Shown here one piece after another: positions 1-64,000 of a DNA stretch of 64,000 bases. Origin of the DNA: Thermoactinospora rubra (lineage in GTDB: Bacteria; Actinomycetota; Actinomycetes; Streptosporangiales; Streptosporangiaceae). The stretch spans positions 124,001 to 188,000 of the forward strand of contig NZ_KZ084325.1 of NCBI RefSeq assembly GCF_002093975.1, written 5' to 3'. Each line of letters starts with the position of its first letter. Positions within the stretch are counted from its first letter, which is position 1. The notes under the pieces are model-generated. The model was not told the origin of the DNA, searched no databases, and saw nothing but the letters and a program-made list of their open reading frames with translations. The position numbers were made by a program, and so were the translations under genes.

Positions 1-654
1 CGCGTCGAGACGTACGGCACGGCCATCTACACCCACGGGCCGCAGTCGGTCGAGGCGGCGGCCACGGGGCCTGTCGCGGTGCCCGCGGAGTTCGGCGAGG
101 CGGCCTGGGACGTGCTGGTGGGCGAGTGGCCCAGGCAGCTCGGCGCGCCCCGCGTCAAGCCGGCCACCTGGCTGGCCAGGCCGTACCAGGGCAGGCAGGA
201 GCGCGTGGCCGTCGCCCTGCCGCCGGGGATGGAGGCGGCCCTCCCGCGGGTGCTGCTGGCCGCGGGCGCGGAGCACGTGCGGGTGTGGCTGGCCGAGCCG
301 CCGCGGGAGCTGGAGCGGCTGCGGCGGGCGCTGTCGCCGGTCTTCCGGCTGGAGGCCAGGGGGTCCGTCGTGGACGCGTTCCGCAAGCCGGGGCCCGCGT
401 CCGATCCGGCGGAGGAGGTCGCGCGCCGCATCCTGGCCCGCGGGCACGGGAAGATGGCCAACGCCTGGCGGGAGGGGATCATCGCGGCGTCCGGGGAGCG
501 GCGGCTCACCAAGAACGAGGCGCGCGCCGTCCTGCGCGAGGTGGCGCCGTGGGTGGCGGACCTGACACCGGTGGAGGCGCCGCTGCACCGGCTGGAGGAG
601 CTGCCCGCGGCCGTGCGGGCGTCCCTGCGGACCGGCCGCGCGGGGCCGGGCTAG
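1..654 (+). CDS. Hypothetical protein, 3' portion (5' end outside window)
   Basis: An open frame runs from the first base to a TAG at 652-654, so at least 217 residues of a longer protein are present. An internal GTG at 79 is the first start codon inside the window, but open frame lies upstream of it. The visible part looks soluble, rich in Ala, Arg and Leu, with no membrane segment and a charged helical C-terminal half (around GHGKMANAWREG). I do not recognise the family. Its stop overlaps the stop of the convergent gene at 651 by the shared bases CTAG. Confidence 0.6.
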   Translation, partial: RVETYGTAIYTHGPQSVEAAATGPVAVPAEFGEAAWDVLVGEWPRQLGAPRVKPATWLARPYQGRQERVAVALPPGMEAALPRVLLAAGAEHVRVWLAEPPRELERLRRALSPVFRLEARGSVVDAFRKPGPASDPAEEVARRILARGHGKMANAWREGIIAASGERRLTKNEARAVLREVAPWVADLTPVEAPLHRLEELPAAVRASLRTGRAGPG

Positions 655-1238
655 AGAGCGGCGACCACGCGGGCCTGGATGGCCTTGGCGGCCAGCCCGT
701 CGAGGTGGACGTGCGGGTCGGACAGGTCGGGCGAGCCGGAGACCGGGCCGATCCAGCTGACGGTGACGTAGTGGCCCAGCGCGCGGACCTGGGCGCGGCT
801 GCGGGCGGCGTCGAACGGCGCCGCCTGGCGGACGAAGCCGTCCCGGCCCAGCGCCGCCACCAGCGCGTCGGCGGCGCGGCCGTCGGGCATGTTGAACACC
901 ACGAACTGCCCGGCCACCGGGCCGCCGCCGTAGACGGCGCGCAGCGCCTGCGTGCAGCCCGGGGCGCTCACGCCGTCGAGCACCTCGGCGCAGTCGGCGA
1001 ACTCGGCGGTCTCCCCTCTGACCAGCGAGCCGACCCGGGCCTGGCCGAAGACCTCGGCCACGGTCAGCGGCCGGGGATCGGCGGCACGGGTGTCGATCGG
1101 GGAGTACATCGCCGAGGTGGGCTCCCCGGCGAAGGCGGCGGGACGGGGCGGGCCGGACCGGCCGAACGCCAGCCAGGCGACACCGGCCGCCACTGCGACC
1201 GCGGCGAGCAGCAGGGCGACGACCAGGCGGCGGGACAT
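651..1238 (-). CDS. Membrane-anchored exported protein, paralogue of the upstream gene
   Basis: 195 residues. An N-terminal hydrophobic segment (about residues 4-24, VVALLLAAVAVAAGVAWLAF) anchors or exports the protein; the rest is probably extracytoplasmic. The start ATG shares one base with the TGA of the gene at 1238-2089 (TGATG), so the two are translationally coupled. The soluble part aligns by eye with that neighbour: PLT..E.FG near the start, two cysteines in the pattern DCA..L then GCTQ, then AADxLVxAL and GHYVxxxW. No catalytic motif is visible. Function unknown; tandem duplication is the simplest origin. Confidence 0.7.
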   Translation of the reverse strand: MSRRLVVALLLAAVAVAAGVAWLAFGRSGPPRPAAFAGEPTSAMYSPIDTRAADPRPLTVAEVFGQARVGSLVRGETAEFADCAEVLDGVSAPGCTQALRAVYGGGPVAGQFVVFNMPDGRAADALVAALGRDGFVRQAAPFDAARSRAQVRALGHYVTVSWIGPVSGSPDLSDPHVHLDGLAAKAIQARVVAAL

Positions 1239-2089
1239 CAGCCCGTCGGCCCCGCGACGGCCACGACCCGGCGGTAGAGGGGCTTCTCCAGCGTGCGCAG
1301 GGCCAGCGCGAGCGAGACGAAGTCGTCCTTGGGCCCGGGCTCGGCCCCGTCGGCCCTGGCCACCCACACCAGGCCGACGTAGTGGCCCATGGCGTACGCG
1401 CTGGCCTGGGTGTAGCCGCGCTGGGGCATGGCCGCCTCCCCGGCGGGCAGCGGCCGCACCCAGCCGTCCCGGTACAGCGTCTTCAGCGCGGTCACCAGCC
1501 CGTCGGCGGCGCGGACGTCGCGCAGGTTGAGCAGGGTGTACTGGGCCACGTAGCGGCGGCTGGCGCTGACGTACAGGCCGCGGGCGACCTGGGTGCAGCC
1601 CGCCTTGGCCACCTCCTCGACCAGGTGCCGGCCCCACAGCGCGGCCGCGCAGTCGGCCTCCACGGCCTTGCCGGCCAGCTTGAGCGTCACCTTCTTGTCG
1701 ACCGTCAGCGTCTTGGCGCCGAACAGCTCCCCAGCGGTGAGCGGCCGGGAGTCCTTGCCGCGCTCGGCGATGGGCGCGAACTCCTTGGGCGAGGTCCAGC
1801 CCTGGAAGTCCGAGGGCCAGTCCTGGGACGGCGCGGCCTGCGCGGACAGGGTGGCGGGCTCGGGCCGGGCGCCGCCCAGCGAGGCGATCAGCGCCACGCC
1901 GGTCGCGGCGGCGGCCAGCACGCCGACGACCGAGGCGATGATCACCAGCAGGCGCTGCTGCTCGGGCCGCAGGCCCCAGTCGGTGAGCAGGGGGAACTGC
2001 CAGTCGGACTTGGGAGCGCGGCGGCGCCGGCGCGTGACGCCGGGGGGCTTGCCGGGCGCGACGGTCCGTCCGGCCTTGGCGGCCCTCAC
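1238..2089 (-). CDS. Membrane-anchored exported protein, paralogue of the downstream gene
   Basis: 283 residues from a GTG whose bases overlap the TGA of the VIT transporter gene (GTGA), which fixes the start; the open frame continues upstream but only inside that gene. A basic cytoplasmic N-terminus (TRRRRRAPKSDW) precedes one transmembrane helix near residues 45-70, then a domain of about 200 residues shared with the 651-1238 product, including the DCA and GCTQ cysteines. Predicted single-pass protein with an external domain. Function unknown. It is the fourth gene of a minus-strand run with 4-base overlaps. Confidence 0.7.
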   Translation of the reverse strand: MRAAKAGRTVAPGKPPGVTRRRRRAPKSDWQFPLLTDWGLRPEQQRLLVIIASVVGVLAAAATGVALIASLGGARPEPATLSAQAAPSQDWPSDFQGWTSPKEFAPIAERGKDSRPLTAGELFGAKTLTVDKKVTLKLAGKAVEADCAAALWGRHLVEEVAKAGCTQVARGLYVSASRRYVAQYTLLNLRDVRAADGLVTALKTLYRDGWVRPLPAGEAAMPQRGYTQASAYAMGHYVGLVWVARADGAEPGPKDDFVSLALALRTLEKPLYRRVVAVAGPTG

Positions 2090-2790
2090 AGCGCCGTCGT
2101 CCCGATCAGGCTGCCCAGCCCGAAGGTGAGCCCGGCGGCCAGCACGCCGACGAGGAGCTGGCGCAGCCCCGAGTACCACCAGCTGCGCGCCGTCACCGCC
2201 GACACCAGGGCGCCGGCGCCGAACAGCGCCAGGCACGAGACCACGGCCGACACCCACAGGCTGCGCACCCCCAGCAGGTACGGCAGGAGCGGCAGCAGCG
2301 CCCCCGCGGCGAAGGACAGGAACGACGAGACGGCGGCCAGGCGGGGCGAGGGCAGGTCGGAGGGGACCACGCCCAGCTCCGCCTGCGCGTGGACCTCCAG
2401 CGCCTGCTCGGGGTTGCGGGACAGCTGCCGGGCCACCTCGGCGGCCAGCGCCGGCTCCACGCCCTTGTCCACGTAGGACTGGGCGAGCTCGGCCTGCTCG
2501 GCCTCGGGGTGGCGCTCGATCTCGCGCCGCTCCACCGCCAGCTCGGCCAGCGCGAGCTCACGCTGGCTGGCGACCGAGACGTACTCGCCCCCGGCCATGG
2601 AGAAGGCTCCTGCGGCCAGGCCCGCGATGCCGGCCAGGACGATGACCCTGGTGTCGCCGGTGCCGCCCGCCACGCCCGCGATGAGCGCGAAGTTCGACAC
2701 CAGGCCGTCCATCGCCCCGAACACCGAGGGCCGCAGCCAGCCGCCGGTGACGTCGCGGTGCTGGTGGTGGATCTCCGCGCGACTGCTCAT
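2086..2790 (-). CDS. VIT1/CCC1-family iron/manganese transporter
   Basis: 234 residues, typical for the bacterial VIT family. The N-terminal hydrophobic region carries the family signature GAMDGLVSNFALIAGVAG and GEYVSVASQRE. A charged cytoplasmic stretch of about 80 residues (ELAVERREIERHPEAEQ) follows, which in the family binds metal, then two or three C-terminal helices ending in GLGSLIGTTAL. Predicted inner-membrane exporter of Fe2+ or Mn2+. Its ATG overlaps the lgt stop (ATGA) and its TGA overlaps the next GTG, so it belongs to the lgt transcription unit. Metal specificity cannot be read from sequence. Confidence 0.88.
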   Translation of the reverse strand: MSSRAEIHHQHRDVTGGWLRPSVFGAMDGLVSNFALIAGVAGGTGDTRVIVLAGIAGLAAGAFSMAGGEYVSVASQRELALAELAVERREIERHPEAEQAELAQSYVDKGVEPALAAEVARQLSRNPEQALEVHAQAELGVVPSDLPSPRLAAVSSFLSFAAGALLPLLPYLLGVRSLWVSAVVSCLALFGAGALVSAVTARSWWYSGLRQLLVGVLAAGLTFGLGSLIGTTAL

Positions 2791-3797
2791 CGCGCGTTCC
2801 TCTCCTCCTCCACGGCCTCGTCCCCGGCCTTGGCCGTGTCCGCCCCGTCGTCCGTGGCGTCGTCCGCGTCAGCCTTGTCGGTCGTGGCGGACTTATCCGC
2901 CGTGTCACCCGTGTCGGCCTTATCCGTCGTGTCGCCCGTGTCGTCCCGCGGCTCGTCCGCCGTGGCCTCGGGGTCGACGATCTCCGGCGTGGTCTTGCCC
3001 CGGGCCCTGAAGAAGTACACGAGCGCGCCGACGAACAGCAGCAGCGCGGTGTACTGGTTGAGCCGCAGCCCGAGGAACGTCACCGCGTGGTCGACGCCGC
3101 CCACCGGGTCGATGCGCAGCCCCTCGATCCAGAACCGCCCGAGGGTGTAGCCGGCGACGTAGAGGGCGAAGAGCCTGGCGTGGCGCAGCTCGAACCTCTT
3201 GCCCGCCCACAGCAGCAGCAGGCCGAGGGCGACGTTCCACAGCGACTCGTACAGGAACGTCGGGTGGTAGAGCACCCCCGGCTCGCCGCCGTGCGCGGTG
3301 TCGATCTCCAGGCCCCACGGCAGCGTGGTCGGCGAGCCGTACAGCTCCTGGTTGAACCAGTTGCCCCAGCGGCCGATGGCCTGGGCGAAGGCGATGCCGG
3401 GGGCGACGGTGTCGGCCACGGCGCTCAGCGAGATGCCCCGTTTGCGGCACGACAGCCACACGCCGAACGCGCCGAGCGCGATCGCCCCCCAGATGCCCAG
3501 CCCGCCTTCCCAGATGAACAGCGCCTCGTAGGGCTCCTTCTGGGCCCGGCTGCCGAAGTAGATCTGCCAGTCGGTGATCACGTGGTAGAGCCGGCCGCCG
3601 ATCAGGCCCCAGATCACGGCGGGGACCGCGATGTCGACGATCGTGCCGGGCCGGCCGCCGCGGGCACGCCAGCGGCGCTCCCCCAGCCACACGGCCACGA
3701 CGACGCCGAGCACGATGCAGATCGCGTAGGCCCGCAGCGGGATCGGGCCCAGGTACCAGACTCCCTGGGAGGGGCTGGGAATCGAGACTAGGGGCAT
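2787..3797 (-). CDS. lgt: Prolipoprotein diacylglyceryl transferase
   Basis: 336 residues. Lgt transfers diacylglycerol from phosphatidylglycerol to the lipobox cysteine of prolipoproteins, the first step of lipoprotein maturation at the membrane. The Lgt signature GRWGNWFNQELYGSPT is present, with GLIGGRLYHVITDW before it and DPVGGVDHAVTFLGLRLNQ near the end of the core. Several transmembrane helices are evident. The ATG gives MPLVSIPSPSQGVWYLG, the usual actinobacterial beginning. After the core (about residue 280) comes an acidic low-complexity tail of about 50 residues built from DTGD, TDKAD and ADDATDD-like units, absent from minimal Lgt proteins. LspA, the next enzyme, is encoded at 60674-61237. 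Confidence 0.95.
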   Translation of the reverse strand: MPLVSIPSPSQGVWYLGPIPLRAYAICIVLGVVVAVWLGERRWRARGGRPGTIVDIAVPAVIWGLIGGRLYHVITDWQIYFGSRAQKEPYEALFIWEGGLGIWGAIALGAFGVWLSCRKRGISLSAVADTVAPGIAFAQAIGRWGNWFNQELYGSPTTLPWGLEIDTAHGGEPGVLYHPTFLYESLWNVALGLLLLWAGKRFELRHARLFALYVAGYTLGRFWIEGLRIDPVGGVDHAVTFLGLRLNQYTALLLFVGALVYFFRARGKTTPEIVDPEATADEPRDDTGDTTDKADTGDTADKSATTDKADADDATDDGADTAKAGDEAVEEERNAR

Positions 3798-3823
3798 GTC
3801 AGCTGAGAGTAGCGGACCCGGGG

Positions 3824-4576
3824 CTACTTGGCGGCATCCTCGACGGCCTGGCGCAGGCCCACGGGGCTGAGCTGCTCGCCCTCCAGGGCCTGCCCGTCGA
3901 GCTTGACGGTGGGCGTGCCCTCGATGGCGGCCTCCTTCATGGTCTTGCCGGAGTAGGCCAGGTGCGCCTGGGCGTGCTGCTGGGAGGTGACGCACTGCTC
4001 GAAGCCGGGCGCGGTCACGCCGGCCTCCTTACCCCAGGCGACCAGGTCGGCCATCTGGAAGCCCACGTCGCCCTCGCGCGGCTGCTCCTGGAAGAGCTTG
4101 TCGTGCAGGCGCATCCACGGCTCCCCGCCGGGCACGCAGCGCAGGGCGGCGGCGGCCCGCACGGAGTTGCTCTTGAGCGGCTCCTGACCGAAGATCGTGA
4201 TCGGGTGGTAGACGACCTTGGCCTTGCCCTCGAAGGCGAGGTTCTTCAGCGTAGGCCCGCTGAGCTCCTCGAACTGCTGGCAGCCGGGGCACTGGAAGTC
4301 CTCGTAGACGTCGATGACGGGCTTGGCCACGCCCTGCTTGGCCATCGCCACCGAGCCGTCGGGCTGGACGGTGATGGGCGCCAGCGGGCCGGCCGCGGGC
4401 TGCTCGGACCGGCTCTGGCTGTAGGTGTAGAACCAGCCGCCGCCGATGGCGGCCAGGGCCACGACGCCCACGGCCGCGTAGGTCAGCATCCTGCGGCGCT
4501 TCTCGGCGGCCCGCGCGGCCTGCTGCTGCTCCTTGATGCGCTCGCGCACCGACTTCTCGCGCCCGGCCTTGCCCAT
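3824..4576 (-). CDS. Membrane-anchored DsbA-like thioredoxin-fold protein
   Basis: 250 residues. A basic amphipathic cytoplasmic N-terminus (residues 1-28, REKSVRERIKEQQQAARAAE) leads into one membrane helix (about 30-52), then an external DsbA/DSBA-oxidoreductase domain with the redox motif CPGC in VYEDFQCPGCQQFEEL and the cis-Pro loop EGTPTVKLDG. Likely forms or repairs disulfides in exported proteins. The ATG shares bases with the TGA of the upstream MauE/DoxX-like gene (ATGA), so they are translationally coupled; that membrane protein may be its redox partner. A basic N-terminus plus single helix is common for actinobacterial homologues. Confidence 0.9.
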   Translation of the reverse strand: MGKAGREKSVRERIKEQQQAARAAEKRRRMLTYAAVGVVALAAIGGGWFYTYSQSRSEQPAAGPLAPITVQPDGSVAMAKQGVAKPVIDVYEDFQCPGCQQFEELSGPTLKNLAFEGKAKVVYHPITIFGQEPLKSNSVRAAAALRCVPGGEPWMRLHDKLFQEQPREGDVGFQMADLVAWGKEAGVTAPGFEQCVTSQQHAQAHLAYSGKTMKEAAIEGTPTVKLDGQALEGEQLSPVGLRQAVEDAAK

Positions 4577-5088
4577 CACCCTTCTCCTTCCGAACCACCC
4601 GAACCACCCGTCAGGCCGAGCGCCCCGTCCAGCGCCAGGCGTCCCGGCGCGAAGCGCACGGTCCACGCGGCGCACAGCGCCAGGCCGAAGTCGCGCAGGA
4701 TGTCGACCAGATAGGTCGGCTCCTGCCCGGCCGCCAGCTGGCCGCCGCCGCCGAAGCAGCCGCAGTCGATCCTGAGGCCGTTGGCCCACGCCCAGGCGAT
4801 GCCGAAGACGAAGGCCGCCATGAGCAGCCCGCCGATCACTCCGGCCACCCTGGTCAGCAGGCCCAGCACCAGCAGCACGCCCACAACGATCTCCACGACC
4901 GGCAGGGCGTGCCCGACCATGGTGGCCGCCGAGTCGGGCAGCAGCTGGTAGGCCTTGACCGCCGTCACGGACTGGATCTGGTCGCGGAACTTGGGCACGC
5001 CCGCGACGATCAGCACGATGCCCAGGACCAGCCGGGCGGCGGTTGTCACCCAGGGTATCGCTCCCGCGACGTTACGCGACCATTCCAC
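4576..5088 (-). CDS. MauE/DoxX-like redox membrane protein
   Basis: 170 residues, four predicted helices. MauE/DoxX features include the first helix ending in GVPKFRD and a cysteine pair DCGCFGG after the third helix, as in MauE-type proteins thought to pass electrons to periplasmic thioredoxins. The start chosen is the GTG at 5088, eight bases after AAGGAG; a GTG at 5097 is in frame but abuts the Shine-Dalgarno. The stop overlaps the start of the DsbA-like gene. First gene of the run leading to lgt and VIT. Confidence 0.85.
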   Translation of the reverse strand: MEWSRNVAGAIPWVTTAARLVLGIVLIVAGVPKFRDQIQSVTAVKAYQLLPDSAATMVGHALPVVEIVVGVLLVLGLLTRVAGVIGGLLMAAFVFGIAWAWANGLRIDCGCFGGGGQLAAGQEPTYLVDILRDFGLALCAAWTVRFAPGRLALDGALGLTGGSGGSEGEG

Positions 5089-5171
5089 CGCGTGCACTCC
5101 TTGGAGGTTTCAGTTGGCCGGAGGGATGCGTAACGCTACCCCGCAGTATCCGACCACGCCCCGGATAAGCC

Positions 5172-6008
5172 TCAGTTAAGCGTGAGCCCACGATAGTGCT
5201 GCGCGCGGAACTCGCTGGGCGGCAGCCCGACGCGCCGGGTGAAAATTCTCGTGAAGTAGGCCGCGTCGTCGTAGCCGACGCGCCGGGCGACGGCCGCCAC
5301 CGGCAGCCCGGAGGTGGCCAGCAGGTCCTTGGCGCGGTTGAGCCGTACGGTCAGCAGGTAGTCCTTGGGGCTGGAGCCGGTCAGGCGGCGCACCACCTGC
5401 CGCAGCTCGGCCGGCGGCATGCCCAGGCGCCTGGCGTGCTCGGTCACCGACAGCGGCAGGCAGGCGTCGCGTGCCAGCCGGGCCAGCACGGGCTCGCCGC
5501 CGGGGTGCTCGTCGGCGCGGCAGCGCCGCAGCGCCACGAGCACGTCGTGGACGATGGCGGAGGTCTCCACCTCCAGGTAGGGGCTGCCCAGGCGGCACGC
5601 CCGCGCGATGCGGCCGATGGCCTGGACCGGAAGGTCGGCGGTGGTCAGCGGGGTGACCGGGGCGGCGGGGTCGAGGAAGCCGAGGCCCTGGTAGGCGGCC
5701 ACGGCCGGGCCGGTGAAGTCGACGAACCACTCGGTCCAGCCCGGGTCGTAGGGGGCGTAGTGGTGCGGCACCCCGGGAAACAGCCACAGCACCGCGGGGG
5801 CGGCGACCTCGAGGAGCGGGCCGGCGCCGTGGCGGAACCAGCCCTTGCCCTCGGTCACCACCACGGCGACGTGGTTGCGCATGGTGCGGGGGCCCACCGT
5901 GGGCAGGTGCCCCTCCTGGTGGCCGACGCCCAGGCACACCAGGCCGAGCCGGCGGTGGGCGTCGCTCGGCGTGAGGTAGTGCATCCACTGCCGGAACCCC
6001 GCGCCCAT
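5172..6008 (-). CDS. AraC-family transcriptional regulator of the glycosidase block
   Basis: 278 residues. An N-terminal cupin-like sensor (about 1-150, with AAPAVLWLFPGVPHHYAPY) precedes a C-terminal AraC HTH pair (about 180-275) ending in VGYDDAAYFTRIFTRRVGLP and PSEFRAQ. A sensor with LWLFPGVPHHY and WTEWFVDFTG resembles AraC proteins that bind sugars. It is transcribed away from the GH35 beta-galactosidase gene across a 107-bp gap containing an AT-rich inverted repeat, so regulation of that gene, and formerly of GH101, is likely. Possible start ATG at 6008 with GGGGAG about 11 bases upstream. Confidence 0.88.
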   Translation of the reverse strand: MGAGFRQWMHYLTPSDAHRRLGLVCLGVGHQEGHLPTVGPRTMRNHVAVVVTEGKGWFRHGAGPLLEVAAPAVLWLFPGVPHHYAPYDPGWTEWFVDFTGPAVAAYQGLGFLDPAAPVTPLTTADLPVQAIGRIARACRLGSPYLEVETSAIVHDVLVALRRCRADEHPGGEPVLARLARDACLPLSVTEHARRLGMPPAELRQVVRRLTGSSPKDYLLTVRLNRAKDLLATSGLPVAAVARRVGYDDAAYFTRIFTRRVGLPPSEFRAQHYRGLTLN

Positions 6009-6085
6009 CCGTCCAAGAACTCCCCACGCTTGTCCATGGCCCCGGACCGGCCGGGGGCTCCATGCTGGAGCCGAAGAATCCTACT

Positions 6086-6107
6086 TTAAAGACATACATA
6101 CCTTTAA
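6086..6107. promoter_or_regulatory. AT-rich inverted repeat in the AraC/GH35 divergent promoter
   Basis: TTAAAG (6086-6091) and CTTTAA (6102-6107) form a perfect 6-bp inverted repeat with a 10-bp spacer (ACATACATAC), an unusually AT-rich patch for this genome. The right arm runs into the AAGGA Shine-Dalgarno of the GH35 gene, so a bound protein would cover the ribosome binding site and probably the transcription start. The AraC protein encoded at 5172-6008 is the obvious candidate ligand; this is inference from position. Confidence 0.45.
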
Positions 6108-6115
6108 GGACGCGA

Positions 6116-7837
6116 ATGCGAAGTTTTATCATTGATGGCCGGGTTTTCCGGCTCGACGGCCGGGAGTTCCGGGTGCTGTCGGGCGCCCTGCACTACTTCC
6201 GCGTCGTGCCGGGGCACTGGCGGCACCGCCTGCGCATGCTGCGCGCGATGGGGCTCAACACGGTCGAGACCTACGTCCCGTGGAACCTCCACGAGCCCGG
6301 TCCCGGCCGGTTCACGCGGGTGGAGGAGCTGGGCGCCTTCCTCGACGCCGCCGCCGAGGAGGGCCTGCTGGCCATCGTGCGGCCCGGGCCGTACATCTGC
6401 GCCGAGTGGGACAACGGCGGCCTGCCCGCCTGGCTGACGGCCCGGCCCGGCGTGCGGGTGCGCACCAGCGACCCCCGCTACCTGGCCCACGTCGACCGCT
6501 ACCTGGCCGAGGTGATCCCGCGGGTCGCCGAGCGGCAGGTCACCCGCGGCGGCAACGTGATCATGGTGCAGGTGGAGAACGAGTACGGCTCCTTCGGCAC
6601 CGACCGGGACTACCTGCGGCATCTGGCCGACCGGCTGACCGGGCACGGCGTCGAGGTGCCGCTGTTCACCTCCGACGGGCCGGAGGACTGGTACCTGACC
6701 GGCGGCACGCTGCCGGGCGTGCCGGCGACGGTGAACTTCGGCTCCGACCCCGAGCGGGCCTTCGCCACGCTGCGCGAGCACCGCCCCGGCGACCCGCTGT
6801 TCTGCATGGAGTTCTGGTGCGGCTGGTTCGACCACTGGGGCCAGGAGCACGTCACACGCGACCCCGAGGAGGCGGCCGCGACGCTGGAGCGGCTGCTGGC
6901 CACCGGCGCGTCGGTCAACGTCTACATGGCGCACGGCGGCACCAGCTTCGGCACCTGGGCGGGCGCCAACCGGACCGGCGAGCTGCACGACGGCCCCTAC
7001 CGGCCCACGGTCGGCTCCTACGACTACGACGCCCCCATCGACGAGCGCGGCGCGCCCACGGCGAAGTTCTGGCTGTTCCGCGAGGTGCTCGCCCGCCACA
7101 CGGGCGAGCTGCCCGAGGTGCCGCCCACGCCGCCCGCTCTGCCGCCGTCATCGGTGCCGCTGACCGAGTCGGTACGGCTGGCCGACAGCGGCCTGGGCGC
7201 AGAGTCGACGTCGCCGACGCCGCCCTCCTTCGAGGACCTCGGCATGGCCCACGGCCTGGTCCGCTACCGCGTCGAGGTGCCGGGGCCGCGCGGGCCGCGC
7301 CCCCTGACCGTGGACGGCCTGCGCGACCGGGCCCACGTGAGCGTGGACGGCGAGCCGGTGGCGGTGCTGGAGCGTGACGGGGAGCGGCCCGGCCTGGCGG
7401 TGGCGGGTCCCGCCACGGTGGAGCTGCTGGTGGAGTCGATGGGGCGGACGAACTTCGGGCCCCGCCTGGGCGAGCGCAAGGGCGTGGACGGGGTGCTGCA
7501 CGGCCGGCAGTACCTGCACGGCTTCTCCGTCACGGCCTACCCGCTGGAGGACGTCTCCGGCGTGCGCTTCGAGCCCGGCACGGCAGCCGCGCCGCCCGCC
7601 TTCTTCCGCGGCGTCCTGGAGGCGGGCGAGCCCGCCGACGCCTTCGTGGCGCTGCCCGGCTGGGGCAAGGGGTATGTGTGGGTGAACGGCTTCTGCCTGG
7701 GCCGCTACTGGGAGCGCGGCCCGCAGCGCGCGCTGTACCTGCCCGCTCCCCTGCTGCGGGCGGGCGGCAACGAGATCGTCGTGCTGGAGCTGGACCGGGT
7801 GGGCGGGCCGGCCGTGGAGATCCGGCCCGAGCCCTGA
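6116..7837 (+). CDS. GH35 beta-galactosidase
   Basis: 573 residues. Hydrolyses terminal beta-galactosides with retention of configuration. The GH35 signature is complete: acid/base Glu in VQVENEYGSFG and nucleophile Glu in FCMEFWCGWFDHWG, with RPGPYICAEWDNGG and YDYDAPIDERG also present. Two C-terminal beta-sandwich regions follow the TIM barrel, ending in VNGFCLGRYWERGPQRALYLP. The start is the ATG at 6116 (MRSFIIDG), five bases after AAGGA; upstream codons back to 6062 are open but lie in the promoter. No signal peptide, so probably cytoplasmic, acting on imported disaccharides. Next to it lies the decayed GH101 gene. Confidence 0.93.
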   Translation: MRSFIIDGRVFRLDGREFRVLSGALHYFRVVPGHWRHRLRMLRAMGLNTVETYVPWNLHEPGPGRFTRVEELGAFLDAAAEEGLLAIVRPGPYICAEWDNGGLPAWLTARPGVRVRTSDPRYLAHVDRYLAEVIPRVAERQVTRGGNVIMVQVENEYGSFGTDRDYLRHLADRLTGHGVEVPLFTSDGPEDWYLTGGTLPGVPATVNFGSDPERAFATLREHRPGDPLFCMEFWCGWFDHWGQEHVTRDPEEAAATLERLLATGASVNVYMAHGGTSFGTWAGANRTGELHDGPYRPTVGSYDYDAPIDERGAPTAKFWLFREVLARHTGELPEVPPTPPALPPSSVPLTESVRLADSGLGAESTSPTPPSFEDLGMAHGLVRYRVEVPGPRGPRPLTVDGLRDRAHVSVDGEPVAVLERDGERPGLAVAGPATVELLVESMGRTNFGPRLGERKGVDGVLHGRQYLHGFSVTAYPLEDVSGVRFEPGTAAAPPAFFRGVLEAGEPADAFVALPGWGKGYVWVNGFCLGRYWERGPQRALYLPAPLLRAGGNEIVVLELDRVGGPAVEIRPEP

Positions 7838-7847
7838 GCCGGCCCGC

Positions 7848-7877
7848 GAGTCAGCCCTGAGTCAGCCCTGAGTCAGC
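7848..7877. repeat. 11-bp tandem repeat at the GH35/GH101 convergent junction
   Basis: GAGTCAGCCCT occurs at 7848-7858 and 7859-7869, followed by a partial third copy (GAGTCAGC) to 7877. The last copy contains the stop codon of the GH101 reading frame on the minus strand. Looks like slippage in the short gap between the two converging glycosidase genes. Confidence 0.8.
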
Positions 7878-10800
7878 AGGTCAGGCGCGCCTCCCCCCAG
7901 TCGGCGTGGTCGTTGCCGTTGCCGTCGCCGCCGTTGTCCACCACCAGGTCCAGGTAGCGGACCCCGTCGAGCCGGGCCGTCAGCGGATGGGCGGGATCGG
8001 CGTTGCGCAGCACCGGGCTGGCGGCCAGCACCTGCTCGCCGGACTTCACGCTGAACCGGACCGAGCCGCGCGTGCCCTGGGAGTTGTCCACGCCGACCTG
8101 GGCCGTGAAGGCCGTGCAGCGCCCGCCCAGGTATTGACGCGCTCTCCGGCATGAACGCCGAAGATTCAGCCTGTGCCGCACGGGCGGCACTTCTGTGGCT
8201 TCCTGCTTCGCCGACCTGCGCCACCGAAGTGGTCTTACCAGATCTCCACAGGCTTTCGAGCCTTGCGGCTCCGTTCCCGCCCGTCCGGCGGTACCCAACG
8301 CGGTCAATCTAGCAGACGCCGATCCGCCACGGCGGCGAATCGGCTTTTCCTACCCGCTACGAGGAAGAAGCCGCTTCACCCTGACCGGAAGGCCGGAGCA
8401 CTGCGGACGAATCCGGTAGGGCGCGTCCGCCGGCGGGGTGACCTGCCAGCGGCTGGTGAGCGTGCCGCCGGGCTCGACGACGCCGCTCCCCTGGCCGGTG
8501 ACCGTCCACCCGGCGGGCGCGGCCAGCGTGAGGCTCACCTCGGCGGCCTGGTCCTCCAGGTTGGTGAACACCGTGGTCACCTCGCCCGCCGCCCCCTGCT
8601 CGAAGGCGGGCGAGGCGGGCTTGACCTCGACGGTGGCGCACGCACCCGCCTCCGGGGCCGGGCCGAGGTCCTCGACCGCGAAGTCGTCCAGGACGAAGTC
8701 GGCGCCCGGCTGCTCGGGGCGCAGCGAGCGCAGGCCCACCCACACGTCGCCGCAGCCGGCCACCACCCGTTCGGTGAAGCGCGCGGTGGAGCGCCGCTCC
8801 GGGACGGGCGTGAGGCGGGTCTGCACGCTGCGGCCCGCCTTGTCGTAGCCGGTGACCCAGGCGTAGGTGCCGGCCAGGGCGTTCTGGTAGGAGAAGGACA
8901 CCTCGTAGGCGCGGCCGGTCTCGAACCGCGCCGTCCACGGCACCGTCCGGTAGACCAGGCCCTGCCGTTCCTCGTGGGACTTCAGCGACCACCGGCCGGC
9001 CAGCACGTCGTCGACGGCCTTGCCCTGCCAGCCCTTCTGCGTGTACGGCTCGTGCCGCTCCGACAGGTGGGTGCGCGCGTCCAGCGAGCCGCCCGCGTCG
9101 CCCTTGACGAACGGCCCCCAGCCGGGCTCGGGCGCCTCGAAGGTCCACCTGTCGCCCCGCGGAACGGACGGGATCACCCGCACGTCGTCCACGCGGACCT
9201 CGCCCTCGGCCCCGGCCGCCGCGATGCGCAGCGGCTCCCGCGCCCCGCGGGCGGTGAACGTCACCGACACGCGCTGGAAGTAGGTGTCGCGCTTCTCGTC
9301 GGCGGCGATGTGGTTCCTGGCCGTGGAGCGGTGCAGGGTGACCGACCGGTCGCCGGCCCGCAGCACGGTCTCGCGGCTGCGGCCGGGCTCGATCTCGACG
9401 AACGCCGAGGCGGTGTAGGTCCGGCCCGGGCGCAGGCCGGCGATCCGCTGCTCCAGCGCGGCGGGCGCGCCGCCGCCCAGCACGGCGACGCGGTGGCCCA
9501 GCTCGGTCGTGCGCACGCTCACCGGGCCGGTGGCCTGCCAGCCGTCCAGCTCGCCGTTGAAGCCGGGGTCGCTCAGGCCGGTGCCCTCGCCCCAGCCGGG
9601 CCTGGCCGGCCTGGCCCGGGTGTCCAGGACGTACGGCACGCCGGGCACGGCGTCGAGCGTGATCCGGCCGCCCGCGGGCCTGACCTCGCCGGCCCGCACG
9701 CGGCCCTGGCCGGTGAGCCGGTAGACGGTCAGCGGGCGGCCGTCCGGCCGGGCGATCTGCCAGGTGGTCCGGCCGCCCCGGGCGTTGTAGTGGTAGAGCT
9801 TGCCGTCCCAGGGCAGCAGGTAGGCCGTGCCGTCCAGCACCTTGGCGGAGCCTGCGAAGATCTCGCGCCTGCCGTCGGCGAAGCTCGCCCGCAGGCCGCC
9901 GGTGAAGACGATCTCGTCGGCGCCCCAGCGCGTGATCCGCTCGCGCTGCAGGAACTTGGCCGGCAGGTTGTGCTCCCAGATGTTGCGGTAGAAGGCGCTC
10001 CAGTCGTTCTCGGCCGTCCAGCCCTCGAACTCCACGATGCGCGCGTTGCCGAGGATCGGGTGGGCGTTCCAGACGTCCTTCTCGTGGTTGCGGATGAAGC
10101 GGATGATCTGGGAGTTCAGCCCCTTGTTGGTGACCCCGCCGTAGTTGAGGTCGCCCGCCCAGTGGGCCCACAGGCTGGCGCGTTCGAGCTTGTCGGACCA
10201 CTCGGTGGCCACCTGCCAGCCCTGGGCGCGCAGCTCGGCGATCGTCCGGTCGGCCACCCAGCCGAAGGGGCGGAAGACGTCCACGTACAGCAGTTGCAGG
10301 TTGGGGTCGGTCTCGGCCCGCAGGCGGCGCAGGCGCCCGGCGAGGGTGCCGGAGGCCAGGTCGCGGCGCTGGTCGATGCGGTAGGACTGGTCCAGCCAGT
10401 TCCAGCCCTTGGCCGCCAGGTCGACCGGGGTCTGGCCGAAGGTCCTGGCCTCGGGGTAGGCCTCGGTGGCGTTGACGTGCGCGCCGAAGGCGGCGTTCCA
10501 CTTCCTGCCGGCCTTGAGCAGGGTGTTGAGATCGGCCAGGCCGCCCGCGCGGGTGTTGTGGTTGCCGCCGTAGTCGGGGTGGGCGCTGTCGTGGCCCTCC
10601 GACTGGTAGCCCTTGAGCAGCACCAGCTGGCCGAGCCCGTCGGTGGCCAGGGAGATGCGCTTGACGTCGTCGAGCGTGCGCAGGAACGGGTGGGTGGCCT
10701 GGCTGCCGAAGTTGAAGGGGATGTGGATCACCACGCGGTCGCGGGTCCGCTCGGCGCCCAGCGGCTCGACCATGATGTCGCGGAACGCGATCGCGCCGTC

Positions 10801-11724
10801 CTGCCAGTCCACCGCGCCGTCGCCGTTGGCGTCGGGGGTGACGACGACCTTGGCCAGGGCAGGTCCTCGGTGAACGGCGAGCCGGTCGCCCGGTGGGTCC
10901 ACTGGCCGCTCCACACGCCCACCTCGATGCCGCCGCCGGGCAGCTCGCGCGCCTGGTGCCACAGCCGGGCGGCGTCCTTGTCGGTGGGGCCCGCGGGCAG
11001 GTCGTAGGTGGAGTTGGTCTCGACGGCGGCGGCCAGGCGGGAGGTGGACACGATGCCGTACGTCGCGCCGACGGGGGCGGGGTCGGCGGGCGTCCGGTCG
11101 GTCAGGGCGGTGAAGACGTCGGCGGTGCGGGTGGAGTTGGGGTCCAGGCGGGTGAAGGCGGTGGCGGCACCGGGCTGGTCGCTGGAGACGGAGACCAGGT
11201 CGTGGCCGGGCAGGTCGACGGTCTGGACGCGGAAGGCCTCGGTGTCGCGGACGGCTTCGATGGAGAACCCGGTCACGCGGCCTTTGACCCAGATGGCGGC
11301 GTCGAGCTCCACCCCCGGTAATTGTTGAAATTTCAGGACATATCGGGCCGTGCTGGTGTCGTGGCCGCGCGCCGTGACGGTCGTCTCGTACGGCTGGCCG
11401 TTCAGCACCACGGCGGGCACGGCCCGCGCTCCCCCGAGATGGGCGCCACCGGCCCGGTCGGTGTAGCGCAGCACTCGCGGGAAGGCGGGATCGACCTCGA
11501 CGATCAGCTGATCGGAGGTGAGCTTGAGCGGCTCGCCGACCGGCCGCGGGGTGGGGGGAAGGTTCTGGACCGTGGGCCGGGGGCGGCCCGCGGCCGGCTC
11601 GTCGGGGTTGTTGAGCCGGTAGGTCGGGGCCGGGGTGGGGGTGGGATCGGGCGGGGGCGGTTCGGCGTGGGCGGGGGCGGCCAAGGCGGCCAGCACGAGT
11701 AAGCCCGCCATGAGTCCGCGCATG
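7873..11724 (-). pseudogene. GH101 endo-alpha-N-acetylgalactosaminidase, disrupted
   Basis: Reading from the ATG at 11724 (RBS AAGGAG), a signal peptide (MRGLMAGLLVLAALAAPAHA) leads into a GH101 enzyme, which releases core-1 Gal-GalNAc from mucin-type glycoproteins. The frame breaks near 10851-10866: TEDLPW is followed one frame over by ALAKVVVTPDANGDG, so one base is missing or two are extra. The catalytic domain then reads on with nucleophile Asp in YVDVFRPFGW and acid/base Glu in ATEWSD. After PPADAPYRI (about 8416) the gene is interrupted; coding resumes exactly at 8133 with YLGGRCTAFTAQVGVD, the second half of an NPCBM galactose-binding module, ending at the TGA at 7873. The first half of that module is missing. 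Two independent lesions argue for real decay rather than a sequencing error. Confidence 0.78.
8134..8415 (-). mobile_element. Solo IS200/IS605-type right-end remnant inside GH101
   Basis: About 280 bp of foreign sequence interrupts the GH101 frame. Its end on the minus strand reads TCAA directly before the resuming GH101 codons TAC CTG GGC. TCAA is the right cleavage tetranucleotide known for IS608-like elements. A subterminal hairpin (CTTCGGC, loop GTTCAT, GCCGGAG) lies ten bases inside it, where IS605 ends carry their imperfect palindrome. A frame through the segment (SAKQEATEVPPVR) resembles the Arg-rich tail of TnpB/OrfB proteins. The left end and the transposase body are absent, and about half an NPCBM module was lost with them. 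The left boundary (about 8415) is approximate. Confidence 0.6.
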
Positions 11725-11908
11725 GATCTCCTTGGGGGTGCCGGGGTACGCCCCAGGCTGACCCGCCCTCCGACACGAAGCAACCCCGTCCGGCAAATCC
11801 GCTATGCCGCCCCGTCTCCTGCCCAGGCCGTACACCCCGAAAAGCGCGACAGCGCGCACCGGCGGCCACCCGGCGCTACTACCCCCGGGTCGCCGGTGCG
11901 AGAAGCGA

Positions 11909-12047
11909 GAAAGCTCGGGTCGGCGAGCACCCACCCACCCACACTGCGGGTCCTCAGCCGGAGAGGCGCGAAAGCTCGGGTCGGCGAGCACCCACCCACC
12001 CACATCCCCGGTCCTCAGCCCGAGAGGTGGGAAGGAGCGGGTCGGCG
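11909..12047. repeat. 61-bp tandem repeat between GH101 and trpA
   Basis: The 376-bp gap 11725-12100 holds no gene but a tandem repeat with a 61-bp period. Copy 1 is 11909-11969 and copy 2 is 11970-12030, sharing a first part (GAAAGCTCGGGTCGGCGAGC followed by three CCCA units) and a second part (GTCCTCAGCC with GAGAGG). A diverged third copy begins at 12031. A related GGTCGCCGGTGCGAGAAG just upstream may be a worn copy. Confidence 0.85.
11991..12009 (-). other. G-quadruplex motif in the 61-bp repeat
   Basis: On the minus strand the second repeat copy reads GGGGATGTGGGTGGGTGGG: four G-tracts with loops of 4, 1 and 1 bases, fitting the G3+N1-7 pattern. It lies about 90 bp downstream of the trpA stop on the strand that trpA is transcribed from, so it would be in the RNA if transcription runs on. 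The first copy has only three G-tracts. Confidence 0.6.
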
Positions 12048-12100
12048 GGGACCCGGCGCCTGGAGCGGCGCCCCTCCCCCGCCCTCAAGCGCGAGCGGCG

Positions 12101-12898
12101 TCAGCGCCGCCGTACGCCCTCGGCCAGCTCGGCGGCCAGGGAGCGGACGGCGGTCAGCCCGGAGGCCTCGTCGGGCGCGTCCAGCAGCAGGCGGATGAAC
12201 GCCGAGCCGACGATGACGCCGTCGGCGTAGGCCGCCACCTCGGCCGCCTGCCGGCCGTTGCTGATGCCCAGGCCCACGCACACCGGCAGCGACGTGGCCT
12301 CGCGGGTGCGGCGGACCAGCCCCTCGGCCGCCGCGTTGACGGTCTCCCGCGCGCCTGTGATGCCCATGAGCGAGGCGGCGTAGACGAACCCGGTGCAGCA
12401 GTTCACCACGGCCTTGATGCGCTCCTGCGTGGAGCTGGGCGCCACGAGGAACACCGTGTCGATGCCCGCCGCCGCCGAGGCCTCGCGCCAGGTGTCGGCC
12501 TCCTCCGGCGTCAGGTCCGGCGTGATCGTGCCCGCGCCGCCCGCCGAGGCCAGCTCGCGCGCGAAGCGCTCGGCGCCGTAGCGGTCGATCGGGTTCCAGT
12601 AGGTCATCACCAGGGTGGCGGCGCCGGTGCGCGCGACCCCCTCGACGGTGCGCAGCACGTCGGCGATGCGCGTGCCGTTGGTCAGCGCCCGGTGGACGGC
12701 GTCCTGGATGGTGGGCCCGTCCATGAGGGGGTCGGAGTACGGCAGGCCGATCTCGATGACGTCACAGCCCGCCTCCACCATGGCGGTGGCCGCCGCGACG
12801 GCGCCGTCCTTGGTCGGGAATCCGGCGGGCAGGTAGCCCACCAGCGCGGCGCGGTTGTCGGCCTTGGCCCGGTCGAAGACCGTCTGGAGAGTCGTCAT
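12101..12898 (-). CDS. trpA: Tryptophan synthase alpha subunit
   Basis: 265 residues, usual for TrpA. Cleaves indole-3-glycerol phosphate to indole and glyceraldehyde 3-phosphate, passing indole to TrpB. The catalytic Glu is in VIEIGLPYSDPLMDGPT and the second acidic residue in AGAGTITPDLTPEE; FVYAASLMGITGAR and VGLGISNGRQ form the phosphate-binding end of the barrel. The ATG is two bases after the trpB stop. Last gene of the trp cluster. Confidence 0.96.
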   Translation of the reverse strand: MTTLQTVFDRAKADNRAALVGYLPAGFPTKDGAVAAATAMVEAGCDVIEIGLPYSDPLMDGPTIQDAVHRALTNGTRIADVLRTVEGVARTGAATLVMTYWNPIDRYGAERFARELASAGGAGTITPDLTPEEADTWREASAAAGIDTVFLVAPSSTQERIKAVVNCCTGFVYAASLMGITGARETVNAAAEGLVRRTREATSLPVCVGLGISNGRQAAEVAAYADGVIVGSAFIRLLLDAPDEASGLTAVRSLAAELAEGVRRR

Positions 12899-12900
12899 GA

Positions 12901-14133
<1,233 letters not shown>

Positions 14134-14135
14134 TG

Positions 14136-14975
14136 TCAACCTTCTGATCCGTGATCGGGACGGGTCGCCGGGTGGGCGCCCGCGGTCACGAGCGCCTCCA
14201 CGGCCTTGCGCGGGTCCTTGCCGGTCACCAGGCTCTCACCCACCAGGACGGCGTCGGCGCCGGCGCGCGCGTAGGCCAGCAGGTCGTGCGGTCCGCGCAC
14301 CCCCGACTCGGCGACGCGCAGCACGCCGTCGGGGATCTTCGGCGCGATCTTGGCGAAGACGTCGCGGTCCACCTCGAGCGTCTTGAGGTTGCGCGCGTTC
14401 ACACCGATGATCCTGGCGCCCGCCGCCACCGCGCGTTCGAGCTCCTCCTCGGTGTGCACCTCCACCAGCGGGGTCAGCCCGATCGACTCGGCCCGCTCGA
14501 TGAGCGAGACCAGCGCCTCCTGCTCCAGGCAGACCACCATGAGCAGCGCCATGTCGGCGCCATAGGCCCTGGCCTCCCACAGCTGGTAGGAGGTCAGGAT
14601 GAAGTCCTTGCGCAGCACGGGGACGTCGACCCGGGCGCGCACCGCGGCCAGGTCCTCCAGGCTGCCGCCGAAGCGGCGGCGCTCGGTCAGCACGCTGATG
14701 ACGTGCGCCCCGCCGGCCTCGTAGTCCGCGGCCAGCGCCGCGGGGTCGGCGATCGCCGCCAGCGCGCCCTTGGACGGGCTGGAACGCTTGACCTCGGCGA
14801 TGACCGACACCCTGTCGCCGCCGAGGGCGGCGTAGACGTCTTTGGGCGAGGGAGCCCGCTCGGCACGCTCCTTGAGCTCGTCGAGCGAGGTCGCCTTCTG
14901 GCGTTCGGCGAGATCCTCCCGCACGCCGGCGAGGATGTCGTCGAGGACGCCTAGCCCTTCGGTCCGCTCACTCAC
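14136..14975 (-). CDS. trpC: Indole-3-glycerol phosphate synthase
   Basis: 279 residues, starting at GTG ([21 protein letters not shown]). Converts 1-(2-carboxyphenylamino)-1-deoxyribulose 5-phosphate to indole-3-glycerol phosphate. Catalytic Lys in [13 protein letters not shown], second Lys in [13 protein letters not shown], and the phosphate site in [10 protein letters not shown] are all present. Monofunctional: no fused TrpF domain. No trpF gene lies nearby; the PriA-type protein at 26395-27111 is expected to carry out that step. Confidence 0.95.
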
Positions 14976-15080
14976 GCGCTTGGGATCCCTCCGGTCGACT
15001 TCGTGGGGACTGGGCGGATGGCCCCGCCTCGAGTGCGATGGTATCCGTCCGCCGGCGGCCGGCGAGCCGCCGGGGGCCGC

Positions 15081-15500
15081 CTAGGGTGCCAGGAAGGCGC
15101 CGAAGGGCAGGTTCCTGGCCACCCAGTAGACCGCGATCACCGCGATGAACCCCCACAGCAGCCGGGGAGCGGGCACGGGGCGGGGCGGCCGGCCGCGCCA
15201 GCGGGCCACGAGCCAGCGGGCCCACCAGAACACCATGACCGGGACCATGGCCACGAACAGCGGGTTCATGTCCAGCGCGGCGCCGACGTCGAGGTGGGCC
15301 AGGCCGTGGACGGCGCGGAGCGTGCCGCAGCCCGGGCAGTACAGGCCGGTCAGCCACAGGAAGGGACAGGTCGGGTAGTGGCCGGGCTCGTTGGGGTCGA
15401 CCACGCCGACGAAGGCGACGCCGGCCGCCGTGGCGGCGGCCACGCCGAGGGGCGCCAGCACGGACCGCAGGGTCCGCGCCGCCGTCTCCTGTGCTGCCAT
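15081..15500 (-). CDS. DUF2752 membrane protein
   Basis: 139 residues with three hydrophobic segments. The DUF2752 hallmark is present: a CPGCGTLRAVHGL motif after CPFLWLTGLY, followed by HLDVGAALDMNPL. The two cysteines suggest a redox or metal-binding site at the membrane face. Function unknown. It stands 105 bp upstream of trpC on the same strand, the position this family occupies in many actinobacterial trp clusters. Confidence 0.88.
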   Translation of the reverse strand: MAAQETAARTLRSVLAPLGVAAATAAGVAFVGVVDPNEPGHYPTCPFLWLTGLYCPGCGTLRAVHGLAHLDVGAALDMNPLFVAMVPVMVFWWARWLVARWRGRPPRPVPAPRLLWGFIAVIAVYWVARNLPFGAFLAP

Positions 15501-15528
15501 GGGGCCAGGCTATCCCTCGCGGCCCGGC

Positions 15529-16134
15529 CTAGTAGCTCGACGCGGCGCCGAAGCCCAGGATCGCCACGCCCCACACGACGTACAACAGGAGGAAGACCAG
15601 CGCCAAGCCCACCATGATGTAAGACGTCACCAGGCCGGCGATGGCCATGCCCCTGCCCTCCTCGCCGGTGCGCTTGATCTGGCTGAGCGCGATGTGCCCG
15701 AGGATGACGCCCACGATCGAGGACACGCCGCAGAGCGCCAGGCCCGCGATGCCGAGGACGAGCGAGGCGATGGCCATGCCGTTGGTCTTGGTGCCCTGCG
15801 GGGCGCCGTAGCCGCCCGGCTGGCCGTAGCCGCCGGGAGGAGGCGAGTAGCCGCCGTAGGGCTGGTCCCCGTAGCTCTGCGGGCCGCTGCCGTACGGCTG
15901 GCCGTACCCCTGCTGCGGGCCGCTGCCATAGCCCTGCGGGCCGCTGCCGTACCCCTGGGGCCCGCTGCCGTAGCCCGGCTGGCCCGGCTGGCCGTAACCG
16001 CCCTGCCCGTAGCTGCCCTGCTGCCCGTAACCGCCCTGGCCGTATCCCGGCTGGTCTCCCGGGTACGGCTGGCCGTACCCGCCGGGCTGTCCGGCGTTGT
16101 AGCCCCCGCTGCCGTCCTGCGGCCCGTATGTCAT
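15529..16134 (-). CDS. DUF4190 membrane protein with Gly/Tyr/Gln-rich N-terminus
   Basis: 201 residues. Residues 1-110 are low complexity, repeating GYGQ, QPGYG and SGPQGYG units (SGPQGYG occurs in tandem). The C-terminal 80 residues hold two transmembrane helices of the DUF4190 family around [20 protein letters not shown]. Predicted small membrane protein with a disordered cytoplasmic arm; such arms can self-associate, but the role is not known. It lies between the DUF2752 gene and the Trp-associated membrane gene on the same strand. Confidence 0.88.
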
Positions 16135-16223
16135 GCTTGTCCACTCCTCTGATCCGGCGGTCCCGCCGAAGCTTAGCGACAAACCATCCTCGACACGGAG
16201 GAACGACTCCATAACCGCCCGGG

Positions 16224-16751
16224 TCAGGGGCGGTCGGTGGGGTCCTCGCCCCGGTCGAGCGCCTCCCACAGGGAGGTGTCGCGCTCGCGAGGGGCCCGCC
16301 TGCCGTACCGGTCGGACATGCCCGCCCAGCGGCCGCCGCGGACGACGGCGAGCAGCCCGCCGGCCAGCGTGAGGACGCCGCCGACGACCGCGACGGCGGG
16401 CCAGACGGTGGTCTGCCACGCGGGGGCGGCGACCAGCTGCTCGGACAGCTCGGCGCGGACGCGGCCGGCGGAGGTGGCGCTCCACGCGGCCAGGACGGCG
16501 GCCAGGCCGCACAGGGCGACGACCGCGGCCACCAGGCGGCGGCCCAGCCCGCGGGTGGCCAGGACCGCCACGACGCCCGCCAGCCCGGCCAGCGCCACGG
16601 GCGTCAGCGCGGGGCTCAGCTCGGCGCCCGTCGCGGCCGCCGGGGTGCCGCCGGTGGCCACGGCCCACTCGCGGCCGGCCGCCAGCAGCGCCAGGCCGCA
16701 GCCGAGGGCGGTGCCGGCCAGCCACAGCCACAGCTCGCGCCGCCCGGTCAC
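16224..16751 (-). CDS. Trp-operon-associated membrane protein (TIGR02234 type)
   Basis: 175 residues with four transmembrane segments and a polar C-terminal tail ([26 protein letters not shown]). The [13 protein letters not shown] ending and the position between hisI and trp genes match the actinobacterial Trp_oprn_chp family. The GTG start overlaps the hisI TGA (GTGA), so hisI and this gene are coupled. In many relatives trpE sits between these two genes; here there is no room for it. Function unknown. Confidence 0.85.
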
Positions 16752-17086
16752 GGCCCGATCAGCCCGGCGTCGAAGCAGGTGCGGTCGCCCGTGTGGCAGG
16801 CCCCGCCGGTCTGGTCGACCTTGACCAGGACGGTGTCGCCGTCGCAGTCCAGCGACACGGACTTGACGTGCTGGACGTTGCCCGAGGTGGCGCCCTTGAC
16901 CCAGTACTCGCGGCGGCTGCGCGACCAGTAGGTGCCCAGGCCCGTCGTCAGCGTGCGATGCAGCGCCTCGTCGTCCATCCACGCCAGCATGAGCACCTCG
17001 CCGGTGTCGTACTGCTGCACGATGGCGGGCACGAGCCCGTCGGGGGTGCGCTTCAGCCGTGCTGCGATCGCGGGATCCAGGGCCAT
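16748..17086 (-). CDS. hisI: Phosphoribosyl-AMP cyclohydrolase
   Basis: 112 residues. Opens the purine ring of phosphoribosyl-AMP, the third step of histidine synthesis. Mg2+ and Zn2+ sites are visible: [15 protein letters not shown], and HTGDRTCF with its cysteine. [14 protein letters not shown] and [13 protein letters not shown] are family-typical. No fused HisE domain. It is separated from the main his operon at 25.3-31.3 kb and coupled to the trp-associated genes downstream. Confidence 0.95.
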
Positions 17087-17145
17087 GCGGCCATTCAACC
17101 AGCTCCCCCGCCCGCTCCCCGAACCGCTCCGGACTCGCTGGAGGC

Positions 17146-18939
17146 TCAGGTGCGGGCGGCGCTGACCCAGGAGGCGTGAAGGTCGGCGTAGACGCCGTCC
17201 TGGCGCACCAGCTCGGCGTGGGGGCCGCGCTGCACCAGGCGGCCGGCGTCGAAGACCAGCACCTCGTCGGCGTTCTCCGCCGTGGACAGGCGGTGCGCGA
17301 TGGTGATCGCCGTACGGCCGCGCGTGACGCCCTCCAGGGCGCGCGCCAGCCGTACCTCGGTGGCGGGGTCGACGGCGGAGGTGGCCTCGTCCAGCAGGAG
17401 CAGGTCCGGGTCGGCGAGGTAGGCCCGGGCGAGGGCGACGAGCTGGCGCTCCCCTGCCGACAGCGACTCGCCGCGCTGGCCCACCTTGGTCTCCAGCCCG
17501 TCGGGCAGCCCCTCCAGCCAGTCGGCCAGCCCCAGCTCGGTCAGCGCGAGCGTGATCTCCTCGTCGGTGGCGCCGGGCTTGCCGTACCGGATGTTGTCGG
17601 CGAGGGTGCCGTCGAACAGGAACCCGTCCTGCGGCACCATGACGATCCGCTCGCGCAGCGAGGAGAAGCACACCCGGCGCAGGTCGACCCCGTCGACGGT
17701 GACGCGGCCCGACACGGGGTCCATGAGCCGGGTCAGCAGCTTGGCGAAGGTGGTCTTGCCCGAGCCGGTCTCGCCGACGACGGCGACGCGCGTGCGCGGC
17801 GGGACGGTCACCGTCACCTCCTTCAGCACCGGCTCGCCGCCGGGGTAGGCGAAGGTGACGTCCTCGAAGGCCACCGAGATGGGCCCGCGCGGCAGTTCCA
17901 CGCCGTCCTGGCCCGGGTCGGCCACGTCCGGCGGGGTGTCCAGCACGCCCAGCACGCGCCGCCAGCCCGCGACGGCGTTCTGGGCCTCGTTGAGCACCTC
18001 GGTGGCGATCTGCAGCGGCGAGACGAACAGCGTGATGAGGAACAGGAAGGCCACCAGCCGCCCGGCGGTGATGTGGCCACCCAGGCCGAGGTGGACGCCC
18101 AGCAGCACGATCCCGGAGATCGCGACCGCGGCCACGACCTCGGTCAGCGGGAAGACGGTCGCGACGATCTTCTGGGCGCGTATCTGGGCCCTGCGGTTGG
18201 CCTCGATGGCGGCGTCGATGCGCTCGCCGGTGCGGCGCTCGGAGCCGTAGGCGCGGATGACGGCCGCGCCCACGACGGACTCGCTGACGGCGGCCAGCAT
18301 GTCGCCGGTGCGCTCGCGGACGGTGGTGTAGGCCGACGACAGCCACCGCTGGAAGCGCGGCAGCGCGATCACCAGCGGCAGGAAGCAACCCCACACCAGC
18401 AGCGTGAGCTGCCAGGAGTAGACGAGCATCAGCACGGTGGCGACGAGCACCTGGCCGCACGCCACGATGATCATCAGCCCGCCCCACTGCATGAAGGTGC
18501 TGATCTGGTCGACGTCGCCGGTGACGCGGGAGACCAGGGCGCCGCGGCGCTCGGTGTTCTGGGTCAGCACCGACAGGTCGTGGACGTGGCGGAAGCCGCG
18601 CACCCGCAGCGTGGCCAGGGAGGACTCGGTGGCCCGGTACAGGCGCACGTTCATGGCGTAGCCGGCCAGCATGGTCACCAGCACCGCGACGGCGCACAGG
18701 CCCACGGCCCTGGAGATGTAGGCGAGGTCGGGCGTGGCCGACTGCAGGCCCGTGTCGATGGTCTGCTGCACGGCGATGGGGACGATGATCTTGCCGGCGG
18801 TGGCGGCCACGGCGAGCGCCAGCGTGCCGAGCAGGCCCTTGCGGAACTCGGGCGTGAGCGCCAGCCCGCGGCGGACGGTCCCCAGCGCCGAGCCCTCGGC
18901 GTTCCTGGAGATCCTGGTGCCTTCGACGACCTGGCTCAC
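17146..18939 (-). CDS. ABC exporter, fused membrane and ATPase domains (subunit B)
   Basis: 597 residues. Six-helix type I exporter domain (about 35-320), then an ATPase with Walker [10 protein letters not shown], signature LSAGERQ, and Walker [13 protein letters not shown] followed by the switch His in TIAHRLST. All ATPase motifs look catalytically complete. The GTG start overlaps the TGA of the partner gene (GTGA). Tandem half-transporters like this usually form heterodimeric multidrug or lipid exporters. The substrate cannot be inferred. Confidence 0.92.
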
Positions 18940-20741
18940 GCGCTGACCCCTTCTCCCGCCTCGACGGCGGCTCGTTCGGCTTCCTCACGCTCGTAGGCGG
19001 TGACCAGGTTGCGGTAGCCCTGGCACCGGGCGAGCAGCTGCTCGTGGGTTCCGCGGTCCACGACGCGGCCGTGTTCGAGGTAGATCACCTCGTCGGCCAG
19101 GGCGATCGTGGCCATGCGGTAGGCGACGAGCACCACCGTGGCGCTCTCGCCGCGCAGCCCCTGCAGGATGCGCGCCTCCACCTGCGGGTCCACCGAGGAG
19201 GTGGCGTCGTCGAGGATGAGCAGGCGCGGGCGGCGGACCACGGCCCTGGCCAGCGCCAGCCGCTGGCGCTGGCCGCCGGACAGGGTCGCGCCGCGCTCCC
19301 CCACCCGGGTGTCCAGCCCCTGGGGCAGGCGGCTGACGAAGCCGTCGGCCTGGGCCAGCCGCAGCGCGGCCCACACCTCCTGGTCGTCGACGGGCAGGCC
19401 GAGGGTGACGTTGCCGCGCACGGTGTCGTCGAACAGGAACGTCTGCTGCGGCACCAGCGCGACCGACTCGGCGATGCCGCCGTAAGCGATTTCACGCAGG
19501 TCGACGCCGTCCAGCCGCACCTGGCCCGCGAGCGGGTCGACCAGCCGGACGAGGGTCTGCACCAGCGTGGACTTGCCCGAGCCGGTGGGGCCGACGAGGG
19601 CGACCGTACGGCCGGCCGGGACCTCGAAGCCGACCTCGCGCAGCACCAGGCGTTCTGGGTCCTCCCCGTAGGCGTAGGACAGCTCCTTGACCTCCAGGGC
19701 GGCGGCGCCGTCGCCCTGGAGGCGGGCCTGGCCGTACTCCATGGAGCCGGTGGCCTCCAGCACCTGGCGGACCCGGCGCCAGCCCACGACGCTGCGCGGC
19801 AGCTCGGCCAGCACCCACCCCAGCGCCCGGATCGGGAAGGCCAGCAGGGTGAACAGGTAGGCCACCTGCACCAGCTCGCCGGAGGAGATCGAGCCGCCGG
19901 CCAGGCGGTGCGCGCCGACCGCCAGCACGACCAGCACGCCCAGCGTGGGCAGGGCCTCCAGCAGCGGGTCGAACAGGCCGCGCACCCGGCCCACGGCGAT
20001 GTTGGCGTCGCGCAGCTCGTGGGCGCGCCGGCGGAAGCGCTCGGTCTCCTCCTCCTCGCGGCCCAGGGTCTTGACCACCAGCGCGCCGTCGAAGCTCTCG
20101 TGGGCGATCTCGCTGACCTCGGCGCGCAGCTGCTGGGCGCGGGTGGCCAGGGGGCTGAGCCGCCGCTGGTAGACGAGGTTGAGGACGGCGATCGCCGGGA
20201 AGATCAGGAAGCCGACGAGCGCGAGCACCGGGTCGGTGACGACCATCGCCACGGCGGCGACCAGCAGCATGACGATCACGCCGACGGCCATCGGCAGCGG
20301 CGCGAGCGGCGCCCAGGCGGCCTCGGCGTCGGAGCTGGCGTTGGACAGCAGCTGCCCGGTCGGGTGACGGTGGTGCCAGGCCAGCGGCAGCCGCAGGTAC
20401 TGCCTGGTGACCTCGCGGCGGGAGCGGGCCTGCATGTTGTACTGCATGGTGCCCGCCCAGATGCGCCGCCCGGCGATGCCGATCGCCTTGAGCAGCGCGG
20501 TGCCGAGGATGAGCAGCACGCCCGTCCACAGCGCGCCGGCGGCGGCGCGGCCCTGGGCGAAGGCGGGCAGCACCGCGTTCTCCGCCGCCCAGCCCAGCGC
20601 CCAGGCCGAGGCGACGGTCATGCCGCCGTAGACGGCGCTGGAGAGCACGGCGGCGGTGAAGACAGCCCATTCGGCGCGGATCGCCACTCCGAGGACGGAA
20701 AGCCCTTCGCGCATGACGGCAGAGGTGACTTTGGTCGCCAC
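18936..20741 (-). CDS. ABC exporter, fused membrane and ATPase domains (subunit A)
   Basis: 601 residues from the GTG at 20741 (AAGGA nine bases upstream); the frame is open further upstream but crosses the promoter region. Exporter domain then ATPase with Walker [10 protein letters not shown], signature LSGGQRQ and Walker [13 protein letters not shown]. In this subunit the residue after the Walker B Asp is Asp rather than the catalytic Glu, and the switch region reads LVAYRMAT instead of having His. That makes one ATP site degenerate, as in heterodimeric exporters such as TM287/288. Pairs with the overlapping downstream subunit. Confidence 0.92.
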
Positions 20742-20818
20742 TCGGGGGGATCCTTCCGGACGGGAACGTTTTCTCCTTATGTGACTATCACGGCTGATCG
20801 ACTGGATATTCCCCGGGA

Positions 20819-20824
20819 TAGGGT
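20819..20824 (+). promoter_or_regulatory. -10 element for leaderless TIGR03085-type gene
   Basis: TAGGGT ends six bases before the GTG at 20831, the spacing expected when transcription begins at the start codon. No Shine-Dalgarno precedes the GTG. The -35 region is not convincing. Confidence 0.4.
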
Positions 20825-20830
20825 GGGGCC

Positions 20831-21460
20831 GTGTCCCACGCACGCGCCGAACGCTCCGCCCTGTGTGATCTGCTCGACCGCCTGGGCCCCGACGCGCCCA
20901 CGCTGTGCGCCGGGTGGACCACCTACGACCTGGCCGCCCACCTGGTGCTGCGGGAGCGCAGGCTCGACGCGGCCGGCGGCATCGCCCTGCGGCCCCTGGC
21001 CGGCTACACCGCCTCGGTCCAGCGCGGGCTGAAGGAGAAGCACTCCTACGCCGAGCTGGTGGCGATGGCGCGCCGCCCCGGCGGGCCGTACGGCCTGCTG
21101 CCGTTCCTGGACGAGCAGGTCAATACCCTCGAGTACTTCGTCCACCACGAGGACGTGCGCCGCGCCCAGGAGCCGTGGGAGCCGCGCGCGCTGCCCGAGA
21201 GCCTGGAGCGCGCCCTGGCGTGGCGGCTGCGCGCCGCGGCCCGGCTGACGCTGCGCCGCTCGCCGGTGCCCGTGGTGCTGCGCGGCCCGGGCGGCGCGAC
21301 GCTGAAGGCGGGACCCTCCGATGGGCCGGCGGTGGAGGTGGCCGGCAGGCCGGGCGAGCTGGTGCTGTTCTGCTTCGGCCGGCAAAGGCACGCCGAGGTG
21401 GAGCTCACCGGCGCTCCCGACGCGGTGGAGCGCCTGGCCAACGCCTCCCTGGGGGTCTAG
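20831..21460 (+). CDS. TIGR03085-like protein of the maleylpyruvate isomerase/DinB fold
   Basis: 209 residues. The N-terminal four-helix region has the family pattern LCAGWTTYDLAAHLVLRERR, in which His belongs to the putative metal site, and a second site HHEDVRRAQEPWEPR. Members of this mycothiol-dependent/DinB-like superfamily are metal-binding thiol transferases or isomerases; the substrate of TIGR03085 proteins is unknown. Stop shares CTAG with the convergent MerR gene. Confidence 0.82.
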   Translation: MSHARAERSALCDLLDRLGPDAPTLCAGWTTYDLAAHLVLRERRLDAAGGIALRPLAGYTASVQRGLKEKHSYAELVAMARRPGGPYGLLPFLDEQVNTLEYFVHHEDVRRAQEPWEPRALPESLERALAWRLRAAARLTLRRSPVPVVLRGPGGATLKAGPSDGPAVEVAGRPGELVLFCFGRQRHAEVELTGAPDAVERLANASLGV

Positions 21461-22137
21461 CGGGCCGGCGGCTCCACGTGGCCGCCCAGCAGTTCGTGCG
21501 ACAGGTGCGCCTGGACCATGCGCCGCAGCGCCGCGATGAGCGTGTCGCCCAGCGCGGTGCCGATGACCACGACCTCGACCACGCGCTCGCGGTCCGACAG
21601 GTCGCCCAGCGCGGCCAGGTCGGCCTGGGCGATGCGCTCGGCGGCCTCGGCGTAGCCGTCGAGCACGTCGATCATGTCCTGCCGGCCGATCTCGGCCAGC
21701 AGTGACAGCACCCCGACCGCGGTGCGGAAACTGGGATGGTCCGGCTCCCAGTGCCAGCCCCGCCTGGCGGCCAGGTCGGCGATGCGGCGCTGGGCCTCCT
21801 CCACGTGCGGCCCCGGGCGCGGCTCGGTGTGCTCGGTCACGGTCCGCTGGGCGGCGCCGAGCAGGCGGTGCAGCTCGGTCGCCGGGTTGTCCAGCTCGTG
21901 CATCAGGCCGCGGATGGCCGCGATCGACAGCCCGCCGTAGTCGGCCAGGGCCCGCACGAGCTTGATCTTGCGCACGTGGCCCTGGTCGTAGTCGGCCTGG
22001 TTGCGGCCGGTGGGCCGGCCGGGCGGCACGAGACCCTCCCGCATGTAGTACTTGATCGTCGGCACGGGCACGCCCGCCGCCTCGCTGAGCTCCGCCATCC
22101 GCACGGTTTTCCCATCCCCTCTTGCAGCGGACATCAT
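21457..22137 (-). CDS. MerR-family transcriptional regulator
   Basis: 226 residues. Winged HTH at about 13-80 (RMAELSEAAGVPVPTIKYYMREGLVPPGR), then a helical effector domain of about 140 residues without the cysteine pattern of metal-sensing MerR proteins, so an organic or structural signal is more likely. ATG at 22137 is used; a GTG at 22104 directly before the HTH is an alternative. Six bases upstream of the ATG begins a perfect 9-bp inverted repeat shared with the divergent membrane-protein operon, suggesting autoregulation and control of that operon. Confidence 0.88.
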   Translation of the reverse strand: MMSAARGDGKTVRMAELSEAAGVPVPTIKYYMREGLVPPGRPTGRNQADYDQGHVRKIKLVRALADYGGLSIAAIRGLMHELDNPATELHRLLGAAQRTVTEHTEPRPGPHVEEAQRRIADLAARRGWHWEPDHPSFRTAVGVLSLLAEIGRQDMIDVLDGYAEAAERIAQADLAALGDLSDRERVVEVVVIGTALGDTLIAALRRMVQAHLSHELLGGHVEPPAR

Positions 22138-22142
22138 AGCTA

Positions 22143-22168
22143 TGGATAGTGGTAAGTAGCACTATCCA
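22143..22168. promoter_or_regulatory. Perfect inverted-repeat operator, MerR divergent promoter
   Basis: TGGATAGTG (22143-22151) and CACTATCCA (22160-22168) are exact inverse complements separated by 8 bp (GTAAGTAG). MerR proteins bind inverted repeats of about this size placed in long promoter spacers. The site starts 6 bp from the MerR ATG and ends 21 bp before the ATG of the first membrane-protein gene. Confidence 0.7.
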
Positions 22169-22189
22169 CTCCCCATGAAGGGAGGACCG

Positions 22190-23137
22190 ATGCTCCGCCG
22201 GCACCGGCCCCTCATGCTCTTCACGGCCGCGATGGTCGCCGCCACGCTGATCACGGGCGTGCTGTACGCGGTCGACCCGCGCACGCTCGACGGCATGCCC
22301 CTGTGGGCCAAGCCGCTGAAGTTCGCCGTCTCCTTCGCGCTGTACGGCTTCGTGTGGGCCTGGCTGCTGTCGCTGCCCCACAAGGCCAGGCGCACGAGCT
22401 GGTGGGCGGGCACCGCCCTGGTCGTCGCCGGCGTGATCGAGTTCGGCATCATCGCCCTGCAGGCCACCCGGCACACCCGCAGCCACTTCAACGACGACAC
22501 GCCGTTCGACGACACGCTGTTCACGATCATGGGCGTCACGATCGTCGTGCTCATGATCGGGAACATCGTCGGCGCGGTCACCGTGCTCCTAGCCCGCCAG
22601 GCCGACCGCGTGACCGCCTCGGCCATCCGGCTGGGGCTGGTCATCGGCACCGCGGGCCTGCTGCTCGGCGCCCTGATGTTCATCCCCTGGCCGGGACGCC
22701 CGGTCTTCGGGGACTTCGCCGGCGCCCACAGCGTCGGCGTGCCGGACGGCGGCCCCGGCCTGCCCCTGCTCGGCTGGAGCACCACCGGCGGCGACCTGCG
22801 CATCCCCCACTTCGTCGGCATGCACGCACTGCAGCTGTTCCCCCTGCTGGCCATCGGCCTGGCCGCCGCCGCGCGCCGCCTGCCCGCCCTGGCCCCGCAG
22901 GAGGTACGGCTGCGCCTGATCCGGATCGCCGGCTTCGCCTACGCGGGACTGCTCGCCCTGGTCACCTGGCAGGCCATGCGCGGCCAGCCGCTCATCCGTC
23001 CCGACGGGCTCACGCTGGCCGCCCTCGGCCTGCTGACCGTCCTCACTCTCGGCGCGGCCCTCGCCGTCGTCGCCAGGTCCCAGCCCAAGCCCGAGACCGG
23101 CTCGCCGTCCGAGCCGCAGACCATGGAGGCCGTGTGA
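22190..23137 (+). CDS. Multi-pass membrane protein of unknown function
   Basis: 315 residues with about eight hydrophobic segments. ATG at 22190 follows GGGAGG by four bases; the in-frame ATG at 22175 has no ribosome site. Polar landmarks include AVDPRTLDGMPLWAKPLKFAVS after the first helix, ATRHTRSHFNDDTPFDDT and HFVGMHALQLFPLL, where conserved-looking His residues face the helices. I do not recognise a named family; the His-containing helices could hold haem or metal, but this is speculative. Stop overlaps the next start (ATGA). Confidence 0.75.
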   Translation: MLRRHRPLMLFTAAMVAATLITGVLYAVDPRTLDGMPLWAKPLKFAVSFALYGFVWAWLLSLPHKARRTSWWAGTALVVAGVIEFGIIALQATRHTRSHFNDDTPFDDTLFTIMGVTIVVLMIGNIVGAVTVLLARQADRVTASAIRLGLVIGTAGLLLGALMFIPWPGRPVFGDFAGAHSVGVPDGGPGLPLLGWSTTGGDLRIPHFVGMHALQLFPLLAIGLAAAARRLPALAPQEVRLRLIRIAGFAYAGLLALVTWQAMRGQPLIRPDGLTLAALGLLTVLTLGAALAVVARSQPKPETGSPSEPQTMEAV

Positions 23138-23604
23138 TGACCTCGACGCTGTTCAACCTCAGCTTCTTCCTGGCCGCGCCGTTCTGGGCGCTGATGATCC
23201 TCGCCCCCACCTGGCGGGTCACCCGCCGCGTGGCCGCCTCCCCGCTCATCGTGCTGCCCGCGGTGGCCGTCGAGCTGGTCCTGCTGGTGCCGATGCTGGC
23301 CGAGTTCTGGCCCGTCGTCACCCGGCCCACGCTCGCCGGGCTGCAGCAGCTCGTGACCAGCCCCGAAGCGCTCACCGCGCTGTGGGCGCAGATCATCGCC
23401 TGGGACCTGTTCGTGGGCCGGTGGATCTACCTCGACAGCCGCGAGCGCGGCATCCATCCGCTCGTCATGGCGCCCGTGCTGGTCTTCACCATCGTGCTCT
23501 CGCCGCTCGCCCTGCCCCTGTATCTGCTGATCCGCCTGCCGTACCAGACCGAATCCCGGCGGAGCGACACGCCGGAGCCGGCGCTTGGCCGTAGCATGGC
23601 GTAG
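23137..23604 (+). CDS. ABA4-like (DUF4281) membrane protein
   Basis: 155 residues, four helices. The DUF4281/ABA4 pattern is visible: FNLSFFLAAPFWALMILAP at the start, then AQIIAWDLFVGRWIYLDSRERG and PLYLLIRLPY. Plant ABA4 takes part in neoxanthin formation; bacterial members are uncharacterised. ATGA overlap with the preceding membrane protein indicates a two-gene operon under the divergent MerR regulator. Confidence 0.82.
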   Translation: MTSTLFNLSFFLAAPFWALMILAPTWRVTRRVAASPLIVLPAVAVELVLLVPMLAEFWPVVTRPTLAGLQQLVTSPEALTALWAQIIAWDLFVGRWIYLDSRERGIHPLVMAPVLVFTIVLSPLALPLYLLIRLPYQTESRRSDTPEPALGRSMA

Positions 23605-23692
23605 GGATGCACCTCCCCCGATAAGATCAAAGACATCGTCAAGAAGGTCCCTGGGTATAAGACGGCTGGGAACGGACTGCAGGAGGCCCCCC

Positions 23693-23854
23693 ATGCAGGT
23701 CAAGAAGGTCCTCACCTACGTTGCCGTGGCGTTCGCGGTCTTCTACCTGTTCACCCGGCCCACCGAGGCGGCCGCGGCCGTGAGTGGCGTCTTCGAGGGG
23801 ATCATGCAGGGAGCCGACCGACTCGCCGTCTTCTTTACCAACGTTCTGTCCTGA
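23693..23854 (+). CDS. Small single-pass membrane protein
   Basis: 53 residues from an ATG preceded by AGGAGG: a Lys-containing N-terminus (MQVKKVLTY), one hydrophobic helix (VAVAFAVFYLF), then a short amphipathic tail (GVFEGIMQGADRLAVFF). The strong ribosome site and actinobacterial-looking tail support a real gene. Function unknown. It is 38 bp upstream of the glutamine-synthetase-like gene on the same strand. Confidence 0.7.
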   Translation: MQVKKVLTYVAVAFAVFYLFTRPTEAAAAVSGVFEGIMQGADRLAVFFTNVLS

Positions 23855-23892
23855 TACTTTTCTGCGCTGGCGGTTCGTGTTACGCAGGCTAG

Positions 23893-25254
23893 ATGAGAGA
23901 TCGCCAGGGCGTCGCCAAGACCCAGCCGCCCGACCCCGCCGTCCAGCGCATCCTTGAGCGCGCCGAGATCGAGGGGATCGAGCTCATCCGCTTCCTCTAC
24001 GTCGACCACGGCGGGGTCGTGCGCGGCAAGGCCGTCTCCCGGTCCCGGCTGGCCGAACGGCTCGGCACGGGGATCGGCCACACGGTGGCCATGATGGCGA
24101 TGAACATGCTCGACCAGCTCCAGGAGGTCGAGAGGATGGGACCGGTCGGCGAGGTGCGCATCGTGCCCGACCCCGCCACCTACGTCCCGCTCCCCTACGC
24201 GCCGGGGGCCGCCGCCATGCTGTCGGACCTGCGCCGGCAGGACGACTCGCCGTGGGAGGCCTGCCCGCGCACCTTCCTCAAGGACGCGGTCGCCGAGCTG
24301 GCCGCCGAGGGCTACACGCTCGTGGCGGCCTTCGAGCCGGAGTTCACCCTCGGCCGGCGCCTGCCCGACCCCGCGGGCGGGCCCGACCGGCTGGTGCCGC
24401 TCGACGACAGCCTCTGCTACGCCGCCACGGGCTTCGACACCGCCCACGACTACACCATGAAGCTCATCCGCGCCCTGGAGAGCCAGGGGCTGCGGGTCGA
24501 GCACTACCACCCCGAGCTCGGCGCCGGGCAGCAGGAGCTGTCCATCCGGCACGCGCCCGCGCTGCGGGCCGCCGACAACCACGTGCTGCTGCGCGAGAGC
24601 GTCCGCGGCGTGGCCCTGCGCATGGCCATGTGGGCCTCGCTGGCCCCCAAGCCCATCGCCGACCAGGCGGGCAACGGCGCGCACCTGCACATGTCGCTGT
24701 GGCGGGAGTCGCGCAACGTCTTCGCCGGCGACTCCCCCGAACGCGGCTGGTTCATCGGCGGCCTGCTCGCCCACCTGCCCGCCCTGGTCGCCCTCACCTG
24801 CGGCAGCGTCAACAGCTTCCGCCGCCTGGCGCCCCGCATGTGGTCCAGCGCGTACGTCTGCCACGGCCCCGACAACCGCGAGGCGGCCGTGCGGATCTGC
24901 TCACCCCTCGGCGAGACCGGCGAGCCCAACCTCGAGCTCAAGCCGTCGGACTCCTCGGCCAACCCCTACCTGGCGCTGGGCGCGGTCATCCACGCCGGGC
25001 TCGACGGCATCCGCCGCAAGCTCGACCCCGGCGAACCCGCCGAGGCCGACCCCGACACCGTGCCCGGCCGCTACCCGCGCCTGCCCGGCAGCCTGGCGGA
25101 GGCCCTCGACGCGCTGGAGGCCGACGAGCTGCTCATGGAGGCCCTCGGGCCGCTGCGCCGCAGCGCCTACCTGGCCGTCAAGCGCTCGGAGGCGGCGGCG
25201 TTCAAGGAGCGCGACGTCGCCTACGAGCTGTTCAACCACCTGCGGGCCTTCTAA
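23893..25254 (+). CDS. Glutamine synthetase-family ligase
   Basis: 453 residues. Has the GS beta-grasp N-terminus ([19 protein letters not shown]) and the catalytic barrel: metal-binding [40 protein letters not shown] and the Arg-containing [11 protein letters not shown]. It lacks the GlnA adenylylation region typical of housekeeping GSI, and the N-terminus resembles GlnA3/GlnA4- or PuuA-like ligases that attach glutamate to amines. The amine substrate cannot be inferred. Its TAA overlaps the hisF stop in the convergent orientation. Confidence 0.88.
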
Positions 25255-26012
25255 CGCACCGGATACCCGGCGGCGCGCAGCGTCGACTTCACCTCGCCGA
25301 TCTTCAGCGTGCCGAAGTGGAAGACCGACGCTGCCAAGACCGCGTCGGCGCCGGCCTCGATCGCGGGCGGGAAGTGTTCCAGCCGCCCCGCCCCGCCGCT
25401 GGCGATGACCGGCACCCGCACCACGGCCCGCACCGCCCGGATCAGCTCCAGGTCGTAGCCGTCGAGCGTGCCGTCGCCGTCCATCGAGTTGAGCAGGATC
25501 TCCCCCGCCCCCAGTTCCTCGCCGCGGGCCGCCCACTCCACCGCGTCGATGCCGGTTCCCCGGCGTCCGCCGTGCGTGGTCACCTCGAACCCGCTCGGCG
25601 TCCCCGGAGCCCGCCGCGCGTCCACCGACAGCACCACGCACTGCGCGCCGAACCGGCGGGAGGCCTCCGTCAGCAGCTCGGGACGCGCGATCGCCGCGGT
25701 GTTCAGCGACACCTTGTCCGCCCCCGCCCGCAGCAGCCGGTCCACGTCCTCCACCGACCGCACCCCGCCGCCCACCGTGAGCGGGATGAACACCTGCTCG
25801 GCCGTGCGGCGCACCACGTCGTACATCGTCTCCCGCTCGCCGGCGGAGGCGGTGATGTCGAGGAAGGTCAGCTCGTCGGCGCCCTCCTCGTCATACCGCC
25901 TGGCCAGCTCGACGGGGTCGCCCGCGTCGCGCAGGTTCTCGAAGTTCACGCCCTTGACCACGCGGCCCGCGTCCACGTCCAGACACGGGATCACCCGCAC
26001 CGCGACTGTCAT
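25251..26012 (-). CDS. hisF: Imidazole glycerol phosphate synthase, cyclase subunit
   Basis: 253 residues, standard HisF length. Catalytic Asp residues in [15 protein letters not shown] and VVLSVDARR, phosphate sites in LTVGGGVRS and VIASGGAG. Condenses PRFAR with ammonia delivered by HisH to give IGP and AICAR. The ATG overlaps the ridA stop (ATGA). Last gene of the his operon. Confidence 0.96.
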
Positions 26013-26398
26013 GCCCTGTACGCCTCGATCTCTATCTCCACCAGCATCCGCGGGTCCACCAGCCCCGCCACGCGCAGCCCCGTGCACGCCGGGCGGACCT
26101 TGCCGAAGACCTCGAAGAAGGCCCGGCCGAACTCGTCGTAGTGCCGGTCGTCCACCACGTAGTACCGCACCATCACCACGTCCTCGCGGGTCAGGCCGGC
26201 CGCCTCCACCGCGTCCAGCGCGATGGTCATCGCCGTCAGGCTCTGCTGGTAGGCGTCGCCGACGTGCCGCACCTCGCCCTCCACGGTGGCGGTGCAGCCC
26301 GAAACGATTACACGGGAACCGGCGATGACGGCCCTGGCGTAACCGTACCGCTCCTCCCAGATACCACCGGAGAAGACCCGGTTCCCCGCGCGCCTCAT
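26009..26398 (-). CDS. RidA/YjgF-family protein
   Basis: 129 residues. RidA-like fold with the C-terminal signature [13 protein letters not shown] and the mid-region VKxRP-like [15 protein letters not shown]. RidA proteins hydrolyse reactive enamine/imine intermediates made by PLP enzymes. The canonical substrate Arg lies in the expected loop only approximately, so exact activity is uncertain. ATGA overlaps on both sides place it firmly inside the his operon, between priA and hisF. Confidence 0.85.
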
Positions 26399-27111
26399 AC
26401 CGCCCCCAGCGCTTCCTGAAGCGTGAAAGCATGAGCGTAGAGCGCCTTGCCGACGATGGCACCCTCGAGACCGGCAGGATGCAGTGACGCCAGCGCCACC
26501 AGATCCTCCAGCGACGACACACCCCCGCTGGCCACCACCGGCTTGCCGGTGCGGGCGCACAGCTCCCGGTAGAGCTCCAGGTTCGGCCCGGCGAGCATGC
26601 CGTCCCGGGTGACGTCGGTGACCACGTACCGCGGGCAGCCCTCGGCCTCCAGGCGATCCACCAGCTCCCACAGGTCGCCGCGCTCCTCGGTCCAGCCGCG
26701 CGTGGCGACCTTGGTGCCGCGCACGTCGATGCTGATCGCGATGCGCTCGCCGTGCTCGGCGATGACCTTGCGGCACCAGTCGGGGTTCTCGATGGCGGCG
26801 GTGCCGATGTTCACCCTCGCGCACCCGGTGCCCAGCGCCCTGGCCAGGCTCTCGTCGTCCCTGATGCCGCCGGTGAGCTCGACCTTGACGCCCACCTCCC
26901 GCACGATCCGGCCCGTGATCTCGTGGTTGGAGCCGCGCCCGAACGCGGCGTCCAGGTCGACCAGGTGGATCCACTCCGCGCCGGCCTCCTGCCAGGCCAG
27001 CGCGGCGGCGAGCGGATCGCCGTAGCCGGTCTCGGTCCCGGCCTCGCCCTGCGTCAGGCGCACGGCCTGGCCGCCCGCCACGTCCACGGCGGGCAGCACG
27101 ATGAACGACAT
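26395..27111 (-). CDS. priA: Phosphoribosyl isomerase A (bifunctional HisA/TrpF)
   Basis: 238 residues. HisA-type barrel with catalytic Asp in [14 protein letters not shown] and in [15 protein letters not shown]. GESGTETxYG-like [19 protein letters not shown] and [14 protein letters not shown] match actinobacterial PriA, which isomerises both ProFAR (histidine) and PRA (tryptophan). The trp cluster at 12.1-15 kb has no trpF, which supports the dual role. Lies between the 109-aa membrane protein and ridA. Confidence 0.92.
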
Positions 27112-27441
27112 CTAACTCCTCCGGTCGAATGCGAGGGTCACGATCACGGGGACGAACAGCAGCGACAGCACCAGCACCGCCAGGCTCACGCCCCAGGACG
27201 CCCACAGCAGCCAGGCCAGCACCTGCACCAGCGCGAACGCCGCCGCCACCAGCGCGTTGCGCACGCGGCGCCGCCGGGCCAGCAGGCCGCGCTGGCGGGC
27301 CACGCGCACAGTCGCCGGGCGCAGCCGCGCCAGCATGCGCCTCCTGCGGGCCCGGCGCGCCATGCGGGCCTCGTTGAGCCGGGCGGCCCGCGCACGCTCG
27401 GCTTCCCGTACGGCGCGGCGCCGCGCCCGCTCCTTGCTCAT
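27112..27441 (-). CDS. Small basic membrane protein in the his operon
   Basis: 109 residues. The first 65 are exceptionally Arg-rich (RARRRAVREAERARAARLNE), followed by two transmembrane helices (VAAAFALVQVLAWLLWASW and SLAVLVLSLLFVPVIVTLAF). The basic arm would lie in the cytoplasm and could contact nucleic acid or lipid head groups. No enzyme motif. Located between hisH and priA with its TAG touching the priA ATG; homologues at this place are common in actinobacterial his operons. Function unknown. Confidence 0.72.
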   Translation of the reverse strand: MSKERARRRAVREAERARAARLNEARMARRARRRRMLARLRPATVRVARQRGLLARRRRVRNALVAAAFALVQVLAWLLWASWGVSLAVLVLSLLFVPVIVTLAFDRRS

Positions 27442-27460
27442 GCGCGGCTCACCCGGCCGC

Positions 27461-28093
27461 TCACAGGGTGCCGAGCCAGTTGCGCAGCAGCGCCGCCCCG
27501 GCGTCGCCCGACTTCTCGGGGTGGAACTGGGTGCCCATCAGCGGCCCGTTCTCCACCGCCGCGACGAACGGCACGCCGTGCTCGGCCCAGGTCACCAGCG
27601 GTTCGGCGAACCCCGGCCCGGCGTGCAGCTCCCAGTGGCGCACGCCGTAGGAGTGGACGAAGTAGAAGCGCGTGTCAGGGTCCATCCCGGCGAACAGCAC
27701 GCTGCCCTCGGGCGCCGTGACCGTGTTCCACCCCATGTGGGGCAGCACGGGGGCGTCGAGCAGCTCGACCGTGCCCGGCCACTCGCCGCAGCCCGGCGTC
27801 TCCGCGCCGTGCTCCACGCCGCGCTCGAAGAGGATCTGCATGCCCACGCACACGCCGAGCACCGGCCGCCCGGCGGCCAGCCGCCTGCCGATGATCCGGT
27901 CGCCGAAGACCCCCTTCAGCCCGGTGACGCACGCCTCGAAGGCGCCCACCCCAGGCACGAACAGCCCGTCGCAATTCAGCGCGGCGTCGTAGTCGGAGGT
28001 CACCGTTACGCCGGCGCCGGCCCTGGCCAGCGCCCGCTCGGCCGAGCGCAGGTTGCCCGAGCCGTAGTCGAGGACGACGACGTTCTTGCTCAC
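27461..28093 (-). CDS. hisH: Imidazole glycerol phosphate synthase, glutaminase subunit
   Basis: 210 residues. Class I amidotransferase: oxyanion region FVPGVGAFE, nucleophile Cys in [12 protein letters not shown], and catalytic His in [11 protein letters not shown]. Provides ammonia to HisF. Three GTG codons in a row (28099, 28096, 28093) could start; the last one overlaps the TGA of the 54-residue gene upstream (GTGA) and is chosen for that coupling. Confidence 0.95.
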
Positions 28094-28254
28094 CACCACA
28101 ACACCGCCCCGGTGATCGCCAGGGCAGCGCCGATCCCGCAGATCAGCGCGCCCACTCTCATGCCCTGCTTGACGAAGGAGACCACGCCCCCGACGAGGAA
28201 CAGCCCGACGAAGACGAGGGCCAGCGCCGCCCAGTTGTCCGGCAACAGGCTCAT
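28090..28254 (-). CDS. Small membrane protein between hisB and hisH
   Basis: 54 residues, starting [19 protein letters not shown] and ending ITGAVLWW. Two hydrophobic helices are separated by a short basic loop ([10 protein letters not shown]). The frame fills the hisB-hisH gap exactly: its ATG is 1 bp after the hisB stop and its TGA overlaps the hisH GTG. That packing, with GC-ending codons throughout, argues for a real gene despite the size. Function unknown. Confidence 0.72.
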
Positions 28255-28255
28255 C

Positions 28256-28849
28256 TCACAGGACGCCCTTGGTGCTCGGCACGCCCGTGGCGCGCGGGTC
28301 GGGCTCGCACGCCTCCCGCAGTGCCCTGGCCAGCGCCTTGAACTGCGCCTCGACGATGTGGTGGGCGTTCCTGCCGTACGGCACGCGCACGTGCAGGCAC
28401 ACCGCCGCCTGGGCGACGAACGACTCCAGGATGTGGCGCGTCATGGTGGTGTCGTAGTCCGGCCCGATCATCGGCGCCATCCCGGCCGGCTCCTCGTGCA
28501 CCAGGTACGGCCGGCCCGACACGTCGACCGTCACCTGCGCCAGCGACTCGTCCAGCGGGCAGGCGGCGTTGCCGTACCGCCTGATGCCCGACTTGTCGCC
28601 CAGCGCCTCCTTGAAGGCCGCGCCCAGCGCCAGAGCGGTGTCCTCGATGGTGTGGTGGGAGTCGATGTGCAGGTCGCCCTCGGTCTTGACCGTCAGGTCG
28701 AACAGGCCGTGCTTGCCCAGCTGGGCCAGCATGTGGTCGAAGAAGCCCACCCCGGTCGAGACGTCCACCGTCCCTGTGCCGTCGAGGTTCACCTCGACCA
28801 GGACCGAGGTCTCCTTCGTGACGCGCTCGACGCGCCCCTTGCGGCTCAC
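28256..28849 (-). CDS. hisB: Imidazoleglycerol-phosphate dehydratase
   Basis: 197 residues, monofunctional HisB length. Mn2+-binding repeats are evident: [28 protein letters not shown], and later [16 protein letters not shown]. Dehydrates IGP to imidazole acetol phosphate. The GTG start ([13 protein letters not shown]) overlaps the hisC TGA (GTGA). Confidence 0.96.
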
Positions 28850-29916
28850 AGCACAGCCTCCATCGCCTCGCGGAATGCCGACATCTCCTGACCCGTCCCG
28901 ATCGACACCCGCAGCCACTCCGGCGGGCCCACCTCGCGGATCAGCACCCCCTGCGCCAGCAGGGCCTCCCACACCCGCCGCCGGTCGGGGAAACGGCCAA
29001 ACAGCACGAAGTTCGCATCCGAGTCGGCCACCTCCAGCCCCTTGGCGCGCAGCCAGCTCACCGTGGCGTCGCGCTCCTCACGCAGCCGCGCCACCGTGCC
29101 CAGCAGCTCCTCCCGGTGCCGCAGCGCCGTACGCGCCGCCACCTGGGTCAGCGTCGACAGGTGGTACGGCAGGCGCACCAGCAGCAACGCCTCGACGACC
29201 GCCGGATGCGCCGCCAGGTAGCCCAGGCGGGTCCCGGCCATGGCGAACGCCTTGGACATCGTCCTGGTCACGATCAGCCGCGGGAACTCCGGCAGCAGCG
29301 TCAGCGCCGACGGCGTGCCCGCCCTGGCGAACTCCGCATACGCCTCGTCGACCACCACCATGCCCGGCGCGGCCTCGGCCACCCGCCGGATGGTCTGCAG
29401 CGGCAGCGCCGTCCCCGTCGGGTTGTTGGGCGAGGTCAGGAACACGATGTCGGGCCGGTGCTCCTCCACCGCCGCCACCGCCTTGCCCGCATCCAGCGAG
29501 AAGTCCGCCTCCCGCGCCCCGGAGATCCACTCGGTGCCAGCGCCGGTGGTGATGATCGGATGCATCGAGTAGGACGGCTCGAACCCCAGCGCCGTGCGCC
29601 CGTGGCCGCCGAAGGCCTGCAGGATCTGCTGCAGCACCTCGTTGGAGCCGTTGGCCGCCCACACCCGGGTGTGGTCCAGCCCGTGCCCCAGGTAGGCGGC
29701 CAGCTCCGAGCGCAGCGCGACCGCGTCGCGGTCGGGATAGCGGTTGAGCTCCACCGCGTGCTCGCGCACCGCCCGGGCCAGGTCCTCGGCCAGCTCCGGC
29801 GAGGGCGGGTAGGGGTTCTCGTTGGTGTTGAGCCGCACCGGGACGTCGATCTGCGGCGCGCCGTACGGCGTCTTGCCGCGAAGGTCGTCGCGCAGGGGCA
29901 GGTCTTGCAGGTTCAC
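28846..29916 (-). CDS. hisC: Histidinol-phosphate aminotransferase
   Basis: 356 residues. PLP fold type [14 protein letters not shown] at the N-terminus, [17 protein letters not shown], and the PLP Lys in [18 protein letters not shown]. Start is a GTG ([13 protein letters not shown]) four bases after AAGAAG and 16 bp after the hisD stop. Open frame upstream lies within hisD and is not coding. Confidence 0.95.
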
Positions 29917-29932
29917 GTGGCTTCTTTCTGGC

Positions 29933-31270
29933 TCAGGAGGCGGGCTCGGACGGGACCTGGCCGCCATGCGGCACCTCCCACCCGAAGCGGGCCCTGATCG
30001 CCGCGCCGTGCGCGGGCAGGTCCTCGGCGTCGGCCAGCACCACCACGTGCCCGGCCACCTCGGCCAGCGCCTCGCGGCTGTAGTCGACCACGTGGATGCC
30101 GCGCAGGAACGTCTGGACCGACAGGCCGCCGGAGTGGCAGGCGCAGCCGCCGGTCGGCAGCACGTGGTTGGACCCCGCCAGGTAGTCGCCCAGCGAGACG
30201 GGAGCGTAGGCGCCCACGAAGATCGCCCCCGCGTTGCGGACGCGCGCGGCCACGGCGTGGGCGTCGGCCGTGTGGATCTCCAGGTGCTCGGCGGCGTAGG
30301 CGTCGACCACGCGCAGGCCGTCGTCCAGATCGCGGACCAGCACGATGCCCGACTGCCTGCCACGCAGCGCCTCGGCGATGCGCTCGCCGTGCTTGGTCGC
30401 CGCCACCTGGGCGGGCAGCTCGCGCTCGACCGCCTCGGCCAGCTCCTCGCTGTCGGTCACCAGCACCGCGGCGGCGATGACGTCGTGCTCGGCCTGGCTG
30501 ATCAGGTCGGCCGCCACGCAGACCGGGTCGGCGGTGCGGTCGGCCAGGATCGCGATCTCGGTCGGGCCGGCCTCGGAGTCGATGCCGATGCGGCCCTTGA
30601 GCAGCCGCTTGGCGGCGGCCACCCAGATGTTGCCCGGCCCGGTCACCATCGTGGCCGGCGGGCACTCCTCGGTGCCGTAGGCGAACATGGCCACGGCCTG
30701 CGCGCCGCCCACCGCGTAGACCTCCTCCACGCCCAGCAGCGCGCACGCCGCCAGGATCGTGGGGTGCGGCAGGCCGCCGAACTCCCGCTGCGCCGGGCTC
30801 GTCACCGCCAGCGAGGGCACCCCGGCCTCCTGGGCCGGGACGACGTTCATCACCACGCTGGAGGGATAGACCGCGCGCCCGCCCGGCACATACAGCCCCA
30901 CCCGGTCGACCGGCACCCAGCGCTCGGTCACCGTGCCGCCGGGCGCCACCCGGGTGGTGACGTCGGCGCGCCGCTGGTCGCGGTGCACCAGCCGGGTCCG
31001 CCGGACGGCCTCCTCCAGCGCCGCCCTGACCCTCGGGTCGAGCTCGGCCAGGGCCCTGTCCAGCGCCTCGGCCGGCACGCGGGTCGAGGCCAGCTCCACG
31101 CCGTCGAACCTCGCCGTCAGCTCCCGTACGGCCGCCACGCCGCGATGGCGCACGGCCTCGCAGATGGGCCGCACCTTCTCCAGGGCGGCCTCCACGTCGA
31201 GGTCGGCGCGGGGCAGCACGTCGCGCAGGTCCGCGGGGAGACCGTCGCGAAGGTCGATACGGGAAATCAC
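29933..31270 (-). CDS. hisD: Histidinol dehydrogenase
   Basis: 445 residues. Oxidises L-histidinol to histidine in two NAD-dependent steps. Family motifs: [52 protein letters not shown] (Zn ligand) and [19 protein letters not shown]. First gene of the his operon; a TAGACT -10 element ends six bases before the ATG, indicating a leaderless mRNA. Confidence 0.96.
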
Positions 31271-31276
31271 CCGTCC

Positions 31277-31282
31277 AGTCTA
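31277..31282 (-). promoter_or_regulatory. -10 element of the his operon
   Basis: TAGACT on the minus strand ends six bases before the hisD ATG at 31270. No Shine-Dalgarno lies in between, consistent with leaderless transcription of the operon. The -35 region is weak. Confidence 0.4.
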
Positions 31283-31341
31283 CGGAGCGCTCACACCGAA
31301 TCCCATTCCGTCCACCATGCGGACATCGCAATGATCAGGGA

Positions 31342-31347
31342 TACGAT
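31342..31347 (+). promoter_or_regulatory. -10 element of ybaK
   Basis: TACGAT lies eight bases before the GTG at 31356 with no Shine-Dalgarno, so the ybaK transcript probably starts at or next to the GTG. The element shares the 85-bp divergent region with the his operon promoter. Confidence 0.4.
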
Positions 31348-31355
31348 CGGCCATC

Positions 31356-31853
31356 GTGAGCAAGGCGAAGAAGGGCGGGCAGGGCACTCCGGCCACGATG
31401 GCGCTGGCCAAGGCGGGAGTGGAGTTCCGGCTGCACCCCTACGAGCACGACGCCGGCGCCCAGGCCTACGGCGAGGAGGCGGCCGACGCGCTCGGCGTGC
31501 CCTACGACAGGATCTTCAAGACTCTCGTCGCCGAGGTCGAGGGCGGCCTGGCGGTCGCGGTGGTGCCGGTGGCGGCCAAGCTCGACCTCAAGGCGTTCGC
31601 GGCGGCGCTGAAGAGCAAGCGGGCGGCGATGGCCGACGCGGCGAAGGTGGAGCGGGTCACCGGCTACGTGGTGGGCGGCATCAGCCCGCTCGGCCAGCGC
31701 AGGCTCCTGCCCACGGTGGTGGACTCCTCGGCGCTGGGGTTCGAGACGATCTACTTCTCGGCAGGCCGGCGGGGGCTGCAGATCGAGACCGCGCCGCGGA
31801 ACCTCGTGGACCTCACCCAGGCGATCACGGCGCCCATTGCCAAGACAAGCTGA
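31356..31853 (+). CDS. ybaK: YbaK-type Cys-tRNA(Pro)/Cys-tRNA(Cys) deacylase
   Basis: 165 residues. Trans-editing enzyme clearing mischarged Cys-tRNA(Pro). YbaK family landmarks: RIFKTLVAEV with the substrate-contacting Lys, AVVPVAAKLDLKAFA, VTGYVVGGISPLGQ, and FSAGRRGLQIETAP. Start GTG (SKAKKGGQGTPA). Stands alone between the divergent his operon and the amidase. Confidence 0.92.
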   Translation: MSKAKKGGQGTPATMALAKAGVEFRLHPYEHDAGAQAYGEEAADALGVPYDRIFKTLVAEVEGGLAVAVVPVAAKLDLKAFAAALKSKRAAMADAAKVERVTGYVVGGISPLGQRRLLPTVVDSSALGFETIYFSAGRRGLQIETAPRNLVDLTQAITAPIAKTS

Positions 31854-31864
31854 CACCTTTACAT

Positions 31865-31892
31865 TGTAGATTCACTTGGTTCGCGGGATAAT
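31865..31892 (+). promoter_or_regulatory. Promoter of the amidase gene
   Basis: TTGTAG (31865-31870), a 16-bp spacer and GATAAT (31887-31892) end six bases before the GTG at 31899, so the message is likely leaderless. The patch is AT-rich compared with its surroundings. Confidence 0.55.
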
Positions 31893-31898
31893 CCTCAG

Positions 31899-33269
31899 GT
31901 GACGGAACTCCACTACCTGACCGCGACCGAGATGGCCCGCCTGGTCCGCACCCGCCAGGTGAGCGCGGCGGAGCTGGTCCAGGCCCACCTCGACCGCATC
32001 GAGCAGGTCAACCCCAAGGTGAACGCGATCGTCACGCTCGCCGCCGAGCGCGCCCTCGACGACGCGCGACGCGCCGACGCGCGCACCCCCGAAGGGCCGC
32101 TCCACGGGATCCCGGTCGCGCACAAGGACCTGGTGGACACCGCCGGCATCAGGACGACCTACGGCTCGCCGCTGTACGCCGACCACGTCCCCGACCGGGA
32201 CGACCTCATCGTCCGGCGGCTGCGCCGGGCCGGGGCGATCACGATCGGCAAGACCAACACGCCCGAGTTCGGCACCGGCTCCCACACCGTCAACGAGGTC
32301 TTCGGCGCCACCCGCAACCCCTACGACCTGTCCAGGAGCGCGGGCGGCAGCAGCGGCGGCGCGGCGGCCGCGCTGGCGTGCGGCATGACGCCCCTGGCCG
32401 ACGGCTCGGACATGGGCGGCTCCCTGCGCAACCCCGCCTCCTTCTGCAACGTGGTCGGCCTGCGCCCCACCCCCGGCCGGGTGCCCGACATCGCCGAGAG
32501 GTCCGCCTGGTTCACCCTCGCCACCCTCGGCCCCATGGCCAGGACCGTGGAGGACGTCACGCTCATGCTCCAGGTGATCTCCGGCTTCCACCCGGGCTCG
32601 CCGTACGCGATCACCGAGCCGTTCGCGCCGGACCCGGAGATCTCGGTGCAGGGGCTCAAGGTGGCCTGGAGCCCCGACCTGGGCGGGCTGCCGGTGGACC
32701 CGGCCACCGCTCGCGTGACGGCGACCGCCCCGCACGTCTTCGAACGGCTCGGCGCCGACGTCGAGCAGGTCGAGCTCGACCTGTCCGACGCCGAGGACGC
32801 CTTCCGGATCTACCGGGCGTGGAACTACGCGCTCAGCTACGGCGACCTGCCCAAGGCCGGGCCCAACGTGGCCTGGAACGTCGAGCAGGGCAGGAAGGTG
32901 ACCGGCGAGGACCTGGCCAGGGCCGAGCAGCTGCGCACCCGGCTGTACCACCGCATGGCGGCCTTCTTCGAGGAGTACGACGTGCTCATCGCCCCGGTCA
33001 GCCAGGTGCCGCCGTTCCCGGTCGGCCAGCCGTACGTCACCGAGATCGACGGCCACGCGATGCCCGACTACCTGGCGTGGATGCGCTCGGCGTACTGGAT
33101 CAGCGTGCTGCACGCCCCGGCCGCGTCGGTCCCGGCGGGCTTCACCGACGACGGCCTGCCCGTGGGCGTGCAGATCGTCGGCCGGCCCTTCGCCGACGCC
33201 ACCGTCCTGCGCTTCGCGCGCGCCTTCGAGCAGGTCACGGGGTACGGCTCGCGCCGCCCCACGCTTTAG
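31899..33269 (+). CDS. Amidase-signature family hydrolase
   Basis: 456 residues. The Ser-cisSer-Lys triad of the amidase signature is complete: Lys in GIPVAHKDLVDTAG, cis-Ser in SAGGSSGGAAAALA, and nucleophile Ser in ADGSDMGGSLRNPASF. No GatB/GatC partner is near, and the C-terminal half (MAAFFEEYDVLIAPVSQVPP) resembles free amidases more than GatA. Predicted cytoplasmic hydrolase of an unknown amide. Its TAG overlaps the convergent membrane-protein stop. Confidence 0.88.
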   Translation: MTELHYLTATEMARLVRTRQVSAAELVQAHLDRIEQVNPKVNAIVTLAAERALDDARRADARTPEGPLHGIPVAHKDLVDTAGIRTTYGSPLYADHVPDRDDLIVRRLRRAGAITIGKTNTPEFGTGSHTVNEVFGATRNPYDLSRSAGGSSGGAAAALACGMTPLADGSDMGGSLRNPASFCNVVGLRPTPGRVPDIAERSAWFTLATLGPMARTVEDVTLMLQVISGFHPGSPYAITEPFAPDPEISVQGLKVAWSPDLGGLPVDPATARVTATAPHVFERLGADVEQVELDLSDAEDAFRIYRAWNYALSYGDLPKAGPNVAWNVEQGRKVTGEDLARAEQLRTRLYHRMAAFFEEYDVLIAPVSQVPPFPVGQPYVTEIDGHAMPDYLAWMRSAYWISVLHAPAASVPAGFTDDGLPVGVQIVGRPFADATVLRFARAFEQVTGYGSRRPTL

Positions 33270-33841
33270 GGCCCCTCCGGCGGCCGGTCGGAGATCCCGT
33301 ACGGCCGGCGCAGCGGCGAGCGGCGGTAGGCGGCCACGCCCTCCAGCACCCCGAAGGCGGCCACCGCCAGGAAGGCCCAGCTCACCAGCACACCGGGCGC
33401 GGTCAGCACCAGCGCCCCCGGCACCACCTGGGCGCCGGGCGCCGCGGCGGCCACGGTGACGGAGCCGACGGTGAAGCGGGTGCCCACGCCGTAGGCGACG
33501 AACGCGCCCGCCAGCCCGCCGACGCACAGGCCCAGCACGGCTGCCACGCCCCGCCGGCGCGCCAGCAGCCACACCGCCACCCCGCCGGCCAGCCCGAGCC
33601 CGCCGGTGATGACGGCGAACCAGCCGTCGGCGGCGATCAGCGCCTGCGTCATCGGGTCGGCCAGCACCAGGCCGCTGCCGGTGCGCACGTACGGCGCGCG
33701 CGGCGCGGCCCACGACCAGGCCAGCCCGGCGGGGACCCCCAGGACGGCCCCCAGGACGGAGAGGGCGGCCACGGTGACCGCGAAGGCCCGCACTTCCCGC
33801 AGCACGCCACGCTCCCCACGAAACGCCTCAACCAGCCGCAT
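33266..33841 (-). CDS. Four-helix membrane protein (DUF2567-like)
   Basis: 191 residues. Four transmembrane helices, with a short outside loop between the first two (APRAPYVRTGSGLVLADPMT) and ADGWFAVITGGLGLAGG. The pattern of a Pro/Gly-rich first loop containing a conserved-looking ADP.TQALIAADGWF resembles DUF2567 proteins of actinobacteria. No catalytic motif. Divergent from murA, 37 bp apart. Confidence 0.65.
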   Translation of the reverse strand: MRLVEAFRGERGVLREVRAFAVTVAALSVLGAVLGVPAGLAWSWAAPRAPYVRTGSGLVLADPMTQALIAADGWFAVITGGLGLAGGVAVWLLARRRGVAAVLGLCVGGLAGAFVAYGVGTRFTVGSVTVAAAAPGAQVVPGALVLTAPGVLVSWAFLAVAAFGVLEGVAAYRRSPLRRPYGISDRPPEGP

Positions 33842-33878
33842 ATCCGCTCGATCGTAACCTGTGTGGGACGCTAGGCAC

Positions 33879-35201
33879 GTGAGTGATGAAGAGGTCTGGC
33901 TGATCGAACCCTCCGGTCCGCTGCGGGGGGACGTCGTCGTGCGCGGGTCGAAGAACGCGGTCTCCAAGCACATGGTGGCGGCCATGCTGGGCGGCGGCGA
34001 GAGCACCATCCACAACGCCCCCGAGGTGGGCGAGGTGGGCATCACGGCGGACATGCTCAGGGCCCTCGGCATGCACGTCGAGATCGCCAGAGGGGAGATC
34101 CACATCGAGCGCGGGCAGGAGATCCGGCCGCGGGTGCCCGCCAAGTACACCGGGCTCAACCGCATTCCCATCCTCATGCTCGGGCCGTTGCTGCACCTGG
34201 CCGGGGAGGCGTACGTGCCCCTGGTCGGCGGCGACCCCATCGGGCGGCGCCCGATCGACTTCCACGTGGAGGCGTTGCGGCAGATGGGCGCCGAGGTCGA
34301 GGTGACCGACGGCGGCGTGTACGCCAGGGCCAAGCGGCTGACCGGGGCCCGGCTGCAGCTGCCCTACCCCAGCGTGGGCGCCACCGAGACGGTGCTGCTG
34401 TCGGCCGTGCTGGCCGAGGGCAAGACGGTGCTGAAGAACGCAGCCACCGAGCCGGAGGTGGTGGAGCTGGCGCTGTTCCTGCAGCGGATGGGCGCGATGA
34501 TCGAGCTGTCACCGGACCGGCGGATCGTCATCGAGGGCGTGGAGCAGCTGCACGGCGCGCAGACGTGGCTGGCCGGCGACCGCATCGAGGCCTTCTCCTA
34601 CCTGGCGGCCGGGCTGGTGACGGGCGGGGAGGTGCGGGTGCACGGCTGCGCCCAGGACCGCCTGGTCACCGCGATCACCACGCTGGCCAGGATGGGCGCC
34701 CAGTTCGAGATCAACGACGAGTACCTGTGCGCCACCGCGCCGCCGGAGGGCCTGCGAGCCGCGGCGGTGCAGACCGACACCCATCCCGGCTTCATGACCG
34801 ACTGGCAGACGCCGCTGATGGTGCTGTTCACCCAGAGTCACGGCATGTCGGTCCTCCACGAGACCGTCTTCGAAAACCGCCTGGTCTACGTGCCGGCGCT
34901 GCAGAAAATGGGCTGCGAGATCGAGGTGTTCGACCAGTGCCTGGGCGGGCCCGCCTGCCGCTACCACGACACCAACGCCAAGCACTCGGCGGTGGTGCGC
35001 GGGGTGTCCAAGCTGCGCGGGGCCGACGTGACGCTCCCCGACATCCGGGCCGGGTTCTCCGCCGTGCTGGCCGCCGCCGTCGCCGACGGCACCTCCACGC
35101 TGCGGGGCGTGCACCACATCGAGCGGGGCTACCACCGGCCGTTCGAGCAGTTCGTCTCCCTTGGGCTGAACATCAGTAAAGGATCAGCAGGCAAGGTTTG
35201 A
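33879..35201 (+). CDS. murA: UDP-N-acetylglucosamine 1-carboxyvinyltransferase
   Basis: 440 residues from the GTG at 33879 (SDEEVWLIEPSGPLRGD). Adds enolpyruvate to UDP-GlcNAc, the first committed step of peptidoglycan synthesis. RGSKNAVSKHMVAAML holds the substrate Lys-Asn pair and RAGFSAVLAAAVADGTS the C-terminal Asp/Arg region. The active-site loop reads GGDPIGRRPID: Asp (about residue 119) replaces the Cys alkylated by fosfomycin, as in Mycobacterium MurA. It could be a second MurA paralogue. A class A PBP gene follows 30 bp downstream. Confidence 0.9.
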   Translation: MSDEEVWLIEPSGPLRGDVVVRGSKNAVSKHMVAAMLGGGESTIHNAPEVGEVGITADMLRALGMHVEIARGEIHIERGQEIRPRVPAKYTGLNRIPILMLGPLLHLAGEAYVPLVGGDPIGRRPIDFHVEALRQMGAEVEVTDGGVYARAKRLTGARLQLPYPSVGATETVLLSAVLAEGKTVLKNAATEPEVVELALFLQRMGAMIELSPDRRIVIEGVEQLHGAQTWLAGDRIEAFSYLAAGLVTGGEVRVHGCAQDRLVTAITTLARMGAQFEINDEYLCATAPPEGLRAAAVQTDTHPGFMTDWQTPLMVLFTQSHGMSVLHETVFENRLVYVPALQKMGCEIEVFDQCLGGPACRYHDTNAKHSAVVRGVSKLRGADVTLPDIRAGFSAVLAAAVADGTSTLRGVHHIERGYHRPFEQFVSLGLNISKGSAGKV

Positions 35202-35231
35202 CCGCGGCGCCGCGGCCGCAGATCACTTTGC

Positions 35232-37457
35232 GTGACTGTGGCCGGAGTGAGGGCCGTCTGCCTGCGGACGCTCGCGCTGGGCACGGCGGGAGCCATGAGC
35301 GGCGTGCTGGCCGCCGGCCTCGTCGCCCCGGCGCTCGGCGGCGCGGGCGTCGCGGTCAAGAACGTGGCCGACGCCTTCGTGGAGCTGCCGCCCGCGCCGC
35401 GCGAGGAGCCGCTGACCCAGGTCACCCGCCTGCTGGACCGCCACGGCCGGCCGTTCGCCCAGTTCTACCGGGAGAACCGCGTCATCGTGCCGCTGGCGCG
35501 GATGCACCCCTACGTGCGCAAGGCGATCGTGGCGATCGAGGACGCCCGCTTCTACGAGCACGGCGGCCTGGACGTCAGGGGCACGCTGCGGGCCGCGCTG
35601 GCCAACCAGCAGGCCGGCGGCGTCCGGCAGGGCGGCTCCTCCCTCACCCAGCAGCTGGTCAAGAACATCCTGGTGAAGAACGCCGACACCGAGGCCGAGC
35701 GGCGCGAGGCGACGCAGCGCAGCCTCGCCAGGAAGATCACCGAGGCGCGTTACGCCATGGCGCTGGAGCACAAGTACAGCAAGGACGAGATCCTCGAGCG
35801 CTATCTCAACATCGCCTACTTCGGCGCGGGCGCCCACGGCGTGGAGGCGGCGGCCCGGCGCTTCTTCTCCACCGGCGCCGCCGAGCTGACCCTCGCCCAG
35901 GCCGCGACCCTGGCGGGGGCGGTGCGCTCGCCGTACCTGACCGACCCCTCGCTCGGGGCCCGGCAGCGGGAGCGGCTGCTGGAGCGGCGCGACCTCGTGC
36001 TGGACCGGATGGCCCGGCTCGGCATGGTGCCCGCGGCCGCGGCGGAGGCCGCCCGGAGGTCCCCGCTCGGGCTGCGCATGCAGGCGCAGCCGGGCGGCTG
36101 CGAGGCCAGCCGGTATCCCTACTTCTGCCTCTACGTCCAGCGCGAGCTGCTGACCAACCCGGCCTTCGGCAACACCGCCCGGGAGCGGCGCAGCCGCCTG
36201 GCCAGGGGCGGGCTGGTGCTGCGCACCACGCTGGACCCCGCCGCCCAGCGCGCCGCCGAGAGCGCCATCGCCGCCCGCGTGCGGCCCGCCGACACCGAGG
36301 TGGCCGCCGCGGCGATGGTCGAGCCGGGCACCGGCCGGATCCGGGCGATGGCCGCCAGCAAGAAGTTCGGCCGCAACCCCGGCAACCGCGACAACGGGCC
36401 GCGCACCACCTACAACCTGCCGGCCGACGTCGCCCACGGCGGCGGCCAGGGCTTCCAGGCCGGCTCGACCTTCAAGGTCTACACGCTGGCCACGGCGCTG
36501 CAGCAGGGCTGGCGGTTCAACCAGGGCTTCGACACGCCGGGCTCGTTCGTGCCCGCCCAGGGGTACCGCGACTGCCGCGGCAGGCCGGTCAACGCGCCCC
36601 GCGTCCGGATCCACAACGCCTCCGGCGAGGGCAAGGGCGGCCCCCACAGCCTGTCCACCGGCACCTGGAAGTCGGTGAACATCTTCTACATGATGCTGGA
36701 GCGCAAGGTCGGGCTGTGCAACGTGGTGCGGACGGCCAAGGCGCTGGGCGTCGTCAGGGCCGACGGCGGCCCGCTGCGCGAGGTGCCGACGTTCACGCTC
36801 GGCGTCAACGAGATGGACCCGGTGACGGTCGCCGCCTCCTTCGCCGCCTTCGGCGCCCGCGGCCGGTACTGCCGGCCCCAGGCCATCGTCGAGATCGCCG
36901 ACCGGGCGGGGCGGCGCACCCGGGTGCGGCCCGCCTGCGCGCAGGCCATCGAGCGCGAGGTGGCCGACGCCGTCAGCCACGTGCTGCGCGGGGTGTTCAC
37001 CAAGGGCACCATGCGCGGCCAGGGCATCGGCCGCCCGGCGGCGGGCAAGACCGGCACCAACAACGGCTACACCTCCGCCTGGTTCGCCGGCTACACCCCC
37101 GACCTGGCCGCCGCGGTGAGCGTCGGCGACATCCGCGGCTCCTACCGCTACCCGCTGCGCGGGGTGACCATCGGCGGCCGGTACTACGGCTCGGTCCAGG
37201 GCGCGTCGCTGCCGGGGCCGATCTGGGTCGACTCCATGCGGGCCGCGCTGCGCGACACGCCGCCGACCCCCTTTGTCCGGCCCGACATGGGCCGCTTCGG
37301 CGGCGGCCACACCCCCGGGCTGGACCGGCGCCAGGACCGCTACAAGGACCGGCTGAGCCGCTTCCTGCGGCACTGGCACCGGCAGGGCGACCACCCGCGG
37401 CTGCACCGCAAGCGGCTGCTGTGGTGGCTCGGGCACCACCGGGACCCCCGCGACTAG
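35232..37457 (+). CDS. Class A penicillin-binding protein (glycosyltransferase/transpeptidase)
   Basis: 741 residues. An N-terminal membrane segment (about 12-40) is followed by a GT51 domain with IEDARFYEHGGLD, QGGSSLTQQLVKNILV and EILERYLNIAYFG, then a transpeptidase with SxxK in AGSTFKVYTLA, SVN in KSVNIFYMML and KTG in AAGKTGTNNGYTSAWF. All catalytic motifs are intact. The C-terminus is a basic extension (RFLRHWHRQGDHPRLHRKRL) instead of a PASTA domain. Polymerises and crosslinks peptidoglycan; the murA gene just upstream fits. Start GTG at 35232, later in-frame GTG codons possible. Confidence 0.93.
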   Translation: MTVAGVRAVCLRTLALGTAGAMSGVLAAGLVAPALGGAGVAVKNVADAFVELPPAPREEPLTQVTRLLDRHGRPFAQFYRENRVIVPLARMHPYVRKAIVAIEDARFYEHGGLDVRGTLRAALANQQAGGVRQGGSSLTQQLVKNILVKNADTEAERREATQRSLARKITEARYAMALEHKYSKDEILERYLNIAYFGAGAHGVEAAARRFFSTGAAELTLAQAATLAGAVRSPYLTDPSLGARQRERLLERRDLVLDRMARLGMVPAAAAEAARRSPLGLRMQAQPGGCEASRYPYFCLYVQRELLTNPAFGNTARERRSRLARGGLVLRTTLDPAAQRAAESAIAARVRPADTEVAAAAMVEPGTGRIRAMAASKKFGRNPGNRDNGPRTTYNLPADVAHGGGQGFQAGSTFKVYTLATALQQGWRFNQGFDTPGSFVPAQGYRDCRGRPVNAPRVRIHNASGEGKGGPHSLSTGTWKSVNIFYMMLERKVGLCNVVRTAKALGVVRADGGPLREVPTFTLGVNEMDPVTVAASFAAFGARGRYCRPQAIVEIADRAGRRTRVRPACAQAIEREVADAVSHVLRGVFTKGTMRGQGIGRPAAGKTGTNNGYTSAWFAGYTPDLAAAVSVGDIRGSYRYPLRGVTIGGRYYGSVQGASLPGPIWVDSMRAALRDTPPTPFVRPDMGRFGGGHTPGLDRRQDRYKDRLSRFLRHWHRQGDHPRLHRKRLLWWLGHHRDPRD

Positions 37458-37483
37458 GGCCGCTTTTGGGCCCCATGCCGGGA

Positions 37484-37512
37484 TTGACCGGATGTGGTGG
37501 GAGGTGCATAAC
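37484..37512 (+). promoter_or_regulatory. Promoter of the LuxR-family regulator
   Basis: TTGACC (37484-37489), a 17-bp spacer and CATAAC (37507-37512) form a good sigma-A-type promoter. Transcription would start near 37519, so the upstream ATG at 37492 cannot be the translation start and the ATG at 37549 is favoured. Confidence 0.6.
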
Positions 37513-37548
37513 TTCGGCAGGAGGTTGCCGAGCCGTACGGAGCCGTTC

Positions 37549-40368
37549 ATGGTCGAGATGGTCGGACGACACGCGGAGCTTCAGACGCTGATCGGCTCGA
37601 TGACCCGCGCGCCGGCCGTCACCCTGGTGGAGGGCGAGGCCGGCATCGGCAAGACGCGGCTGGTCCGCGCCGCGGCCAAGGCGGTGGGCGCCGGCCGTAC
37701 GGTCCTGCTGGGACAGTGCCACCAGCTGCGCGAGCCGTTCCCCTACGGGCCGGTGTTCGAGGCGCTGCGCGAGCTGGACGGGCGGCTGCCGCCCCCGGCC
37801 GAGCTCAGCCCGGTCACCGGCGCGCTGCGCGGCCACCTGCCCGAGCTGGCCGGCCACCTGCCGCCCGCGCCGGAGCCGCTGACCGACCCGGCCGCCGACC
37901 GGCACCGGCTCTTCCGCGCCGTCCACGAGCTGCTGGCCGCCGCCGGCCCGGCCGTGCTGATCGTCGAGGACCTGCACTGGGCCGACGACGGCACCCTGGA
38001 CCTGCTGCGCTTCCTCACCCGGCGGCCGCCCGAGGGCCTGGCGACGGTCCTCACCTGCCGCCCGGCCCGCCACCGGCCGGCGGCCGGGCTCCCCCTCGGC
38101 TACGCCAGCGTCGTGATCTCGCTGGCGCCCCTGGACGAGCGCGACGTCGCGGAGCTGGCCGCGCGGCTGCTGGGCCGGCGGGACCTCGCGCCGCGGCTCG
38201 CCGCCCGGCTGCACGAGCGCACCGCCGGGATCCCCTTCCTGGTGGAGGAGGTCGTGCGCGCCCTCGGCCGGGACGGCCGGCCGGAGGCGCTGGAGCGGAC
38301 CGGGGTGCCGCTGCCGCTGCGCGAGGCGATGGCCGAGCAGCTGGCCAGGCTCTCCCCCGCCGCCCTGCGGGTGGCGCACGCCGCCGCGGTGCTGCGGCTG
38401 CCCGCCACCGAGCCCGCGCTGGCCGCCGTCGCCGGATCGGCCGACGGGCTGGAGGAGGCCCTGCGCGTGGGCGTCCTGACCGAGCGCCCCGACGGCCGGT
38501 ACGGCTTCCGCCACGCCCTGGCCCAGCAGGCCGTCTACGACTCCATCCCCGGCCCAGAACGCAGGCGCGCCCACGAGCGGGCCGCCGGCGTCCTGGCCGA
38601 GGCCGACCCGCCGCCGCTGGTGCAGCTCACCTTCCACGCCCGGCGGGCGGGACTGATCGAGTCCTGGCTGCGGTACGGCACGCAGGCCGCGCACCGGGCG
38701 GCGGCGCTCGGCGACCTCCCGCTGGCCGTCGAGGTGCTCGACGACATGCTGGCCGACCCGGAGTTACCCGCATCCGAGCGCGGGCCGCTGGTGCTGGCGC
38801 TCAGCCGCCTGGCGCTGACCGGGCTGTTCTACCCGCGCGTGCTGCGCCTGCTGCGGCACCTGCTGTCGGACGAGCAGCTGTCGCGGGAGCTGCGCGGCGA
38901 GGCGAGGCTGACGCTCGGCCTGCTGCTGCAGGGCCAGGTCGGCGACGTGGCCGCGGGGCGGCAGGCGATGCTGACGGCCGTGGAGGAGCTGGGCGACCGT
39001 CCCGGCCTGGCCGCCCGCGGCCTGGCGTGCCTGGCGATGCCGGGCTGGGGCCGCGAGTCGCTGGCCGGGCACGAGGAGTACATGGCGCGGGCGGAGGCGC
39101 TGGTGGCCGGCGCCGAGGCGCCGGAGCTGGCCGCCGCCGTCCAGGCCAACCGCGCCGCCATCGCCATGGCGGTCGGCGCGCCTGAGGTGTTCGAGCTGGC
39201 CCGCGCCCTGCCCGCGACCCACCCCTCGGCGGCCGTGCGCCGCGAGGTGGCCCGCGGCTACTGCAACCTCTACGACCTGGGCGTCACCCTCGGCGTGTAC
39301 GGCGAGGCCGAGCGCTTCGGCCGCCAGGGACGGGCGCTGGCCGAGGAGTCGGGCGCCCTGTTCCCCGTCTTCCTGACGCAGGGGGCGGCGCTGCGGCTGG
39401 ACTGGCTGACCGGCCGCTGGGACGGGCTGGCCGGGCGAGCCTTGGCGCTGGTGGAGGCCGCGGCCGACGCGCCGCTGGCGGCCGTGGAGGCCCACCTGGT
39501 ACTGGGACTGCTCGCCGTCGCCACCGGCGAGTGGGCCGAGGCGGAGACACGGCTGCGCGCGGCCGGGGTGGACGAGCCCGACGACCGCTACCTGCCCGTC
39601 GTCCTGGCCGCCTGGGCCGGGCTGGTGGAGCTGCTGCTGGCCCGCGGCCAGGCCGCGCCGGCCGCCAAGGAGGCCCGCAGGGCCGTCGCCCGGCTGCGCG
39701 AGAAGACGGTCTGGGCCTGGGGCGACCAGCTCGTGCCCGGCGCGGTGTCCGCCCTGGCGGCGGTCGGGCGCCTGGAGGAGGCCGACGCGCTCGTCGGCGA
39801 GTTCGCCGCCGGGCTGGAGGGCCGGCTGGCGCCTTCCGCCCTGGCCGGGCTCGACCTGGCCGAAGGCACGCTGGAGGCGGCCCGGGGCCGCCAGGCCGAG
39901 GCCGCCAAGTGCTTCGACAGGGCGCGCGAGGCCCTGGAGGCGCTGCCCCAGCCGTACAACGCCGCCCGGGCCGCCGCCGCGCACGCCACCGCCCGGCTGG
40001 CCCTGGGGGACCGTACGGCCGCCGCCGAGGGCATGGCGCAGGCCGCCGAGCGGTTCGCCGCGCTGGGCGCCACCCGGGAGGCGGCCCGCTGCCGGCACGC
40101 CCTGCGCGAGTGGGGGCTGGCCACGCCGGTGCCGCGCCGCAGCAGGGACGGCGTGCTGTCGGCCCGCGAGCTGGAGGTGGCCCGCCTGGTGGCGCAGGGG
40201 CGGACCAACAGGGAGATCGCCGAGGTGCTGTTCCTGTCGCGGCGCACGGTCGAGACGCACGTGGCCACCGTGCTGCGCAAGCTCGGCGTGCCCTCCCGCG
40301 CGCACATCGTGGCCGCGCTGCCGGAGCAGCGCGGCCACGCTCGCCAGGGTCGCCCGTCAGGCTCCTAG
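37549..40368 (+). CDS. Large LuxR-family ATPase regulator (LAL/MalT-like)
   Basis: 939 residues. N-terminal AAA/STAND ATPase: Walker A VEGEAGIGKTRLV, Walker B VLIVEDLHWADDG, and an Arg-rich sensor region. A long helical, TPR-like middle (about 300-850) rich in Ala, Leu and Glu follows, then a C-terminal LuxR HTH (LSARELEVARLVAQGRTNRE and VETHVATVLRKLGV). Such LAL regulators activate transcription after ligand and ATP binding, often for secondary metabolism or catabolism. Target unknown; the convergent secreted protease and upstream PBP are neighbours, not clear targets. CGGAG precedes the chosen ATG. Confidence 0.9.
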   Translation: MVEMVGRHAELQTLIGSMTRAPAVTLVEGEAGIGKTRLVRAAAKAVGAGRTVLLGQCHQLREPFPYGPVFEALRELDGRLPPPAELSPVTGALRGHLPELAGHLPPAPEPLTDPAADRHRLFRAVHELLAAAGPAVLIVEDLHWADDGTLDLLRFLTRRPPEGLATVLTCRPARHRPAAGLPLGYASVVISLAPLDERDVAELAARLLGRRDLAPRLAARLHERTAGIPFLVEEVVRALGRDGRPEALERTGVPLPLREAMAEQLARLSPAALRVAHAAAVLRLPATEPALAAVAGSADGLEEALRVGVLTERPDGRYGFRHALAQQAVYDSIPGPERRRAHERAAGVLAEADPPPLVQLTFHARRAGLIESWLRYGTQAAHRAAALGDLPLAVEVLDDMLADPELPASERGPLVLALSRLALTGLFYPRVLRLLRHLLSDEQLSRELRGEARLTLGLLLQGQVGDVAAGRQAMLTAVEELGDRPGLAARGLACLAMPGWGRESLAGHEEYMARAEALVAGAEAPELAAAVQANRAAIAMAVGAPEVFELARALPATHPSAAVRREVARGYCNLYDLGVTLGVYGEAERFGRQGRALAEESGALFPVFLTQGAALRLDWLTGRWDGLAGRALALVEAAADAPLAAVEAHLVLGLLAVATGEWAEAETRLRAAGVDEPDDRYLPVVLAAWAGLVELLLARGQAAPAAKEARRAVARLREKTVWAWGDQLVPGAVSALAAVGRLEEADALVGEFAAGLEGRLAPSALAGLDLAEGTLEAARGRQAEAAKCFDRAREALEALPQPYNAARAAAAHATARLALGDRTAAAEGMAQAAERFAALGATREAARCRHALREWGLATPVPRRSRDGVLSARELEVARLVAQGRTNREIAEVLFLSRRTVETHVATVLRKLGVPSRAHIVAALPEQRGHARQGRPSGS

Positions 40369-40427
40369 ACGTAAGGCTCCTAGACGGTGACGCTCCAGCC
40401 GGTGACGCTCTAGACGGTGACGCTCCA
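40359..40427. repeat. Nested duplications at the LuxR/protease convergent stops
   Basis: AGGCTCCTAGACG occurs at 40359-40371 (containing the LuxR-gene TAG) and again at 40374-40386. CTAGACGGTGACGCTCCA occurs at 40380-40397 and 40410-40427, the second copy being the last codons and stop of the protease gene. Both gene ends have been duplicated into the 41-bp gap, by 15-bp and 30-bp units. Confidence 0.8.
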
Positions 40428-43400
40428 CCAGTCCAGGACGCCGGTGTCGTTGGCGTAGACGTCCTCGACGTACAGCGCCCAGGTGCCGGCCGCCTGCTGG
40501 TTCACTGGGACGTTCCACGTCCGGGTGCCGAAGACGCTGCACGAGCTGCCGCCCGCCGCCCTGACCTGGTACCAGGTGCCGTTCGGGCCGCGCAGCCAGA
40601 TGTCGAGGTCCTCGATGCAGGTGTGGTTGCTGGTCACCGTCACCTTGACCGGCGAGACCGCCGGACCGGTCGCGGTGGAGGTGATCGGCGACTGGATCCA
40701 GCTGTAGTCGTCGATCCGGTAGTCGGTGTCGTTGCGGAAGGTGCGTCCCGGGCTGGTGGACTGCACCGTCAGCGCGAACACCGTGGTGTGCGCGCCGGTC
40801 TCGCCGGTGCCCGTGACCGTCACCTGGTAGGTGCCCGCCGGGGTCGAACCCGAGGTGGCGATGGTCAGCGTCGAGGAGTTGCCCGAGGTCACGCCGGCCG
40901 GGTTGAACGTGGCCGTCGCGCCGGTGGGCAGGCCGGAGGCGCTGAGATTCACCGTCTGCGGGGTGCCCGCGGTCGTCTGGGTGACGATCTGGGTGGTGGC
41001 CTGCTGGCCCGCGGTCACGGTGCCGGAGGACGGGTTGGCCGCGAGGGAGAAGTCACGCGAGGAGCTGCTGCCCACCGCGAGCTTCCAGATCGCGTACGCC
41101 GAGGCGTCGGCCGCCCGGTCCAGGATCGTGTCGCTGATGTTGGAGGTGGTGTCGCACGAGCGGTGGTAGCACGGGTCGTAGGCGCGCCCCGCCGTACCTC
41201 CCCACTTGGCCGCCTGGGCGGCGGTCTTGGTGTAGCTGGCGCCCGCGGCCACGCCGGAGGTCGGGATGCCCGCGGCGCGGAAGGAGGCGTCGTCGGAGCG
41301 GCCCGCGCCCTCGGTGTTCTCCTCCGGCTGGAGGTTCAGCGCGTCGTAGAACGCCTTCAGGTGCTGGGCGGCCGTGCTGTTGATGTTGTTGATGAAGTAG
41401 CCGCCGTTGGGCGAGCCGACCATGTCGTAGTTGTGGTAGACCTGGATCGCGTTGCGCTCGGCCTGCGACAGGGAGGCGACGTAGCCCTCGGACCCGTTGA
41501 GGCCCTGCTCCTCGTCGCTCCACCAGCCGAACCTGACGTGCTTGGCCATGGCCGGGTTCTTGGCCGCCAGCGTCAGGGCGACCTCCAGCAGCGCCGCCGA
41601 GCCGGAGGCGTTGTCGTTGATGCCCGGTCCGGCCGAGACGCTGTCGAGGTGGGCGCCGGCCATGACGACCTGGCCCGGGTCACCGCCCGGCCAGTCGGCG
41701 ATCAGGTTGGGGCCCGCGCCGGAGCTGCAGGTGGAGCCGCAGTTCTGGCGCCGCACGGTGTAGCCGGCGGCCTGCAGCTTCTGCTCGATGTAGGAGACCG
41801 ACGCGGTGTAGCCGGGTCCGGTCGACCTGCGGTTGCCGCCGTTGTTGGTGGCGATGGTCTGGAACTGCTGCAGGTGCGCCTTGACGCTTGCCAGGCTGAT
41901 GTCCGGCGGGTCGGACGGGCCGGGGCCGCCGCCGCCCACGGTGAGCGTGAAGGTGGCGGTGTGCGTGGCCGTCTGGCCGGTGCCGGTCACGGTGACCGTG
42001 TAGGTGCCGCGCGGCGTGGAGGCCGAGGTGGCGATCGTGAGCGTCGAGGAGTTGCCCGAGGTCACGCCGGCGGGGTTGAACGTGGCCGTCGCGCCGCCGG
42101 GCAGGCCGGAGGCGCTCAGGCTCACCGTCTGCGGGTTGCCGGCCGTGGTCTGGGTGCCCACCGTGGTCGTCGCCGGCTGGCCCGGCTCCACCGTGCCCGA
42201 GGTGGGGCTGACGGACATCGAGAAGTCCTGCGTCGGCGTGCTGCAGGCCGGCTCGCCGGACTGCGCCGGGACGCTCACCGCGTTCCAGGCGGCCTTGGTG
42301 GTGGCGCACTCGACGCCGGTGGCGCCGTACAGCTCCACCGCGGCGGCCAGGCTCGCGGTCCGCACGTTCACGTAGCGCCAGGTGGAGGTCTTCCGCGCCA
42401 GCGCGCCCATGAAGATCTTGCCGGCCTTCTCGATGCCGATGCCGGTCACCGAGGACGGGCCGCCCGTGCAGATGGGGCTGGAGGGCTTGCCGCCGCCCGG
42501 GTTGGACCCCTCGGCCAGCAGGTAGAACCAGTGGTTGAGCGGGCCGGCCGCCGCGTGCACCTCTGTGCTGGGGATGGAGCTGGAGTAGCAGTTCGGGTCG
42601 CCGGCCCGGCTCGGGTTGTACATGTAGCGGATCGGGCCGTCGCCGACGAGGTTGACCTCCTCGCCGACCTCGTAGTCCGGCGGGTCGCCCGGGTTGGCGG
42701 CGTAGTGCTCGGTGAGCGCGCCGAAGATGTCGCCGGTGCCCTCGTTGATGCCGCCGTTCTCGTTGCCCGAGCCCGCGCCGCCCGGCGTGGTCTGGAAGAT
42801 GGCGTGGCCGAACTCGTGCGCCACCACGTCGATCGGCGTGGCCTGCCGCTGGTTGTCCTGCGAGTGGCCGAAGTTGGTGTAGCTGCCGTTCCAGTAGGCG
42901 TTGACGGCGTTCAGGCCCACCCTGGCCGGGAAGCCGCGGCCCTGGCCGTCGATGCCGTTGCGGCCCAGCCACTCGCGCAGCATGTTCCACTGGCGCTGCA
43001 CGCCGTACAGGGCGTCCACGCAGGCGGTCTCCAGGTTGGTGCCCGAGCCGTTGCCCCAGGCGTCGTCCGTGCCGGTGTACGGCTGGCCGTTCTGCCCGCC
43101 GCACTGGATGCCGGGGCGGGAGGTGTCGACCATGCGGTAGGTGCCGGCGGACTGGCTGGTGTCGATGGTGACGTTCCCGTTGTAGTAGCCCTGGCCGGTG
43201 CCCGCCCGGACCTCGTCGTAGGAGTCGGCGACCGCGCCGGTCCTGGCGTCGACGAAGACGTGCTTCTTGCTGGGGTTGCCGTCGGCCAGGCCGGAGACCA
43301 CCACCTCCCAGGCGAGCCTGGGCCGCCCGCCCCAGGCCAGGACCACCAGGCGCGGGGGCTCCGCGCCGTCGGCCTGGCTCAGCTGGGACCTGGCCGTCTC

Positions 43401-43823
43401 GGTGGCCCGCTCGGCGCTCACCCGGGCGCGGGTGCTCAGGCCCGCCGGCGCGGGGCCGGAGGCCGCGGCGGTGTCGCGCACGTGCCCCTGGGAGTCGGTC
43501 ACCACGACCGCGTCGCCGCCCACCACCGGCAGGCCCTTGTAGGTGCGGTCGTAGGAGACGTAGAACATGCCGCCGGCGCCCGGTGTGACGGACTTGCGCC
43601 AGAAGGTCTCGTCGGGGCCCTTGCGGAGGTCGTCCAGGCCGCTGGAGACCGCCTGGTCGGCCGCCTGGGCGGCGAGGGCGGCCGGGTCGCCCGAGGCCGC
43701 CTGCGACGGCTGGGGGTCGCCCGGTGGGACGGCCGCCGCCGGGGCCGGTAAGAGGGGTAACAGGGTGAGGGTGGCCGCGGTGCTCATGGCCGCGACAGCC
43801 GCGAGGAGGGATCTGCGTCTCAC
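40410..43823 (-). CDS. Secreted double protease: M4 metallopeptidase + M28 aminopeptidase + P-domain
   Basis: 1137 residues from a GTG eight bases after AAGGAG. Signal peptide 1-31; propeptide about 35-205; M4 domain about 210-525 with HEFGH (336-340), the Zn-ligand Glu in GGINEGTGD (361) and the catalytic His in EVHAAAGPLNHW (423); first Ig-like repeat 533-630; M28 domain about 640-918 with AHLDS (725-729), GINDNASG (Asp 737), SDEEQGLNG (Glu 771/772), NYDMVG (Asp 800) and CYHRSCD (His 887); second Ig-like repeat 924-1021, nearly identical to the first; proprotein-convertase P-domain 1024-1137. Both active sites look intact, so an endo- and an aminopeptidase act from one exported chain. Confidence 0.92.
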   Translation of the reverse strand: MRRRSLLAAVAAMSTAATLTLLPLLPAPAAAVPPGDPQPSQAASGDPAALAAQAADQAVSSGLDDLRKGPDETFWRKSVTPGAGGMFYVSYDRTYKGLPVVGGDAVVVTDSQGHVRDTAAASGPAPAGLSTRARVSAERATETARSQLSQADGAEPPRLVVLAWGGRPRLAWEVVVSGLADGNPSKKHVFVDARTGAVADSYDEVRAGTGQGYYNGNVTIDTSQSAGTYRMVDTSRPGIQCGGQNGQPYTGTDDAWGNGSGTNLETACVDALYGVQRQWNMLREWLGRNGIDGQGRGFPARVGLNAVNAYWNGSYTNFGHSQDNQRQATPIDVVAHEFGHAIFQTTPGGAGSGNENGGINEGTGDIFGALTEHYAANPGDPPDYEVGEEVNLVGDGPIRYMYNPSRAGDPNCYSSSIPSTEVHAAAGPLNHWFYLLAEGSNPGGGKPSSPICTGGPSSVTGIGIEKAGKIFMGALARKTSTWRYVNVRTASLAAAVELYGATGVECATTKAAWNAVSVPAQSGEPACSTPTQDFSMSVSPTSGTVEPGQPATTTVGTQTTAGNPQTVSLSASGLPGGATATFNPAGVTSGNSSTLTIATSASTPRGTYTVTVTGTGQTATHTATFTLTVGGGGPGPSDPPDISLASVKAHLQQFQTIATNNGGNRRSTGPGYTASVSYIEQKLQAAGYTVRRQNCGSTCSSGAGPNLIADWPGGDPGQVVMAGAHLDSVSAGPGINDNASGSAALLEVALTLAAKNPAMAKHVRFGWWSDEEQGLNGSEGYVASLSQAERNAIQVYHNYDMVGSPNGGYFINNINSTAAQHLKAFYDALNLQPEENTEGAGRSDDASFRAAGIPTSGVAAGASYTKTAAQAAKWGGTAGRAYDPCYHRSCDTTSNISDTILDRAADASAYAIWKLAVGSSSSRDFSLAANPSSGTVTAGQQATTQIVTQTTAGTPQTVNLSASGLPTGATATFNPAGVTSGNSSTLTIATSGSTPAGTYQVTVTGTGETGAHTTVFALTVQSTSPGRTFRNDTDYRIDDYSWIQSPITSTATGPAVSPVKVTVTSNHTCIEDLDIWLRGPNGTWYQVRAAGGSSCSVFGTRTWNVPVNQQAAGTWALYVEDVYANDTGVLDWWSVTV

Positions 43824-43953
43824 TCGCCAGCTCCTTTCGCTGTCCTCCCGCACCAGTCCGCCTGGTGGGCGGGCGGGCGCGGGAGTTTTGGGGGGTGTCG
43901 AGAGGATCTCGTGGCGGGTTGACAGTAGGACCTCACTGACAGGCAGAACATCC

Positions 43954-43974
43954 GTAGGGGTATCGGTAGGGGTA
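43954..43974. repeat. Direct repeat in the protease/AraC divergent region
   Basis: GTAGGGGTA occurs at 43954-43962 and 43966-43974, a 12-bp period, so both copies lie on the same DNA face after about one turn. The 237-bp region 43824-44060 between the protease and AraC genes also holds a TTGACA at 43919-43924. A possible activator site; no direct evidence. Confidence 0.4.
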
Positions 43975-44060
43975 CGGAATAACGGGATTCGGGGGCCATC
44001 GCCCCGCCGTACCGGAGGACTCCCGGCGGGCCTCGTGCGGGGCGGATCGACGCCGATACC

Positions 44061-45041
44061 ATGGCGCGGGACGGTGATCGCATGGCGTTGCTGATCCGCG
44101 CATCCGACGTGCCCGCCGCGTCGCGCCACGACGCCTGGCGCGCCGTCGTCTGCGACACCCTGGGCCCGCTCGACCTGCGCATCGACCCCGGCACGCCGCT
44201 GCGGGGGCAGATCGAGGCCGGCCGGCTGGGCGCGGTGAGCGTCGGCCGGGTCCGCACCAGCACCCCGCACAGCGTGCACCGCACGCCCGGGCTCATCCGG
44301 CGCGACAGCCCGGAGCTGTACCGGATCGTGCTCGCGGTGTCCGGCAGCCCGCTGCTCGCGCAGGACGGGCGCGAGACCCAGCTCAAGCCCGGCGAGTTCG
44401 CGCTCTACGACTTCACCCGGCCCTACGACCTGGCCTACGACGCGCCCGTGCACCTGGCCGTGTTCGGCTTCCCGCGCGACGCGCTGGCCCTCCCCCTCGA
44501 CCGGGTCCGCGGCCTGACCGCCGTGCCGATCGCCCCCGGCGCGGGAACGGCCGCCCTGGCCGCCCCGCTCCTGCGCCGCGTGGCCGGCGACCTGGAGACC
44601 TACCAGCCCGCCAGCGCCGCCCGCCTGTCCGGCGTCGTCATGGACCTGATCACCGCGGCAATCGCCGAGCGCGCCGAGCAGGCCGAGGCGGTCTCCGAGG
44701 ACAGCCGCCGCCAGGTCCTGCTCCTGCGCGTCCACGCCTTCATCGAGCAGCACCTGGGCGACGCCGGCCTCGATCCGGGCGTCGTGGCGGACGCGCACCA
44801 CATCTCGGTGCGGTACCTGCACCGGCTCTTCGAGGGCGAGCAGACCACCGTCGCCGCCTGGATCCGCGCCCGCCGCCTCGAACGCTGCCGCCAGGACCTG
44901 GCCGACCCGGCGCTGCGCACCGTCCCCGTCAGCTCCGTCGCCGCCCGCTGGGGCCTGCCCGACGCCGCCCACTTCTCGCGCCTGTTCCGGCAGGCGTACG
45001 GCATGCCGCCCGCCGAGTACCGCCGCGCACACGCCCGCTGA
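44061..45041 (+). CDS. AraC-family regulator with AraC_binding_2-type sensor
   Basis: 326 residues from ATG 44061; an ATG at 44082 (MALLIRASD) is equally possible. N-terminal cupin-like domain of the AraC_binding_2 type (SRHDAWRAVVCDTLGPLDLR at the start, EFALYDFTRPYDLAYD), C-terminal HTH pair with HISVRYLHRLFEGEQTTVA and WGLPDAAHFSRLFRQAYG. Divergent from the secreted protease and upstream of a VOC protein; either could be its target. Confidence 0.88.
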   Translation: MARDGDRMALLIRASDVPAASRHDAWRAVVCDTLGPLDLRIDPGTPLRGQIEAGRLGAVSVGRVRTSTPHSVHRTPGLIRRDSPELYRIVLAVSGSPLLAQDGRETQLKPGEFALYDFTRPYDLAYDAPVHLAVFGFPRDALALPLDRVRGLTAVPIAPGAGTAALAAPLLRRVAGDLETYQPASAARLSGVVMDLITAAIAERAEQAEAVSEDSRRQVLLLRVHAFIEQHLGDAGLDPGVVADAHHISVRYLHRLFEGEQTTVAAWIRARRLERCRQDLADPALRTVPVSSVAARWGLPDAAHFSRLFRQAYGMPPAEYRRAHAR

Positions 45042-45154
45042 AGGAGTGCGCGCATCGTCAAGCGGCCCGGCACGGGGATGCAAGACCCGCGGGTGGCCTG
45101 TCGCGCACACTCAAGGAGTCGCGAACGACCACCCCGGATCTGAAGGAGACCACG

Positions 45155-45544
45155 ATGTCGCACACGCTCTTCGTCAACCTGCCCACCAAGGACCTGGAGC
45201 GGGCGAAGGCCTTCTTCGCCGAGCTGGGGCTGCAGTCCTTCGGCATGACCGACGACATGGCCTCGATCATCATCAACGACCGCACCCAGGTGATGCTGCT
45301 GGCGGAGCCGACGTTCGCCGGATACGCGCGCAACGCCGTCGCCGACCCCACGGCGGCGACGCAGGTGATCCTGGTCATCGCGGCCGACGACCGAGAGGGC
45401 GTCGACCGGCTGGCGGACAAGGCGCTCGCGGCGGGCGCGAAGCCGGTCGGGGAGCCGCGCGAGGCGGACGGCCGCTACCAGCGCGGGTTCACCGACCTGG
45501 ACGGGCACCACTGGGAGGTGCTGTGCCTGGTGCAGCCGTCATGA
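45155..45544 (+). CDS. VOC-superfamily (glyoxalase-like) protein
   Basis: 129 residues with GAAGGAG upstream of the ATG. Two beta-alpha-beta-beta-beta modules of the VOC fold: NLPTKDLERAKAFFAELGLQ at the start and GFTDLDGHHWEVLC at the end. The first metal ligand position is Asn rather than His, as in the PhnB-like/lactoylglutathione-lyase-related group of unknown substrate. Stop overlaps the ATG of the following remnant (ATGA). Confidence 0.88.
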   Translation: MSHTLFVNLPTKDLERAKAFFAELGLQSFGMTDDMASIIINDRTQVMLLAEPTFAGYARNAVADPTAATQVILVIAADDREGVDRLADKALAAGAKPVGEPREADGRYQRGFTDLDGHHWEVLCLVQPS

Positions 45545-45702
45545 CCGCGCCCTTGAAGGCCGGCCCGGCGGCGAGCGGCGCGGTCGCCTCGGCGGTTCCG
45601 GACGCCGTCCACCGGGTCCTCCCCGGCCAGACCCACAACGTCAGCCCGGACGCCCTGGCGCCGGAGCTTTTAGAGTTCTTCGCCGCCCACTGGGAGTCGT
45701 GA
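45541..45702 (+). pseudogene. Remnant of an alpha/beta hydrolase (C-terminus only)
   Basis: A 53-codon frame overlapping the VOC stop. From about residue 20 it reads VPDAVHRVLPGQTHNVSPDA then LAPELLEFF, which matches the end of alpha/beta hydrolases where the catalytic His sits in the GQTHNV loop. The nucleophile elbow and the rest of the fold are absent, so this is a truncated leftover rather than a working enzyme. It could be expressed through the ATGA coupling. Confidence 0.65.
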
Positions 45703-45773
45703 GCTTCCGGCCTGCGGTGGTGCGGGCACGGATCGCTCCTTCGCGGGCGACCGGCGGCATCCGCGCCGGCCGG

Positions 45774-48700
45774 TCACCCGCCCAGGCAGGCGGGCCCGAG
45801 CAGCTGCTTCAGGTCGCCCATCAGCGCCGGGGAAGGCGTGACCCGGTAGCGGTCCTCCACCCGCATGACCGTCGTCTTCGGCCCGTTGTGCACCTGGAGA
45901 TGCACCTCCGAGGTGCCCGGGTGGGTGGTGAGGATCTCCTTCAGCCGGGAGACGACCGGCGGCGTGCACCGCTGCAACGGCAGCGAGACCACCAGGGGCC
46001 CGCCCGCCTCGACGGTCAGATCGGGCGCCGTGACCTCCATGGCGATGATCTTGGCGACCTCCTCCCGCTTGTCGATGCGTCCCTTGACGAAGACGATCGC
46101 GTCCTCCGCCAGGATGGTGGAGCACAGCTGGTAGGTGGACGGGAAGATCATGACCTCGATGGCGCCCTCGAGGTCCTCCAGCTGGGTAAGCACCCAGGTG
46201 TCGCCCTTCTTGGTGACCTTGCGCTGCAGGCCCGACAGGATGCCGCCCACGGTGACGATCTGGCCGTCGACGCGCGTCTCGTCCTGGAGCGCGGCGATCG
46301 AGCAGTCGGCTCCGGCCGACAGGATGTGCTCGACGCCCAGCAGCGGGTGGTCGGAGACGTACAGGCCCAGCATCTCCCGCTCGAACTGCAGCAGCGTGCT
46401 CTTGTCCCACTCGCCGACCGGGATCTGCACGTCGAATGTCTGGTCCTCGCCGCCCTCGACGGCGCCGAAGAGCGAGTCTTGCCCGATGGCCTCGTTCTTC
46501 TTGATGTCGATGATCGCGTCGACGGCCTGCTCGTGCACCATGACCAGGCCCTTGCGGACGTGGCCGAGCGAGTCGAAGGCGCCCGCCTTGATCAGCGACT
46601 CGATGACGCGCTTGTTGCAGACGATCGCCGGGACCTTGCGCAGGAAGTCCTTGAAGTCGGAGAAGCGGCCCTTCTCCTTGCGCGCGGTGATGATGCCGTC
46701 GACGACGTTGCCGCCGACGTTGCGGATGGCCGACAGGCCGAAGCGGATGTCGGAGCCGCGCGGAGTGAAGTCGAAGTCGGAGTCGTTGACGTCGGGCGGC
46801 AGGACCTTGATGCCCATCCGGCGGCACTCGTTGAGATACAGCGCCGACTTGTCCTTGTCGTCCTTGACCGAGGTCAGCAGGGCGGCCATGTACTCGGCCG
46901 GGTAGTTGGCCTTCAGGTAGGCGGTCCAGTAGGCGACCAGGCCGTATCCGGCGGTGTGGGCCTTGTTGAAGGCGTAGTCGGAGAAGGGCAGCAGGATGTC
47001 CCACAGGGCCTTGACGGCCGCGTCGGAGAAGCCGTTGTCCTTCATGCCCTTTTCGAAGAACTCGAACTGCTTGTCCAGCTCGGCCTTCTTCTTCTTGCCC
47101 ATCGCGCGCCGCAGCAGGTCGGCGCCGCCGAGGGTGTAGTTGGCCACCTTCTGGGCGATGGCCATGACCTGCTCCTGATAGACGATCAGGCCGTAGGTCG
47201 TGTCGAGGATCTCCTTGAGCGGCTCCTCCAGCTCCGGGTGGATCGGGGTGATCTCCTGCTGGCCGTTCTTGCGCAGCGCGTAGTTGGTGTGCGAGTTGGC
47301 GCCCATCGGGCCCGGCCGATACAGCGCCAGGGCCGCGGAGATGTCCTCGAAGTTGTCGGGGCGCATCATGCGCATGAGCGTGCGCATGCCGCCGCCGTCG
47401 AGCTGGAACACGCCCAGGGTGTCGCCGCGGGCCAGCAGCTCGTAGGTCTTCTTGTCGTCCAGCGGCAGGGCCAGCAGGTCGATCTTCTGGCCCGTGTTGA
47501 GCTCGATCATCTTCAGGCAGTCGTCGATGATCGTGAGGTTGCGCAGGCCCAGGAAGTCCATCTTCAGCAGGCCGAGCGCCTCGCAGGTCGGGTAGTCGAA
47601 CTGCGTGATGATCGCGCCGTCGGAGTCGCGGCGCATGATCGGGATGTAGTCGGTCAGCGGCTCGGCGGACATGATGACGCCCGCGGCGTGCACGCCGGTC
47701 TGCCGGATCAGGCCCTCCAGGCCGCGCCCGAGGTCGATCGTGGCCTTGACGTCGACGTCCTCTTCGTACAGCTTGCGCAGCTCGCCCGCCTCGTTGTAGC
47801 GCGGGTGCTCGGGGTCGAAGATGCCCGACAGCGGGATGTCCTTGCCCATCACGGCGGGCGGGAACGCCTTGGAGATGCGGTCGCCCAGGGCGTACGGGTA
47901 TCCCAGCACGCGCCCGGCGTCCTTGACGGCGGCCTTGGCCTTGATGGTGCCGAACGTGGCGATCATGGCGACCTTGTCGGCGCCCCACTTCTCGGTCACG
48001 TAGCGGATCACGTCGGCGCGCCGGCGCTCGTCGAAGTCGATGTCGATGTCGGGCATCGAGACGCGCTCGGGGTTGAGGAAGCGCTCGAAGATCAGGCCGT
48101 GGGGGATCGGGTCGAGGTCGGTGATGCCCAGCGCGTAGGCCACCAGCGAGCCGGCCGCCGAGCCACGGCCCGGCCCGACGCGGATGCCGTTGTTCTTGGC
48201 CCACATGATGAAGTCGGACACGACCAGGAAGTAGCTGGGGAAGCCCATCTGGACGATGACCGCGATCTCGTTCTCGACCCAGGCGCGGTGCTCCTCGTCC
48301 ACCCCGTCGGGGAAGCGCCGCCGCATGCCCTCCCACACCTGCCGGCGGAAGTACTCCTCCTCCGTCATCCCCTCGGGGACGGGGAAGGTCGGCATGAGGT
48401 TCTTGTGCTCGAAGAAGCCGGCCGGGTCGACCTTCTCGGCGACCAGCAGCGTGTTGCGGCAGCCCTCCTGCCACAGGTCGGAGGAGTCGATGCCGCGCAT
48501 CTCGTCGGCGGTCTTGATGTAGTAGCCGGTGCCGTCGAAGCGGAAGCGGTCGGGGTCGGACAGCTGCTTGCCGGTCTGAATGCACAGCAGGGCGTCGTGG
48601 GAGGCGGCGTCGGACTCGTAGGTGTAGTGCGAGTCGTTGGTGACCAGCGGCGGGATGCCCAGCTCCTTGCTGATGCGGGTCAGCCCGTCGCGGACCCGGC

Positions 48701-50462
48701 GCTCGATGTCGAGCCCGTGGTCCATGATCTCCAGGAAGTAGTTGTCCTTGCCGAAGATCTCCTGGTATCTCGCCGCGGCCTTGACCGCCTCGTCGTACTG
48801 CCCCAGCCGCAGCCTGGTCTGCACCTCGCCCGACGGGCAGCCCGTGGTGGCCATGAGGCCCTCGGCGTGCTCGGCGAGGATCTCGGCGTCCATGCGTGGC
48901 CACTTGCGCACGAAGCCCTCGGTGTAGGCGCGCGAGGACAGCTTCATCAGGTTGTGCAGGCCGGTCTTGTTGCGCGCCCAGATCGTCATGTGGGTGTAGT
49001 AGCCGCCGGCGGAGACGTCGTCGCTCTTCTGGTGCGGCTCGCCCCACAGCACCGGCCTCTTGTTGTGCCGGGTCTCGGGCGCGACGTAGGCCTCGCAGTT
49101 GTGCAGAATGAAGTCGGAGATGTAGGAGTTGTCCTCCTCCACCTCGAAGTTGAAGACCTCGCAGTCAAGTTCGACCCGCTCGACATCCGCGACCGGCCGG
49201 TAAATGTAACGCTCGTCGCCGAGTGTCCGGGAGTAGGCGCGCTCGGGCTGGTAGGCCACCTGGTACCAGCGGTACTCGCGCTCGGAGTCGCCTTGCGGGA
49301 AGCGCCCCTTCTCTGTCCCGCTTGAGACGACTGCCCAATGACCGAGATCAGCCAAAAGGGTGCGGATGCCCCACGCGAGCGAACGCGAGGCGACCTTCAC
49401 GTCCCGGCGACCGGAGGGATTGGACACGCGGAGGGGATTGCGCCCGTCTCCGTCAAGGAAGCCCTCCAGGAACGCCGACCTGAATTCCACGGGCCCGTTC
49501 AGGACGCAAGACGGCACCTGCTTGTCGCGGGCTCCCGCGCCGACAAGCGACTTGAGCAGGTGGGCCAGCGGGACGTTGCACGCACGGAGCTCCTGGCTCC
49601 CCTTTGCGGCTCGCACCTCGGTCTGCACGGCCACGCCGTACTCGCCCAGAATCTGGCGCAGCCGCTCGGCCAGGGTGGTCTCGGTGAGGTTCAGGGTGAA
49701 CCTGATGCCGCCGTTGAGCTGGCCGCCGACAGTCTGGAGATGGCCTTCGGCCGCGAAGACGCCGAGGAGATAGCCGAAGTCGTGGTCGAGTGGCATCCGG
49801 CGGGGTAGCCTCGCCCATCGTTCGTCTGCGCGGCATTTGGCTGCGTAGGAGCGGACGATCCCTCCCTCCGCGCTCTCGGCGAAGGACTCGGGCAAGTGCT
49901 CAAGAAGGTCGAGCTCGACGACCTCGGTCGCGAGCCGGGGCAGGCACACCCACGAGTTCCAGCTCTTCGCTCCACCGCGCGCGTTTCGCCTGCCGTACGC
50001 GATATCTCCCGGTTTGCGCCAGTCAACAAGCCCGTCGGGAGTGCGGACCAAGACCGGGTGCTCTTCGGTCAGCGTGAGCGTGCGCCCGTAGCGCCCGGCC
50101 AGGCTGATGGTGTAAGCCGTGCCTTGATACGGCCTGCGCATGGTGCGCAGGACCTTGCGGAACCGGCCGCGGTGGGTGAGCACCAGATCGCCCACCTCGA
50201 CGTCCTCGACGTTCTTCACGCCCGCGGCGGTGACGATCTCCTGCCCCGGCAGCAGACAGCCGATGATCGGTTTGACCCCGGCCGCCGTCGCCTGCTTGTA
50301 GAAGTCGTAGGCGCCGTGCATGTTGCCGTGGTCGGTGATCGCGATGGCCGGCATGCCGAGCTCGGCCACGACCTTGAACATCTGCTTGAGCCGAGCCGCC
50401 CCGTCCAGCATCGAATACTCGGTGTGCACGTGGAGGTGGACGAACGAGTCGCTGGACGTCAT
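45774..50462 (-). CDS. dnaE: DNA polymerase III alpha subunit, intein-containing
   Basis: 1562 residues, of which 387 are an intein (separate entry); the spliced protein is about 1175 residues, normal for DnaE1. PHP domain at the N-terminus ([30 protein letters not shown]), polymerase core with [17 protein letters not shown] and the catalytic [12 protein letters not shown], then the tandem HhH and OB regions ([19 protein letters not shown]). Replicative polymerase. Function requires splicing, because the intein splits the PHP domain after KPIIG. Single gene, with SGNH esterase divergent upstream. Confidence 0.96.
49098..50258 (-). other. LAGLIDADG intein in DnaE
   Basis: 387 residues (69-455 of the precursor). 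Begins with Cys ([13 protein letters not shown], block A), has the block B-like [12 protein letters not shown], two LAGLIDADG motifs ([14 protein letters not shown] and [10 protein letters not shown]) of a DOD homing endonuclease, block [14 protein letters not shown], and ends with SDFILHN before extein Cys 456 (CEAYVAP). All splicing residues (Cys1, block B His, penultimate His, terminal Asn, Cys+1) are present, and both LAGLIDADG motifs keep an acidic residue. By eye it uses more A/T-ending codons than dnaE, as expected of a recently mobile element. Confidence 0.95.
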
Positions 50463-50554
50463 GGAGCGGCGACCTCCTCGATCAGGCGGGGAACTGCAGG
50501 CTTGAGCCTAGTCCTCCGCACCGACACTCCGGCGCACCGACGCCGTTCGTTGAC

Positions 50555-50591
50555 GATCTGTATGGCGGCTGTCCGGCACGCCGTACAGATC
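50555..50591. promoter_or_regulatory. 13-bp inverted repeat between dnaE and the SGNH esterase
   Basis: GATCTGTATGGCG (50555-50567) and CGCCGTACAGATC (50579-50591) are inverse complements with one mismatch, separated by 11 bp. The site lies 92 bp upstream of the dnaE ATG and 35 bp before the SGNH GTG, so it could be an operator for either or an RNA hairpin. It does not match the actinobacterial LexA box. Confidence 0.5.
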
Positions 50592-50626
50592 GCCGGATCC
50601 TCCGGTGCGGACAGGGTGACCTGACC

Positions 50627-51757
50627 GTGGAGATCGGGACGAGCCTCCCAGAAGTGGGTATCCTCCCGCACGGACGCGGCACCGAGTCGGGGAGGGCAAC
50701 GCTGGACGGGGCTCGCGGGGCGCGCAGGCGGACGTTCGAGGCGGTCGTGGCCGGCGCGCTGGGGGTGGTGCTGGCCCTGGCGGGGCTGGGCCTGGGCCTG
50801 TTCGACACGGTGGCCTGCAAGGCGATGGACGTGGCCTGCGAGGAGCGCGGCACGCCGCCGCCGCTGCCCAGGTGGCGCGAGCTGACCCCGATGGAGGCGG
50901 CCCTGCGCGGCGCCTACGTGGCGCTGGGCGACTCCTACTCCTCCGGCGAGGGCGTCTACGACGAGAAGGACCCGCCCGTCGACCGCGGCGCGGGCCTGTG
51001 CCACCGCTCGCGGGGCTCCTACGTGCCGCTCGTGGCGAAGGCGTTCCGCTTCAGCGGCGGCTGGGGGTTCTGGGCGTGCGCGGGCGCCACGACCGAGCAG
51101 CTGCTCAGGGGCCAGCACGGGCACCGGCCGCAGATCGACCGGGTCCCCTCCCATGCCAGCCTCGTGACGGTCAGCGTCGGCGGCAACGACGCCGGGTTCG
51201 CCGAGGTCCTCAAGGCGTGCATCGTCCGCTTCCCGTGGACGAGCGCGTGCACCGACCAGGAGCCCCAGGTCCTTGGGCGCATCGAGCGGCTCGGCGCGAG
51301 CCTGCGGGAGGTCCTGCTGTCCATCAGGGCCAGGGCGCCGCAGGCGCGGATCATCGTGCTGGGCTATCCCCGGCTGTTCCCCGAGCGGCCCGCCGGCGAC
51401 GTCGACAACCTCTACCCGGGCGACCAGCGCTGGCTCAACCAGGTGGCGCGACGGCTCAACGACGAGCTGGCCGCCGTGGTGGCCCGGGTCGACCGCGCCA
51501 TCACGGCCGTGGGCGGGCCGGGCAGCGCGGAGTTCGTCGACGCCTACGACGCCTTCGACGGCCACGAGATCGGCACGGCGCAGCCGTACGCCAACGGCCT
51601 GGACGTCGACGTCGAGCGGCTGAAGGTCCTCCCGCGCAGCTACCACCCGACGGAGGCGGGCTACCGGCGCTTCGGCGAGCTGGTCACCGCGCAGATCGCC
51701 AGGGGCCCGGACCGGCCGTTGCGCAACCTGGTCCAGGAGGCGCCGGCCACGCGGTGA
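50627..51757 (+). CDS. SGNH/GDSL-family esterase, membrane-anchored
   Basis: 376 residues. Residues about 35-65 form a membrane segment (AVVAGALGVVLALAGLGLG). SGNH blocks: nucleophile Ser in YVALGDSYSSGEGVYD, Gly/Asn in VTVSVGGNDAGF, and the Asp/His pair in RSYHPTEAGY. Several cysteines (CHRSRG, WACAGA, ACIVRF, SACTDQ) suggest disulfides in an extracytoplasmic lipase or esterase, as in Streptomyces SGNH lipases. Its stop is 3 bp from the convergent gene's stop. Confidence 0.88.
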   Translation: MEIGTSLPEVGILPHGRGTESGRATLDGARGARRRTFEAVVAGALGVVLALAGLGLGLFDTVACKAMDVACEERGTPPPLPRWRELTPMEAALRGAYVALGDSYSSGEGVYDEKDPPVDRGAGLCHRSRGSYVPLVAKAFRFSGGWGFWACAGATTEQLLRGQHGHRPQIDRVPSHASLVTVSVGGNDAGFAEVLKACIVRFPWTSACTDQEPQVLGRIERLGASLREVLLSIRARAPQARIIVLGYPRLFPERPAGDVDNLYPGDQRWLNQVARRLNDELAAVVARVDRAITAVGGPGSAEFVDAYDAFDGHEIGTAQPYANGLDVDVERLKVLPRSYHPTEAGYRRFGELVTAQIARGPDRPLRNLVQEAPATR

Positions 51758-51760
51758 GCG

Positions 51761-52600
51761 TCAGCGGCGGCGCTCCTCGGCCAGGCGCAGCCCGGCCTCG
51801 ATGACGGCGTTCATGATCGGGGCGAGCCCGGCCTCGCCCAGGGAGGGGGCGCGGGTGGCCATCGCCTCGACGAGCCGGCGCTCCCGCTCGGGGTCCCGCC
51901 CGGCGAAGCCGCCGACCGGCTTGAGCGCCTGGATGCGCACGGCCAGCTCGGCCCGCCGTTCCAGCAGGGTCGCCAGGGCGGCGTCGACGCGGTCGACGGC
52001 CTGGCGGCACTCGGCGAGCGTGCCGGGGCGTTCGGGGCGAACCAGGGCGCCGATGAGCGTGGCGGCCTCGCGGGCGGCCAGCACGTCGGCGTCGGCGGCC
52101 TCCGGGGCCAGCAGCAGCCCGTCGGCTCCGGCGGCGACGGCGGCCCCCGCCAGCCTGGCGCGGCCCGAGACTTCGGCCAGCACCGGCCGTCCCGACCGCT
52201 CTCGCACGGCCCGCAGCAGGCCCAGGTCCAGCGCGTCGTTCTCGCACAGGATCAGCTGGTCGTTGCCCTCGGCCACGCAGGCGTCGGCCACGCCGAGCCA
52301 TTCGTCCATGGTGGCGCCCGTGCCGCGCTGGAGCACCAGCGGCAGCCCGAGCCGGGCCGCCGCCCGCACCCGCGCCTGGTCGTCCGCCCAGGTGGCGCCC
52401 ACGATCACACCCGCCGCCCGCGCCGGGATCTCACCACCGCCCGGCTCGACGAGCAGCGGCCGGTCCCCGGGCCCGGCGCCGGTCTCGCCCGCTCTCACCC
52501 ACGCCGCGTCCCCGCGCTCGCCGCCGAGGACCACCGCGGGCCCCTCGCCGATCCGCAGGCCGCCCAGCGCCACGACACGGCGCTCCAGGGTCGCTGACAT
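51761..52600 (-). CDS. Degenerate DAHP synthase-like domain fused to AroQ chorismate mutase
   Basis: 279 residues. Residues about 1-190 look like a shortened class I DAHP synthase/KDO8PS barrel: LGLPLVLQRGTGATMDEWLG and EGNDQLILCE align with the KPVLLKRG and ILCERG blocks, and AGADGLLLAPE with the final strand. The catalytic Lys of KxG is Gln, the Arg after ILCE is lost, and the metal-binding DPSH block is replaced by AEVSGRAR, so this part is probably not a synthase. Residues about 200-279 are an AroQ-type chorismate mutase (CRQAVDRVDAALATLLERRA, RDPERERRLVEAM). Start ATG with AAGGGAG upstream. A terminator and leader peptide precede it. Confidence 0.8.
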   Translation of the reverse strand: MSATLERRVVALGGLRIGEGPAVVLGGERGDAAWVRAGETGAGPGDRPLLVEPGGGEIPARAAGVIVGATWADDQARVRAAARLGLPLVLQRGTGATMDEWLGVADACVAEGNDQLILCENDALDLGLLRAVRERSGRPVLAEVSGRARLAGAAVAAGADGLLLAPEAADADVLAAREAATLIGALVRPERPGTLAECRQAVDRVDAALATLLERRAELAVRIQALKPVGGFAGRDPERERRLVEAMATRAPSLGEAGLAPIMNAVIEAGLRLAEERRR

Positions 52601-52668
52601 CGGCCGCTCCCTTCCCTCGCCCGGCCCCGCGCCCGGAGCCGGCCCTGACGACAAGCATTGACGGCAAC

Positions 52669-52699
52669 AAAAAGGGCAGAGACGCGAGTGGTCCCTGCC
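52669..52699 (-). terminator. Intrinsic terminator in the leader of the chorismate mutase fusion
   Basis: On the minus strand GGCAGGGAC, a 7-base loop and GTCTCTGCC form a 9-bp stem (one G-U), followed after one C by TTTTT. It lies 69 bp upstream of the gene's ATG and downstream of a TAGGGT promoter element, the position of an attenuator. A free-standing small RNA ending here is the alternative. Confidence 0.7.
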
Positions 52700-52721
52700 T
52701 GATGCCGGCTCCAGGTGGTCG

Positions 52722-52778
52722 CTAGCGCACGACCGGCTCTCCCGGAACCGGCCTGGTAAACGCATAACGACAGGTCAT
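52722..52778 (-). CDS. Candidate leader peptide (18 aa) with aromatic and rare codons
   Basis: Frame MTCRYAFTRPVPGEPVVR, stop TAG. The ATG lies about nine bases after the -10-like TAGGGT, so translation could be leaderless. Codons 3-7 are TGT CGT TAT GCG TTT, four of five being A/T-ending and rare in this genome, with Tyr and Phe close together. The terminator begins 22 bases after the stop, and the gene downstream acts at the Phe/Tyr/Trp branch point. The coding evidence is positional only. Confidence 0.45.
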   Translation of the reverse strand: MTCRYAFTRPVPGEPVVR

Positions 52779-52792
52779 GGTCCATGACCCTA
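52773..52792. promoter_or_regulatory. 17-bp perfect palindrome overlapping a TAGGGT -10 element
   Basis: GGTCATGG T CCATGACC (52773-52789) is an exact palindrome around one central base. On the minus strand TAGGGT (52792-52787) overlaps its edge, so a protein bound here would block transcription of the leader and chorismate mutase gene. The 270-bp gap 52601-52870 also has to hold the plus-strand kinase promoter, which I could not locate. Confidence 0.55.
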
Positions 52793-52870
52793 CACCGATC
52801 CCGCCACTGGGCGGACAGGGTTCTCACATAGCGGACGGCTCGGCGCGCCGGTCGCCGATCACGGATCGCT

Positions 52871-54859
52871 ATGGGAGGATTTCTTGGCCTAGAAAGGGGT
52901 TTGTGGCCGTTGAGACACGACGCGGGACGCCGGATCGCCGGTCGATACCACCTCCTGGAGCCCATCGGCAGGGGCGGCATGGGCGTCGTCTGGCGAGCGC
53001 ACGACGAGCTCCTCGACCGCACCGTCGCGGTCAAGGAAGTCAGGTACAGCTCGGCCCTGGGCGAGGAGGTGCAGCTGCTCAACCGGCGCACCATGCGCGA
53101 GGCCAGGGCGGCGGCCAGGTTCGAGCATCCCAACGTCATCGTCGTCTACGACGTGATCGAGGAGGACGACCAGCCGTGGATCGTCATGCAGCTGGTCCCC
53201 TCCAAGTCCCTGGGGGCGGTGATCAAACAGGACGGCCCGTTACCACCCGGCCGCGTCGCGGAGATCGGCCTGGCCGTCCTGGAGGCCCTGCACAGCGCCC
53301 ATGAGGCGGGCGTCCTGCACCGCGACGTGAAGCCGGAGAACGTGCTGCTCGCCGACGACGGCCGCGTCGTGCTCACCGACTTCGGCATCGCCACGCTCGA
53401 GACCGAGACGCAGCTGACCATGACCGGCCTGGCCGGGACGCCGGCGTTCATCGCGCCGGAACGGCTGCGCGGCCTGCCCGCCCGCCGCGAGTCGGACCTG
53501 TGGGCGCTCGGCGCCACGCTCCACACCGCGGTCGAGGGCCGCGCCCCGCACGAGCGCGGCATGGTCATGGCCACCATGAACGCGGTGCTCAACGAGGATC
53601 CCGACCCCGCGCCGCACGCGGGGCCGCTGGCGCCGGTCATCGCCGGGCTGCTGGCCAAGGAGCCCGAGCACCGGCTGACCTACGCCGAGGCGGCCAGGAT
53701 GCTGCGCGAGATCATCCGGCAGACGCGGGCCGCCGAGGACGGGCCGGACGTCGACGACACCCCGACCGACCCGACGCTGCGTGCCGTACCCGCCGAGGAT
53801 CCCCGCCCGGCCGCCCGGCCCGAGCGCAGGCCGCGGCTGTGGCGCCGCCCCGCCGCGCCCGCCACGCCTGCCGTGCCCCCAGTGCCCCCTGCGTCGTCCC
53901 CTGCGTCCGCCCAGGGGGGCGCGGCGACCCCGCCCGAGACGGGCGCGCGGCTGAGCCCGGACGCCGGAGCCGCCCGCCAGGACAGCCCGCGCCAGGGCGA
54001 GCCCGGCGAGACGCCCGAGTCGCCCAAGACACCCGAGACGCCCAAGGCGACGGCCGCCGAGTCCCCCCGGCCGTCGGGCGCGGGCACGCCGCGCACCGTC
54101 CCGAGCCCGTCCGCCACGGCCCGGCAGACCGAGCCCTCCACCGAGGGAGAGCCCGCGCCGCGCCGCGTGCTGCCGATGGCCGTCGCCGTGGCCACGGCCA
54201 TCGCCGTGGTCGCCGGCGTGGGCGGCTGGCTGGGCCTGCGCTCGGCCGCCCAGCAGGAGCGGCCCCAGGACCGCCCCACCGCCACGGGCGCGGCCTCCAG
54301 CCCGGCCGCGAGCCAGGCGCCTGCGACCCCGTCCGCCCAGCCCACCACGCCGAGCCCTTCGGCCTCCCCCTCTCCGTCCCCGACGCCGTCGCCGTCGCAG
54401 CAGGCCGGCGCCCTGCCGGAGGGCTGGAAGATGTACAAGGACGAGGAGCTGGGCTTCTCCGTCGGCCTGCCGAAGGGCTGGAAGCCGTACAAGCGCAACG
54501 GCCCCCAGGTCTACTTCCGCGGCCCCGGCACCGCGCCGAACGCCTTCCTCATGATCGAGGACGGCGGGAAGGCGAAGTCCGACCCCTACGAGGACTGGAT
54601 CAGGCAGGAGCCCGTACTCAAGCACAACTTCGGCGGCTACAAGAAGCTCCACATCAAGCGGGTCGACTACATGAAGGACGCCGCCGACTGGGAGTTCACC
54701 TGGAAGACCAACTCGGGCAAGTGCCGGGTGCGCAACCGCGGCTTCGTCACCGACAACGGCCGCGCCTACGCCCTCTACTGGCACAACCTCGACAGCCGCT
54801 GGAAGAAGGACCTGCACTTCTTCGACTCCTTCGCCGCCACGTTCAAACCCGCCGACTAG
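52871..54859 (+). CDS. Membrane Ser/Thr protein kinase 1
   Basis: 662 residues from ATG 52871; TTG codons at 52901 and 52910, closer to AGAAAGG, are alternatives, since the kinase fold begins at AGRYHLLEPIGRGGMG. Hanks-type domain: TVAVKEV Lys, HRDVKPENVLL (Asp about 152), TDFGIA, GTPAFIAPERL. A long Pro/Ala/Thr-rich linker leads to one transmembrane helix (about 434-456), another Ser/Pro tract, then an external domain of about 130 residues (LPEGWKMYKDEELGFSVGLP). No PASTA repeats. The external domain resembles that of kinase 2. Confidence 0.93.
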   Translation: MGGFLGLERGLWPLRHDAGRRIAGRYHLLEPIGRGGMGVVWRAHDELLDRTVAVKEVRYSSALGEEVQLLNRRTMREARAAARFEHPNVIVVYDVIEEDDQPWIVMQLVPSKSLGAVIKQDGPLPPGRVAEIGLAVLEALHSAHEAGVLHRDVKPENVLLADDGRVVLTDFGIATLETETQLTMTGLAGTPAFIAPERLRGLPARRESDLWALGATLHTAVEGRAPHERGMVMATMNAVLNEDPDPAPHAGPLAPVIAGLLAKEPEHRLTYAEAARMLREIIRQTRAAEDGPDVDDTPTDPTLRAVPAEDPRPAARPERRPRLWRRPAAPATPAVPPVPPASSPASAQGGAATPPETGARLSPDAGAARQDSPRQGEPGETPESPKTPETPKATAAESPRPSGAGTPRTVPSPSATARQTEPSTEGEPAPRRVLPMAVAVATAIAVVAGVGGWLGLRSAAQQERPQDRPTATGAASSPAASQAPATPSAQPTTPSPSASPSPSPTPSPSQQAGALPEGWKMYKDEELGFSVGLPKGWKPYKRNGPQVYFRGPGTAPNAFLMIEDGGKAKSDPYEDWIRQEPVLKHNFGGYKKLHIKRVDYMKDAADWEFTWKTNSGKCRVRNRGFVTDNGRAYALYWHNLDSRWKKDLHFFDSFAATFKPAD

Positions 54860-54873
54860 GTAGGCTGGCTGGG

Positions 54874-56403
54874 ATGGACAGGCTGGTCGCCGGGCGCTAC
54901 CGGCTGCTCGAGCCCATCGGCGAGGGCGGGATGGGCGTGGTCTGGCGGGCCCACGACGGCGTGCTCGACCGCGAGGTGGCCGTCAAGGAGGTCCGCTACA
55001 CCGGCGTGGGCGACCGCAAGCGCGCCGAGCTCAACCGGCGCACGATCCGGGAGGCGCGGGCCGCCGGACGGCTGGACCATCCCTCGGTGGTGGTCGTCCA
55101 CGACGTCGTCGAGGAGGACGGCCGGCCGTGGATCGTCATGCAGCTGGTCCGCTCCCGGTCGCTGGCCGAGGCGATCAGGCGGCGCGGCCCCCTGCCGGTG
55201 CCCGAGGTGGCCAGGATCGGGGTGTGCGTGCTGCAGGCGCTGCGCCGCGCCCACCAGGCCGGCGTGCTGCACCGCGACGTGAAGCCGGAGAACGTGCTGC
55301 TGGCCGAGGACGGCCGCGTCGTGCTCACCGACTTCGGCATCGCCTCGATGGAGGCGGAGGCGGGCCTGACCGCCAGCGGCAACCTCGTCGGCACCCCGGC
55401 GTTCACGCCGCCGGAACGGCTCAACGGGCTGCCCGCGACCCCGGCCTCCGACCTGTGGTCGCTCGGCGCGACGCTGTACACCGCCGCCGAGGGCGCCCCG
55501 CCGTTCCGCCGCGAGTCGTGGGCCTCGACGGTGGCCGCCGTGCTGCGCGACGACGTGGAGCCGCCCAGGCTGGCCGGGCCGCTCGCGCCGGTCATCATGG
55601 GCCTGCTCCAGCGCGATCCGGCCGCCCGCATGGGCGCCGCCCAAGCCGAGGCCGCGCTGTCGGCTCTCCAGTCCGGCCAGGGGTACGGCACGCCGCCCCC
55701 GGCCCCCGTGCCGCCGAGCAGTCCCGACAGGACCCTCCCCGAGGTGCGGCCGGCCCGGAGACGGCTGTGGATCATCCCTGCGGTCCTCGTGGTGGCGCTG
55801 GCCGCCGCCGGGACGGCGTGGTGGGCGACCGGCCGCCGGACCACGGCCGTCGCCACCCCGTCGGCCACCTCCCCTCCCGCCGCGACCCCGAGCACCGGGA
55901 CCCCGAGCACCGGGACCCCGAGCACCACCCAGCCGGTCCCCAAGCCCGTGCCCGCCGGGTGGCGGCTGGTGCGCCACGCCGAGGGCGGCTTCTCCATCGC
56001 GGTCCCCCGCGGTTGGAGCGTCACCAGGCACCCCACCCGGGCCAGGGTCACCATCAGCGGCGCGGACTCGCCCGGCGTGCTGATCGTGGAGTGGACCACG
56101 CCCGAGAAGGACTACCCCGACCAGGTCGCGCACTTGGAGGACCTGGAGGCCCAGATCCTCGGCCGCGGCGAGTTCGAGTCCTACCGGAGGCTGGGCATCC
56201 GCCCGGTGACCTACCAGGGCAGGCCGGCGGCCGACTGGGAGTTCCGCCGCATGCGCGGCGGCCAGATGATCCATGTCCTGATACGCGGCATGGAAACCCC
56301 CGACGGCCGTATCTTCGCGCTGGCCTGGGAGGCGCCCGAGCAGGCGTGGAAGCGCGAGAAGCGCCGGCTCGACACCTTCCTGGAGACCTTCCGCCTGTCA
56401 TGA
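54874..56403 (+). CDS. Membrane Ser/Thr protein kinase 2
   Basis: 509 residues, 14 bp after kinase 1. Kinase domain 1-265: EPIGEGGMGVVWRAHD, VAVKEVRY, HRDVKPENVLL (Asp 135), TDFGIAS, GTPAFTPPERL. Transmembrane helix about 297-317, then a Thr/Pro linker with repeated TPSTG units and an external domain (PAGWRLVRHAEGGFSIAVPR) homologous to that of kinase 1: GW, GFS, P.GW and ADWEF recur in the same order. Probable product of tandem duplication. Its TGA overlaps the start of the AraC gene (ATGA). Confidence 0.93.
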   Translation: MDRLVAGRYRLLEPIGEGGMGVVWRAHDGVLDREVAVKEVRYTGVGDRKRAELNRRTIREARAAGRLDHPSVVVVHDVVEEDGRPWIVMQLVRSRSLAEAIRRRGPLPVPEVARIGVCVLQALRRAHQAGVLHRDVKPENVLLAEDGRVVLTDFGIASMEAEAGLTASGNLVGTPAFTPPERLNGLPATPASDLWSLGATLYTAAEGAPPFRRESWASTVAAVLRDDVEPPRLAGPLAPVIMGLLQRDPAARMGAAQAEAALSALQSGQGYGTPPPAPVPPSSPDRTLPEVRPARRRLWIIPAVLVVALAAAGTAWWATGRRTTAVATPSATSPPAATPSTGTPSTGTPSTTQPVPKPVPAGWRLVRHAEGGFSIAVPRGWSVTRHPTRARVTISGADSPGVLIVEWTTPEKDYPDQVAHLEDLEAQILGRGEFESYRRLGIRPVTYQGRPAADWEFRRMRGGQMIHVLIRGMETPDGRIFALAWEAPEQAWKREKRRLDTFLETFRLS

Positions 56404-57230
56404 GCGAGCAGGCGCGGTTCTGGCGGCACCCGGCGGTTCCCGAGGTGGACCTGCTGGCGGCCCGCTACGTCACGCACCGCTTCGCGCGCCACGCCCACGA
56501 GGAGTACGCCATCGGCGTCATCCTCAGCGGCGTGGAGGAGTTCGGCTACCTCGACACGACCTACCGGGCCGGGCCCGGCCAGCTCATCCTGGTCAACCCC
56601 GACCACCAGCACACCGGCCACGCGGGCGCGCCCGGCGGCTGGTCCTACCGGATGCTCTACCCCACGGTCGAGGCGCTGACGGGCGGGGAGCCGCCCGGCG
56701 GGGTCCAGCCGTACTTCCCCGAGCCGGTGGTCGACGACCCCGCCCTCGCCGCGCTGGCGCGCCAGGCGCACCTGGCCGCCGAGCTGGGCGACGGCCTGGC
56801 CGCCTCCACGCTCGTGCGCCGCTTCTTCGGCGGGCTGCTGACCCGGCACGCCACGCCCCGTCCCGCCCTGGAGGTCGCCGACGGCCCGCATGCCGTACGG
56901 CAGGCGCTGGAGCTGCTGGCCGAGCGGCTGGTGGACCCGCCGACGCTGGAGGAGCTGGCGCGGGAGGTGCGGTCGCGGCCGTTCCCGCTGCTGCGGGCCT
57001 TCAAGGCGGCCACCGGCCTGCCGCCGCACGCCTACCTGACCACGCTGCGGGTACGGCAGGCCCGCAGGCTGCTGAAGTCGGGCCTGCCGGCCGCGGAGGT
57101 GGCCGCTGCCGTGGGCTTCACCGACCAGGCGCACCTGACCAGGCACTTCAAGCGGATCGTGGGCGTGCCGCCGGCCGCCTACCAGCGGGCCGCAGGATCG
57201 TACAAGACCACCGGGCGGCACGGCGCCTAG
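56400..57230 (+). CDS. AraC-family regulator of azlCD
   Basis: 276 residues. N-terminal AraC_binding cupin (RHAHEEYAIGVILSGVEEFG, ILVNPDHQHTGHAG) with the His-rich loop typical of the azlC-linked group, then HTH motifs (VRSRPFPLLRAFKAATGLPP, VGFTDQAHLTRHFKRIVG). The ATG overlaps the kinase 2 stop; azlC begins 10 bp downstream. AraC-azlC-azlD is a recurrent arrangement, so control of branched-chain or analogue export is likely. Confidence 0.9.
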   Translation: MSEQARFWRHPAVPEVDLLAARYVTHRFARHAHEEYAIGVILSGVEEFGYLDTTYRAGPGQLILVNPDHQHTGHAGAPGGWSYRMLYPTVEALTGGEPPGGVQPYFPEPVVDDPALAALARQAHLAAELGDGLAASTLVRRFFGGLLTRHATPRPALEVADGPHAVRQALELLAERLVDPPTLEELAREVRSRPFPLLRAFKAATGLPPHAYLTTLRVRQARRLLKSGLPAAEVAAAVGFTDQAHLTRHFKRIVGVPPAAYQRAAGSYKTTGRHGA

Positions 57231-57240
57231 CGTCGTCCCC

Positions 57241-57894
57241 ATGAAAGAGACATCCAGCGCGATTCGCGACGGATTGGGCGTGGGGATCGCCGTGGGGCTG
57301 TCCGGCGTGGCCTTCGGCGCGGCGGCCGTCACGGCGGGGCTGACCGTGGCGCAGGCGTGCGTGCTGAGCCTGCTCGCCTTCACCGGGGCCTCGCAGTTCG
57401 CCCTGGTGGGCGCGGCGGCCGGCGGCGGCAGCCTGCTCGCGGCCGCCGCGGGCGCCGTGCTGCTCGGGGGCCGCAACAGCCTCTACGGCCTGCGCCTGGC
57501 CGACTTGCTGAAGGTGCGCGGCGCCAGGAGGCTCGTGGCCGCGCACGGCGTGATCGACGAGTCCACGGCGGTGGCCATGGCCCAGCCCACGCCGGAGGCG
57601 GCCAGGGTCGGGTTCGTCACCACCGCCGCCACGATCTACGTGATGTGGAACCTGAGCACCCTGCTGGGCGCGCTGGGCACCGCCTTCCTGGGCGACCCGG
57701 CGGTCCTGGGAATCGACGTGGTGGGGCCCGCGGCGTTCCTGGCGATCCTGTGGCCGCGGCTGGCGGCGAGCGGGGAGCTGCGGCGGCTGGCGCTGGCCGG
57801 GGCCGGGCTGGCGCTGCTCGGCTCGCTGGTCTTGCCGGCCGGCGTGCCCGTGCTGCTGTCGGCGGTCGCGGTGCTTCCGGCGGTGCTGCGATGA
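57241..57894 (+). CDS. azlC: AzlC-family amino-acid exporter subunit
   Basis: 217 residues, five or six helices. AzlC pattern: IRDGLGVGIAVGLSGVAFGA, FTGASQFALVGAAAGGG, LLGGRNSLYGLRLADLL, HGVIDESTAVAMAQ. Acts with AzlD to export branched-chain amino acids or analogues. ATGA overlap with azlD. Confidence 0.93.
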   Translation: MKETSSAIRDGLGVGIAVGLSGVAFGAAAVTAGLTVAQACVLSLLAFTGASQFALVGAAAGGGSLLAAAAGAVLLGGRNSLYGLRLADLLKVRGARRLVAAHGVIDESTAVAMAQPTPEAARVGFVTTAATIYVMWNLSTLLGALGTAFLGDPAVLGIDVVGPAAFLAILWPRLAASGELRRLALAGAGLALLGSLVLPAGVPVLLSAVAVLPAVLR

Positions 57895-58202
57895 CGCTGT
57901 GGTGGTCGATCGCCCTGGTCTGCGCGGGGTGTTACGCATTGAAGCTGGCGGGTCTGGCCGCGCCGCGCCGGGTGCTGGAGCATCCCCGGGTGCGCCGCTT
58001 CGCCGAGCTGGTGCCGGTGGCGCTGCTGGCCGCGTTGATCGCGGTCCAGATGTTCACGCACGAGGGACGGCTCACCTTCGACGCTGCCAGGACGGCCGGG
58101 CTGGCCGCCGCGGTGGCCGCCCTGCTGCTGCGCGCGCCCTTCCTCGTCATTCTTCTCGTCGCAGCCGCCGTCACCGCGCTTGTTCGGGGATTCGTGGGGT
58201 AG
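57891..58202 (+). CDS. azlD: AzlD-family small exporter subunit
   Basis: 103 residues, four hydrophobic helices (SIALVCAGCYALKLAGL, AELVPVALLAALIAVQMF, LLLRAPFLVILLVAAAV). Size, fold and ATGA coupling to azlC identify the AzlD partner. Its stop is 10 bp before kinase 3. Confidence 0.92.
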   Translation: MTLWWSIALVCAGCYALKLAGLAAPRRVLEHPRVRRFAELVPVALLAALIAVQMFTHEGRLTFDAARTAGLAAAVAALLLRAPFLVILLVAAAVTALVRGFVG

Positions 58203-58212
58203 CTCGCCCTAC

Positions 58213-59649
58213 ATGTCCGATTCTGCGGGGATCGTTGGCGGACGTTATCGTCTGGTTCGGCCCATCGGCCGCGGCGGAATGGGAAAGGTCTGGCAGGCCC
58301 ACGACGAGGTCCTGGACAGGGACGTCGCCGTGAAGGAGATCCTGCCGCCTCCGGATCTGGCCGACGGCGACGTGGACGCCTTCACCGCGCGCACGTTGCG
58401 CGAGGCCCGAGCGGCCGGGCGCGTCGCCCATCCGGGCGTGGCGGCCGTCTACGACGTCCTGCAGGAGGACGGGCGTCCCTGGATCGTCATGCAGTTCGTC
58501 CCGGCGCGCTCGCTCAGCTCCGCCGTACCGCTGCCGCCGGTGCGGGTCGCGGAGATCGGCGTGCAGTTGCTGGAGGCGCTGCGCGCGGCGCACGCGGCGG
58601 GCGTGCTGCACCGGGACGTCAAGCCGGACAACGTCCTGCTCGCCGAGGACGGCCGGGCCGTGCTCACCGACTTCGGCATCGCCACGACCGACGACGAGGT
58701 CACCGTGACCAGGACCGGCGTCCTGGTCGGCACCCCGGCCTTCATCGCGCCGGAGCGGGCGCTGGGCGCGCCGGCCACCCCGGCCTCCGACATGTGGTCG
58801 CTGGGCGTCACGCTCTACGTGGCCGTCGAGGGCCGTCAGCCCTTTCAGCGGGACAACGTGCTGGCCACGCTGGCCGCCGTGATCCACGCCGAACCCGCGC
58901 CGATGAGCCGCGCCGGACCGCTGGCGCCCGTCATCACCGGGTTGCTGCAAAAGCATCCCGACGAGCGGATGACGCTGGACGAGGCCGAGTCGCGGCTCAT
59001 GGCCATCGCCGCGGGGCTGCCGCCGGAGTCGACGGCTCCCGTCGCCGTGCCGGCGGCGGGGCCGGTCCTGGCCGCGACAGGGCTGGACGTGCCCGCGCCG
59101 CATCCCTCGCCCGAGGCCGGCGGCACCGGACGCGGGGCGGCCCTGGCCTCGCCCACCTCCTCCACGCGGCTCGCGCCCGCCCACGGCCGCCTGGTGTCGG
59201 CCGCCGTGGGGGCGATGGTCCTCGTGGCGCTGGTGGCGGCGGGGACGGCGTGGCTGACCAAGGAGCTGACGGCCGACCAGCCGCCGCCGATGCCCACGAT
59301 CGTCAGCTCCGTCGCGCCCCCCGGCACCGGTCCGGTACGGCAGGCGACCCCCTCGGGCGCCACGCCGACCGGCTCCGCGCCCTCGGCCATCGCCCCGGTG
59401 CCCACCCCGACGCCGAAGGCGTCGAAGCAGGCCGGGACCAAGCAGCCCTCCGGCAGCCCCCAGCCCAGCCGCTCGGCCACCGGCAGGCAGTCCTCCCCCG
59501 CGTCGACCCCCGGCCAGGTCGAGCCGTCGGGCGCGCAGGGCGAGGACGGAGGCGACGGGGACGGCGCGGACAGAGCGGAGGACGGCCAGGGCGGCAAGCA
59601 GGGCAAGGAGATCAAGGGGAAGAAGGGCGGCAAGAAGGACCGCGGCTGA
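58213..59649 (+). CDS. Membrane Ser/Thr protein kinase 3
   Basis: 478 residues from ATG 58213 (MSDSAGIVGGRYRLVRP). Kinase motifs: PIGRGGMGKVWQAHD, VAVKEIL, HRDVKPDNVLL (Asp 135), TDFGIAT, GTPAFIAPERA. Transmembrane helix about 327-347. Unlike kinases 1 and 2, the outside part is only a disordered Pro/Ser/Thr stretch ending in a Lys/Gly/Asp-rich tail (KQGKEIKGKKGGKKDRG), with no folded sensor. Likely the same family, diverged. Convergent with the rluD-like gene. Confidence 0.93.
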   Translation: MSDSAGIVGGRYRLVRPIGRGGMGKVWQAHDEVLDRDVAVKEILPPPDLADGDVDAFTARTLREARAAGRVAHPGVAAVYDVLQEDGRPWIVMQFVPARSLSSAVPLPPVRVAEIGVQLLEALRAAHAAGVLHRDVKPDNVLLAEDGRAVLTDFGIATTDDEVTVTRTGVLVGTPAFIAPERALGAPATPASDMWSLGVTLYVAVEGRQPFQRDNVLATLAAVIHAEPAPMSRAGPLAPVITGLLQKHPDERMTLDEAESRLMAIAAGLPPESTAPVAVPAAGPVLAATGLDVPAPHPSPEAGGTGRGAALASPTSSTRLAPAHGRLVSAAVGAMVLVALVAAGTAWLTKELTADQPPPMPTIVSSVAPPGTGPVRQATPSGATPTGSAPSAIAPVPTPTPKASKQAGTKQPSGSPQPSRSATGRQSSPASTPGQVEPSGAQGEDGGDGDGADRAEDGQGGKQGKEIKGKKGGKKDRG

Positions 59650-59747
59650 GCAGCCGCGCGGCCCCGCTCACGCTCCGGCCGCCGAGGGCGCCCCTGCCAG
59701 GTGGGGACGGCCGCCGCTGACCGGGACCTCCTGCCGCGTGGGGACGC

Positions 59748-60677
59748 TCAGGACTCGGCGCGGACGGTCTCCAGCGCCTTGCGCAGGTCGTCGGGGTAGC
59801 CGGCGCTGAAGGACATCCACTCGCCGGTCGTGGGGTGCTCCAGGCCCAGCGACACCGCGTGCAGCCACTGCCGGGTCAGGCCCAGGCGCGCGGCCAGCGT
59901 GGGGTCGGCTCCGTAGAGGAGGTCGCCGACGCACGGGTGGCGCAGCGCCGCCATGTGCACGCGGATCTGGTGGGTGCGGCCGGTCTCGAGCTTGATGTCC
60001 AGCAGCGAGGCGGCGCGGAAGGCCTCGACGGTGTCGTAGTGGGTGATCGACGGCTTGCCTCCCGCGACCACGGCCCAGCGGCCGTCACCGGCGGGATGCC
60101 GGTCGATGGGCGCGTCGACCGTGCCGCGCAGGGGGTCGGGATGCCCCTGGACCAGCGCGTGGTAGCGCTTGTCGACCGTGCGCTCCTTGAAGGCCCGCTT
60201 GAGCCGCGAGTAGGCCACCTCGCTCTTGGCCACGACCATGACGCCGGTGGTGTTGGCGTCCAGCCGGTGGACGATCCCCTGGCGCTCGGCGGCGCCGCTG
60301 GTGGCGATCCGGTGGCCGGCCCCCATCAGCCCGCCGAGCACGGTGGGCCCGGTCCAGCCCACGGTCGGGTGGGCGGCCACCCCGATGGGCTTGTCGACCA
60401 CGACGATGTCGTCGTCCTCGTACAGGATCGTCATGCCGGGCACCGGCTCGGCCACCGGCATGGGCGTGGTGACCGGCGGCGGCAGCGTCACCTCCAGCCA
60501 GGCGCCCGCGCGCACCCGCTCCGACTTGGCCGCCTCCTTGCCGTCGACCAGCACGTCGCCTGCCGCGATCAGCTCGGCGGCGCGGGTGCGCGACAGCCCG
60601 AACAGCCGCGACAGGGCGGCGTCGAGCCGCTCGCCCTCCAGCCCGTCGGGCACCGGGAGGCTCCTGAAGTCACTCAC
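59748..60677 (-). CDS. rluD: RluA-family 23S rRNA pseudouridine synthase (RluD-like)
   Basis: 309 residues. N-terminal S4 domain ([22 protein letters not shown]), then the synthase domain with catalytic Asp in [17 protein letters not shown] and [19 protein letters not shown]. Modifies uridines of helix 69 in relatives. ATGA overlap with lspA, a linkage common in actinobacteria and firmicutes. Confidence 0.93.
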
Positions 60678-61237
60678 GGCTTGCCCTCCCGGTGGCCGTC
60701 GATCTGGTAGCCGCGCCAGGCCAGGAAGACCGCCAGCACGCCGCCGCAGACGATGGCCGAGTCGGCGATGTTGAAGACCGGGAAGTAGTCGATGACCGGG
60801 AAGTTGCCCGGCAGCACCTCGATGAAGTCCACCACGTGGCCCTGCAGACCGCCGGGGTGGCGGAAGAGCCGGTCGGTGAGGTTGCCCAGCGCGCCGCCCA
60901 GCAGCAGCCCCAGCGTGATCGCCCAGGGCAGGCTGCGCAGCTTGCGCGCCGTACGGATGATGGCCACCACCACGACCGCGGCGATCAGGGTGAAGACGAT
61001 CGTCATGCCGGTGCCGATGCTGAAGGCCGCACCGGGATTGAACACCAGCCGGAACCGCAGCACGCCCGGGATCACCTCGACGGGCGCGCCCGCGGGGGGC
61101 AGGGCGCGCAGCGCCATCGTCTTGGTGGCCAGATCGGCGGCGTAGACCACGACCGCCAGCACCGCCAGCAAGACGACCAGGCGGCGCCTGGCCCCGCCCC
61201 CTAGCGGCGCTCCTCCTTCTGCTTGCACTTCACGCAC
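60674..61237 (-). CDS. lspA: Lipoprotein signal peptidase II
   Basis: 187 residues from GTG 61237 (AAGGG six to seven bases upstream), overlapping the end of the DksA/TraR-like gene; a GTG at 61228 is an alternative. Aspartic protease with the LspA motifs: [27 protein letters not shown] (first Asp), [15 protein letters not shown] and FNIADSAI (second Asp). Four helices. Removes signal peptides from lipoproteins after Lgt action. Confidence 0.93.
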
Positions 61238-61593
61238 AGCGTCGCCCTTGGGAACGCCTGCAGGCGTTCCTTGCCGATCGGCTTGTGGCACGATTCGCAC
61301 ACTCCATAGGTCCCCGCGTCGATCCTGGCGATCGCGCGTTCGTTCTGAGCGACCAGGTCGCGTGCATTCAGGGTAAGGGCGATCTCGCGCTCTCGCTCAT
61401 AGGTCTTGGCGCCGGCGTCGGCCTGGTCGTCTCCCGCGCCCCTGATGACGTCGCCCGAGGCTATCTCGGCCTCGTGGCGCATGATGTCGCGGTTGAGCTC
61501 GGCTATCTCCTGCTCGAGCGCGGCCCGGACCTCAGCCAGCTCCTCCGGTGACCACATCGACTGGGCGGTGGTGGTCTGCGTGACTGCCGTCAT
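61201..61593 (-). CDS. DksA/TraR-type zinc-finger protein
   Basis: 130 residues. Coiled-coil N-terminal region ([20 protein letters not shown]) and a C4 zinc finger ([19 protein letters not shown] then CVKC). DksA/TraR relatives enter the RNA polymerase secondary channel; the coiled-coil tip here carries [12 protein letters not shown] rather than the canonical DxxDxA arrangement read with certainty, so transcription activity is uncertain. First gene of the traR-lspA-rluD unit. Confidence 0.9.
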
Positions 61594-61825
61594 GGCTCCT
61601 CCATGCTGATCAAGGTCCTCAACGGTGCGGGAAGCTTAGGCGGCCGATAACGGCCTGGCAAACGACCCGCCGGACGGATTACGTCACCCGTACTATCCCG
61701 CGCTGCCGCTTCAACTCCTCCGGTGGCACTTCCATTCCCAGCTTTTTGTCGCGACTTGCGGCTCGGCTGTCCCACATGCCCCAATTCCGGGAAGCCTTGC
61801 GCCTCGCTCTGCGTTATGGTGTGAA

Positions 61826-62054
61826 CCTGCAAGGCGTTGATGGGGCCCTGATCGGCGCGACCGCGCCCAGGGGTATCACCCCGGAGCCGCCGGAAGAACG
61901 GCTCGCCCAGCTCAGTAGAACCGGCAGCAGACCAAATGAAGAGGGTCTCCCCCCGCGGGAGGCCAAGGAGGGTGGTACCGCGGAGCCGCCTGGCTTCGTC
62001 CCTTCACGCGCGTTCATGCCCGTCTCTCGGCATCGCTTGGAGGTCCCACCCGAG
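61826..62054 (+). promoter_or_regulatory. ileS T-box riboswitch leader
   Basis: The T-box consensus is exact: GGGTGGTACCGCGG at 61970-61983, whose TGGT pairs with the uncharged tRNA 3' end. Upstream, an Ile specifier ATC lies at 61875-61877 in the loop of GGGGT-ATC-ACCCC, with a second ATC at 61851-61853. No U-tract terminator follows; instead GGAGG at 62039-62043 precedes the ileS ATG, so control is probably translational, as in other actinobacterial ileS T-boxes. A -10-like TATGGT at 61815-61820 sets the approximate 5' end. The stretch 61594-61814 shows nothing else. Confidence 0.88.
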
Positions 62055-64000
62055 ATGTCCCACTATTTCCGCTCTCTCCCCGCGCAGGTCGACCTGCCCG
62101 CGCTCGAACGTGAGGTCTTGGAGCGATGGCGGGACGGCAAGATCTTCGAGCGGTCGATCGAGCAGAACGAGGGCAACCCGACCTGGGTGTTCTACGACGG
62201 CCCGCCCACGGCCAACGGCATCCCCGGCGTCCACCACACCGAGGCCAGGGTCTTCAAGGACCTGTTCCCCCGCTACAAGACCATGCGGGGCTACAACGTG
62301 CCGCGCAAGCCCGGCTGGGACTGCCACGGCCTGCCCGTCGAGGTGGCCGTGGAGAAGGAGCTCGGCCTGTCCGGCAAGAAGGACATCGAGACGTACGGCA
62401 TCGCCGAGTTCAACGCCCGCTGCCGCGAGTCGGTCATGCGCCACGTCGACGCCTTCGAGCAGCTCACCCACCGCCTCGGGCAGTGGATCGACCTGTCGCA
62501 GGCCTACAAGACCATGGACGCCTCCTACGTCGAGTCCGTCTGGTGGTCGCTGAAGGTCATCTGGGACAAGGGCCTGCTGTTCCGCGACTTCCGCATCACG
62601 CCGTACTGCCCGCGCTGCGGCACCGGCCTGTCGGACCACGAGCTGGGCCAGCCCGGCGGGTACGAGGACATCACCAGCCCGTCGGTCTACGTCCGCATGC
62701 CCGTCACCGCCGGCCCGCTGGCCGAGCTGGACGCCTCGCTGCTGATCTGGACCACCACGCCGTGGACGCTGGTGTCCAACACGGCGGTGGCCGTCCACCC
62801 CGAGGTCACCTATGTCGCGGCGCGCACGGCCGACGGCGAGGTGCTCGTGGTGGCCGAGCCGCTGCTGACGCAGGTGCTCGGCGAGGACGTCACCGAGGTC
62901 GCCCGCTTCTCCGGCCGCGAGCTGGAGCGCACGCCGTACTCCCGGCCCTTCGACCTGGTCGCCTTCCCCGAGCCCAGCGAGGGGAACGATGGGAACAGTC
63001 CGGGCGCGCACTACGTCGTGCTGGGCGACTACGTCACCGTCGAGGACGGCACCGGCCTGGTCCACCAGGCCCCGGCCTTCGGCGCCGACGACATGGCCGT
63101 GTGCAAGGCGTACGGCATGCCGGTCGTCAACCCGATCGGGCCCGACGGGCGCTTCCTCGACGACGTGCCGATGGTCGGCGGCAAGTTCTTCAAGGACGCC
63201 GACGAGGCGCTGACCGAGGACCTGCGCGCCCGCGGCCTGCTGCTTCGCGGCGGGCACTTCGAGCACGCCTACCCGCACTGCTGGCGCTGCCACACGCCGC
63301 TGCTGTACTACGCGCTGCCCGCCTGGTACATCCGCACCACCGCGATCAAGGACGTCATGCTCGCGGAGAACGAGAAGACCAACTGGTACCCCGAGAGCGT
63401 CAAGTGGGGCCGGTTCGGCGAGTGGCTGCGCAACAACGTCGACTGGTCGCTGTCGCGCTCGCGCTACTGGGGCACGCCGCTGCCGCTGTGGGTGTGCTCG
63501 GCGGACGAGTCGCACGTCACCTGCGTGGGCTCGCTGGCCGAGCTGGGCACCCTCGCGGGTGAGGACCTGTCGGGGCTGGACCCGCACCGGCCGTTCGTGG
63601 ACGAGGTGACCTTCCCCTGCCCCGACTGCGGCGCCGACGCGCGGCGCGTGCCCGACGTCATCGACGCCTGGTACGACTCCGGCGCCATGCCGTTCGCCCA
63701 GTGGGGGGCGCGGGGCAAGCCGGAGAACCTCTACCCCGCGCAGTTCATCTGCGAGGGCATCGACCAGACGCGCGGATGGTTCTACTCGCTCATGGCCGTC
63801 GGCACGCTGGTCTTCGGTCAGTCCTCCTACGAGAACGTGCTCTGCCAGGGCCTGATCCTGGCCGAGGACGGCCGCAAGATGAGCAAGCACCTGGGCAACG
63901 TGCTGGAGCCGATCCCGCTGATGGACCAGCACGGCGCCGACGCGCTGCGCTGGTTCATGGCCTGCTCCGGCTCGCCCTGGCACGCCCGCCGCGTGGGCCA
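62055..64000 (+). CDS. ileS: Isoleucyl-tRNA synthetase (3' end outside window)
   Basis: At least 648 residues from ATG 62055 (MSHYFRSLPAQVDLPALERE), 11 bases after GGAGG; the gene continues past the window edge. HIGH-like motif in PTANGIPGVHHTEAR, class-typical RKPGWDCHGLPVEV, editing domain with IWTTTPWTLVSNTAVAV, a Cys-rich insert (YCPRCG, CWRC, CPDCG), and KMSK in DGRKMSKHLGN. Charges tRNA(Ile). The T-box leader regulates it according to uncharged tRNA(Ile). Confidence 0.96.
   Translation, partial: MSHYFRSLPAQVDLPALEREVLERWRDGKIFERSIEQNEGNPTWVFYDGPPTANGIPGVHHTEARVFKDLFPRYKTMRGYNVPRKPGWDCHGLPVEVAVEKELGLSGKKDIETYGIAEFNARCRESVMRHVDAFEQLTHRLGQWIDLSQAYKTMDASYVESVWWSLKVIWDKGLLFRDFRITPYCPRCGTGLSDHELGQPGGYEDITSPSVYVRMPVTAGPLAELDASLLIWTTTPWTLVSNTAVAVHPEVTYVAARTADGEVLVVAEPLLTQVLGEDVTEVARFSGRELERTPYSRPFDLVAFPEPSEGNDGNSPGAHYVVLGDYVTVEDGTGLVHQAPAFGADDMAVCKAYGMPVVNPIGPDGRFLDDVPMVGGKFFKDADEALTEDLRARGLLLRGGHFEHAYPHCWRCHTPLLYYALPAWYIRTTAIKDVMLAENEKTNWYPESVKWGRFGEWLRNNVDWSLSRSRYWGTPLPLWVCSADESHVTCVGSLAELGTLAGEDLSGLDPHRPFVDEVTFPCPDCGADARRVPDVIDAWYDSGAMPFAQWGARGKPENLYPAQFICEGIDQTRGWFYSLMAVGTLVFGQSSYENVLCQGLILAEDGRKMSKHLGNVLEPIPLMDQHGADALRWFMACSGSPWHARRVG

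Follow-up and report, generated by a model that had tools for sequence, protein, structure and literature searches.

The window, a stretch of 64,000 nt from Thermoactinospora rubra, contains a chorismate mutase gene preceded by a short putative leader, and related leaders, situated before chorismate mutase or DAHP synthase genes, are found across several actinomycete families. We propose, with a probability that we put a little above one half (about 0.55), that this leader is a ribosome-operated switch that raises transcription of the chorismate mutase gene when tyrosine or phenylalanine is scarce. Comparison of the leaders demonstrates, at the level of sequence, a reading frame with leaderless spacing, its aromatic codons, a stop codon positioned in an RNA loop, a covarying arm and terminator, and a link to the genes downstream; the steps of the switch itself, from the start of transcription through translation and stalling to the direction in which control acts, we infer. 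The codon content of the leaders provides a natural test of amino acid sensing, because a chorismate mutase leader would need only Phe and Tyr codons. The conserved arm lies beside the terminator and not over it, an unusual geometry that poses a concrete and testable mechanistic question.

Organization of the leader region

The features of the leader region are listed in Table 1.

Table 1. Features of the chorismate mutase leader region, with positions in the window
Feature	Position	Strand	Remarks
-10 element TAGGGT	52787..52792	-	seen in the sequence; TAnnnT also in 45/45 aligned leaders
Leader frame MTCRYAFTRPVPGEPVVR with stop TAG	52722..52778	-	start and stop positions kept in 45/45 aligned leaders
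Predicted stall codons	52758..52766	-	Tyr TAT (codon 5) and Phe TTT (codon 7), with GCG between
Seg1 GCCGGTTCCGG	52742..52752	-	can pair with Seg2 or Seg3
Seg2 GAGCCGGTCG	52730..52739	-	can pair with Seg1 in place of Seg3; GGTCG within it also pairs with CGACC
CGACC	52717..52721	-	3′ side of inner stem; stop codon within its loop
Seg3 CTGGAGCCGGC	52704..52714	-	3′ side of the conserved Seg1:Seg3 arm
Terminator-like hairpin and T tract	52669..52699	-	stem 52699-52675, then CTTTTT
Chorismate mutase fusion gene	51761..52600	-	279 aa; start ATG at 52600

The elements that the first-pass annotation had reported here are present. The TAGGGT -10 element is found at 52792-52787, and the ATG of the leader frame (52778) is 14 nt downstream of its first T, a spacing compatible with initiation at, or close to, the transcript's 5′ end and hence with the possibly leaderless frame suggested there. 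The frame consists of 18 codons (52778-52725) followed by a TAG stop codon (52724-52722), and we predict that it is translated from the transcript's 5′ end. The run of rare codons including Tyr and Phe is likewise borne out: among the 3101 codons of five window genes, TTT accounts for only 1 of 88 Phe codons, TGT for 1 of 29 Cys codons, and TAT for 7 of 78 Tyr codons. The sequence GCCGGTT (from 52752) is able to pair with either of two AGCCGG copies, as had been claimed, and the minimum-energy fold holds the longer pairing of GCCGGTTCCGG with CTGGAGCCGGC, the Seg1:Seg3 arm (z -2.4, with 3 of 200 shuffles folding equally well). The strong hairpin with its TTTTT tract is there too, and is conserved in relatives. 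Two terminator-like sites are found in the 6 kb scanned, compared to 0.8 (sd 0.9) in shuffled sequences; a site count is weak evidence by itself, so the case for the terminator rests on its conservation.

The 279-residue product of the downstream gene has a C-terminal CM_2 domain (E 8e-11 in a domain search), and an N-terminal partial DAHP-synthase-like stretch that scores 25.3 bits, just below the family cut-off of 25.5. There are no matches above the Rfam gathering scores, to T-boxes or any other family, in the window or in eight relatives; the lone sub-threshold match is to a microRNA family, with an E value of 1.8 and far under its cut-off. Past the T tract there is a GC-rich stretch (52645-52621, minus strand) that resembles Seg1-Seg2, and by eye a similar hairpin is present ahead of the gene in many relatives. 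Pairing of Seg3 with this hairpin was considered and rejected, the hairpin sequence being altered in one relative (L005) and unseen by eye in two Microbispora loci (L035 and L042).

Conservation of the leader among close relatives

Scanning of contigs identified 50 related loci in the genera Nonomuraea, Streptosporangium, Microbispora, Planobispora, Planomonospora, Sphaerisporangium, Sinosporangium, and Bailinhaonella. The leader is intact at 44 of them and interrupted at one (L003), and five others (L036, L040, L045, L046, and L048) end at a contig edge before the leader; all but the intact loci were dropped. Together with the window these give alignment A2 of 45 CM-fusion leaders, for which a TAnnnT sequence 8–19 nt upstream was required and aromatic residues were not a criterion, the window's own leader being picked by hand; the relatives cluster by genus, and the shuffle controls and Fisher p values reported below overstate their independence. 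At the interrupted locus, in Streptosporangium amethystogenes, approximately 168 extra bases (about 1205-1372) separate the stop codon from CGACC.

Alignment of the regions upstream of homologous genes had been put forward in the first-pass annotation as a check, and in A2 the start and stop of the frame, the aromatic codons, and the terminator are all conserved; three helices covary in a more diverse alignment (below). First, TAnnnT begins 12–14 nt ahead of the start codon in all 45 leaders even though 8–19 nt was accepted, so that the transcript probably begins at or adjoining the start codon; the start codon is GTG in place of ATG in L008 and L047. Second, all 45 leaders have a frame-0 stop codon 3–16 nt upstream of CGACC or a variant of it, within the same RNA loop; the length of this loop varies by non-multiples of three and the stop codon nonetheless stays within it. 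Third, the reading frame is kept by a 3 nt insertion in four leaders (L011, L016, L020, and L043), and is not kept after about codon 10, with insertions and deletions in the loop shifting the frame. It is the end of the frame that is conserved and not the C-terminal peptide, and this argues against a peptide with a function of its own. Finally, every CM-fusion leader has an aromatic residue at one or more of codons 2–9. Over this interval aromatic residues number 96 of 360 in frame 0, whereas the alternative frames yield 1 and 57, the 57 largely reflecting the GTTTAC of the same site. Starvation-induced frameshifting past the terminator was also entertained and set aside, as stop codons are present within the loop in the other two frames in many genomes.

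RNA structure and covariation

RNAalifold analysis of A2, aligned with MAFFT, gives the Seg1:Seg3 arm, the inner GGTCG:CGACC stem, and the terminator unprompted. Within this close set, pairing in the arm stands at 98.8% and two of the arm's pairs are changed on both sides; the Seg1:Seg2 pairing is possible in 98.9% of cells, with no both-sides change in that helix. A more diverse alignment of 46 rows (A4; 17 of the 45 close leaders and 29 divergent ones) has both-sides changes in 17 of 25 pairs, as many as are reached in 0 of 500 shuffles, although this covariation test is inflated by the fitting of A4 to the structure. All three helices have pairs changed on both sides, including 9 of 9 in the terminator stem, and 95.9% of the A4 cells are paired as compared to 33.2–44.6% when the partner strand is slid. 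Across the complete collection of 86 leaders described below, the Seg1:Seg3 match is better than that of 95% of shuffles in 81, the exceptions being L024, L038, L093, L123, and L124.

Distribution of related leaders and their aromatic codons

A covariance model built from A2 finds the leader in 76 of 150 genomes of the order and in 7 of 396 genomes of the phylum, where matches L107 and L108 look unrelated. Only two of six genomes carrying DAHP synthase leaders were recovered in the phylum search, and the model thus misses distant leaders. A second group of 24 leaders includes 20 that precede stand-alone chorismate mutase genes (96–134 aa), three that precede DAHPS-CM fusions (L086, L090, and L094), and one, L085, that precedes a frame for an AzlC permease (L085:489-1193). 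The first residues of this permease frame, MHDQVIDP, match those of chorismate mutases at related loci, as would result from a deletion fusing the start of a chorismate mutase gene to the AzlC frame. Leaders L084, L100, L104, and L105 precede type I DAHP synthase genes. When the DAHP synthase of L105 was used as a query, matches were found in 17 of 118 genomes of the class, and an aromatic leader of the same layout is located upstream at 13 of these 17 loci and is absent upstream at the other four (L114, L118, L119, and L120). One genome (G093) has two leaders of this type, L100 in front of its DAHP synthase gene and another full-scoring copy, L073.

The 86 leaders compared are those of the 45 CM fusions, the 24 of the second group, and 17 of DAHP synthases (the 13 from the L105 search together with L084, L100, L104, and L105). 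The 41 leaders outside the CM-fusion set were selected by two criteria, TAnnnT 11–15 nt before the start and an aromatic residue at one or more of codons 2–10, and their spacing and aromatic statistics are therefore partly built in. We dropped L081 as a duplicate of L038, the weak and unlike matches L101, L107, and L108, and L103 and L106, whose genomes are shared with L109 and L125. There are 28 leaders that were found by the RNA model only, of which 23 precede a CM_2 gene and four a DAHP synthase gene, with L085 as the exception; the remaining 58 were located through the CM_2 or DAHP synthase genes themselves.

The number of aromatic codons ranges from one to four per leader (a single one in 10 of 86). 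DAHP synthase serves the synthesis of Phe, Tyr, and Trp, and chorismate mutase only that of Phe and Tyr. Trp codons are present within codons 2–10 of 10 of the 17 DAHP synthase leaders, in motifs such as YWRF, WYWRF, WYAYF, and YFWF, but in only 1 of the 69 others (L047; Fisher p 6e-8, uncorrected for kinship), and seven DAHP synthase leaders lack Trp in this interval. Trp codons thus track the enzyme that also serves Trp, and the codon content appears to follow position in the pathway, which is what sensing of amino acids predicts. Taken with the conservation described above, it lends support to a ribosome-mediated response to aromatic amino acids. TTT serves as the final aromatic codon in 74 of 86 leaders, even though this codon is the one used so rarely for Phe in the window genes.

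Relationship between the arm and the terminator

Two properties of trp- and pheL-type attenuators are found in these leaders: a short frame rich in end-product codons, whose translation we infer from its conservation, and a terminator between the leader frame and the gene. The first-pass annotation had read the region as attenuation governed by a Tyr/Phe leader peptide, and the translated leader in that reading is strongly supported by the comparison; the classical link from alternative folds to the terminator was not found. Such a trp-type device would have an antiterminator that includes the 5′ arm of the terminator and competes with it, and the leader peptide, rare aromatic codons, terminator, and alternative pairings that it calls for are all present. 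However, neither a direct search nor folding with a ribosome mask identified an antiterminator that overlaps the terminator 5′ arm. A significant upstream match to this arm is missing in 85 of 86 leaders: L121, one of the 17 DAHP synthase leaders, has the single one, and there is none among the 45 CM-fusion or the 24 second-group leaders. Moreover, each of the 86 leaders was folded to the terminator end in four states (ribosome absent, or located at the first aromatic codon, the last aromatic codon, or the stop codon), and the probability of the terminator stem exceeds 0.9 in 81, 81, 82, and 81 leaders, respectively; the terminator assignment is doubtful in L038 and L078. In L123 and L124 Seg3 is itself the 5′ arm of the terminator and the two would compete in earnest, though equilibrium folding still favors the terminator. 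We consider a trp-type attenuator improbable. The T tract differs among the groups, with runs of at least five T residues in 35 of 45 CM-fusion, 9 of 24 second-group, and 1 of 17 DAHP synthase leaders, and 14 of the 17 DAHP synthase leaders have no T run above three.

The Seg1:Seg3 arm adjoins the terminator without overlap, a gap of 0–2 nt separating it from the extended stem in 69 of 86 leaders, and in 50 of 86 Seg1 follows the last aromatic codon at a distance of 5 nt. For the ribosome-operated switch that we favor, the ribosome would begin at the 5′ end of the mRNA and stall at the Tyr and Phe codons when these amino acids are scarce, leaving Seg1 wholly or mostly free so that the Seg1:Seg3 arm could form; the arm would then favor read-through into the chorismate mutase gene. 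A ribosome that proceeds to the stop codon, inside the loop of the arm, would keep the arm apart and the terminator would act. The arm has a modelled mean P of 0.72 in the absence of a ribosome. A ribosome positioned at the first aromatic codon raises this to 0.83, and values of 0.44 and 0.63 are obtained for one at the last aromatic codon and one at the stop codon, respectively. The footprint modelled for a ribosome whose A site holds the last aromatic codon extends over the start of Seg1, and a ribosome at the stop codon has the modelled arm closed round it. Because the arm is less probable for the former of these two positions than for the latter, the direction of control depends on a steric assumption, that the arm cannot close round a ribosome, and needs this together with stalling at the first aromatic codon. 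Base pairing does not explain how an arm that abuts the terminator without overlapping it would oppose it. The arm might achieve antitermination without an antiterminator by looping out the leader and holding the stalled ribosome beside the terminator, where the ribosome would block the hairpin; the fixed spacings of codon to Seg1 and of Seg3 to terminator fit such blocking, which we suggest tentatively and regard as unlikely. On this reading, a single device of the kind would govern both the entry into aromatic biosynthesis (DAHP synthase) and the Phe/Tyr branch (chorismate mutase) throughout the Actinomycetes.

Stalling could instead act at a later step, by altering mRNA stability or chorismate mutase translation, with the terminator setting a fixed basal level. 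The terminator does look unconditional in the folding model, and the GC-rich hairpin seen by eye in many relatives, downstream of the T tract and ahead of the gene, could serve such a role, but it is unseen by eye at some Microbispora loci (L035 and L042), and the close fit between arm and terminator suggests that the terminator belongs to the device; control at a later step thus seems to us a poor prospect. It is very unlikely that the region simply encodes a stable small RNA (~110 nt) whose promoter and terminator are its own and whose place before the gene is fortuitous: the strong fold and terminator and the highly conserved hairpin sequences would suit such an RNA, but 27 of the 28 leaders found by the RNA model only precede a CM_2 or DAHP synthase gene, and the frame, stop position, and Trp/Phe/Tyr content look selected. 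As to the 17 bp promoter palindrome that the first-pass annotation had offered as a possible repressor site, it exists (52789-52773) and has 8 bp arms at -10/+1 in the window; its longest arm is only 1–4 bp in the 44 other aligned leaders, so that the site itself is not conserved. The palindrome seems private to this genome, and a repressor acting there as the main control is extremely improbable.

Relationship to described leaders

The aroR-aroF transcript of Corynebacterium glutamicum is said to have been found leaderless by Neshat et al. in 2014. As judged from published descriptions, this attenuator is the closest known system: a leader peptide with F-Y-F precedes the DAHP synthase gene and Phe limitation enhances transcription (PMC11802643, PMC4046766). 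Both leader peptides are aromatic, with Phe-Tyr-Phe in aroR and Y-A-F in the window, but whereas aroR-aroF precedes a DAHP synthase gene, the window leader precedes a chorismate mutase gene with a partial DAHPS-like stretch; the DAHP synthase leaders (such as L105, L110, and L121–L125) are nearer to aroR-aroF in gene context. Phe/Tyr attenuation in Actinobacteria has therefore already been reported, at C. glutamicum aroF (PMC4046766, PMC11802643). The statement in the first-pass annotation that no description was known at this actinobacterial locus holds in the literature searched, in which there is no recognised description of a leader before an actinobacterial chorismate mutase gene.

The enterobacterial pheL leader has many Phe codons and an overlapping antiterminator, unlike the present leaders with their few aromatic codons and lack of antiterminator overlap. 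Both place a leader peptide before a gene containing chorismate mutase, that of pheA being the chorismate mutase–prephenate dehydratase gene, described as controlled by charged Phe-tRNA (PMC11802643). Actinobacterial attenuators of trp, leuS, and ilvB are described as having leader peptides, several of them leaderless and several with terminators (PMC1262725, PMC8079986). The trp terminators share complementary triples with antiterminators (Seliverstov et al. 2005, PMC1262725), and the present leaders differ from these as described in having no triples shared in this way; the same account reports no conserved structure before the Phe or Tyr operons of Actinobacteria. The logic of the model proposed for M. 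tuberculosis ilvB1, in which a ribosome at the stop codon blocks the antiterminator (PMC13236596), is that of the stop-codon ribosome that would prevent the arm here. Two shikimate-linked leader frames are listed among five bacterial genomes (PMC6429828), and are not placed in Actinobacteria in the portion of that account available; in the corresponding portions for S. lividans (PMC8079986) and for three C. diphtheriae leaders (PMC5784534) there is no Phe/Tyr leader.

Chorismate mutase genes and the neighborhood of the leader

A genome search identified the window gene as the sole CM_2 match. The possibility that it is the only chorismate mutase gene of the genome was rejected, as a CM_1 search found one AroH-type gene on the same contig (L127, G000:C3:53214-53561), unrelated to the CM_2 fusion of the window. 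No aromatic leader was seen upstream of this AroH-type gene. Two genes of this genome, the window gene among them, could thus supply the Phe/Tyr branch, and the leader of the window gene cannot be the sole control of that step.

The leader is flanked by a serine/threonine protein kinase gene (52871-54859, plus strand) that is transcribed in the opposite direction and starts 78 bases past the -10 element; beyond the kinase gene lies what by eye is a second kinase-like frame. ARAGORN predicts two tRNA-Ala(CGC) genes on the minus strand (39865-39962 and 54250-54347), the latter antisense within the kinase gene, and both are probably false. The dnaE gene (45774-50462, minus strand) probably holds an intein, since matches to Hint_2 and LAGLIDADG_3 split its PHP domain. 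An AzlC-like frame was also noted by eye within the window, at 57241-57894.
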